Shown here: positions 1 to 34,194 of the stretch, piece by piece
How the letters are laid out: every line of letters starts with the position of its first letter
How positions within the stretch are numbered: position 1 is the first letter of the stretch
From: a virus
Length of the DNA: 34,194 bases
Virus record (IMG/VR): IMGVR_UViG_3300020140_000033
Coordinates: 1 to 34,194 of that record
Direction: 5' to 3' (one strand)
Notes under the pieces: model-generated
What the model saw: only the letters and a program-made list of their open reading frames with translations
Databases searched by the model: none
What the model was told of the DNA's origin: nothing
Translations under genes and position numbers: made by a program

Positions 1-666
1 ATCGGCGGGAAGAATGGCACAGCCAAACTTATTTGTCAGGGCGGACATCGAGGTTCGAGCGATGATTGCGGACACCACAGCGTGCCAATCGCGCTGGTTG
101 AAAATTCCTGCCTAAGCTTCCTGGCCAGCGCTGATCTGATTCGGCCGCTACTGGCTGCTGGCGAACCAAAGCCGTCCAAGGTGTTTGAGTTGCAAGGCAG
201 GTTGGCTGATGCTGAGAAGCAGGTCGCCAAGCTTACCAGCCTGATTATGGGCGACGACGAGCCGCCGAAGATGCTCTATGACCGCTTAAAGCTGGAGGAA
301 TCCAAAACCAAGGTGTTGCGAGTCGAGATTGACGATGAGCAGGCGCGGGAGCGTGCCGAGCGCCCAGCCAGCATCGCCTACGGCGAATTTGTCAGTAACC
401 TGCCTGCGCTCAAAGCGGACGTTGCCCGACGTCCCGAGTTGCGGAAGGCCATTGCCAGTGTGGTCGAAAAGCTGGTGCTCGATCCCCGCCCGATAAGCAA
501 GCCTGACAAAAACAAGCCCGGACAGGTCAAAGCGTGGGGATATCAACTCTATTTGCGCGGCGCGGGTGACGTGCCGATCTGCTTCACTATTTTGCAAAAC
601 GGTGACTGGGCCAGCGACTTGATTGCCAAACTCGACGTAATGGAGAAGCCAAAAAAAGCCGCGTAG
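1..666 (+). CDS. Large serine recombinase, C-terminal part (5' end outside window)
   Basis: The reading frame is open from the first base and matches the C-terminal 220 or so residues of the complete recombinase at 31918-33540 along its whole length. It covers the end of the zinc-ribbon region (ICQGGH, then a Cys), the coiled-coil stretch around ELQGRLADAEKQV, and the C-terminal tail ending in AKLDV. By eye most aligned residues are identical, so the two are close paralogues, but the copies differ at many positions and are not a recent duplication. The catalytic resolvase domain would lie left of the window, so it is unknown whether this copy is intact. It is followed by a hairpin terminator at 714-740. 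It may be the integrase of a neighbouring, tandemly integrated element. Confidence 0.88.
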   Translation: MGGKNGTAKLICQGGHRGSSDDCGHHSVPIALVENSCLSFLASADLIRPLLAAGEPKPSKVFELQGRLADAEKQVAKLTSLIMGDDEPPKMLYDRLKLEESKTKVLRVEIDDEQARERAERPASIAYGEFVSNLPALKADVARRPELRKAIASVVEKLVLDPRPISKPDKNKPGQVKAWGYQLYLRGAGDVPICFTILQNGDWASDLIAKLDVMEKPKKAA

Positions 667-713
667 ATCGCCCAAGCTAGCCGCGACTGCGTAAGCGCTC
701 CAGAACGCATCGA

Positions 714-740
714 AAGCCCGTCACTACCTATAGTGGGCTT
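714..740 (+). terminator. Hairpin terminator after the left recombinase copy
   Basis: AAGCCC then CACTA pairs with TAGTG-GGCTT, with a two-base bulge and a short loop. It lies 48 bases after the stop codon and is followed by a modest T-rich stretch (GCTGTTTG). The full-length recombinase at the other end also ends in an AAGCCC...GGGCTT hairpin, so the two genes share terminator style. Confidence 0.5.
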
Positions 741-786
741 GCTGTTTGTAGACGCTAACCTATTTTAGTCATCATTATATTTTAGT

Positions 787-813
787 GTAAGTAGTTGTAG
801 AGCAACCACTTAC
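787..813. promoter_or_regulatory. 11-bp imperfect inverted repeat in the intergenic region
   Basis: GTAAGTAGTTG and CAACCACTTAC form an 11-bp stem with one mismatch and a 5-base loop. No T-run follows on either strand, so it is not a clear terminator. It lies in the roughly 300-base gap between the recombinase stop (666) and the next supported gene (967). Apart from the terminator and this dyad, nothing convincing was seen in that gap. It could be an operator or a structured RNA leader for the rightward small-gene group. Confidence 0.35.
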
Positions 814-966
814 GTATTGACAAGAAATCGGTGATCTGTCATGGTTTGCGCACGGCTCGAAAGGCCGAAACATGACTCGAATGCATATTTGCCGTCAGCT
901 TGCGTGCCTCACTCTTCACCGGGTCATGGGCAACTTTCGACGCGGGCTGGCGGCGCTTCTACTGTT

Positions 967-1383
967 ATGTCCAAAATCAAAGATTTCAAATTACCGGCTG
1001 GATTTATTGATGGATTAGAAAGAATGGCGCGGGAGCACAAGTTCTCAGCATGCCACGGCATGGTTGAGCAGCTAGCCTCCAGAATAAAAAGACACCCGGA
1101 CGTCTGTAGCAAAGAGATTGATTTGCAGCATGCGAAAAACTTTCGACAAAATTTCTGCTACCTGGCAGCGACCTGCTTTCAGGAAATGCTGGAGGAAGAG
1201 TTGGAAGAGTTGGAGCAACCACCGATTTCAGCAAACGGCCATCTAATCACTGGCAGCCCCTCGGCTTGGCTGAAAATGCTCATGGAAGGCACGGCTGGCG
1301 GTAAGTCGTTCCTGGGCAAAGCAAATAAGAAAGCAAAGAAGGCATTCCTGGCTAATGAGCGCAGGAGAGCCAACATGAAGTAA
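967..1383 (+). CDS. Hypothetical protein, 138 aa
   Basis: Product not recognised. It is a basic, helix-rich soluble protein: an N-terminal half with Lys/Arg and two Cys, an acidic patch in the middle (EEELEELEQ), and a very basic C-terminus (KANKKAKKAF, then NERRRAN). No signal peptide or membrane segment is visible. The start is placed at the ATG at 967; the frame is open further upstream to 841, but that extension has low-complexity content unlike the rest. It is the first gene of a tight rightward group, with the next gene starting 3 bases after its stop. The basic tail suggests nucleic acid binding, which is only an inference. Confidence 0.55.
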   Translation: MSKIKDFKLPAGFIDGLERMAREHKFSACHGMVEQLASRIKRHPDVCSKEIDLQHAKNFRQNFCYLAATCFQEMLEEELEELEQPPISANGHLITGSPSAWLKMLMEGTAGGKSFLGKANKKAKKAFLANERRRANMK

Positions 1384-1386
1384 GTT

Positions 1387-1632
1387 ATGTTCATGTTCTC
1401 ACCAGACCCAGGCGGCATTCTTCGCTGTCAGCTTGTGACCGGAAGCCCAGACGTAAAGTTACATCTTGATTTCGTGCCGCGTCACGGCGTTTGTGCTCAC
1501 TGCGCGGAAGTCTTGCCATTCGCGGCTATGACAGTTGCAGCATGCCCTAAATGCCAGGTCGTCCAGCTTGTCGAATCTATTTTGGATCGGCCTGAGACTC
1601 ATAGCCTGCTGTGCCGTATATGGCGCGACTAA
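1387..1632 (+). CDS. Small zinc-ribbon protein, 81 aa
   Basis: The protein has two cysteine pairs, CAHC and CPKC, about 17 residues apart, the spacing of a zinc ribbon/knuckle. It starts MFMFSPDPGG, nearly the same as the starts of the two following genes. It begins 3 bases after the upstream stop and ends 31 bases before the next start, so it is probably in the same transcript. Function unknown; phage zinc-ribbon proteins of this size often bind nucleic acid or act as adaptors, but nothing here shows which. Confidence 0.6.
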   Translation: MFMFSPDPGGILRCQLVTGSPDVKLHLDFVPRHGVCAHCAEVLPFAAMTVAACPKCQVVQLVESILDRPETHSLLCRIWRD

Positions 1633-1663
1633 AACTGGAAAAACAACTGAACCACTAAAGCCA

Positions 1664-2275
1664 ATGTTCATGGCGTCGCCCGAGCCGGGAAAGGCTCTGC
1701 AAAAACTCACAACGCCGCTTACCAAGCGCAAGCGCAAGCCAACGCTGGATGAATTGGCGCAACTCATTCGTGAGTCGCATGCCGAATGCGAGGCACATGG
1801 AGCGGTTGCCCGTAGCATAGCCAGGATCGCGATTGAGCGGGCGCTCGAATGCGGACAATATCTGCGCGAGGCCAAGATGAGGCCAAAGCTGAAAGGCAAA
1901 TTTGAAGCCTGGGTCAAAAGCGAACCGGAATTTCCAAGTGTCCGCACCGCGCACAAGTATAGATACCTCCATAAATGGATTACGACGCACCCCAGCCGCG
2001 AACAACTCCTGAGTGACAGATCGATGACGCTGCGTCGCCTTTACTTATTGGCGGGAATAATCCCAGATGATGAAATGAAAGAGCATCACGAGACCAAAGA
2101 CGAATTGGCCAAACTCCGCAGACTTTTTCGGAAGGCGCAAATCGAAGCGGCGGCGTACCTGGGCTACGCTGAACCGGAAAAGTTGCTCGCTATTCTGGAC
2201 CCGACTATCGAGTTAGCGGCACAGCTACGAGTAGCCATCAACACCAAAAATCGGCACCATGGTTCCGATTTTTAG
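1664..2275 (+). CDS. DUF3102-like phage/plasmid protein, 203 aa
   Basis: The start is set at the ATG giving MFMASPEPGK, which matches the starts of its two neighbours; the frame is open upstream to 1535 but that part overlaps the preceding gene. From about residue 20 the protein is helical, with a pattern of a repeated Ala-rich helix, a G(Q)YLREAK segment, then an F-x-x-W-V motif and an RTAHKYRYL motif. This order resembles the DUF3102 family found in phages and plasmids, whose function is unknown. The C-terminal part is a predicted helix pair (ELAKLRRLFRKAQ). No catalytic motif or membrane segment is visible. Family assignment is by pattern only. Confidence 0.65.
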   Translation: MFMASPEPGKALQKLTTPLTKRKRKPTLDELAQLIRESHAECEAHGAVARSIARIAIERALECGQYLREAKMRPKLKGKFEAWVKSEPEFPSVRTAHKYRYLHKWITTHPSREQLLSDRSMTLRRLYLLAGIIPDDEMKEHHETKDELAKLRRLFRKAQIEAAAYLGYAEPEKLLAILDPTIELAAQLRVAINTKNRHHGSDF

Positions 2276-2296
2276 CTGTCCTCGAAAGATTTTAAT

Positions 2297-2518
2297 ATGT
2301 TCATGTCCTCACCAGAGCCGGGCGGCAATCCCAAAGCCGCCACGTTCACTTGCATCAACTGCCGTGGCATCTTTCCCAAAGGCTGGAGCGACAAAGAGGC
2401 CAAAGCCGAATTCCAAAAGAAATTTCCTGGTCACGACATCAGCCAGGCTGAGCGCCTGTGCGACGATTGTCAGAAGCTCTTCAATGCATGGCTAGCCAAG
2501 GTCGAGCAGAGCAACTGA
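2297..2518 (+). CDS. Small treble-clef/zinc-ribbon-like protein, 73 aa
   Basis: It begins MFMSSPEPGG, the third copy of the shared start in this gene group, then shows CINC near residue 18 and CDDC near residue 57, a widely spaced pair of CxxC motifs suited to binding one zinc ion. A lysine-rich helix lies between them. The gene ends the rightward group and converges on the leftward operon; its last 38 bases overlap the end of the opposite-strand gene at 2481-2759. Function unknown. Confidence 0.6.
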   Translation: MFMSSPEPGGNPKAATFTCINCRGIFPKGWSDKEAKAEFQKKFPGHDISQAERLCDDCQKLFNAWLAKVEQSN

Positions 2519-2759
2519 TATGAAATCCAACCGCGTGCCCTGTTTCTTCTCCGTGGACGAGTACCAGCGGGGATGGAATATAAACAGCCACACCAAAGGG
2601 CCTTCCACTGTCCCGGCGCAAATGCGCGCGCACGCGGTCGTAAATCTTTAAGCGACTGTGCCTGCTTTTACCGTGGACGCGGAGCAGTGGCCTATGAATA
2701 ACCAGCGGTTCAAAGACGCCGTCCACCTTGCCAGCTAACGCGCACAGTCGCTCATTCAC
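2481..2759 (-). CDS. Hypothetical protein with two internal repeats, 92 aa
   Basis: The start is placed at a GTG that overlaps the end of the preceding gene by 8 bases, in keeping with the close coupling along this operon. The protein contains two related segments of about 45 residues: ERL-x-AL...F-x-PLVIHRPLLRVHGK and DRV-x-AHL...F-x-VAVYIPSPLVLVHGE. Repetition at the protein level in this frame is the best evidence that this strand is the coding one. It is the last gene of the leftward late operon and converges with the rightward gene ending at 2518. Function unknown. Confidence 0.45.
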   Translation of the reverse strand: MNERLCALAGKVDGVFEPLVIHRPLLRVHGKSRHSRLKIYDRVRAHLRRDSGRPFGVAVYIPSPLVLVHGEETGHAVGFHISCSARPWLAMH

Positions 2760-2949
2760 GATTAAGAACTGCATCGCCGCAGCTTTGACAGGCCGTAACG
2801 CCAACCTCTTCCGGCACCTGGTTGTCTATCTGCGCCAGGAGAACGAGTTCCTTCAAAAAGGTCGGCGCGCCGCATACTGAGCACTTGTCCCCGCTCGCTT
2901 CGCGCCATCGCCAGATTGCGCGGACGGTTATGGAGATTTCAGCGGGCAT
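2752..2949 (-). CDS. Small zinc-ribbon protein, 65 aa
   Basis: CSVC and CQSC motifs about 30 residues apart suggest a single zinc-binding site. The N-terminal 20 residues are basic and Trp-rich. Its start lies inside the end of the upstream 41-residue gene (11-base overlap), and its own end overlaps the next gene, so the three are probably translated together. Function unknown; no similarity to recognised lysis proteins. Confidence 0.55.
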   Translation of the reverse strand: MPAEISITVRAIWRWREASGDKCSVCGAPTFLKELVLLAQIDNQVPEEVGVTACQSCGDAVLNRE

Positions 2950-3064
2950 GTCTACGAAGTTTGGTCAGCACCCAATCCACCAGGACAACAGCGAGCGCCA
3001 ATACCAGCTTGCTTTCTTGAAGTTGGTCGAATTGCCGGTAGCCATCATCGCCGCCGAATTTCAC
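2939..3064 (-). CDS. Small single-pass membrane protein, 41 aa (GTG start)
   Basis: This short gene was found by reading the gap between two leftward genes. Its GTG start shares the bases GTGA with the stop of the upstream gene, the same coupling seen throughout this operon. The product has a charged N-terminus (KFGGDDGYRQFDQLQESK), one hydrophobic segment (LVLALAVVLVDWVL) and a basic tail (TKLRRHAR). This is the plan of a small N-out or spanin/holin-accessory-like membrane peptide, and it sits in the region where phages keep lysis genes. A lysis role is inference only. Confidence 0.5.
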   Translation of the reverse strand: MKFGGDDGYRQFDQLQESKLVLALAVVLVDWVLTKLRRHAR

Positions 3065-3396
3065 TCCTGCCTTTTGAAATAAATCTCCTGAGTTGGATAG
3101 CTATCTTTCGTCAGAGTCGTCGGCTCGTCAGTGCTGGTGACGACAAATTTTTCAAGGCCGATGGACTTGTCTAACCGTGCAGCAAAGCTGTACCCGGCCT
3201 TGACACGCCCCGCTGGGTCAATAATTTGAGCGACGGCACTTCCACCGGCGTGATGATGGTCGCCCGTGTTACGTAAGCGCCGCGTAACATCCATGCTTTC
3301 CATCACAAACTTTGATGTTTTCGTGCCGTCAGGCCGCGTGAATTCGATGGCTAGCGATCCGAATGGGGGCTGCTGGTTATCAATCGAGGTATTCAT
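3061..3396 (-). CDS. Hypothetical protein, 111 aa
   Basis: Soluble, with beta-type alternation of hydrophobic and polar residues and a His/Gly patch (DHHHAGG) in the middle. A phrase near the N-terminus (LAIEFTRPDGTKTSKFVME) and later VTSTDEPTTLTKDS look like strand-turn-strand structure. No Cys pairs, signal peptide or membrane segment. It lies between a 71-residue gene (23-base gap) and the 41-residue membrane protein (GTGA overlap) in the late operon downstream of the tail fibre. Function unknown. Confidence 0.55.
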   Translation of the reverse strand: MNTSIDNQQPPFGSLAIEFTRPDGTKTSKFVMESMDVTRRLRNTGDHHHAGGSAVAQIIDPAGRVKAGYSFAARLDKSIGLEKFVVTSTDEPTTLTKDSYPTQEIYFKRQE

Positions 3397-3419
3397 ATTT
3401 TTAACTTATAGAACCGATT

Positions 3420-3635
3420 TCAATCGTGACTCGGCCAGTGATCGGGCGTGGGCCGGTCAGGCAGTTGCTTGGGTTCAGGCGTTCCGAACATAGAGTTGGC
3501 AGGTATCGGAATTGCGCCGGGATGCTCACGACGGTCTACAATGTTCCCATTGGCGAGGATGCCTGCATACCCGGACTTGGTTAATGCAGCAATTTTCTTA
3601 AGCTCAGCCAATTTGATTTGATCTTCCGCGCTCAT
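3420..3635 (-). CDS. Hypothetical protein, 71 aa
   Basis: The N-terminal third is a charged helix (AEDQIKLAELKKIAALTK), followed by a segment with GYAGILANGNIVDRREHPG and a Pro-rich tail. It overlaps the preceding gene by 4 bases (ATGA). The central phrase has the look of a conserved small phage or host protein, but I cannot name a family. Soluble; function unknown. Confidence 0.6.
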   Translation of the reverse strand: MSAEDQIKLAELKKIAALTKSGYAGILANGNIVDRREHPGAIPIPANSMFGTPEPKQLPDRPTPDHWPSHD

Positions 3636-3937
3636 GCCTTCTCATCGTCCACCGATTGCTTGCCGACTTCAGGATGAGTTTCAGGTAGTTGCAATCCACC
3701 AGGGATTTGTGCGCCATTTTCGACCAGCCAGCAGATAACGGTGGACCTGTGCGTTCGCAGAACATCGCGGATATAGTCGCGGATTTCCTCAGTGCTGCGC
3801 TGAGCCGTCGCGTAGTTGGTCACTGTGTTTGCATAAGCAAACTCCATAGTTTCGAGCGATTCAACATTCATAACTATTATTTTGAATTTTTCCGAGCCGA
3901 TGCTGGGTCCGTACGTCGCTGTAAACGCGTCGTTCAT
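3632..3937 (-). CDS. Hypothetical protein, 101 aa
   Basis: A soluble protein with a mixed N-terminal half and a helical middle (STEEIRDYIRDVLRTHRS). It overlaps both neighbours by 4 bases (ATGA), so it is translated with the putative holin upstream and the 71-residue protein downstream. No peptidoglycan hydrolase motif is visible. Function unknown. Confidence 0.6.
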   Translation of the reverse strand: MNDAFTATYGPSIGSEKFKIIVMNVESLETMEFAYANTVTNYATAQRSTEEIRDYIRDVLRTHRSTVICWLVENGAQIPGGLQLPETHPEVGKQSVDDEKA

Positions 3938-4170
3938 GCTGTAGGCTTAGAACCGTTTCCGTTGACTTCTTTACCGCGCTGCCAGGCTTTGATGCCCATA
4001 GCACCCAGGACCAGGCCCATTTGCTCGACGGTGATCGGCTGCAACTGCCAACTGTGAATCGTTACGACAGCCCAGCAGCCAAGCACGACCACCACGATCA
4101 CGACGTTTAGCACGCGCATTGTAGAAGGCGAGCCGTCGCCTTCCGATAACATGTCGGCGAAGAACTTCAT
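3934..4170 (-). CDS. Small membrane protein, holin candidate, 78 aa
   Basis: A hydrophilic N-terminus of about 17 residues is followed by a strong transmembrane helix (VLNVVIVVVVLGCWAVVTI), then a second weakly hydrophobic stretch (EQMGLVLGAMGIKAW) and a charged tail (QRGKEVNGNG). Small size, one or two membrane helices, a basic C-terminus and the place just after the tail genes fit a phage holin. Holins share little sequence, so this rests on architecture and context. It overlaps both neighbours by 4 bases. Confidence 0.55.
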   Translation of the reverse strand: MKFFADMLSEGDGSPSTMRVLNVVIVVVVLGCWAVVTIHSWQLQPITVEQMGLVLGAMGIKAWQRGKEVNGNGSKPTA

Positions 4171-4448
4171 GGCTTCTGCATCCGGGCCACGCTGATTTCT
4201 ATAACGGTCAGCTTTCCGCGCAGTTCGATAAGCTCCAGGTCAAAGCGGGTTTGTTGAGATTTGATGCCGGACAGTTCAAGCTCAATCTCTCTGCGGGGGA
4301 CAATGGCGAGCCAAAGTTTTTCCTGGGAAACTTCCAGCTTTTCAAGGGAATGGCGGGCGAAGAAGCCGATGATGATGATCATCAGGTTGACCAGCAGAAG
4401 CAGGAGGGAGTTCAGGTTCACTTGTTTTGGTGGTTTGATGTCGCTCAT
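4167..4448 (-). CDS. Membrane-anchored coiled-coil protein, 93 aa
   Basis: The chosen ATG (4448) gives MSDIKPPKQVN followed by a transmembrane helix (LLLLLVNLMIIIIGFFA) and then a long amphipathic helix rich in Glu, Lys and Leu with heptad spacing (LEKLEVSQEKLW...LIELRGKLTVIE). The longer frame up to 4520 overlaps the upstream gene and is not used. A single N-terminal membrane anchor plus periplasmic coiled coil is the plan of an i-spanin (Rz-like) or a holin partner, and the gene lies next to the holin candidate. A spanin role is inference. Confidence 0.6.
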   Translation of the reverse strand: MSDIKPPKQVNLNSLLLLLVNLMIIIIGFFARHSLEKLEVSQEKLWLAIVPRREIELELSGIKSQQTRFDLELIELRGKLTVIEISVARMQKP

Positions 4449-4453
4449 AAAAT

Positions 4454-4630
4454 TTATTCGGCAGCAGGAGAAGCGTCCTTTTCCAGAATGACCAGAATCG
4501 CGCCATTGGTTGAGGCGCAAGTGCTATTGACGAGCCAGCCATCGTCCAGCAGCGGCTTTAACGCTGACAGATCAAGCGAGGTGATCCCGCCAAAGGTCGG
4601 ATTAACGGAAACGGCAATTTGCTTTTTCAT
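4454..4630 (-). CDS. Small hypothetical protein, 58 aa
   Basis: The ATG overlaps the stop of the tail fibre gene by 4 bases (ATGA), and the stop lies 5 bases before the next start. The sequence reads as a compact alpha/beta protein: MKKQIAVSVNPTFGG, then a helix (DLSALKPLLDDGW), then strands (WLVNSTCAS, GAILVILEK). It resembles in layout the small proteins that follow tail fibres in many phages, but no family can be named. Coupling to the tail fibre suggests a fibre chaperone or similar helper as one possibility. Confidence 0.6.
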   Translation of the reverse strand: MKKQIAVSVNPTFGGITSLDLSALKPLLDDGWLVNSTCASTNGAILVILEKDASPAAE

Positions 4631-7600
4631 TCAATGTAGACGTAGCCCTCACCCCTGATTGTAGCCGGAGCACTGACCCACGCTGGAGTTGCCATCTTAA
4701 GCGCACAAGTGTCTCCGGCACTCACCGCTTGGCTCATCGAAGAGCTAAACACGTCCACCCTGGCCGCGTTCATCGCAACGGATTGAATCGAAACATCAGT
4801 GGTATCGTTTATTCTGATTGAAAAAGGCACGCTTTCGCCGCTGCCAGTAGTCGTTATGCTCCACTTGAAGAACGCAGCCTTGATCGTGCCAGATTTGGGA
4901 ATCTTTATCGAGGTGTTGGCGTAAGTGGTTTGCAGTGTTACCAAGCTATCCATTCCAACGTAATAGGTCGTACTTGCCGATGGGTTGCCGCTCGCGACGG
5001 CGATGATTGGGATCGTGTAGCCTAAGCCGCCGCCGCTAACCACAGTTTGCCCATTCGTAGAAAGCGTACCACCCGAGAACAAAAGGCCACTGCCTATGGT
5101 AACGTCGATAAGCTTTCGGTTGGTGTCGGTATATTGAAGCTTGCCGCCCGCAGAGCTACGATTAGTGACCGTGTTTGCACTCAATCCATCGCTGAAATAT
5201 GAGCCATTCTGAGCGCGAACATTGAAGGTATCACCCCCGATGTCGGTGTTGTCCACGTCCTGAGAATCGCTCCAAACAAATGTCCCGGTGTGGGTTGCCC
5301 TCGATCTCCTGCCCGCTGCAAGCGTCCAATTTCCAACCGCATAGCACTGTCTGCCCGCAATAATCGCGGACTGAAAGCCCTGCATTAAATTTTGCCTTCC
5401 GCCGAGAATCACAGAGTCGGACGCCGATGTTCCTGAAATCATGTTGAACTCGCCCGCAAGAATTCCAGCTTGGCCGCCCGAGTCATTCGTATTGTTTATG
5501 CCCCCAAAAATAACCGACTCGGAACAATTAGTTATGATGCTCGCCAAACCACCAATAACGACGCTGTGATCGGAGTTGGTAATTCGATTCGCCCCCGAAG
5601 CATCGTTCGTGGCATACGAAACGATATTCCCCGATGATGGGACAATACTGATCCAATTGCCCGGACCAGAGTCTCCGTATAGCGTTGGGTATTGCAGGAA
5701 GGTATTTGTTCCAAACCCATTATTGACTGGAATGCCGCTGCCCCCGCCAGACGAGCTTAATGTGTGCGTGGCATGTGTGTAGGTAAGCCCAGACCCGATT
5801 GTGAGCCACGCCGATGCGTTATCAGTATCATCCCATCCCAGTAAAGTATTTGCGTTCGGGTCAGACAATGACGCGCCGGTTCCGCCGCGAGCCAAGGGGA
5901 GCGTGCCCGCCGAAATGTTGCCCGCATTCAGCGAAGTCAGATTTGCTCCAGAAACGGCGGGCAGCGTGGCGGGGAACCTTGCGCCTGGCAAAGTGCCGCT
6001 GCTTAGGTTGGCCGCATTGATCGCCGTGATGCCAGGTCCAGGCCCAATGAAGCCGGGGCCGGTTGCGGTAAAGGTTCCGCTAGTGCTCACCTGGGAAGAC
6101 AAGCCCATGAACGTCGAGTTCGTCTTGCCTGTGACCATTACATGGGTTCCGAGCGTGACAAACTGTCCAAACCTCACACCGTCAGATGTGGTGTTTCCTC
6201 GGTTCATCCCGTCACCGTCAGCGCCTGGGCCTCCAGATATTCTTGTGTTGATGATGTAGATTCGTGAGTTCGTTTGGTCAGTGGCCGTGATGTGCTCAAG
6301 CACGGCAATCTTGTCGGAATTGCCGCTGAAGTCGCAGTCGATTATGAATGGGTCCCATGCCAAGGACGTTCCCTGATCCGACACCCACACATCTCCGTCA
6401 GCGTTGGCCTCCACGTCATTAACCACCACGTTGGTGCAGCTTGATGCCGACGCCGTATATATCTGGCAAGCCTGAAGACTCAAGTGCTCCATCCTGTTCG
6501 AGTTTCCCAATCTAAATATCGCGCTATTCTGAGTTCCGATTATCTTGCTCACGCCGCGACCAGAGCCGTAGATGACGCAGTTAGCCGGAAGCTGAGGCAT
6601 AACGTTGTTTAGCTCTGCCCGCTCGTCGAACACCCCAGGCTGAATGGCCATCACGTCGAACTGGTACAGCATGTTCGTGTATGCCCTCGCGACGTGCTTC
6701 CACGGATGCGTGGGATCGCCTCGCACCGCACTGTAATCATTACCCAACGGACTGACGAAAAGCAGGTTCGTCTGCGACACTGCCCACGGCAGCGCAATGG
6801 TCGAGATGAAGTTAGTGAAAGAGTTCGTGCTGAAACCGTAGCCGCTCAGACTCTGATTAGGCGCAGGATTCAAGCCGTTAATTCTGGTCCAGAATTGGAC
6901 TACTCCTGATGAATTTCCATAAAGTATGCTCCCTGCCGTACTTCTGAGCGTCCAGAAGAAATCAATATCATCCGGGTCTTCAGTGATGTCAGCCGTGCCC
7001 GTGTCATTCGTATAAACCGCAACCAGGCCAACACGAGTTTTTAGCGTATAGTTCGTGCCGTTCACGAAGGTTGACCCGGCACCGGAAATGATGAAATGGT
7101 TGGTGTCCTCGCCACGCGTCATGACGACGATGTTCGTCGTATACAGCACAGCGTTGGTGGGCGGGTTGCCAACTGGAATCTGCTCAGCCAGATTCACGGT
7201 GACGTTTCCTTGTCCACCATCTGGCGAAATGTCGATGCCAGAGCCAGCGGTAATTTGCGACACGTACGGCAGTCCGCCGATCACCCCTGCGACACCATTC
7301 GTAATCAAACTGGTTACGTTGTAAGTGGCCGAATCGTTGGGAACCACGAAATAGATGGGACGCTGAAAAGTGAAGCCGTAAATTTCGAGTTGGAATACGC
7401 CTGTTTGCAAATTGGTTGAAGCCATGCCAGTGACTGCACTCGGCCACAGCCACGTCGGCCGACCGTACTGCATAAAGATTCCATTCACGACTGGTGGGCC
7501 AACTGGTGAGAGCTTAAGACCATTTGTCATTGGTCCTCCTCCAGCAATGAAGTTTGTCATCCAAAAGTTGACCGTGGAAGCCGACGCACTGAGCACCAGC

Positions 7601-7635
7601 AGTATCGTAAACAAAACTGTAACCAGCTTTTTCAT
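4627..7635 (-). CDS. Tail fibre/tail spike protein with signal peptide, 1002 aa
   Basis: The ATG at 7635 is preceded by an AGGGAG ribosome-binding site and gives a classic signal peptide (MKKLVTVLFTILLVLSASAS). The rest is very rich in Gly, Ser, Thr and Asn. In order: an N-terminal beta domain; a region around residues 280-460 beginning LFVSPLGNDYS with turns typical of a right-handed beta helix (pectate-lyase-like fold); a fibre repeat (SSGTLPGARFP, then ISAGTLPLARGGTG) common in phage tail fibres; a region with repeats such as VIGGLASI, VIFGGINN, VILGGRQN and IIAGRQC, like the head of trimeric adhesins/fibres; and a C-terminal beta domain. It probably forms the host-recognition fibre. The signal peptide is unusual for a virion protein. 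Confidence 0.85.
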   Translation of the reverse strand: MKKLVTVLFTILLVLSASASTVNFWMTNFIAGGGPMTNGLKLSPVGPPVVNGIFMQYGRPTWLWPSAVTGMASTNLQTGVFQLEIYGFTFQRPIYFVVPNDSATYNVTSLITNGVAGVIGGLPYVSQITAGSGIDISPDGGQGNVTVNLAEQIPVGNPPTNAVLYTTNIVVMTRGEDTNHFIISGAGSTFVNGTNYTLKTRVGLVAVYTNDTGTADITEDPDDIDFFWTLRSTAGSILYGNSSGVVQFWTRINGLNPAPNQSLSGYGFSTNSFTNFISTIALPWAVSQTNLLFVSPLGNDYSAVRGDPTHPWKHVARAYTNMLYQFDVMAIQPGVFDERAELNNVMPQLPANCVIYGSGRGVSKIIGTQNSAIFRLGNSNRMEHLSLQACQIYTASASSCTNVVVNDVEANADGDVWVSDQGTSLAWDPFIIDCDFSGNSDKIAVLEHITATDQTNSRIYIINTRISGGPGADGDGMNRGNTTSDGVRFGQFVTLGTHVMVTGKTNSTFMGLSSQVSTSGTFTATGPGFIGPGPGITAINAANLSSGTLPGARFPATLPAVSGANLTSLNAGNISAGTLPLARGGTGASLSDPNANTLLGWDDTDNASAWLTIGSGLTYTHATHTLSSSGGGSGIPVNNGFGTNTFLQYPTLYGDSGPGNWISIVPSSGNIVSYATNDASGANRITNSDHSVVIGGLASIITNCSESVIFGGINNTNDSGGQAGILAGEFNMISGTSASDSVILGGRQNLMQGFQSAIIAGRQCYAVGNWTLAAGRRSRATHTGTFVWSDSQDVDNTDIGGDTFNVRAQNGSYFSDGLSANTVTNRSSAGGKLQYTDTNRKLIDVTIGSGLLFSGGTLSTNGQTVVSGGGLGYTIPIIAVASGNPSASTTYYVGMDSLVTLQTTYANTSIKIPKSGTIKAAFFKWSITTTGSGESVPFSIRINDTTDVSIQSVAMNAARVDVFSSSMSQAVSAGDTCALKMATPAWVSAPATIRGEGYVYIE

Positions 7636-7639
7636 ACAA

Positions 7640-7936
7640 CTAACTACTCCCTGCACTTGGCTGCCCTGATTGTTTTGCCTGCCTCTGCGCCAAAATGGCT
7701 TGCTGTCTCGATTTCATTTCCTCTTTGGTCAGTGCTTTGAGATTAGGTTCCTTGCTCTGGGCGAGAGCGAAAAGATCGGCAACGGCAACCTTTACGCAAA
7801 CAGCGTCGTTGTAGAGAATCAAATACTCTTTGGTGAGTGCCAGACGGCGCGCCGATGCTGAAAAGTGAGCGGCGGTCGGAAACTGCATGTCCGGCGCGTC
7901 CACTGTGTCGCAAGTTAAATTTGTAAGTTGCTTCAT
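7640..7936 (-). CDS. Hypothetical tail-region protein, 98 aa
   Basis: A mainly helical soluble protein; its second half is charged (KALTKEEMKSRQQAILAQRQAKQ) and probably a long helix. Its start overlaps the upstream tail gene by 4 bases (ATGA) and its stop lies 4 bases before the start of the tail fibre gene. Location suggests a tail fibre attachment or assembly role, which cannot be shown from sequence. Confidence 0.65.
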   Translation of the reverse strand: MKQLTNLTCDTVDAPDMQFPTAAHFSASARRLALTKEYLILYNDAVCVKVAVADLFALAQSKEPNLKALTKEEMKSRQQAILAQRQAKQSGQPSAGSS

Positions 7937-9042
7937 ACTCCTTCTCCTAGTGCTGTCCAGTTGGTTCCGTCCACGTCTGGAGCGTCGTTTACAATCGCGG
8001 GCTGACCGAAACGTATCCAGGTTTTGTCGGTGAAAAAGGTGTCACCATTGCTGTCAGTGATTTGATCAAAAGTCGTAACGCAGTCGTCCTGATAGTACAC
8101 TTGGCCAGCCAGGCCATAAGTGTCGATATCATCCCAGAAGCCTCTCCAGTTCATGGCGTTGATGCCAAACCTCGCGCCGCCAGCGCCGATCCAGGCGATA
8201 TTCTGGGTCCAACGATTACTCAAATGGTTGGCCGTAAGCTGCTCCACGACCAGATCGGTAGGATCGCTGGGAAAATCTATACCGCCTCTGGGAAGCAGAA
8301 GCCCAAGAGGAATTATGTACTCATCATCGCCGGGATATGGATCACGTACTGCACTTGCGCCTAGAGGAATTTCACCCCAGCGGCGGCAGCGAATATCAAA
8401 CTTGAAATTGGTCCCATCGTCGATGACCTGAATCCAAAACGATGCCTGAATAGCGCCAAAGTCATCCAGCGTATCGCTCAGGATGAACGTGGCTGCATGG
8501 CCGTACGTCGAAACTCCGGAGGAAACATCGCCCGGATCGCCAACCGTGCCGAGTGGAACGGTAACTGCCTCTTTTACTCCCACTGGGAAAAGAGTCGTGC
8601 TGGGCGAAAAGTAATCGTATCCAACAGCGGTATCCTGGCCCGTGATTTGGTCGGTGCCGGAATTGACGGTAAAAAGTTGCTCCTGACCGAACATTGCGAA
8701 TAAAACTGAAAACCGGCTACGCCAGCCGAGATAGCCGCCGCGCACCTGCCAGCAGCGCCAGCGTGCGACGCCTGGAACCGGGCTGGGCACATTGTAGATT
8801 CTGAAGGGATGGAAGAAAGGGGTATTTGCGGTGTTGCTGCCGCTGCTATTGAAAGTGATTATGGCGTTCTCTTCACTCATGGTGAAGCTGCCGCCTGGCA
8901 CCTGAAGCTTGGCGAATGCCTGGCAAATCCCCCTCAACACGTTCATGTCCGCCGCTGAGAATGTAGAGGGGTGCCCCGGTCCCTTTTGAAACTTAGGCAC
9001 ATCCATTCCGGCGTGGATCGTGAGTGGTTTGGGTTTGCTCAT
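7933..9042 (-). CDS. Distal tail structural protein, 369 aa
   Basis: The ATG at 9042 shares ATGA with the stop of the upstream gene and gives MSKPKPLTIHAGMDVP. The frame is open further upstream to 9090 but that lies inside the previous gene. The N-terminal part has a helix (SAADMNVLRGICQAFAKLQ), and the remainder is beta-rich with many aromatic and Gly residues and blocks such as RCWQVRGGYLGWRSRF and NIAWIGAGGARFG. No enzyme motif is visible. Position between tape measure and tail fibre fits a baseplate/tail tip component. The exact family is not recognised. Confidence 0.7.
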   Translation of the reverse strand: MSKPKPLTIHAGMDVPKFQKGPGHPSTFSAADMNVLRGICQAFAKLQVPGGSFTMSEENAIITFNSSGSNTANTPFFHPFRIYNVPSPVPGVARWRCWQVRGGYLGWRSRFSVLFAMFGQEQLFTVNSGTDQITGQDTAVGYDYFSPSTTLFPVGVKEAVTVPLGTVGDPGDVSSGVSTYGHAATFILSDTLDDFGAIQASFWIQVIDDGTNFKFDIRCRRWGEIPLGASAVRDPYPGDDEYIIPLGLLLPRGGIDFPSDPTDLVVEQLTANHLSNRWTQNIAWIGAGGARFGINAMNWRGFWDDIDTYGLAGQVYYQDDCVTTFDQITDSNGDTFFTDKTWIRFGQPAIVNDAPDVDGTNWTALGEGV

Positions 9043-9866
9043 CTGGCAAGAATGGTCATGCTGGTACGCATCCAAATATTCCCGGACCACCTGGTCAGCC
9101 TGGAATCCTCGACCAGAAACTGTGATGGACTTATCAAGGTTGGATTTTTCGTATTGGGATTGAAGCCATCAGGGTCTTGACCATTGGTCACGACGTCACC
9201 GGCAAAGCCATGGGTTTGGGCGTTTTTAATCCAGGCTTTGTAGCTGGAGAGCTTTGGAGAGCTTGCCGGGTGCGTATTTGGAGGAATGTTCCAGATGACA
9301 AAATCTACCGGCACCCAGGGCGTGGGATTATTGGTGGTGACGATCTCGTCTACATTATAGTACAGCAGCGCGCTCAGCACCGGTATTTCATCGGGGCTTT
9401 TGTAGATTTTTCCGTCCGAAGGATTGATCACGGTGCCGCTCGGGTCGGTGAGAAAAAATTCATAAAGCAATCGACAGGGAACTGTACGATGGAAAGGGAT
9501 GCGTCCGGGCGTCAGCGTGGTCGTGCCATCATAGTAATCAGGCTGAAAGCCTATAAAGTGATAGCTGTAGGTGGTTTGATCTGAATAGCTGTCCGGCACC
9601 TTCCGGTACTCGCGGGTCCATTTGACCACAGCGCCCAGCATGTCCTGCTTCTCACTCTCGCTGGTCAAAACAAAATCAGGATAATCCTGATGTGGCGTGT
9701 TCAGCGCCAGCGGCGTGAACTTCGACCGCGCCATGTAAAACTCCTGTGTCAAGATATGCTCATCAGTGGTGTTAGGAACACCACTGCTAAAAACAGGCAA
9801 GCCCATCGGCGTCGCGACCGTATGCGCTTTGTCACTGTAAGCAGGATTGGCGTAGGGGAGCGGCAT
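9039..9866 (-). CDS. Distal tail structural protein, 275 aa
   Basis: A soluble, beta-rich protein with many Pro, Tyr and Trp residues (YSYHFIGFQPDYYDG, WVPVDFVIWNIPPN). Its start shares the sequence TGATG with the tape measure stop, so the two are translated together, and its stop overlaps the next gene by 4 bases. In siphoviruses the gene directly after the tape measure usually encodes the distal tail protein or a tip component, and that is the inferred role. No family match can be named by eye. Confidence 0.65.
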   Translation of the reverse strand: MPLPYANPAYSDKAHTVATPMGLPVFSSGVPNTTDEHILTQEFYMARSKFTPLALNTPHQDYPDFVLTSESEKQDMLGAVVKWTREYRKVPDSYSDQTTYSYHFIGFQPDYYDGTTTLTPGRIPFHRTVPCRLLYEFFLTDPSGTVINPSDGKIYKSPDEIPVLSALLYYNVDEIVTTNNPTPWVPVDFVIWNIPPNTHPASSPKLSSYKAWIKNAQTHGFAGDVVTNGQDPDGFNPNTKNPTLISPSQFLVEDSRLTRWSGNIWMRTSMTILAR

Positions 9867-11614
9867 CAGTCATCCAGTTCGGGTTTTACGAGGAGCTTGG
9901 TCTTTCCATCGACTATTTTTGTTAACGCCTTCAAATGCTTTTCCGATTCGATGGCGGCCATGTCGGGAGAGAGCGGCCCGTTCTGGCCGCGCAGTTTGTC
10001 CAGCAAGCCAGGCACGTGCTCCTTTTTTGTGAAGCCAATCCCGTGCTGAAGGTTCCAGTAGTCCTGTTTTCGCTTCCACACGTCGGCAGTGGACGTTGCG
10101 GGATGCTCTTTGCTGGCGGCGGCAAAGTCTGTCATCGCTGACTGCTCCTGCTCCTGAGTTGGGTTGTAGCCGACCGTTTGATCGTAGCCTTCATTCTGAT
10201 TGATAAGCGCATTGGCTCCTTCAATGTTACCGGCGATAAATCGTTGTTTGGCCTGGGCTTCATTTTTTTGGATTTGCTGTGCTATGCCCTGGAACGGTCC
10301 GCGTGACTTTGCCAGTTCATCCAGGCTGGGCCGGTACTTGCCAGTGCGCTCCTCCTGCTGCTTCAGCTTGGCAAGCGCGATGTCATCCTCGGTTTTGGCG
10401 ATTTCTTCGACGGTCTTTTTGCGCTTTTCGTCGGCACGCTCTTGCTTTTTAGCCGTCTCTTCCTGTTTTTTGGCGGCTTTGTCCTGATCCTCGCGCTCCT
10501 TTTTCTTCAACCCTGCTTCGTCACGGGCCAGGTCAACCTGGACCTTGCGCAAGTCCACGAGTTGCGCGTTTCGCTCGGTCTCGTCCTGCGTGATGCCGCG
10601 CTGCTCCTCCAGCGCTTTGATGACTTCCTTCTCCGATTCGATTTTGGCTTTAATGAACTCAGCCGAGCCAGGCTCAGCGCCAGACGTATACAATTCGATT
10701 TCGCGGTCGGCCTTGCGGACTTCTCCGCTCTGCTTCTCCATCTCATCGTTGCGCTTTTTATTTTCCCTGAGCTTGGCCTGGGTAATAACTTCCTCCGCTT
10801 TGGCGGACTGCTCCACTTCCCGGGCGATGCGTTTGTCCATCTCTTTGGAGGCGATCCAGGCGTTTGTCTCAGCCAGCATTTTAGAGCTTTGACCACTCGC
10901 CAGCTTCCCCATATCTGTCCAGGCTCGACCCCACATACTGACAAGCTTGCCTAAACCTATCTCCAGATCGTTTAGTACGTTCTTTATAGTGCTGTGAAAA
11001 AGCTCTATATTTTTGGCATCTTCCTCGGATAGTTTGGCGGCCGAATTCATGTGCTCTTTTAGCGCCTCACTGCCCTGAGCGAGCATGCCGGTCATCGCGA
11101 CACCGGCTTTACCCATTACGGTAAAGGCACGCTCAGTACGGACTGATGCGTCTCCAGTATCCTTGATCGCATCGGCGACGCGAAAAAACATCTGGTCGGT
11201 GTTCATTGACGCTATGTCCGCGACCGAGATGCCAAGCTTTTCAAACTTGGCGATGGCTTCGGCTGAGCCTTCCTTGGCCGCGCCGAGCGTGCGCGACATT
11301 ACTTCCAACGCTTTAGCGCCCTTCTCCGCGCCCGGGCCGATCTGCTCGCTTGCGTGCTGAAACCCCTGAAGAAATTCCAGCCCAGCACCCAGGTTTTCTG
11401 ATTCAACCCGCAAACTGTGGACGTGTGACACTAGTTTTTCAATGCCCGCAATAATGGCACCCGCAGAAAAGAGCGAGCCTATGTGCTTGAAAGCTTCATT
11501 GAAGCTTTCCCGCATGTCCCGGGCGGCTTCATGGACTTTTTCCTTGGCCGAACGCAAACCGCTGGCCATGGACGAGGCGTCCAAACCGAGCCTGATTAGA
11601 ATTTCTTCCAACAT
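9866..11614 (-). CDS. Tail tape measure protein, 582 aa
   Basis: The sequence is dominated by long helices: an N-terminal start typical of tape measures (MLEEILIRLGLDAS...SGLRSAKEKV), a hydrophobic stretch (LFSAGAIIAGIEKLV) followed by a domain with AMTGMLAQGSEALKE, and a highly charged coiled coil between about residues 255 and 420 (repeated KKQEETAKKQERADEKRKK). Such proteins fill the tail tube and set tail length. With about 1.5 angstroms per helical residue, 582 residues would predict a tail near 85-90 nm; this is an inference. It lies between the tail assembly protein and the distal tail genes. Confidence 0.88.
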   Translation of the reverse strand: MLEEILIRLGLDASSMASGLRSAKEKVHEAARDMRESFNEAFKHIGSLFSAGAIIAGIEKLVSHVHSLRVESENLGAGLEFLQGFQHASEQIGPGAEKGAKALEVMSRTLGAAKEGSAEAIAKFEKLGISVADIASMNTDQMFFRVADAIKDTGDASVRTERAFTVMGKAGVAMTGMLAQGSEALKEHMNSAAKLSEEDAKNIELFHSTIKNVLNDLEIGLGKLVSMWGRAWTDMGKLASGQSSKMLAETNAWIASKEMDKRIAREVEQSAKAEEVITQAKLRENKKRNDEMEKQSGEVRKADREIELYTSGAEPGSAEFIKAKIESEKEVIKALEEQRGITQDETERNAQLVDLRKVQVDLARDEAGLKKKEREDQDKAAKKQEETAKKQERADEKRKKTVEEIAKTEDDIALAKLKQQEERTGKYRPSLDELAKSRGPFQGIAQQIQKNEAQAKQRFIAGNIEGANALINQNEGYDQTVGYNPTQEQEQSAMTDFAAASKEHPATSTADVWKRKQDYWNLQHGIGFTKKEHVPGLLDKLRGQNGPLSPDMAAIESEKHLKALTKIVDGKTKLLVKPELDD

Positions 11615-11617
11615 GTT

Positions 11618-12274
11618 TTAGTTTTGGCTTCGCGCCCATTCCAGCTTGAGCCGGTCACTGGGAGCGAAGAAAGCCTGCGAGCCGTGGGCATTTTTGATCT
11701 CGTTCAAGTACTGGAACAGGCGCTTGATCGGCAGGCCCAGTATATCGCTCTCCTTCCAGCCGTACTCGCGGGCAATCATGCCGCACAATGAGGCGGCGTC
11801 GGAATAGTAATCCGGTTCGACTTCCACGCCCATGGGATTGCCAGGCCGATCCTGAAATGTATCAGCCACGTAATGCCGGGCGCACGCGACCACGTCTGAG
11901 AAAGCTTTCAATTGTTTCAGCGTCTTGCGCTCCCACCTGCGGCGCAGAAATTTGATTCTGGTCCACGGCGTGGCTGGTGGATGAAAGTAGCGGCGGCATC
12001 GGCGCAGGAATCGCTGCTTGGTTTTGCCATTTACGGGTGTGTACTGCGGGCTGAGAAACCAAAGGAACTGAGTCAGTTGGACAGGTGTGGGCAGCGTAAA
12101 CGCCAGCAGCGGAGATTTCATCAGGCGGAGCAGCCCATATTCGCGGAGCGTCATCGGCACGGCTTCAAATCCGGCTATGGATTCGTTGACGGGAAGAAAA
12201 GCGGCGTCTCTAAGGAAGGCTTCCCGTTCGAGCGCCAGCTTTAATCCTGGAACCTCATCGATCTCCAGCGTCAT
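11618..12274 (-). CDS. Tail assembly chaperone candidate, 218 aa
   Basis: A basic, helical protein (RFLRRCRRYFHP, IKFLRRRWERKTLKQLKAF) with no membrane segment. It lies between the candidate tail tube protein and the tape measure, the standard place of the lambda G/GT-type tail assembly chaperones. A second overlapping frame with a slippery sequence, as in lambda G-T, was not seen: the tape measure starts 3 bases after this stop. Assignment is by position. The C-terminal part (GLPIKRLFQYLNEIKNAHG) is a likely helix that could bind the tape measure. Confidence 0.6.
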   Translation of the reverse strand: MTLEIDEVPGLKLALEREAFLRDAAFLPVNESIAGFEAVPMTLREYGLLRLMKSPLLAFTLPTPVQLTQFLWFLSPQYTPVNGKTKQRFLRRCRRYFHPPATPWTRIKFLRRRWERKTLKQLKAFSDVVACARHYVADTFQDRPGNPMGVEVEPDYYSDAASLCGMIAREYGWKESDILGLPIKRLFQYLNEIKNAHGSQAFFAPSDRLKLEWARSQN

Positions 12275-12276
12275 GG

Positions 12277-12714
12277 TTACAGGCCGGAAGCCGGTCCGTA
12301 CAGCTTTTTGAAACTTATTGTCTGCTTAAAATAGTCCAGTTGCGCGTACGGCTGGCCGACGTCGGTGATGACGAAATGTTCTGGCCCGATGGCGGCCTCC
12401 AGCGTGAGGGTGAACCCATCGGTCGGCAGGATGCCGCTGCTACCGTCACTGCTGTTGTCTTTGGCAATCTGAGCCACGGCTGAGCCGGTAACGAAACCGG
12501 GCACGCCGAACGAATCAGTAGGGTTAGCGCTCTCGTCCCGGACTTCAACGCTTTGCAGCGGCCGGTTCACGCTGCCGCTCTCCAGAACGACGTTCGCGAG
12601 ATTGGTTGGCGCGGTTCCCCACGTAGTGGCCACGCCGGGACCGCCGCCCGCAGACACGCGTTTGATACTTACTTTTTTGAAGCCGAATGGCCGACTTTGG
12701 TCATTGTAAGACAT
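12277..12714 (-). CDS. Tail tube-like structural protein, 145 aa
   Basis: A beta-rich protein beginning MSYNDQSRPFGFKKVSIKR with a good ribosome-binding site (AAAGGA) 7-8 bases before the ATG. It ends in a basic beta segment (YFKQTISFKKLYG). Its size and place just before the tail assembly gene fit a minor or major tail tube protein. Whether this or one of the paralogous pair upstream is the main tube subunit cannot be decided from sequence. Confidence 0.55.
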   Translation of the reverse strand: MSYNDQSRPFGFKKVSIKRVSAGGGPGVATTWGTAPTNLANVVLESGSVNRPLQSVEVRDESANPTDSFGVPGFVTGSAVAQIAKDNSSDGSSGILPTDGFTLTLEAAIGPEHFVITDVGQPYAQLDYFKQTISFKKLYGPASGL

Positions 12715-12737
12715 ATATTTTCCTTTGGTTAAAGTGG

Positions 12738-13319
12738 TTAGCTGTTAGCGCCGATGAGCATGAGGTTGTAAGTAATGCTCCCTGCTGAAGCCAGATTAGC
12801 GACCTGTAGCAGGCTGCCGCTGCTGCTGCCTACAGCCCAGGCAGTCGCGCCGGGCGCAATCGCGTAAAGTGAGCCGCCGCCCGGAATCGAAACTTTCGCC
12901 GCCGAATTTCCATTGGCGAATGGCGTCCATGCGCCTGCGCCAGCGCCGCCAACCGTGATGCTGCCCGATTCGTTCAACGGAAAGCCCGCAATAGTGCCTC
13001 CACCGGAACTATTCAGCACGCTATTCACCGTGCCGGAAAGGTTTTGAACCACTACCGCTCTGATTCTGGCCATCGAAATCGTGCCTTGGACCGCGTCCAG
13101 CGAACCGGAAAAAGTGGCGACATTGATATTTTCGCTCGTAGTTCCATTGAGTACGCGATGGTCGATGAAAAGCTGGTTGGCCTGGCCTGCGCCGATGCCG
13201 CTGACCCAGTTTGTAATTGTAGACAGCGCTGGATTTGCGCCCAGAGGTTCCAGCCCCAACTGGTTCTGCATCAGTGCTGAAACCGAAAGCTGTATACGAG
13301 ATGTAATTGTTTCTGACAT
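12738..13319 (-). CDS. Structural protein, paralogue of the next upstream gene, 193 aa
   Basis: Preceded by a strong ribosome-binding site (AGGAG, about 9 bases before the ATG), as expected for an abundant virion protein. It shares an architecture with the gene at 13334-13843: an N-terminal helix, a G-x-G-x-x-QxN-x-L(F/Y) block, an internal Gly/Ala-rich region and a C-terminus ending in a hydrophobic strand (TYNLMLIGANS against FNIMVLGYQ). The two differ a lot and probably arose by an old duplication. A tail tube or head-decoration role is likely but not proven. Confidence 0.7.
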   Translation of the reverse strand: MSETITSRIQLSVSALMQNQLGLEPLGANPALSTITNWVSGIGAGQANQLFIDHRVLNGTTSENINVATFSGSLDAVQGTISMARIRAVVVQNLSGTVNSVLNSSGGGTIAGFPLNESGSITVGGAGAGAWTPFANGNSAAKVSIPGGGSLYAIAPGATAWAVGSSSGSLLQVANLASAGSITYNLMLIGANS

Positions 13320-13333
13320 ATATGTTTCTCCTG

Positions 13334-13843
13334 CTACTGGTAGCCGAGGACCATGATGTTAAAAGTGGTGGTGAGCGAAAATTCATCGGCAATGTTGATA
13401 GTGTTCGCACTGGGGGTGACCGTATAGCCGACGTTAGTCGGGGCCAGCAAAACCAATGTGCCGCGAGCACTGATTCTAAGTTTATCGTCGGTCGTTCCGC
13501 CGAAAAGATATTGCCAGGCGTTACCAAGGCCGCTGCTGATGGACACGACTATATTGTTGTCGCTGAAGCTCTGAATAATGAGAAGTCGGACTCCGGCAAG
13601 AGCGTACGCCTGGCCGAAAGCGTCTTTCGCGCCTCCGAAATTGTAAACACTCAGGTTCAATCCCGCGCCCGTCGTGGTTACCTGAGCCGAGTAGAGCTTG
13701 TTTACCTGATTGTCTCCGGTACCACTGGCGAAAAGCTGACTGAATGCCTGGCTCAGGCCGTCGTTCACGGTGTACAACGAAAGAGCGTTATCGATACTGA
13801 CATTCAGATTGGCGGTGAAGTTAGCTTGTCTAAGTGTGCTCAT
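13334..13843 (-). CDS. Structural protein, paralogue of the next downstream gene, 169 aa
   Basis: Its start overlaps the upstream gene by 4 bases. Features shared with the following gene include GDNQVNKLYSAQ near residue 43, the central ALAGVRLLIIQSF strand against ARIRAVVVQNL, and the C-terminal IMVLGYQ. Beta-rich, no Cys, no membrane segment. Two related beta proteins in a row in the neck/tail zone may form the tail tube, with one specialised variant, or decorate the capsid. Confidence 0.7.
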   Translation of the reverse strand: MSTLRQANFTANLNVSIDNALSLYTVNDGLSQAFSQLFASGTGDNQVNKLYSAQVTTTGAGLNLSVYNFGGAKDAFGQAYALAGVRLLIIQSFSDNNIVVSISSGLGNAWQYLFGGTTDDKLRISARGTLVLLAPTNVGYTVTPSANTINIADEFSLTTTFNIMVLGYQ

Positions 13844-14346
13844 AAAATCGCGGCCCAGGCATCGTTCTGGATTGAGAAGTTGATGCTGTACGTCAGCGTA
13901 GACATTTGAAGATCGTTCTCCGTCTTTATGCTCACCGCCGTGTCGCCATCCACCATCGGCGCGTGCAGCTTGTGTTTGGTCAAATAGACGCCATTCACTA
14001 GGTAAGGCATCTGAGCGGTCAGCGCCCGCACTCTGGACCGGAAGATGGAATGCACGAGCTTTCCGGGGTTGTCGGCGGCGGAAACAGCGTAGATGGTAAG
14101 CGTGCCCTTGTAGGCCGAATTCAGGGACACGTCCTGGGGCATATGAGCTTCCTGCACCGGAAGATACGCGCCGTTCACCTTTAACCAGATTTCGATGCGA
14201 GGACGCTTGCTCTGAGATGCAGGATCGCTCTGCGCCGTCAAAGCGCTGGCGGCGGTGAAACCATTAGCGGTAAAGACCTGGGCAATCGCCGCTGGAATTA
14301 TATTTTCCAGATCGTAAATAGCGAGATAATCAGCGTCTGTAGGCAC
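13840..14346 (-). CDS. Tail terminator/neck-type protein, 168 aa (GTG start)
   Basis: It begins with GTG immediately after the upstream stop codon (TAA then GTG) and overlaps the next gene by 4 bases. The layout is an N-terminal helix (YDLENIIPAAIAQVF), then strands with a TIYAVS segment, another helix with RSRVRALTAQM, and a long C-terminal strand pair (TLTYSINFSIQ). This order and its position between the gp10-like protein and the tail proteins fit tail terminator/gpU-like proteins. Family assignment is tentative. Confidence 0.6.
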   Translation of the reverse strand: MPTDADYLAIYDLENIIPAAIAQVFTANGFTAASALTAQSDPASQSKRPRIEIWLKVNGAYLPVQEAHMPQDVSLNSAYKGTLTIYAVSAADNPGKLVHSIFRSRVRALTAQMPYLVNGVYLTKHKLHAPMVDGDTAVSIKTENDLQMSTLTYSINFSIQNDAWAAIL

Positions 14347-15171
14347 TTAATCCACTCCTTCACTTGGTGAACTGCTGGCCGTCTCTTTGGCATGGGCTTT
14401 TGGGCGAATGCTTTGCGCCACATCTTTTTTGTAACCGGAAGTCACAAGGCGGGTGCGGTTGAGCATCGCTTTGATTCGAATATCGAGTGCGGCTTTGACC
14501 AGCGCTCGGATGCGGTTATTGCCTGCTGCCTTGCTGCCGAAAACTATTGCTGGCTTCTCTTTGTCAGCCAGGCCGGAGAGATCGACGATTGAGATATTGT
14601 CTACGCTGCCAAAATGTCGCGCTATCCAGCCTGGGTAGCTGTCGCCAAGCTTTGATCCTCCCAGCGCCCAGGAAGCTTTCCAGCGGCCCACTCTTTGCTT
14701 CACACGGGCGATATACGGAGCGCGCGTACCCATGGGCACCACGGCGCGGCTGGACCAAGTTCCTTTGTTGGCGCGTCGGATGATTTTGACCCTGCCTGTA
14801 TTTGGATCGCGATTGGCCGCGTGAATTTCGGCCATCCTGTCGCCAGTCGGGTCAAGCTGTTTCCAGTCGAGTTGTATGCGCTCACCGGTTTTTTCGGTGA
14901 TGTAAGCCGCGCTGATGTCCCGTACTCCGTATTTGGAACCAATCTCATCAATGAGTGGCGGTCCGGCCTCGCTGAACAAATTCGAAAGTTGTTTCTCAAT
15001 CGCCTGCTCGCCCAGACGCCTGCCGCCTTTACCCGGAGGAGTAATGTTCGTGATAGTGCGAATAAGACGGCGCGATTCGTCCCGGACCAACTCGCTGGCA
15101 TCCTGACCCAAAGCATCGGCAAGCCCTTCAAGGGCTGCCACGGCGCGGGATGTGTCAAGCTCAGCAGTCAT
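14347..15171 (-). CDS. HK97 gp10-like/minor tail protein, 274 aa
   Basis: N-terminal helical part (LEGLADALGQDASELVRDESRRLIRTI) followed by a TPPGKGGRR segment; this pattern, a helix then a T-P-x-x-x-G motif, is typical of the phage HK97-gp10 (minor tail/neck completion) family, though this protein is about twice the usual length. The C-terminal half is basic and has helical segments ending in a Ser-rich tail. It starts 4 bases inside the preceding head-tail adaptor gene. It probably joins head and tail. Confidence 0.6.
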   Translation of the reverse strand: MTAELDTSRAVAALEGLADALGQDASELVRDESRRLIRTITNITPPGKGGRRLGEQAIEKQLSNLFSEAGPPLIDEIGSKYGVRDISAAYITEKTGERIQLDWKQLDPTGDRMAEIHAANRDPNTGRVKIIRRANKGTWSSRAVVPMGTRAPYIARVKQRVGRWKASWALGGSKLGDSYPGWIARHFGSVDNISIVDLSGLADKEKPAIVFGSKAAGNNRIRALVKAALDIRIKAMLNRTRLVTSGYKKDVAQSIRPKAHAKETASSSPSEGVD

Positions 15172-15563
15172 GTGTCCTTCCCCGGCACGACATTTTCGAG
15201 CCAGAATGTGCTTTTGTAATCGCCTGGATTATTTTCGATGCGGGTCACTTTCCAGATGATTGGTTCCTCATCGCCATCAGGCTCCAGAGTCGCTGGCTCT
15301 TCGCTGCTCGGGTCTTCAGCCGGGCCGACAACGGTAAGCCGGTCGAACTGCACGACGTCTGAAACGTCTTCGCTTAGCGCATAGAGAATGCCCTTCTCGC
15401 GAATGTCCGACCCAAGCTCGAAAGTCGGATCGAAGGCGGGCACCGGCTGAATAATGCCCTTGAATTTCTGGCCCGTGCGGACGATTTGCAGGCACCAGCC
15501 AAAGCGATCCAGTCGGGCTAAAAAGCCCTCCTGCAAATCTTCTAATCCGCGTGGAAATGGCAC
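15168..15563 (-). CDS. Head-tail adaptor-like protein, 131 aa (GTG start)
   Basis: A small beta-rich, acidic protein (PDGDEEPIIWKVTRIENNPGDY) directly downstream of the capsid gene, where HK97- and lambda-type phages encode head-tail connector/adaptor proteins. The start codon is GTG. The 54 bases upstream hold a hairpin (15574-15604). It overlaps the next gene by 4 bases. Assigned from size, composition and position. Confidence 0.55.
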   Translation of the reverse strand: MPFPRGLEDLQEGFLARLDRFGWCLQIVRTGQKFKGIIQPVPAFDPTFELGSDIREKGILYALSEDVSDVVQFDRLTVVGPAEDPSSEEPATLEPDGDEEPIIWKVTRIENNPGDYKSTFWLENVVPGKDT

Positions 15564-15573
15564 GGTTGAATTT

Positions 15574-15604
15574 CCCGCCGTCAGTTGTCGGTGCTGGCGG
15601 CGGG
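15574..15604 (-). terminator. Hairpin after the capsid gene (attenuator-like)
   Basis: CCCGCCG and CGGCGGG form a perfect 7-bp GC-rich stem around a 17-base loop, in the only sizeable gap of the structural operon. No T-run follows on the leftward strand, so it is better seen as an attenuator or an mRNA 3'-end stabiliser that favours the abundant capsid protein over later genes. This is an inference from place and structure. Confidence 0.4.
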
Positions 15605-15617
15605 ATCGCTATTGCGT

Positions 15618-17882
15618 TTAGAACCCTGAGAAGTTGCTGGTCGGCGCGGTCTGAGCGCCGATTGTACTGTTGTAGATGATGATTCCCGCCGTAGGGTCCC
15701 CCTGGTTCGCTCCTATCATCACGGAAAAACTCGCCCAAACCGTTCTTGTAGACAATTGGAACCAAGAATATGCCGCAATGCTCAGGCCGATGCCAGGGAT
15801 CGTTTCAACCGCTTCAAGCAGAGTGTTGCCCGTAATATTCGGCGGCGTGAGCGGCAGGCCCGCCACGCAGACAATCGCCTGCGGGTCGCAAGCAAAGCCG
15901 AGTACGTTGGCCGGTACTGCGTTCCAACGCGTATTCAGCGCCACATTGTCCCAGCCGAAGGCGCGCCATGCCTCCGATGCGCCATCGGCGCTCGCGCCCG
16001 CCATCTGGAAGTAAGTGGGCTGATTGATGATTTTGGACAGGTATTTGCCGTCCAGAATGATGTTCTTCTCGGCGAATTTCTGACAAGCGGCCCAGATGTC
16101 GCCGAGCGGCGTAAATCCGAACGTGCCCGTCGAGACAAACCAGGTTCCAAAGCTGCCCACCGTGGTTGGTGTGCCGCTCAGGAGAAATGAACCTGTGCCG
16201 GTTGCGAGCGGCGCGAGCGCGATGTCCATGACTGAGTTGGCGAGCGATCCGAGATTGCCCTTGGCGAGATTTTCAAGCCTCATGCCGCCCATCATTTCGT
16301 CCTGCGCCACAGAGAAAGATTTGAACACGTGCTGCATCGTGACAGGGACCTGCACGACGGTGTCGGCACTCGTCTCAAAATTGCTGATGGCTCCTTTAGA
16401 TGTTTTCGCGGCAGCGCCAGAATCCACATGGAATTTTCCCTGGGCTGTGGCGAATGGCTTGTAGCGATCTTCGCTGAAGTCTCTGGACAGCGCCTTCAAC
16501 GCGGCGAAGCGATTGGTGAGGCGCGTTGTCGCGACGTCCAACAGAAAGTCTGTCGTCAGGCCGGTGCTGAAGCTGTTGGCCGCAACTGGCTCGCGACCGC
16601 CCTGCCGTTTCATTTCGGCTTCGTCACGTTTGATCGCATCGGCCATTAGACCACTCCAATCCCGCTGGAGAGCGGCAAAACGTTTGTGTGGGTCCGTAAT
16701 CTCGCGAATTTTCATCGCGTACGGTACGCGAGGCGCACGGGAGCAGCGTGGGCGGCGGATTTCCATTTCCTGAGCATCAATCGTCGCCTTTGGCCGCTCT
16801 GCCTGTATTGGCTCACCGGCATCGGTGGGCAGCTTCACCGCCATTGCTTCGATCTGGTCGTATACTTCTGCCTCATCCTCCGCGTTCATGGCGAGGTTGA
16901 TCCAGAAGTCGAGATTGTCATTTTCGATTTTGTTCTCAGCACGACGGGTAACTTCCGCCGTGATCCGCGCTGTGCGCTCCCGCTTGAACGCGGCAATCAC
17001 TTTGTCGTTGTCATTGCTGGCAGTGGTCGTTGTCGAACCTGCCGCCACGGTCGTTTCAGTTTTATCACTCATACTTTTTTGGTTGGTTGTTGCGCTGGCG
17101 GCGTTGCCAGCTTGTTTGATGTTTGCCGATGCCATGACGGCAGCGGGCTTGAAAAGTCTTCGGGCTATGGCCATGGACTCTTTTTTCATCCGGTTGAACG
17201 CGGCCATGCCCTTTTTGAGATTGGCTTTGGCTGAAGCATCCATTTCCTCTGTCTCGTCGGGATCGTCCGGGTCCGGCTCTGCATCGGGGTCTTCGGCTTG
17301 CTTTTTGATCTCAGCGTCAAGGTCTTCGTCGCCGGTGGTGTCGGCCAGTCCGTAGGTGACTGCTTCCATGCCGGTGAAATTGGTTTCTTTTCGCATCATG
17401 GCCCGCATTTCCTCTTCATCCATGCCGCACTTTTCGGCGTAGATGCTGGCCATGACGTCGGCATTGGCTTTCAGGTTGTCGAGCGAGCGCTCATGCTCCT
17501 GAATATTGCCGATGGTCATCACCAGCGGGTCATGGATCATCCATACGGAAGACTTCGGGCTGACAACCTTACCGGCCGCGAGCGGGAAAACGCTGGCAAT
17601 CGAAAAGCAGTAACCTTCATTGTAGGCCGTGATGTCGTCGGCTCTGGCTTTGATGGCGTTGTACATGCCGAGTCCGTCTTTAATTGAGCCGCCTGGGCTG
17701 TTGACGTGGAGGTTGATCTTTCGGCCTTTGGGGATTTGATTGATCGCTTCATTGAATTGTCTGGAAGTTGTGCCACTGTCGTCCCACCAGCTTTCGCCAA
17801 TGTCGCCGTCAATGACCATCTCGGCGGCATCCGCTTCCGCTTTATTTACGACTCGCAGCCAGTTTTTGTTTTTCGCGCTCAT
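15618..17882 (-). CDS. ClpP-like prohead protease fused to major capsid protein, 754 aa
   Basis: Residues 1 to about 200 form an S14 (ClpP-family) serine protease: the oxyanion-loop motif NSPGGSI near residue 61, a nucleophile in GYCFSIASV (Ser94) and a catalytic His in MIHDP (His117). A charged, Ala-rich helical region of about 200 residues follows and could serve as scaffold. From about residue 400 the protein is a beta-rich major capsid domain (LTTDFLLDVATTRLTNRF, later TYFQMAGASADGASEAWRAFGW) ending in a hydrophobic strand region. Protease, scaffold and capsid are usually separate genes. An in-frame ATG at 17072 (MSDKTETT) could start a scaffold-capsid form. It overlaps the portal gene by 4 bases. 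Confidence 0.88.
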   Translation of the reverse strand: MSAKNKNWLRVVNKAEADAAEMVIDGDIGESWWDDSGTTSRQFNEAINQIPKGRKINLHVNSPGGSIKDGLGMYNAIKARADDITAYNEGYCFSIASVFPLAAGKVVSPKSSVWMIHDPLVMTIGNIQEHERSLDNLKANADVMASIYAEKCGMDEEEMRAMMRKETNFTGMEAVTYGLADTTGDEDLDAEIKKQAEDPDAEPDPDDPDETEEMDASAKANLKKGMAAFNRMKKESMAIARRLFKPAAVMASANIKQAGNAASATTNQKSMSDKTETTVAAGSTTTTASNDNDKVIAAFKRERTARITAEVTRRAENKIENDNLDFWINLAMNAEDEAEVYDQIEAMAVKLPTDAGEPIQAERPKATIDAQEMEIRRPRCSRAPRVPYAMKIREITDPHKRFAALQRDWSGLMADAIKRDEAEMKRQGGREPVAANSFSTGLTTDFLLDVATTRLTNRFAALKALSRDFSEDRYKPFATAQGKFHVDSGAAAKTSKGAISNFETSADTVVQVPVTMQHVFKSFSVAQDEMMGGMRLENLAKGNLGSLANSVMDIALAPLATGTGSFLLSGTPTTVGSFGTWFVSTGTFGFTPLGDIWAACQKFAEKNIILDGKYLSKIINQPTYFQMAGASADGASEAWRAFGWDNVALNTRWNAVPANVLGFACDPQAIVCVAGLPLTPPNITGNTLLEAVETIPGIGLSIAAYSWFQLSTRTVWASFSVMIGANQGDPTAGIIIYNSTIGAQTAPTSNFSGF

Positions 17883-19621
17883 GAGAAGTTCAATCGATGT
17901 TGGAAGCCGTTGGTTGCTGGCTCGCCGTTGGTTTTGGACTCTTTGATTTCAACCGGTTCGGGCTGCTGCGAAGAGATTTTCTGGTAAACGAGCGGCATAA
18001 TTTCCTCCGGTGTGCATCCCTGCTCCTCGGCGACCTTTTTCAGGTAGGCACGCTCGACAGCGGCCTGCCGGTACTCTCGCCGCCAATCCTTGCCTTCTTC
18101 TCCGAACCAGTCTGCCGCCGTGCCCAGCCCGGCCATGAATTCGTTTATCGCGGCCTGGCTGTTCCGGCCAAGATCGACGGTGATCGAACGCGGTGGGCGC
18201 ACAGTCACGCGCTGCCAGTCATCGGGCTTTTTGCTTTTCCGCATCGCCCGATCAAACCTGGTGTTGTAGTCAGTCACCCACAGATAAGCCTCACGGCAGG
18301 CGCGGGCGATGACCGCTGATTTCTGTTTGAACCCGGTTGCGTTGCAATCGAGATCGCTCCGTACTACGGTTCCCTGATTCGAGTACGGGTACACCAAAAG
18401 TTTACTAACGTTCACGGAAGCGCAAATGCGTGAAATGATGTAGTCCCACAAAAATTGCGTAGCCGCGCTTGGCCTTTCGCGGCTCCCAAACTCCTTAATA
18501 TCGTCACCCCGAACGAGATACATGGTCCGGCCTCCCATGGTTACTTCATAGTATTGCGGCACGTCCTTGGTTGCCGGATTGCCAGCGGCATTGGTCGTGT
18601 TGAGGCCCCATTTGGTGTGCGTAGACATGCTGGTGTTAGCCTCGCCGGTCTTATTGATGATGACGTTGGCGATCTCAGAGTTGGATTTGGCGGCACGCAT
18701 TTCGTACATCCAAAGGTCAGAGAGATCGTGCAGATCATTCATGCAGGCGGCGAAAGCCGTGATGCCGCGCAGCATTCCAACCCGGTCGGGCAGAAAAATG
18801 TGGATCATCTGCTGCGCTGGAATGCGCTTGAAGTCGCCGGAAATCCCGTGGCTGATGGTGCCAGTCGGCCCGAAGGGAAAAGACGCAACGTCGCCGGTGC
18901 TGAAGTCGTCTACGCGGACCCAGTAGGCTACCGGCCTGCCGTTTGAATCGATCTCGACGCCATCAAAAACGGTTTTGCCATCGATCAAGCTTCGGTCCGA
19001 AGGTGTGCCTACGCGGTGCGGCTCAATGAACTGGAGTTTTGGCTTGCCGAGAGAGTCGAAAGTCTTGCGCCAGAACGCCTCACCCTGCACCAGCCAGGTT
19101 TTGGCCGTGACATACTGAAATTCACCGAAGCTCATGGTGCTGCACAGATCGGGGGCGTGGCACCACTCGTGAAATCGCTCAGAGGAAAGCTGGTTCCATT
19201 CCTCGTTCTGTTCGGAACTTGGGATAACTAAAAGGCCGGTTGCGCCGACAGTGAACTGGGGGAAAGTGTGCGCCAGCTTTTGAACCAGGCCGTCGTTCTC
19301 AAAAAAATAAATAGCTCTGCGAAGTAATTCGAGGCGCACGCTACCGTTTGCCTCGTACCGTGCGTCCTGAATGCTGGCAGGCAAAAAGCTGCGATCCCGC
19401 CAGTAAGTGAAAGCGCCTTCGTAACGGGCAAAGGGAATTCGCCCGCCTTCCATCGGGCCGGGATAAAGTTGGAACCGTCCGCTGGAATCGTAGAGCGGAA
19501 CCTCCCGAATCATTGCCTGGTTATCGGGAATGACTATCGCGGGTTGCCGCGAATCAGCAGGCATCGACTGGGGCTTTTTGGAGCGCCGGAAAAACTGCTT
19601 GAGTTGGTCGATGATAACCAT
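17879..19621 (-). CDS. Phage portal protein, lambda family, 580 aa
   Basis: The protein forms the DNA-conducting ring at the capsid vertex. Supporting features are its size, its place between a small head gene and the protease-capsid gene, and blocks typical of lambda-gpB-type portals: an N-terminal segment with RARYEANGSVR-like sequence (ASIQDARYEANGSVRLELLRRAIYFFEND), an acidic central wing with EAFWRKTF and FIEPHRVGTPSD, QQMIHIFLPDRVGMLRGI, and the clip/stem region with DLWMYEMRAAKSNSEIANVI. The C-terminus is acidic/basic with KTNGEPATNGFQ. It overlaps the capsid gene by 4 bases. Confidence 0.88.
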   Translation of the reverse strand: MVIIDQLKQFFRRSKKPQSMPADSRQPAIVIPDNQAMIREVPLYDSSGRFQLYPGPMEGGRIPFARYEGAFTYWRDRSFLPASIQDARYEANGSVRLELLRRAIYFFENDGLVQKLAHTFPQFTVGATGLLVIPSSEQNEEWNQLSSERFHEWCHAPDLCSTMSFGEFQYVTAKTWLVQGEAFWRKTFDSLGKPKLQFIEPHRVGTPSDRSLIDGKTVFDGVEIDSNGRPVAYWVRVDDFSTGDVASFPFGPTGTISHGISGDFKRIPAQQMIHIFLPDRVGMLRGITAFAACMNDLHDLSDLWMYEMRAAKSNSEIANVIINKTGEANTSMSTHTKWGLNTTNAAGNPATKDVPQYYEVTMGGRTMYLVRGDDIKEFGSRERPSAATQFLWDYIISRICASVNVSKLLVYPYSNQGTVVRSDLDCNATGFKQKSAVIARACREAYLWVTDYNTRFDRAMRKSKKPDDWQRVTVRPPRSITVDLGRNSQAAINEFMAGLGTAADWFGEEGKDWRREYRQAAVERAYLKKVAEEQGCTPEEIMPLVYQKISSQQPEPVEIKESKTNGEPATNGFQHRLNFS

Positions 19622-19623
19622 GT

Positions 19624-20028
19624 CTACATTCGGCCCGGCCAGCGCCCGAGCGAGTGGTCGTGGTAAAGTGAAGTAACCGATTGCAACCGGTCATCCGCCA
19701 GCATCGTGGCGAAAATATCATCGTCGCTGGGGCTGCTGTTTCCTTGGGCGGACAAAGTAACCAGGGCGGAACTATAAACCTCGATTAGTTCCTGGGTCAG
19801 GCAAAGGAATTCATCCTGGGTGAAGCTCTGCCAGACCTGCGGAATGCTGTACGTTACCGAGTCGCCCGCGCCCGTGGATGCGATGACGAGCTTGCCGCGC
19901 TTCAACTGCTGCCAGTTGGCGTCCTGAAAGTTGGCCAGAGCATCGGCTAGAGCCGTGGAGGTTTTTTGAGCCTGCCGGTACAGGCTGGAAAGTGCCGCTC
20001 GCTTTAACTCAGCTTTGAGTTGTGCCAC
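19624..20028 (-). CDS. Head completion (gpW-position) protein, 134 aa (GTG start)
   Basis: The GTG start is used because no in-frame ATG lies close by. The N-terminal half is helical (QLKAELKRAALSSLYRQAQKTSTALADALANF), and a central strand/turn region follows (KLVIASTGAGDSVTYS). It lies between the terminase region and the portal, the place of lambda W, but it is about twice as long as W. It ends 2 bases before the portal start. Role inferred from position. Confidence 0.55.
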   Translation of the reverse strand: MAQLKAELKRAALSSLYRQAQKTSTALADALANFQDANWQQLKRGKLVIASTGAGDSVTYSIPQVWQSFTQDEFLCLTQELIEVYSSALVTLSAQGNSSPSDDDIFATMLADDRLQSVTSLYHDHSLGRWPGRM

Positions 20029-20091
20029 GCCTAAGCTTCATTTCGGCGTGATGAAAGAATCAATTTGCAGTTGTACGCACTTGTCGCGGCT

Positions 20092-20322
20092 CTATCCGCA
20101 AAGCGTCCCTGCGGATTCCAGAATACCGACCTGAACCAGCACGCCAATCACTTTGGCCTCGTTGTAAAAGATCACGCGCTCATTTACCGAAACGCGACAC
20201 TGATAAAGCCCAAGGCGTCGCTCATTTCGGTAAATGGAGTCGTAACTCATGCGGGCAAGGTCTGCGACTTCCTGCCGGGTAATGAGATTGGGTCGACTCC
20301 AATTGCGCTGCTGCCGATTCAT
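20092..20322 (-). CDS. Helix-turn-helix (MerR/excisionase-type) protein, 76 aa
   Basis: The central part, LITRQEVADLARMSYDSIYRNERRLGL followed by a strand (CRVSVNERVIFYNEAKVI), is the winged helix-turn-helix of the excisionase/MerR-like superfamily: a DNA-binding helix pair and then a wing. The N-terminus is basic. It sits inside the structural operon between terminase and portal, translationally coupled to the upstream gene (ATGA overlap). It could be a regulator or a DNA-packaging accessory factor; nothing in the sequence decides between these. Confidence 0.6.
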   Translation of the reverse strand: MNRQQRNWSRPNLITRQEVADLARMSYDSIYRNERRLGLYQCRVSVNERVIFYNEAKVIGVLVQVGILESAGTLCG

Positions 20323-20576
20323 CGCGAGTAAACGTGCGGAATGTTCATGCCGAGCGTGTAATCGCCCGGCGTGAATTCAGAGCCGGACGGCACAGACGCT
20401 TTGCTCTGTTCGATTTCCGCTTTCACTTTCACGCCGACGAGTTGAAGCGCGGCGTAAAAGCCGTCGAGGAAGACCATTTTCGGGCTGGCTGTGCCGGACT
20501 CGGCCAGGTCCAGTGATGCCGCGTAATTGTCGGCGTGAATTTCGGCGATCTGTTTCAACTTTTCGTATGGTTGCAT
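20319..20576 (-). CDS. Hypothetical protein, 85 aa
   Basis: A soluble helical protein (YEKLKQIAEIHADNYAASLDLAE, then MVFLDGFYAALQLVGVKVKAEIEQSK). It begins 5 bases after the large terminase stop and overlaps the HTH gene by 4 bases. No motif recognised. Its place suggests a head or packaging role. Confidence 0.6.
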   Translation of the reverse strand: MQPYEKLKQIAEIHADNYAASLDLAESGTASPKMVFLDGFYAALQLVGVKVKAEIEQSKASVPSGSEFTPGDYTLGMNIPHVYSR

Positions 20577-20581
20577 AACTT

Positions 20582-22456
20582 TTAAGCGGGGGTCAGGACT
20601 TGAACGACAGAATTGGGATCAAATTCTTTTGGCGGCCTCGCTGGCTCTTGCTGAAATGCACCATCGGCTTCGAGCATGTCTACAAACACTGCGATGTAGC
20701 TGGCGCAAATCAAAAGGTGGTCATGAGCGCGCTCGGAGGACTTCTTCCAGACTTTTTCGATCTGATTGGTCGCCGCTATGCGGTTGTCTTCTAAATTCCA
20801 AACCGCAAAGTGACGTTTGAAGTCTTCTGACACGTCAGAGGGCACTTCAAATCGACGAGCGCCCGAGCGCATGAAGCTGAGCAGGTCCAGCGCGCCGGTT
20901 TTGCTGATTCGCCAGAATTCCGGTTCCTCTACCGGATTGTCGCGAGTCGGGCCGGTGCGATTCGCCATCGTCCACAATGGCTCACGCTCAGACCAGGCGT
21001 GCCAGGTGCCGGTCGACGGATGCCTGATTGATTTATCTCCGACTGCTTTGATCGCGTTGAATCCGTTCTTGAGGCAGAACTCGTAGACGTGCTTGGTGTT
21101 CGAACCCGAATCCACTGCCACGGCGTTCGGCCGAACTCCGTGTCTCGACATCACTTCGACCGCCTCGCCATCGCTAACGCACCGACCCTCGTATACAATT
21201 AAAGCGTTGGCTTGTGCGTCGACATCAACTATCAGCCCCCACCAGTGACTGGGCGTATCGCCTTCGCCAAGCTGCCAGTCAAGAGAACCAAATCGGTACT
21301 GACGATTGAGCATTCCCTCGCGATCCTTTTTTCGGTCGCTCAGTTCGAGTGGTCTTGCCGATGGACGAAGGGCCGGGTTCCAAAAAAGGCTTTCCTGTTC
21401 GCGCAAATAAATTGAAAGCGGACGCGGATCACCGTTCTTCAGCGCACGTAGCGCTTTATGCTTCTGGATGACGAGTCCAAGCCAATCGGATTCGTGACAC
21501 GCGACGGCTTCGATCCTGAAGCTGCGATGATTGGGAAGCGCCGACTTGTTGTATGGCTCACTATAGCGGCCGTTCAGGGACAGTGCTCTTCGCTCCCTGA
21601 GTGAAGGCGGCACTTTGAAGCCGCAAGGCATCGAATAATGCAGGCTGCTCAGTAGCTTGGGGTAATCGTACGAACCATCGTTACGACGGCACCCATCCGC
21701 GTTGTAGCAAAGGCCGCCCAGGTCCGGCCGCTCCGGTTCCCATCGTGCGCGCATGATGTGAAATTGTTTACAACCTGGGCAGAGGACTTCCCATTCTTCA
21801 CAGGTGCCTGCTTTGACTTCCTGATGAAACTCGTCGCCCTCCTGCGAGGCGTTCGAAATCAGAAAACTGATAGCATTCCAAACCGCCGCTTGGCGTCCGC
21901 GCATTTGCTCAATTTTTCCACTTTCCCAACCTGCTTCGATGTCGTGTAGCTCCTCTGCGACGATCCCGCGCACCGTGTCCGAACTCAAATTCCTGGACGT
22001 CCTGACCCCTAACTGAGCGAAGTTGCAGGTGTTGAAAAGGATGAGACCCTTTGTCCAGGCGTTACGGTCGGGCGGGAGCCGGTCCATTACGGGGCGGCAA
22101 GCTCTCAGCATTTTTTCCGTATACTTTACGAATCTGTCGTCGGCCTTAAGGTCGTTAGGCCAATAATAAAAAACTGAACCGCTGTGCCAGTTTCCCAGCC
22201 AGTATAGGATTATTATTTCGCCTGCCGTAGTACCGCCGCCGTTCTGGATCGGTTTTACGAAACTATATTTTCCCGGTACCGTCGCGCATTCCAAAATCGG
22301 ATTAAGCCAGGGCTTGGTGCGACGGTCGAATGTCTCGCCGGTTGGGCTGCTGACCAATCGCACGCATTTCTCTGCATACTCAACGACGCTGGCGTTGGCC
22401 GGTCCAGGCACAGCGCCAGCAAAAGTGTCGTATACAAATCGTTCTTCGACCTTCAT
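20582..22456 (-). CDS. Terminase large subunit, GpA family, 624 aa
   Basis: The motor that packages DNA into the prohead. The ATPase part has a GpA-type P-loop at residues 68-77 (KPIQNGGGTT): the Lys stands at the front of the loop as in lambda gpA, and the usual GKT lysine is absent. A Walker-B-like segment is GIVAEELHD near residue 165. A zinc-finger-like insert follows (CPGCKQFH, later CYNADGC), usual for this family. The C-terminal nuclease half has VAVDSGSNT and a conserved NQIEKVWKKSSERAHDHLL region. Length is close to lambda gpA (641). It overlaps the small terminase gene by 4 bases. Confidence 0.9.
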   Translation of the reverse strand: MKVEERFVYDTFAGAVPGPANASVVEYAEKCVRLVSSPTGETFDRRTKPWLNPILECATVPGKYSFVKPIQNGGGTTAGEIIILYWLGNWHSGSVFYYWPNDLKADDRFVKYTEKMLRACRPVMDRLPPDRNAWTKGLILFNTCNFAQLGVRTSRNLSSDTVRGIVAEELHDIEAGWESGKIEQMRGRQAAVWNAISFLISNASQEGDEFHQEVKAGTCEEWEVLCPGCKQFHIMRARWEPERPDLGGLCYNADGCRRNDGSYDYPKLLSSLHYSMPCGFKVPPSLRERRALSLNGRYSEPYNKSALPNHRSFRIEAVACHESDWLGLVIQKHKALRALKNGDPRPLSIYLREQESLFWNPALRPSARPLELSDRKKDREGMLNRQYRFGSLDWQLGEGDTPSHWWGLIVDVDAQANALIVYEGRCVSDGEAVEVMSRHGVRPNAVAVDSGSNTKHVYEFCLKNGFNAIKAVGDKSIRHPSTGTWHAWSEREPLWTMANRTGPTRDNPVEEPEFWRISKTGALDLLSFMRSGARRFEVPSDVSEDFKRHFAVWNLEDNRIAATNQIEKVWKKSSERAHDHLLICASYIAVFVDMLEADGAFQQEPARPPKEFDPNSVVQVLTPA

Positions 22457-23079
22457 TTTCCTTTTCCGCGTCGTGCTTTGATCGGCAGCGGTGGTTTGGT
22501 CAGCGTCTCAAAAGCAGTTCGCAATTCCGCCTTTAGTGACTCATTGGATTCGGCCAGCTTGGTTTTGATCTCTGGCGCGTCCATCCCGTGCAAAAGTCCT
22601 GGAAGGGAATCAGAGAGCTTGTCGAGCGAAGCGAACAGCAGCGACATGGATTTGTTGATCGCAGCACCCACTTCAGCTTTGAAGAGCGTCTGCTCCGCCT
22701 CGCGCTCGAATTTCAGCTTCTCCCTTTGACCATGGTAATGATCGTATACTTTCTTGAGTGGCTTCTCGCCGTCATCACGATCATCGGAAAAAATCCAGGC
22801 GAGCAACGGCTCCAAAGCCACACGATTGGAATTATGGAAGGCTGTGCAACCAGCGTCTTTGGCTTCCTTTTGCATGTGCAGCGGAATATGTGCAACCGCC
22901 TCGCACTGTTTCATCGATCCGAAGATCGGCATTTTGAGGTACTCAGTCACCGGCCTGCCGAGTTGCGGTGCTTCCTGGATTTCGACTGGCGCAGGCGAGG
23001 GCTTTACGCGGCGCGCTGGAGGCGGAGGCGGCAGCACTTCACAGTCAGCCATAGCGACGTCCTGATCAGTGGCCGACAT
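22453..23079 (-). CDS. Terminase small subunit (Nu1-like), 208 aa
   Basis: It directly precedes the GpA-type terminase with a 4-base overlap. The sequence has a Pro-rich N-terminus (VLPPPPPARRVKPSP), a helix-turn-helix-like middle (GSMKQCEAVAHIPLHMQKEAKDAGCTAFHNSNRV, similar in plan to the Nu1 DNA-binding domain), and a long helical C-terminal part with a basic end (PIKARRGKGK). This order, DNA-binding domain then assembly helix, fits phage Nu1-like small terminases. A shorter start at residue 10 (ATG at 23052) is also possible. Confidence 0.7.
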   Translation of the reverse strand: MSATDQDVAMADCEVLPPPPPARRVKPSPAPVEIQEAPQLGRPVTEYLKMPIFGSMKQCEAVAHIPLHMQKEAKDAGCTAFHNSNRVALEPLLAWIFSDDRDDGEKPLKKVYDHYHGQREKLKFEREAEQTLFKAEVGAAINKSMSLLFASLDKLSDSLPGLLHGMDAPEIKTKLAESNESLKAELRTAFETLTKPPLPIKARRGKGK

Positions 23080-23312
23080 GTGTGCTTTTTATTTTTTGTG
23101 TTGTAGACAAAGAGTAGGGGCTAGTGCCTTTACCGGCGAAGCGGGCGTACAGGTAGAGGGTTCCCAGGATATAGAAACAGCGTATACGCGCTCCCTGGTG
23201 CGTGCCGCGCCTCATCCAACCGTGATGTATCATCATTCATTTCGCTTTAACTACTCACGTCACCCTGTAAGAACTGATTGACCGCACCTCCCGGTCGGGC
23301 ACCATCGTCTAC
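23080..23312. promoter_or_regulatory. Control region between terminase operon and 23313 gene, with palindromes
   Basis: This 233-base gap starts the leftward late operon and leads into the rightward gene at 23313, so it should hold promoters for both, although no clear -35/-10 pair was found. It has several dyads: GCGTATACGC (23180-23189) inside a larger CCAGG...CCTGG repeat (23164-23198); TGATGTATCATCA (23223-23235), close to the palindromes at the repressor and recombinase promoters; and GACCG...CGGTC (23280-23296). These could be operators for late-gene control. Confidence 0.4.
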
Positions 23313-23567
23313 ATGGCTGCAAATAAACTGACGAAGGAAATGCTGAGCTTGGTGACTGAATCGTCCATTGAAGCCCTGCAAGACATCGATTGCTTGTGCG
23401 TTGGCAAACACGCTGAGGATATGGCTGCCGCTGTTCGCTCTGGAGCAGTCCTGCTTGGGATCGCAAAGATCGATAACGACAATGATGGCGAGGGCTTTAG
23501 GTTCTTGATCGGGCTGCGACGTGGAACAAAGATTACGCCCTATCTCCAGCATTACTTCATGCGCTGA
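23313..23567 (+). CDS. Hypothetical protein, 84 aa
   Basis: A compact alpha/beta reading frame: an N-terminal helix (KLTKEMLSLVTESSIEALQDID), a helical segment with AEDMAAAVRSGAVLLG, and a C-terminal strand (FRFLIGLRRG). It is the only rightward gene inside the leftward half of the prophage, and it converges, 1 base apart, with the zinc-ribbon gene ending at 23569. The opposite-strand frame looks like a shadow. Function unknown; it might act as a small regulator between early and late operons. Confidence 0.5.
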   Translation: MAANKLTKEMLSLVTESSIEALQDIDCLCVGKHAEDMAAAVRSGAVLLGIAKIDNDNDGEGFRFLIGLRRGTKITPYLQHYFMR

Positions 23568-23568
23568 G

Positions 23569-23832
23569 CTACCAGGTCATATTCTCCACCACCCACTGCA
23601 ATATGTCCTCTTGCGTGAACGGTACAGGGTCACCGTCCAAAAGGGCAGCCCTCATCGCGGCATGCGCAACGCCTTCACAGAAAACGAATCTGGAGTCGTC
23701 TTTGCATACTGGACAATCCACCGTCGTCATCCCTGGCGATAAGAACGGCCGGTGACAGCAGTTGCACGAGCCGAACGTCTCCAGGCTGGCCAAGATTGCC
23801 TTAAATTCCTCTATGCTTGGGTCTTCAGTCAT
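23569..23832 (-). CDS. Zinc-ribbon paralogue C, 87 aa
   Basis: The ATG at 23832 overlaps the preceding frame and gives MTEDPSIEEFKAILASLETFGSC. CNCC and CPVC, 13 residues apart, form a zinc ribbon, with the signature RPFLSPGM between them. The longer frame up to 23934 is not used because that part covers the previous gene. It is the last of three tandem related genes and the end of the early operon. The family's N-terminus (P-x-x-x-EFK-x-x-L, then C-x-x-C) is shared by all three. Function unknown. Confidence 0.65.
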   Translation of the reverse strand: MTEDPSIEEFKAILASLETFGSCNCCHRPFLSPGMTTVDCPVCKDDSRFVFCEGVAHAAMRAALLDGDPVPFTQEDILQWVVENMTW

Positions 23833-24056
23833 TGTCTGCTGTACTTTCCAATGAAGGCAGAATAATTTGGCCACGGCGAATTTGCACACGACCCCTGAAA
23901 AGCCTTTCGATCCATTCTGGATGAACTTGCGCAACTACTTGCCACATTGGCGCGCAGATTGGGCATTCTAGGACGGCGACAAGTTGGACATCGGGCGTAA
24001 ATCTTCAGGTTGCGCAGGATGATTTTGAACTCGGCTGTGGTTGGATTTTCACTCAT
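23825..24056 (-). pseudogene. Zinc-ribbon paralogue B, frameshifted
   Basis: The N-terminus (MSENPTTAEFKIILRNLKIYARCPTCRRP) matches its two neighbours. The region that should carry the second cysteine pair is 26 bases shorter than in them: 13 bases lie between the first knuckle and the next CPxC codons, where the others have 39. The continuing frame then reads an unlikely sequence to a stop at 23829. The +1 frame instead reads ECPICAPMWQVVAQVHPEWIE and on to a stop at 23825, a natural-looking continuation with the expected second cysteine pair. So a 26-base deletion appears to have broken this copy. Neighbour overlaps (ATGA) are intact. Confidence 0.65.
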
Positions 24057-24397
24057 AAGAAGTCAGGGGGCAGGCCCATGATGGAGCACACGTCCGGAAT
24101 CGAATTCTTGTATAAGTCGAACAGCACCGGACAGAAGCGCGGTGGTTTTTTGCGGATGATCCGGATTTCGTACTCGATCTGGGGATGGGGAATGATCGCT
24201 ATTTGCGTGGCGATTCTGTGCAGCCAACGATAAGTTCTCGGGTCTAGGCTATCGGGGTTAAAACTACAAACCGGGCACTCAAACTTTTCCATGCCTGGGC
24301 GCAGGAAAGGTCTATTGCAGACCAAGCAGTTGCCGTACGTGGTAATGCTGGACAAAACCGTCTTGAACTCCGCTACAGTTGGGCTTTCCGGGATCAT
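24053..24397 (-). CDS. Zinc-ribbon paralogue A, 114 aa
   Basis: The ATG at 24397 overlaps the initiator gene's stop by 4 bases and gives MIPESPTVAEFKTVLSS. CLVC and CPVC, 13 residues apart, with RPFLRPGM between them, form a zinc ribbon. The C-terminal 60 residues are less conserved but contain helix-forming segments (YRWLHRIATQIAII, EYEIRIIRKK). It is the longest of the three tandem paralogues. Being next to the replication initiator suggests a DNA-linked role, but this is only context. Confidence 0.65.
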   Translation of the reverse strand: MIPESPTVAEFKTVLSSITTYGNCLVCNRPFLRPGMEKFECPVCSFNPDSLDPRTYRWLHRIATQIAIIPHPQIEYEIRIIRKKPPRFCPVLFDLYKNSIPDVCSIMGLPPDFL

Positions 24398-25962
24398 TTC
24401 CAATTGATGGATGTTTTCTTGCCGGGTAACAGCTTGAGGTTGGTGAGCGCCTGGCCAACGATTGCGTACTTATCTTCGTACAGATCGCCCTCACTGAATC
24501 CCTGCCGATAAAGCTCAAGCACCTTGTCGAGCCAGCGCTTTTCTGGCTTTAGTTCGGGATCGTTTCCTTTAAGCCACTCTTTGAGGTTCGAATAAATTGA
24601 GTACCAGCCATCCTCCGGTTTATACAGTTCCGCTCCGTCTTCCCGATAATACTTGTTGGGGTTTTTGACCAGACCACGCTTTTCGAGCCTGCCGGTCAAC
24701 CAGTCCTGAACCTGCTCCAGGGTTCGTTCTGCAAATTTGAGCTTGTAGCCAGATTCTTTGGCAAGCTCTTGCCGGAGAGCATCGATACCGATACGGCCGC
24801 TCGTCGAGTACGTCTTGAACAAACCAGCCAATCCATTTTTACCGCCGTCAGGCGAACATAGGAGTGCCCAGCAATTCTGGATATGACCGTTGTCTTCTGT
24901 AACCCCTTGCTTTGACCAGAACCAACCGGCAACGATTACCAGGACATAGTCTGCCGCGTCCCAGTTCAGGGTTGGGTCAACTTTGATTAACCCTTCTTCG
25001 AAGTTATCCAGTGAAAGCTTTGGGGCGCTATCGAAGACGAGCCGGTGATATACTCCTACATGATACCGAACCAAAGCTGCTTTTTGGGTTGGGGTAAGTT
25101 CTGTATCCTCTACGTCTATCTCTTCAAGCTCACCGGGAAAGGTCTCCCATCCGGATACTTCTGGTTCCTCCTGCATTGAGGGGCGCGGAGCGCCCCGCAG
25201 CGCCGAAGGCGCAAGCTCCGAAGGAGCGATCACACCACACACATTCGACGGTATTGTGGTGTTGTTCTGTTGTGCTTCAGAAGACATTAAGACAGTTACC
25301 CCCTTCAAGGGTGTCTCTATACCCCCTTCAAGAGCTTCTCTATACCCCGTTGAAGAGCATCTCTTTACCCCCTTCAAGGGGGTATTGACTTTCGGTGTCT
25401 GTGCCCCGTTCAAGGGGGTATTGACCGGATCGTCGCTTAAGCTGGCGCGCTTCTTTTTTTCAGGTGGTTTACTTGCTTTTTTCAGCGCGTCTACAATCGC
25501 GGGTATGATTGGCCAGACGTAAATGTTCCAGTCTTTCGGCTTGCCCTCGCTGTTATGCACCGGCTCTCTCCGGCGTCCGATGAGTCCTGCCTTGAGCAGT
25601 CGGCCCAGGCACTTGCTGATAACGTCTGGCTCGCAATCGAAATCGTGCGCCAGTTGCCCTCGGTTAATTCGATACGACGGGCCGTCCCACCAGGGCTGGT
25701 GCTTTTCCAAGACCCTGACCTGACCAATGATGTGCGCCAACACCATGGCGCACACGGCATCGGCGTAGGTCCGTCGAGTCTGCCGAATCTTGATGGCTTT
25801 TCCCTTCGATTTGGACACACGGCGGGGTACTGCCCCAAGCAGATAGTGCGGCAAAATATCACCTCTAAGTTCCGCGTGATGGATTCGCCAAAGCTCTATG
25901 GCCCTTTGCGTCTCCGGATCGAGCGTGCGCGCCGGTTTGCCGTCGCCGTTATTGGTGCTCAT
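24394..25962 (-). CDS. Phage replication initiator with internal iterons (lambda-O-like), 522 aa
   Basis: The N-terminal 170 residues hold a winged helix-turn-helix (NRGQLAHDFDCEPDVISKCLGRLLKAGLIGRRR). Residues about 170-300 are a low-complexity linker whose DNA carries iteron-like repeats (25297-25420) and a set of hairpins (25180-25227). The C-terminal half is a separate helical domain (LTPTQKAALVRYHVGVYH, then DWLTGRLEKRGLVKNPNKYYRED). This plan matches lambda O, where the DNA-binding domain recognises iterons lying within the O gene. The initiator would open the origin and load a helicase; no helicase gene is visible here, so host DnaB/DnaC is assumed. It overlaps the next gene by 4 bases and has a structured 5' leader. 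Confidence 0.65.
   Translation of the reverse strand: MSTNNGDGKPARTLDPETQRAIELWRIHHAELRGDILPHYLLGAVPRRVSKSKGKAIKIRQTRRTYADAVCAMVLAHIIGQVRVLEKHQPWWDGPSYRINRGQLAHDFDCEPDVISKCLGRLLKAGLIGRRREPVHNSEGKPKDWNIYVWPIIPAIVDALKKASKPPEKKKRASLSDDPVNTPLNGAQTPKVNTPLKGVKRCSSTGYREALEGGIETPLKGVTVLMSSEAQQNNTTIPSNVCGVIAPSELAPSALRGAPRPSMQEEPEVSGWETFPGELEEIDVEDTELTPTQKAALVRYHVGVYHRLVFDSAPKLSLDNFEEGLIKVDPTLNWDAADYVLVIVAGWFWSKQGVTEDNGHIQNCWALLCSPDGGKNGLAGLFKTYSTSGRIGIDALRQELAKESGYKLKFAERTLEQVQDWLTGRLEKRGLVKNPNKYYREDGAELYKPEDGWYSIYSNLKEWLKGNDPELKPEKRWLDKVLELYRQGFSEGDLYEDKYAIVGQALTNLKLLPGKKTSINWK
25180..25227. repeat. Three short GC-rich hairpins in a row
   Basis: Three back-to-back inverted repeats lie in the linker-coding part of the initiator gene, about 70 bases from the iterons: GGGGCGC-GGA-GCGCCCC (25180-25196), GCGCC-GAA-GGCGC (25200-25212) and GCTCC-GAA-GGAGC (25215-25227). 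The last two share the same GAA loop. They encode Ala/Pro/Ser-rich linker residues, so they may be tolerated structure, part of the origin, or remains of a small palindromic insertion. Confidence 0.55.
25297..25420. repeat. Iteron-like repeats inside the initiator gene (putative replication origin)
   Basis: Five copies of a near-palindromic unit TACCCC(C/G)TT(C/G)AAG(G/A)G begin at 25297, 25320, 25343, 25366 and 25402. The first four are spaced exactly 23 bases and the last by 36. The fourth is a perfect dyad, TACCCCCTT-C-AAGGGGGTA. As 23 is not a multiple of 3, the repeats fall in different reading frames, so they are conserved as DNA and not as protein repeats. Repeats with dyad symmetry in an initiator gene linker are the plan of the lambda origin. 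An AT-richer stretch lies next to them at about 25245-25296. Confidence 0.65.
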
Positions 25963-25975
25963 AGGAGAAAAAAGA

Positions 25976-26054
25976 TGCCCGGACGTTGGCAGCGGGGCGC
26001 GTAGACAGGAGCAACTTTGCGTCGCTCTAAGTCAACCCCGATAACGTCCGGGCA
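25976..26054. promoter_or_regulatory. Perfect 12-bp inverted repeat in the leader of the initiator gene
   Basis: TGCCCGGACGTT (25976-25987) and AACGTCCGGGCA (26043-26054) are exact inverted copies about 55 bases apart, 13-92 bases upstream of the initiator start. They could fold into a long-loop hairpin in the mRNA or bind a dimeric regulator by looping. The region between them holds no gene. The gap between the initiator and the 81-residue gene (25963-26118) otherwise shows no clear features. Confidence 0.5.
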
Positions 26055-26118
26055 ATCAGAATCTATAATGACGTTCACTATCTACGCTCATATTTTCGAA
26101 TCGTTTTGGCTGCCAACC

Positions 26119-26364
26119 TCACGATCCGACTGTTAGAACGGAAACCATCCGCTCGGTGTTAACTACGGAGGCTAATTTTGGTTTCCGGTGATAACGCATG
26201 GCGTTCGCTCGCGACTTGCGACCCATGCTGTCTACATCCGCCCAGAGGGCTGCCAGTTCGAGGACGACGGGATCGTTATCTGCCAGCGGCTGGCAAAGTA
26301 GCTGGCAAGCCTCGACGTGAACTTTTACTGCCAGGCTGAGTTTATACTTGGATGGTTTCCTCAT
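26119..26364 (-). CDS. Hypothetical protein, 81 aa
   Basis: A basic helical protein (MRKPSKYKLSLAVKVHVEACQLL, later MGRKSRANAMRYHRKPK). No motif is recognised. It overlaps the upstream winged-helix gene by 4 bases, so it is part of the leftward early operon. The charge pattern is compatible with nucleic acid binding. Confidence 0.55.
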   Translation of the reverse strand: MRKPSKYKLSLAVKVHVEACQLLCQPLADNDPVVLELAALWADVDSMGRKSRANAMRYHRKPKLASVVNTERMVSVLTVGS

Positions 26365-26699
26365 GTGTTGGTGGTTCTGTTTTCGTTTAGGATTTCCAGG
26401 GCCTTGCGCTCGCTGCGTAATCGATATTCAAAGACTCGACGTGATCCGGATGCTTCCTTTCGCGAGCGCCGATGTCGCCCAGTTTGTTCGATCACGCCGT
26501 ACTTCAGCAGCACGCGAAAGGCGGACCCAACACAGTTTAGGCTCCATGGATCGACGCCGGTCAAATTAACGTGGTGGGGATAGAAGCTTTGCCAGTGAAG
26601 CGCCGCCTCGATAATCCGCTGTCTGATTAACCGGCTGGCTTTGGGTCTTGCTCGCTCCTGGCGCTGGGCTATGACGTCGAGGTGCTGCTGTGCGCTCAT
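26361..26699 (-). CDS. Winged helix-like early protein, 112 aa
   Basis: Helical N-terminus (QHLDVIAQRQERARPKASRLIRQRIIEAALHWQSF) and a middle part that looks like a winged helix-turn-helix (SAFRVLLKYGVIEQTGRHRRSRKEASGSRRVFEYRL), with a basic hairpin as in DNA-binding wings. It overlaps both neighbours by 4 bases in the early operon, and could regulate or aid replication. Specific family not recognised. Confidence 0.55.
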   Translation of the reverse strand: MSAQQHLDVIAQRQERARPKASRLIRQRIIEAALHWQSFYPHHVNLTGVDPWSLNCVGSAFRVLLKYGVIEQTGRHRRSRKEASGSRRVFEYRLRSERKALEILNENRTTNT

Positions 26700-26902
26700 A
26701 GTTCATCCTCCTGGTAGCCGTGGCTGCGATTAAATTCGATCTTCGCCTTGAGGCGTCGCACTCGGCGCTTTTCGCGTATCAGTTCCCAGCGCTCCGAGAC
26801 ACGCTTCAGCCATTTTAGCGCTTTAGTCAGTTCTCGGCTTGGAGGTTTTCGATTGGGATCGGCCGCAAGTTTTTCAGCAAGTTCACGCGCATTTCTAATC
26901 AT
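26696..26902 (-). CDS. Basic helical early protein, 68 aa
   Basis: The ATG at 26902 is used (MIRNARELAEKLAADPN); the frame also extends to a possible TTG start at 26923. The protein is almost fully helical and very basic (LTKALKWLKRVSERWELIREKRRVRRLKAKIEF). It is the first gene of the leftward early operon and overlaps its follower by 4 bases. Nucleic acid binding is likely from charge, but unproven. Confidence 0.55.
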   Translation of the reverse strand: MIRNARELAEKLAADPNRKPPSRELTKALKWLKRVSERWELIREKRRVRRLKAKIEFNRSHGYQEDEL

Positions 26903-26996
26903 GCACCTAACTAAAAGGGTCAATCGCTTTGCGCTTCAAAGCCGTCCAAACGCACCGAATACAGTTGAGAGACCACCCGTTTATCACCAACAAGGC

Positions 26997-27021
26997 TCCG
27001 TACCAGTACGGAATCACTGGT
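26997..27021. promoter_or_regulatory. Overlapping palindromes upstream of the early operon
   Basis: TCCGTAC-CA-GTACGGA (26997-27012) is a 7-bp-arm palindrome, and ACCAGT...ACTGGT (27002-27021) overlaps it. They lie about 100-120 bases upstream of the early operon start (26902) and may be operator sites for its promoter. No convincing -35/-10 pair was seen between 26903 and 27060. Confidence 0.4.
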
Positions 27022-27033
27022 CACTGTAGACGG

Positions 27034-27055
27034 AAGCTTCTGAAGAGGCTTTTTT
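27034..27055 (+). terminator. Rightward-facing intrinsic terminator
   Basis: AAGCTTC-TGAA-GAGGCTT forms a 7-bp stem with one G-T pair and a 4-base loop, followed by TTTT. It points rightward, yet no supported rightward gene lies before it, so it may end an antisense transcript or protect the repressor region from read-through. Confidence 0.45.
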
Positions 27056-27106
27056 CAGCCGAGGCAGTTCTTTAGCAGCGTACTGAGGTTTAGATGTTCA
27101 CTGCAC

Positions 27107-27133
27107 CCCGGCCCGCCGTGTGGCGAAGCCGGG
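27107..27133 (+). terminator. GC-rich hairpin between early operon and repressor gene
   Basis: CCCGGC...GCCGGG with an inner GCC-GTGT-GGC stem, followed on the rightward strand by TATTTTA. It begins 18 bases from the repressor stop codon on the leftward strand, where no T-run follows. It may act as a weak bidirectional terminator. Confidence 0.4.
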
Positions 27134-27151
27134 TATTTTACTCCCTCGTAC

Positions 27152-27403
27152 TTATTTGCTAACCTTCCGCTCCGCCTCACCCACTAACTCCTTCAACGAG
27201 ATGCCGAGCGCCCGGGCAATGGCAAACACCTTCTCCACAGTTGGCGACGCTTTGCCTGATTCAATCATCCCTGGGTACGTCTGACTGAGACCTGCCCTTT
27301 CAGCCAGGCCAGCCAGCGATAATCCTGCCTTTTCCCTTCGCCGCTTAATCTCGGCGGCCAGGGCAGAGGAAATATCGATATCGTCGTGGCGAGCTTTGGC
27401 CAT
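27152..27403 (-). CDS. XRE-family transcriptional repressor, 83 aa
   Basis: The central segment is a Cro/C1-type helix-turn-helix (AEIKRRREKAGLSLAGLAERAGLSQTYPGMIESGKASPTVEKVFAIARALGISL split over residues about 17-70, with LSLAGLAERAGL and SQTYPGMIESG as the two helices). Short XRE proteins of this size without a peptidase domain serve as phage repressors or Cro-like regulators. It is divergent from the cargo gene at 27507 with two palindromes between them, so it probably controls that region, its own gene, or both. No self-cleavage domain is present, so induction would work without RecA-type cleavage. Confidence 0.8.
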   Translation of the reverse strand: MAKARHDDIDISSALAAEIKRRREKAGLSLAGLAERAGLSQTYPGMIESGKASPTVEKVFAIARALGISLKELVGEAERKVSK

Positions 27404-27506
27404 TCGTCCCTAAATACCTGTCCAGAACGCTCCCCACGCATAGAAATATATTTCTTGCTACTAACGATGCGCTGATGTATACATCGTCACAGTCTAAAAT
27501 CTCATT
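27404..27506. promoter_or_regulatory. Divergent promoter region with two palindromic operators
   Basis: The 103-base gap between the repressor and the rightward cargo gene contains AGAAATATATTTCT (27442-27455, 14-bp perfect palindrome) and GATGTATACATC (27474-27485, 12-bp perfect palindrome). A rightward promoter can be read as TTGCTA (27455-27460), 17 bases, TATACA (27478-27483), so the second palindrome covers its -10 element. The leftward promoter is less clear. The arrangement fits an XRE-controlled divergent switch. Confidence 0.6.
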
Positions 27507-28418
27507 ATGCCGAGCAAAAACACATGGGTTGATTACGGCAACCTGGGCGCAAATCTACTTCAGACCGCTCAACTGAGCGGGGTTCGCCGGAGCCTCGACC
27601 ATCAAACTCAAATGGCTGCAACCGAGTTAGCCATCGAGCAGAACCAGGACCGGCTTCGAGAATCCATTTTCCAGGTCGACACCTTATTAAGGAAGCTCCA
27701 GGGAGCGCGTGCGCGCAACCAAAACACTATCGGCGTATACGCCCTGGCCCGTGAGAGCCTGCTGAACATCAAGCGCAATCCGATTTCGGAGCATTTGCGC
27801 TCGTTCGAGGATAAGACGCGACTGCGCGACGTCGAGGAAGGTTTCGAGACGCTACTCGATGATTGTGCATCTCTATCGGCGGACGACCAGGAACAGGCTG
27901 AACTTTGCGCAAAGTACCGAAGCGAGGAAAGCGACTTGGATTTAGCGATCTCCGTAAAACAAACCCGTCAGCAACTCGACGAGGCCAGAGCCAAATTGAG
28001 CGAGGTAGAATCGAGCATTGCGCCGAGCAACTGGGCGAAGAATATCGCGATCCTTGGATTCTATACGCTGATTGCAGGACTCGCTTTGATTACCTTCGTT
28101 ATCAGCGACGACGTACGGCATCCGTTCCTGAAAGTAGCGAGTTGTTGGGTAACAGGGATCGGCGCTTTCGCGGCTCTGGCAGGGCTATGCTTTGCTGCCA
28201 TATTCCAACTGGACCAGGCCAACGGCAGCGAATCGGACAAAGAAGTGTGGTCCAGAAAGGTAATGATTTTCGAAACAGCGCTTACGGCAAAGGTTAGGGG
28301 AGACCTGAGCCAGTGGGAGAGCAAATCGCTCGCTGAACTTCAGCAGGAGCGCCAGGAGCGAACCGCATTGATCTATAAAATCCTTACCACAAAACGTCTA
28401 CAAAACGTAACGCAGTAA
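27507..28418 (+). CDS. Coiled-coil membrane protein, 303 aa (cargo)
   Basis: Residues about 30-180 form long helices with heptad-like Leu spacing and many charges (QNQDRLRESIFQVDTLLRKLQ, VKQTRQQLDEARAKLSEVE). Two transmembrane segments follow (NIAILGFYTLIAGLALITFVI and a second with GIGAFAALAGLCFAAIF), then another charged helix at the C-terminus. No enzyme motif is seen. The gene lies next to the repressor, on the strand of the other cargo genes, where temperate phages often carry lysogenic conversion or superinfection-exclusion genes. A membrane-sited exclusion function is a guess from place and architecture. Confidence 0.7.
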   Translation: MPSKNTWVDYGNLGANLLQTAQLSGVRRSLDHQTQMAATELAIEQNQDRLRESIFQVDTLLRKLQGARARNQNTIGVYALARESLLNIKRNPISEHLRSFEDKTRLRDVEEGFETLLDDCASLSADDQEQAELCAKYRSEESDLDLAISVKQTRQQLDEARAKLSEVESSIAPSNWAKNIAILGFYTLIAGLALITFVISDDVRHPFLKVASCWVTGIGAFAALAGLCFAAIFQLDQANGSESDKEVWSRKVMIFETALTAKVRGDLSQWESKSLAELQQERQERTALIYKILTTKRLQNVTQ

Positions 28419-28535
28419 ACGTTAAATTTTACTTGTAAGTTTTTCCGAAAGTGCTGGAATCACGTTCGGAGTGTTACCTTGCTGTGCGGAGGGCCAACAC
28501 GGGGAATCAATGAATCTGTTCGATCATCAACTGCT

Positions 28536-30974
28536 ATGAAAAACATCACGCTCGTACTCGCTCTGTCCACGTTCTGCTTTTGCGCTGCTCCAGCACAGGA
28601 TTTGCCGAATGACCTGACGCCGATCTCCCAGGCGGACGCGCCGCCCTTTGCAACCTACTGGAGTATCGCCTATTGGCCGGACTATCCGCCACTGCCGTGG
28701 AACGCTTGGGACTCATCCGCCACTCTGTACTATTCGCCAACATATGGAACGAGCTACATCTGGGTGGATGACCGGGCGACCGTAGCTGGTCGGATGCTCA
28801 CAGAGTCGAGTGACCCTCCTCCAGTCCCCGGGGATGGCGATCCGGGTGGTGGGGACCCAGGCCCGCCGCCTGAGCCGCAAATTGATTACGGAACCAACCT
28901 TTTTATACAGATATTCGGTCTGACCAATCAACTTGCCGATGCAGGCACTCAGCAGGTTGCTAATCTCTTTCTCAGAAACACGAAAGCAGGCGCGGTGTAC
29001 GAAATCATCAGTTCGGTTAACCCCAGCGTTCCCATGTCCAACTGGGTCTCTGAAGGTCTTTGGCTGGCTCCAGGCACAAACACTCCAACTCCGGTTCCGA
29101 TTTGGACTCGAACCAATGAGCTTTGTTTCCGTGGCAAGGTTTGGGACGGCACCTTCTCTCATGGCGTCGCAACTAACGGGCAAATTTACCTTTTGTGCCA
29201 GGATACAAACACCGTTCATGGCGTCATCAATGGCGTGACCAACCCGATCACACCGATTTATTCGAATTGGGCAGTGCTTCAACCGCCAGTGTGGACTGCA
29301 AATTTCGGATTTTCGGGCGACGATCTGGGGCCGACCAATTACTTCTCGCTTTTTGCGCAACAAAACCTTCATGCCGTACTGGGCTTCTCACGCAGTATCA
29401 GCAATATTGCTTTGGCGTTTAATCCCCTGACGAACATAGACGTGCATAGCTGGCCCAATCTCACGTATCTGGAAATGTGGCACGCAACAAACCTTGTGGC
29501 GGTGAGCGTAACCAACTGCCCGAAGCTCTACCGTGTGTGCTTTGAATCGATTGACGGCACTGGCCTTACGAACGGTATCAAGGATGTGCTCGACTTTACG
29601 GGCTGCACGAACCTTGCCGATTTGCGGGCTGCCAACAATAACATCACCAACATCATCTTAGGTCCAAATGGCGGCTCAAATATTTGGCATTTTTGTACTC
29701 GGGACGCACGAAATACGCACCCTAATCCTCTAATTCAGGGCATTCCTTTCAAATCTCTGCCTTCGCTTAGGCAGCTTTGGGTGTTCAGAGACGACTCGTT
29801 TGTAGACAACATCTTCTTGACCGTTACCAACTGTCCCAAACTAGAAAGCGTTCAGGCGTACGCCAATTTCTTTCAAAGCGCCCATTTCGACGGCCAAACC
29901 AACCTCCAGGAACTTTTACTTTATAGTATGCCGTCCATGACCAATCTGGTCGTTTCCGGATGCTCAAATCTCATCGCTCTTAATGTTCAGGGCGACACGT
30001 TGTCCAGAAGCGTCATTGAATCAATCCTTTTGACCCTCGATCAAATGGGTACTCACAATGGCAGTGCATTTCTAGACGGAACCGGGAATGCCGCCCCGTC
30101 GAACGTCGGCCTTACGATAAGGGATTCCCTCCTGGGAAAAGGCTGGACTGTGCAGGTCAACCCGCAGAGTCCGCTTATCTCGGGTCTTTCCGTAAACGCC
30201 ACGACTAATTCGGCCGTCATAACATGGACGACCGATGCTGCATCTGATTCAGTTGTTTACTACGGCACCACCGCCAGCTATGGCTCGTCGACCACGGGAA
30301 ATTCAGGCACAACGAGTCATTCGGTCACGCTGAGCGGCCTGACAGCAAATGTGACTTATCATTTCTATGTTACCTCCACTGCTGGTGCCAACACCGGCTA
30401 CAGCGGCGATAATCAATTTCTAACTGCGATACCTGGGGCCATTCGATTTGTCAGCACGTCAACGTCGGTCAATATGCATGTCGCGGTAAGCGGCGGCGCA
30501 ACCGTGACGTGGATTTGGGGCGACAACACGACCAATAGCAGCAGCCTGCACACCTTCAGCACCAGCGGGCCGTATACGAACTACCTCACAGTGGTACCGA
30601 CTAACGCCATTACGGAGTTTGGCATAGCGTGCAGTAGCGCCACTACCTTGAGCAGCGTCGCGGGAATAACGAATTACCCCAGTCTTCAAGATTTGTTTTT
30701 CTACCAGTCTGGGCTGTCGGAAATCAGCCTCGCTGGAGGTACGAATCTGGTTCATATCGCATTGGCGGCATGCAGCCCAACTTCGGCTACGGAGGACCAG
30801 TGGTTCCTCGATCTCGCGGCAGCACAGCCAAGTTTAGCGCCCGGAACCGCAGCTTACTGCGATAGTTTTCAGAATTACTTTTTCTACCCATCGAGTCCGG
30901 GGCCGACAAGCGCGAGCGCAGGCGCAAGAAGCTACTTGTCCGGCTTGGGCTGGCATCTATTGGCGGTTCCGTAG
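28536..30974 (+). CDS. Large secreted LRR/fibronectin-like surface protein, 812 aa (cargo)
   Basis: The ATG at 28536 gives a signal peptide (MKNITLVLALSTFCFCAAPAQ). After a Pro/Gly-rich linker (near residue 110, PPVPGDGDPGG) the protein has repeated Asn/Cys-rich strand-turn units like NCPKL, GCTNL, TNLQELLLYS and NLIALNVQ, typical of bacterial leucine-rich repeats. Around residues 550-630 there is a fibronectin-type-III-like domain (AVITWTTDAASDSVVYYG...SHSVTLSGLTANVTYHFYVTS), then a PKD-like/second repeat region (VTWIWGDNTTNSS). No PEP-CTERM anchor. It is a likely surface or secreted binding protein carried by the prophage. Confidence 0.75.
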   Translation: MKNITLVLALSTFCFCAAPAQDLPNDLTPISQADAPPFATYWSIAYWPDYPPLPWNAWDSSATLYYSPTYGTSYIWVDDRATVAGRMLTESSDPPPVPGDGDPGGGDPGPPPEPQIDYGTNLFIQIFGLTNQLADAGTQQVANLFLRNTKAGAVYEIISSVNPSVPMSNWVSEGLWLAPGTNTPTPVPIWTRTNELCFRGKVWDGTFSHGVATNGQIYLLCQDTNTVHGVINGVTNPITPIYSNWAVLQPPVWTANFGFSGDDLGPTNYFSLFAQQNLHAVLGFSRSISNIALAFNPLTNIDVHSWPNLTYLEMWHATNLVAVSVTNCPKLYRVCFESIDGTGLTNGIKDVLDFTGCTNLADLRAANNNITNIILGPNGGSNIWHFCTRDARNTHPNPLIQGIPFKSLPSLRQLWVFRDDSFVDNIFLTVTNCPKLESVQAYANFFQSAHFDGQTNLQELLLYSMPSMTNLVVSGCSNLIALNVQGDTLSRSVIESILLTLDQMGTHNGSAFLDGTGNAAPSNVGLTIRDSLLGKGWTVQVNPQSPLISGLSVNATTNSAVITWTTDAASDSVVYYGTTASYGSSTTGNSGTTSHSVTLSGLTANVTYHFYVTSTAGANTGYSGDNQFLTAIPGAIRFVSTSTSVNMHVAVSGGATVTWIWGDNTTNSSSLHTFSTSGPYTNYLTVVPTNAITEFGIACSSATTLSSVAGITNYPSLQDLFFYQSGLSEISLAGGTNLVHIALAACSPTSATEDQWFLDLAAAQPSLAPGTAAYCDSFQNYFFYPSSPGPTSASAGARSYLSGLGWHLLAVP

Positions 30975-31010
30975 CATTCCGTGGATTACCCGACGACAGC
31001 GACCGTACAT

Positions 31011-31045
31011 CCTCGGCCTGATTCGCATTGGCGTTCGGGCCGAGG
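31011..31045 (+). terminator. 8-bp hairpin between the secreted protein genes
   Basis: CCTCGGCC (31011-31018) and GGCCGAGG (31038-31045) are perfect inverted copies with a 19-base loop, 37 bases after the 28536-30974 gene and just before a GAGGAG Shine-Dalgarno-like stretch. No T-run follows, so it may be a processing or attenuation structure and not a strict terminator. Confidence 0.35.
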
Positions 31046-31067
31046 AGATTTACTATTTGTGGACATT

Positions 31068-31610
31068 ATGAAGGTCGTTCGATCCCTGCTGGCAATAGCC
31101 GTGCTCTGCATGACGTTCAACGCACGGGCTAACTGGTTATTTAAATGGCACTATATCTATCCCCAGTTTCAAAAGTTCCAAGGCAGTTTTGAGGTAACCG
31201 ACGCAGAGATGCAACCGGGTGCCACGTTTGACAGCGATCTGTTTCTAAATTCGATCTCCATTACCAGTCCCGAAGGCATTACATATCGAGGTGATGACCC
31301 AAGCTGGTCCGACGCCTACGGTTCACTGGCCCCGACTCCGCAAATTTTTATGAATCTGCATGATTCGTCGCACAGCATCAGTTTGGATGTATTTGGAAGC
31401 GGTCCAACTTTTGAGGGGAACCTTTACGAGTTTTTTCCTGGTGGAACAACCGTCACTGAGCACGGCTGGTGGACCTATCAGCAGATTCCAGAACCGTCTA
31501 CGACAGCACTTTTTGTCGCTGGTGGAATGATTTTCCTGCTAAGCAAGAGTTCCACGGGACTACTCCAGAAACCGGGCCAGGACGAAGATCGCAAGCCCTG
31601 CCAGAAATAG
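31068..31610 (+). CDS. PEP-CTERM surface-sorted protein, 180 aa (cargo)
   Basis: The ATG at 31068 gives a signal peptide (KVVRSLLAIAVLCMTFNARAN); an in-frame GTG at 31059 is an alternative with a GAGGAG upstream. The body is beta-rich. The C-terminus has the sorting tripartite signal of exosortase (EpsH) substrates: a PEP motif (IPEPSTTA), a transmembrane stretch (LFVAGGMIFLL) and then a basic/polar tail, although the tail is longer than usual (it ends RKPCQK). Known PEP-CTERM proteins are placed on the cell surface or into extracellular polysaccharide by host exosortase. Its last 51 bases overlap a leftward gene. Confidence 0.75.
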   Translation: MKVVRSLLAIAVLCMTFNARANWLFKWHYIYPQFQKFQGSFEVTDAEMQPGATFDSDLFLNSISITSPEGITYRGDDPSWSDAYGSLAPTPQIFMNLHDSSHSISLDVFGSGPTFEGNLYEFFPGGTTVTEHGWWTYQQIPEPSTTALFVAGGMIFLLSKSSTGLLQKPGQDEDRKPCQK

Positions 31611-31775
31611 GGCGATTCCGAAGATACCCAAGCCCATCAAGGCCAGCGGGAGCGAAACGACGAGCAGCACAGCGCCGATGACCTTTGCGTTCCAGACGCG
31701 TTTACGGGAAGGGCTTATTTCCTCCTCTCCAAACTTAAGGCGCTCAGAAGCGGGCAGCTTGAATTTGGCTTTCAC
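31560..31775 (-). CDS. Small membrane protein, 71 aa
   Basis: A charged N-terminal half (MKAKFKLPASERLKFGEEEISPSRKR) and two closely spaced hydrophobic helices (VIGAVLLVVSLPLALMGL and IFGIALFLAGLAIFVLARFL) form a hairpin-type membrane protein. It is convergent with, and overlaps by 51 bases, the PEP-CTERM gene end. Its promoter would lie in 31776-31900, which it shares with the divergent recombinase. Function unknown. Confidence 0.5.
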   Translation of the reverse strand: MKAKFKLPASERLKFGEEEISPSRKRVWNAKVIGAVLLVVSLPLALMGLGIFGIALFLAGLAIFVLARFLE

Positions 31776-31804
31776 AGCGAAGATATAAGCAAATCAGCAG
31801 GTAT

Positions 31805-31915
31805 TTGTATACAAGAATCCCTCAAGAAAGTGTTGACATCTATCACTTTGCGGGCAATCTGTTCTATGTGCACAGAAACAGCAATGACGCTGTGATGTAT
31901 ACAACATAGAACAGA
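31805..31915. promoter_or_regulatory. Recombinase control region with palindromes
   Basis: The 142-base gap before the recombinase holds: TTGTATACAA (31805-31814, perfect palindrome); a TTGACA at 31833-31838; a perfect 12-bp inverted repeat TCTGTTCTATGT / ACATAGAACAGA (31858-31869 and 31904-31915); and GATGTATACAAC (31894-31905), related to the palindrome at the repressor. The inverted repeat is centred about 31 bases before the recombinase ATG. It may be a repressor operator, or the outer arms of a serine recombinase attachment site, which often lies directly before the integrase gene. Not decided by sequence alone. Confidence 0.5.
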
Positions 31916-31917
31916 CC

Positions 31918-33540
31918 ATGAAACCAGAAAAGACAGCTTATAGTTACATCCGATTCTCAACACCCGATCAAGCCCTTGGCGGTAGCGAGGACCGCCAACT
32001 GGAGGAAGCCAAAGCTTACTGTAAACAGCAGGGTTTGCGCCTCTCCGAAAAGACCTTTGCCGACAGAGGCATCTCCGCCTTCCACGGCAAGCATCGCAAG
32101 AAAGGGAACACTAAAAACCCGGATGGACTAAAAGCCCTGCTGGAACTGGTCAAGCCGGGTGAGGTTATTTTGATTGAAGATATTGACCGTTGGAGTCGCG
32201 AGAATGCTTTCGAGAGCGTCAATGAGATTCGTACCGTCGTTAAACGCGGTGTGGAAATTCATTTTACCAAGCAGCGAGTGGTAGTGAACACGGAGACGTT
32301 GGAAATGGACCATGTCGAATGGCTGCTCTTCTCTGGTGGAAAACGCGCCAACGGTGAGAGCAAGCGCAAGTGCGAGCTAATCCAGGCTGACTGGGACAAA
32401 AAACGCGCACTTGCCCGCAGCGGAAAGCCGGTCAGAATCAATCGGTTGCCTTGCTGGCTCAAGTGGGACGTGGAAGCCAGCAAGCCCGTTGTAATCGAAG
32501 CCAAAGCCCAGATTGTGCGCCACGTCTTCGAGTTGGCGCGGGCGGGCAATCGTACCCTGGAAATAGTCCGCAAGTTGCGACAGGAAAAGGTGCCGTCAGT
32601 GTCCAGCCAAAAGGGTGCGGAGTGGAACACGGTATTGGTCCGCAGGCTGCTCACCAACAAAGCGACATTGGGCTTTTACGTTCAGAGCGATCCGCCCGTC
32701 GCGAATGTCTGGCCAGCGATTGTAGACGAAGACCTTTACCATGGCGTGCAGGGCAGGCAGAACATCCACCCGCCCGATAAACGCCCGGGTGGAAAGAGAG
32801 AAAGCGAAACCAACTTGTTCACGGGCATTGCGCGTTGCGGCTGCTGCAACCGTTACAATCTTAACGCGCACATTGGCGGGAAGAGCGGCACACCCAAGTT
32901 GATTTGCCAAGCCGGTCATAGAGGTTCGACCGATTGCAGACATTTCAGCGTGCCGATTGCGCTGGTTGAGAATTCCTGTCTAAGCTTCCTGGCATCGGCC
33001 GATTTGATTCGTCCGCTGCTGGTTGCTGGCCAGCCAAAGCCGTCGAAGGTTTTGGAGTTGCAAGGTAGGTTGGCTGACGCTGAGAAACAGGTTACCAAGC
33101 TTACCAGCTTGATTATGGGCGATAGTGAACCATCACCCACGCTGTACGCGCGGTTGAAGTTGGAGGAAGCCAAAACAAAAACATTGCGATTACAGATTGA
33201 CGAAGAGCAGGCACGGGAGCGCGCCGAACGCCCAGCGAGCATCGCCTATGGCGAATTTGTCAGTAACCTGCCCGCGCTCAAAGCGAACGTTGCCCGACGT
33301 CCAGATTTGCGAAAGGCAATTGCACAGGTTGTAGAGAAGCTGGTCCTCGACCCACGCCCGGTAACCAAGCCGGACAAAAACAAACCACACCTGATCAAAT
33401 CGTGGGCGTACCAGTTATATCTGCGCGGCGCGAGTGGCGTGCCAATCAACTTCACTATTTGCAAAAACGGTGACTGGGCCAGCGATTTGATCGCCAAACT
33501 CGACTACGTCGAGACGCAAAAGGAAATGGCAGCCGCGTAG
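31918..33540 (+). CDS. Large serine recombinase (phage integrase), 540 aa
   Basis: N-terminal resolvase domain with the catalytic Ser in YSYIRFSTPDQ (Ser14) and conserved DRWSREN segment near residue 92. The recombinase domain follows, and then a zinc-ribbon-like region (C307 and C310, C330, C340) and a coiled-coil and C-terminal part. This is the standard plan of large serine integrases, which join short att sites without host factors. It has no clear ribosome-binding site. A hairpin terminator is at 33615-33646 and an excisionase-like gene follows. A close paralogue of its C-terminal half is at 1-666. Confidence 0.9.
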   Translation: MKPEKTAYSYIRFSTPDQALGGSEDRQLEEAKAYCKQQGLRLSEKTFADRGISAFHGKHRKKGNTKNPDGLKALLELVKPGEVILIEDIDRWSRENAFESVNEIRTVVKRGVEIHFTKQRVVVNTETLEMDHVEWLLFSGGKRANGESKRKCELIQADWDKKRALARSGKPVRINRLPCWLKWDVEASKPVVIEAKAQIVRHVFELARAGNRTLEIVRKLRQEKVPSVSSQKGAEWNTVLVRRLLTNKATLGFYVQSDPPVANVWPAIVDEDLYHGVQGRQNIHPPDKRPGGKRESETNLFTGIARCGCCNRYNLNAHIGGKSGTPKLICQAGHRGSTDCRHFSVPIALVENSCLSFLASADLIRPLLVAGQPKPSKVLELQGRLADAEKQVTKLTSLIMGDSEPSPTLYARLKLEEAKTKTLRLQIDEEQARERAERPASIAYGEFVSNLPALKANVARRPDLRKAIAQVVEKLVLDPRPVTKPDKNKPHLIKSWAYQLYLRGASGVPINFTICKNGDWASDLIAKLDYVETQKEMAAA

Positions 33541-33614
33541 GTAAAGGCAGCCGTGCAGGTCCGGCGATCCGGGCAACCTGTGCGGCGAGCCGACTTTTCC
33601 GGAAAGTCGCATTT

Positions 33615-33646
33615 AAGCCCGCTGTGATTAAATGCAGCGGGCTTTT
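33615..33646 (+). terminator. Rho-independent terminator after the recombinase
   Basis: AAGCCCGCTG and CAGCGGGCTT form a 10-bp stem around a 10-base loop, directly followed by TTT (33645-33647 region). It lies 75 bases after the recombinase stop and is the clearest terminator of the window. Confidence 0.75.
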
Positions 33647-33648
33647 TG

Positions 33649-33706
33649 ACTGTATACATCAGGGATCGAACATATCGCCCAACCGCGTCGAAACATATCG
33701 ATCAAC
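33649..33706. promoter_or_regulatory. Palindrome and direct repeats upstream of the excisionase-like gene
   Basis: Right after the terminator is ACTGTATACATCAG (33649-33662), another GTATAC-centred near-palindrome. It is followed by two direct repeats, TCGAACATATCGCCCAAC (33666-33683) and TCGAAACATATCGATCAAC (33688-33706), about 22 bases apart. Direct repeats at helical spacing next to an excisionase-type gene suggest binding sites for that protein or for the recombinase. The rest of the gap to 33764 shows nothing clear. Confidence 0.5.
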
Positions 33707-33763
33707 ATCCAACCACCTGTTTTTTCAAAATGCAGTTCTTACCTGTGTAGATATAGAAAGTTT

Positions 33764-34027
33764 ATGAGTACACAAACTATTGAAGTCGAAGACAGGCAGG
33801 CAGCCACGCTGCCAAAGCTAACGTACACCATGCTCGAAGTATCGAAGATGCTGGGCATCAGCTACGCAACCACGCAGAAGCTGGTGCAAGCCGGGCACCT
33901 GCACCCGATAGCGCCGTTTCGGATGCGTTTATTCACCCGGGCGGAAGTCGACAGGTTCCTCGCTCGCTCCAGCCGATGCGGCAGCCCTAACAGCCGATGC
34001 CGCCCGAACGTCGCACGCGACCGCTAA
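33764..34027 (+). CDS. Excisionase-like HTH protein, 87 aa
   Basis: The core LTYTMLEVSKMLGISYATTQKLVQAGHLHPIAPFRMRLFTRAEVDRFLAR is the helix-turn-helix of excisionase/MerR-like (HTH_17) proteins: N-terminal helices, a DNA-binding helix, a wing with the pattern FRMRLFTRAEV, and the final helix. The last 20 residues are Cys/Arg/Ser-rich and may be variable. Next to a large serine integrase such a protein could be a recombination directionality factor or the regulator of the next gene; either is inference. Confidence 0.65.
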   Translation: MSTQTIEVEDRQAATLPKLTYTMLEVSKMLGISYATTQKLVQAGHLHPIAPFRMRLFTRAEVDRFLARSSRCGSPNSRCRPNVARDR

Positions 34028-34047
34028 ACCCATTAACCAAAAACAAA

Positions 34048-34082
34048 ATCGCCGCCCGCCCAGCAACGGGCAAAGCGGCGAT
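34048..34082. promoter_or_regulatory. Hairpin covering the start of the next gene
   Basis: ATCGCCGC (34048-34055) pairs with GCGGCGAT (34075-34082), with inner GCCC/GGGC pairing. The right arm includes the first bases of the ATG at 34081. It could act as a terminator for the excisionase-like gene or mask the start codon of the next gene. Confidence 0.4.
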
Positions 34083-34194
34083 GAAACCAGATATGTCAAA
34101 AGAACCAGATTCGGAGAAAAATGCAAGCCCGCTCGTGTCGCTCGTTGTAGGCGCAAAGGGCGAGCCAGCCAAGGAATTGCAACTCGCGCCAGCA
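34081..34194 (+). CDS. Start of a hypothetical gene (3' end outside window)
   Basis: From the ATG at 34081 the frame MKPDMSKEPDSEKNASPLVSLVV is open to the window end. The composition (acidic, polar, helical) looks coding, and it follows the excisionase-like gene by 53 bases. A second in-frame ATG at 34093 is possible. Function cannot be judged from 38 residues. Confidence 0.45.
   Translation, partial: MKPDMSKEPDSEKNASPLVSLVVGAKGEPAKELQLAPA

What the first reader, a model, noticed from the sequence alone, without database searches (positions are those of the whole stretch)
25297..25420. Iterons at an exact 23-bp period inside the initiator gene (putative lambda-O-type origin)
Five near-palindromic units (TACCCC...TT(C/G)AA...G) begin at 25297, 25320, 25343, 25366 and 25402. 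The first four have a strict 23-base spacing that does not keep reading frame, so the conservation acts on DNA. They lie in the low-complexity linker of a protein with an N-terminal winged helix and a separate C-terminal domain. Lambda O has the same plan. The initiator looks unrelated to O in sequence, so this may be a new family of self-encoded origin.
Basis: partly seen in the sequence, partly recalled or inferred. Interest (0 to 1): 0.75.

Follow-up and report, generated by a model that had tools for sequence, protein, structure and literature searches.

The report
Phage replication origin inside initiator gene
A little-known prophage carries a row of short repeated DNA signals, spaced 23 bases apart, inside the gene for its probable replication-starter protein, the same layout as the origin of phage lambda, but with a protein that has no recognisable relatives.

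Summary
Five units lie at 25297, 25320, 25343, 25366 and 25402. The conserved part is the half-site TACCCCnTTSAA, not the whole palindrome: only 25366 is a perfect dyad. They occur nowhere else in the window (up to one mismatch). The 23-bp copies are read in three frames. In 20,000 synonymous recodings of the same peptide the half-site count never exceeds 3 (observed 6), and the core is 92% conserved against 61% for the rest of each unit, so selection acts on DNA.

The host gene (24394-25962, minus strand) encodes a 522-aa protein with a predicted winged helix (aa 63-163) just before the array. Best reading: an in-gene iteron origin bound by its own initiator, as in lambda O. Lambda's iterons are spaced 20/24/23 bp at the same place. 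Two further phage initiator genes of the O-related set show period-23, out-of-frame in-gene arrays with different iteron sequences; twelve control genes show none that stands out.

The architecture is therefore known. What is new is the initiator: no Pfam, PHROG or NCBIfam family, and no relative found. The C-terminal domain, an AT-rich unwinding tract, a helicase loader and actual binding are not shown.

The parts
24394..25962 (-). putative replication initiator gene, 522 aa
   Evidence: single long ORF between the repressor and the terminase genes; no family match
25474..25776 (-). predicted winged-helix DNA-binding domain, aa 63-163
   Evidence: pLDDT about 70-80 over most of it; winged-helix proteins and phage/plasmid replication initiators among the structural matches
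25297..25315 (+). iteron unit 1, half-site TACCCCCTTCAA
25320..25338 (+). iteron unit 2, half-site TACCCCCTTCAA
25343..25361 (+). iteron unit 3, half-site TACCCCGTTGAA
25366..25384 (+). iteron unit 4, perfect palindrome TACCCCCTTCAAGGGGGTA
25402..25420 (-). iteron unit 5; perfect half-site on the minus strand (TACCCCCTTGAA), one mismatch on the plus strand
25259..25298 (.). weakly paired stretch abutting the array on the gene's 3' side; candidate unwinding region, weak evidence
   Evidence: 2.5th percentile of stability; about 10% of random anchors do as well
24397..25095 (-). C-terminal region of the initiator, about aa 290-522, fold unknown
   Evidence: pLDDT mostly under 50

Best explanation
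The array is the phage's replication origin, placed inside the gene of its own initiator. After derepression the gene is transcribed from the early region. The protein's N-terminal winged helix binds the TACCCCnTTSAA half-sites. Several initiators assemble on units spaced about two helical turns apart (as the O-some does), the flanking DNA is opened, and the C-terminal part brings in the host helicase directly or through an unrecognised partner. Shown: the repeats, their DNA-level constraint, their place right after a predicted winged helix, and the same plan in lambda O and other phage initiators. Inferred: binding by this protein, melting, helicase recruitment and actual initiation.
For: Repeats unique to the gene and far beyond chance. 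Synonymous recoding gives at most 3 exact half-sites in 20,000 trials (6 observed); period-23 self-identity is 0.525 against a maximum of 0.475; core 92% versus rest 61% conserved; copies in three frames. Winged helix before the array, with BFVD matches including DnaD of phage PM1, protein O of phage Min27 and a lambda gpO N-terminal protein, E about 2e-3 to 2e-2. Lambda O: annotated iterons at 39034/39054/39078/39101, spacing 20, 24, 23, after the N-terminal domain. The same in-gene test finds period 23 for lambda O, Acba_3 gp36 and Ab1656-2 O, and nothing that stands out in eleven other genes of the window or lambda P. A scan by DNA pattern alone for tandem ACCCCnTTSAA landed in phage initiator-type genes in 17 of 21 stretches, about four of eight independent groups. 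No other replication gene was recognised in the proteins scanned.
Against: No homologue, so persistence of the array cannot be tested. The protein matches no replication family (best PHROG replication hit E = 0.1). No strong AT-rich tract. No helicase loader found downstream, unlike lambda. No binding or replication data.
Confidence: 0.77

Rival explanations
1. The repeats are operators for another DNA-binding protein of the phage, such as the repressor (27152-27403) or a small basic protein that may be a winged helix (26361-26699), and regulate transcription through the gene.
For: Both genes lie within 2 kb; palindromic units suit a dimer; one unit reads as a terminator-like hairpin on the plus strand.
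Against: Operators usually lie at promoters; no half-site occurs at the gene starts; an array of five at 23 bp in the linker of a winged-helix protein matches known origins better.
Confidence: 0.1
2. Recent tandem duplication in a disordered linker, with no function.
For: Linkers tolerate repeats; units 1-3 share flanks (TCTCTA) and units 4-5 share flanks (TATTGA), so duplication took part.
Against: The core is far better conserved (92%) than the rest (61%) across units, and half-sites are kept in three reading frames.
Confidence: 0.07
3. The palindromes act as RNA hairpins in the mRNA (attenuation or translational control).
For: The array folds better than shuffles as RNA, z = -4.2.
Against: It folds equally well as DNA (z = -3.9), as any array of palindromes would; dyads are broken in units 2 and 3 (10 and 8 of 18) while half-sites stay intact; no Rfam match.
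Confidence: 0.03
4. The array is a partition (centromere-like) site.
For: Iterated sites of this size also serve partition systems (general knowledge; no tool result supports it here).
Against: No ParA/ParB-like gene among the proteins scanned; a serine integrase indicates integration.
Confidence: 0.03

Closest known systems
Phage lambda O / ori-lambda
   Same: N-terminal winged helix, iterons in the middle of the initiator gene, spacing 20-24 bp, C-run/G-run arms in each iteron (ATCCCTCAAAACGAGGGA), some copies out of frame
   Different: No sequence similarity of the protein (BLASTP E = 3); initiator 522 aa instead of 299; no downstream P-like loader found; unwinding tract weak instead of 0.1 percentile
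SPP1 gp38 and oriL
   Same: Direct repeats bound by the initiator lie inside its own gene (PMC6316719)
   Different: SPP1 has a second origin away from the gene; no PHROG initiator family matches P0001 significantly; SPP1 encodes its own helicase and loader
HTH_36/DnaD_N-type phage initiators of L008 and L023
   Same: Two tandem CCCCATTCAA sites at a 22-bp period right after the winged helix, in both homologues at the same gene position
   Different: Different protein family (PF13730 match); fewer and non-palindromic units

Membership tests
Lambda O family (PF04492 Phage_rep_O) | Match to the PF04492 profile | tested here: not met
   no match in the protein or the window
Lambda O family (PF04492 Phage_rep_O) | Sequence similarity to O proteins | tested here: not met
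   BLASTP E = 3; hhalign probability 0.7% (small profile of four initiators)
Lambda O family (PF04492 Phage_rep_O) | N-terminal winged helix | tested here: met
   (pLDDT about 70-80); single-sequence model
Lambda O family (PF04492 Phage_rep_O) | Downstream P-type helicase loader | tested here: inconclusive
   no loader among the proteins scanned; an unrecognised one is possible
In-gene iteron origin (works like ori-lambda) | Four or more iterons inside the initiator gene, after the DNA-binding domain | tested here: met
In-gene iteron origin (works like ori-lambda) | Period of about 20-24 bp | tested here: met
   23 bp here; lambda 20/24/23; Acba_3 and Ab1656-2 23
In-gene iteron origin (works like ori-lambda) | Constraint on DNA rather than on protein | tested here: met
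In-gene iteron origin (works like ori-lambda) | AT-rich unwinding tract next to the iterons | tested here: inconclusive
   2.5th percentile, but about 10% of random anchors do as well
In-gene iteron origin (works like ori-lambda) | The initiator binds the iterons | not testable with these tools
   needs a binding assay

The most novel reading that the evidence does not exclude
The initiator founds a new family that loads the host helicase by itself with its large C-terminal region, and CCCCnTTSAA is an iteron core used again and again by unrelated phage initiators (this phage, the HTH_36 type of L008/L023, the L005 type), pointing to a shared but hidden mode of winged-helix recognition.
Probability: 0.15. 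Interest if true: 0.6.

Novelty: new member of a known kind. Interest (0 to 1): 0.36.

Why it matters
It extends the lambda-type layout (origin inside the initiator gene, iterons one linker away from the winged helix, period about 23 bp) to a phage whose initiator shares no recognisable sequence with O. Layout and period may be kept longer than sequence, so a scan for out-of-frame 20-24-bp repeats inside phage genes could find initiators and origins that family searches miss.

Tried and rejected
Relatives of the initiator: three protein scans of viral contigs (whole, C-terminal and N-terminal part), one of genome contigs, tblastn on phages and plasmids, and 392 Planctomycetota genomes gave none; the three weak Planctomycetota hits lie in unrelated genes. 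These scans need exact 8-residue matches or tblastn similarity, and records very near the window may be left out, so absence is weak evidence. TerL and portal scans for relatives of the phage also failed. The exact palindrome is absent from viral contigs. Tandem half-sites in genome contigs: eight stretches, several of them low-complexity repeat genes such as EQGIERGIEQG proteins, one real prophage initiator (L023). GC skew does not turn at the array. One DnaA box in the window, far away. The C-terminal part folded alone gave pLDDT 38, so no fold search was made. The phiPSA1 and Lagaffe initiators show no in-gene period, and Highwayman and LZ35 only a weak one, so the plan is common but not universal.

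Full report
Setting. The window is a 34,194-base virus record. Its gene order is that of a temperate phage: serine integrase (31918-33540, +), HTH repressor (27152-27403, -), small early genes, the 522-aa gene (24394-25962, -), terminase, lambda-family portal (PF05136), ClpP-type head protease and tail genes. The host is unknown. A protein with a PEP-CTERM-like end at 30981-31610 suggests a Verrucomicrobiota-like bacterium; this is inference only.

The repeats. Units start at 25297, 25320, 25343, 25366 and 25402. The period-23 part is the strongest tandem repeat in the window. The half-site TACCCCnTTSAA occurs six times exactly and once with one mismatch, on both strands, and nowhere else in the window with up to one mismatch. 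Only unit 25366 is a perfect dyad; the others match at 8 to 14 of 18 positions. The half-site is therefore the conserved element.

Selection on DNA. The gene reads the four 23-bp copies in three frames, giving quite different peptides (ETPLKGVT, EALEGGIE, RCSSTGYR, NTPLKGVK). Recoding residues 179-225 with synonymous codons 20,000 times gave at most 3 exact half-sites; 6 are observed. Self-identity at period 23 is 0.525, above every recoded sequence (maximum 0.475). The 12-bp core is 92% identical among the four copies, the other 11 bp 61%. This favours purifying selection on the core over a recent neutral duplication, although shared flanks show that duplication took part.

The protein. No significant match in Pfam, PHROGs, NCBIfam or PDB sequences. 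A single-sequence AlphaFold model gives a winged helix at aa 63-163 (pLDDT about 70-80 over most of it) and nothing reliable elsewhere. Structural matches are winged-helix proteins at Z up to 9.1 (3fwe_A, rmsd 2.2, 70 aligned). In PDB they include the initiator entries 4pql/4pt7/5kbj, and among viral models the DnaD protein of phage PM1, O of phage Min27 and a lambda gpO N-terminal protein. The fold is common, so this supports DNA binding and no more.

Comparison with known origins. In lambda the annotated iterons lie in the O gene with spacings 20, 24 and 23, have C-run and G-run arms (ATCCCTCAAAACGAGGGA), bind O, and in related Stx phages are needed for replication of derived plasmids (PMC7466680). 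SPP1 oriL lies in gene 38 and is bound by gp38 (PMC6316719). I ran one test, best tandem self-match against synonymous recodings, on nine initiator-region genes of other phages, the window initiator and twelve control genes. Lambda O, Acba_3 gp36, Ab1656-2 O and the window gene peak at period 23 beyond the recodings in the 46-nt test; Pmp13 O does so at period 17; Highwayman and LZ35 show weak peaks at 23 and 24; phiPSA1 and Lagaffe show none. No control gene stands out. The lambda O signal is modest (2 of 300 recodings reached it in an earlier run); the window signal is the strongest of all. The iteron sequences differ among these phages, so layout is shared where sequence is not. The homologues L008 and L023 keep a 22-bp repeat at the same gene position.

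A scan by DNA alone. Searching 2.9 million viral contigs for two ACCCCnTTSAA sites 8-16 bases apart gave 21 stretches. Seventeen fall in genes of initiator type, in about four of eight independent groups: O-like proteins of Acinetobacter phages (near the gene's end, in frame), the HTH_36 type, and two groups whose assignment as replisome organizer or DnaD-like loader is weak. This links the motif to replication genes beyond this window.

What is missing. The weak-pairing stretch 25259-25298 abuts the array on the same side as lambda's AT-rich tract, but one random place in ten is as weak (lambda's is at the 0.1 percentile). No helicase loader, helicase or primase was recognised in the proteins scanned, whereas most of the compared initiators are followed by a loader or helicase gene. 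GC skew does not help.

Verdict. It works like ori-lambda; it is not a member of the O family by sequence. New member of a known kind, with an orphan initiator.

Noticed in passing
1-666 and 31918-33540: The left end encodes the last 221 residues of a second serine recombinase, 81% identical to the phage integrase; two related elements may lie in tandem in the host.
   Followed up: partly
25180-25227: Three GC-rich hairpins in a row (TTC and TCC loops) in the linker, on the 3' side of the array, folding better than shuffles as DNA (z = -3.7); may be an inserted palindromic element.
   Followed up: partly
23569-24403: Three neighbouring short ORFs downstream of the initiator are paralogues of a cysteine-rich, zinc-ribbon-like protein; the middle one looks truncated.
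   Followed up: partly
25976-25987 and 26043-26054: A perfect 12-bp inverted repeat (TGCCCGGACGTT) just upstream of the initiator's start codon; possible operator or hairpin.
   Followed up: no
26361-26699: A 112-aa basic protein upstream of the initiator that may be a second winged helix by eye; no family match.
   Followed up: no
L020:12300-12390: CCCC-TTCAA repeats in a 36-kb viral contig, in a low-complexity stretch of uncertain coding state.
   Followed up: no
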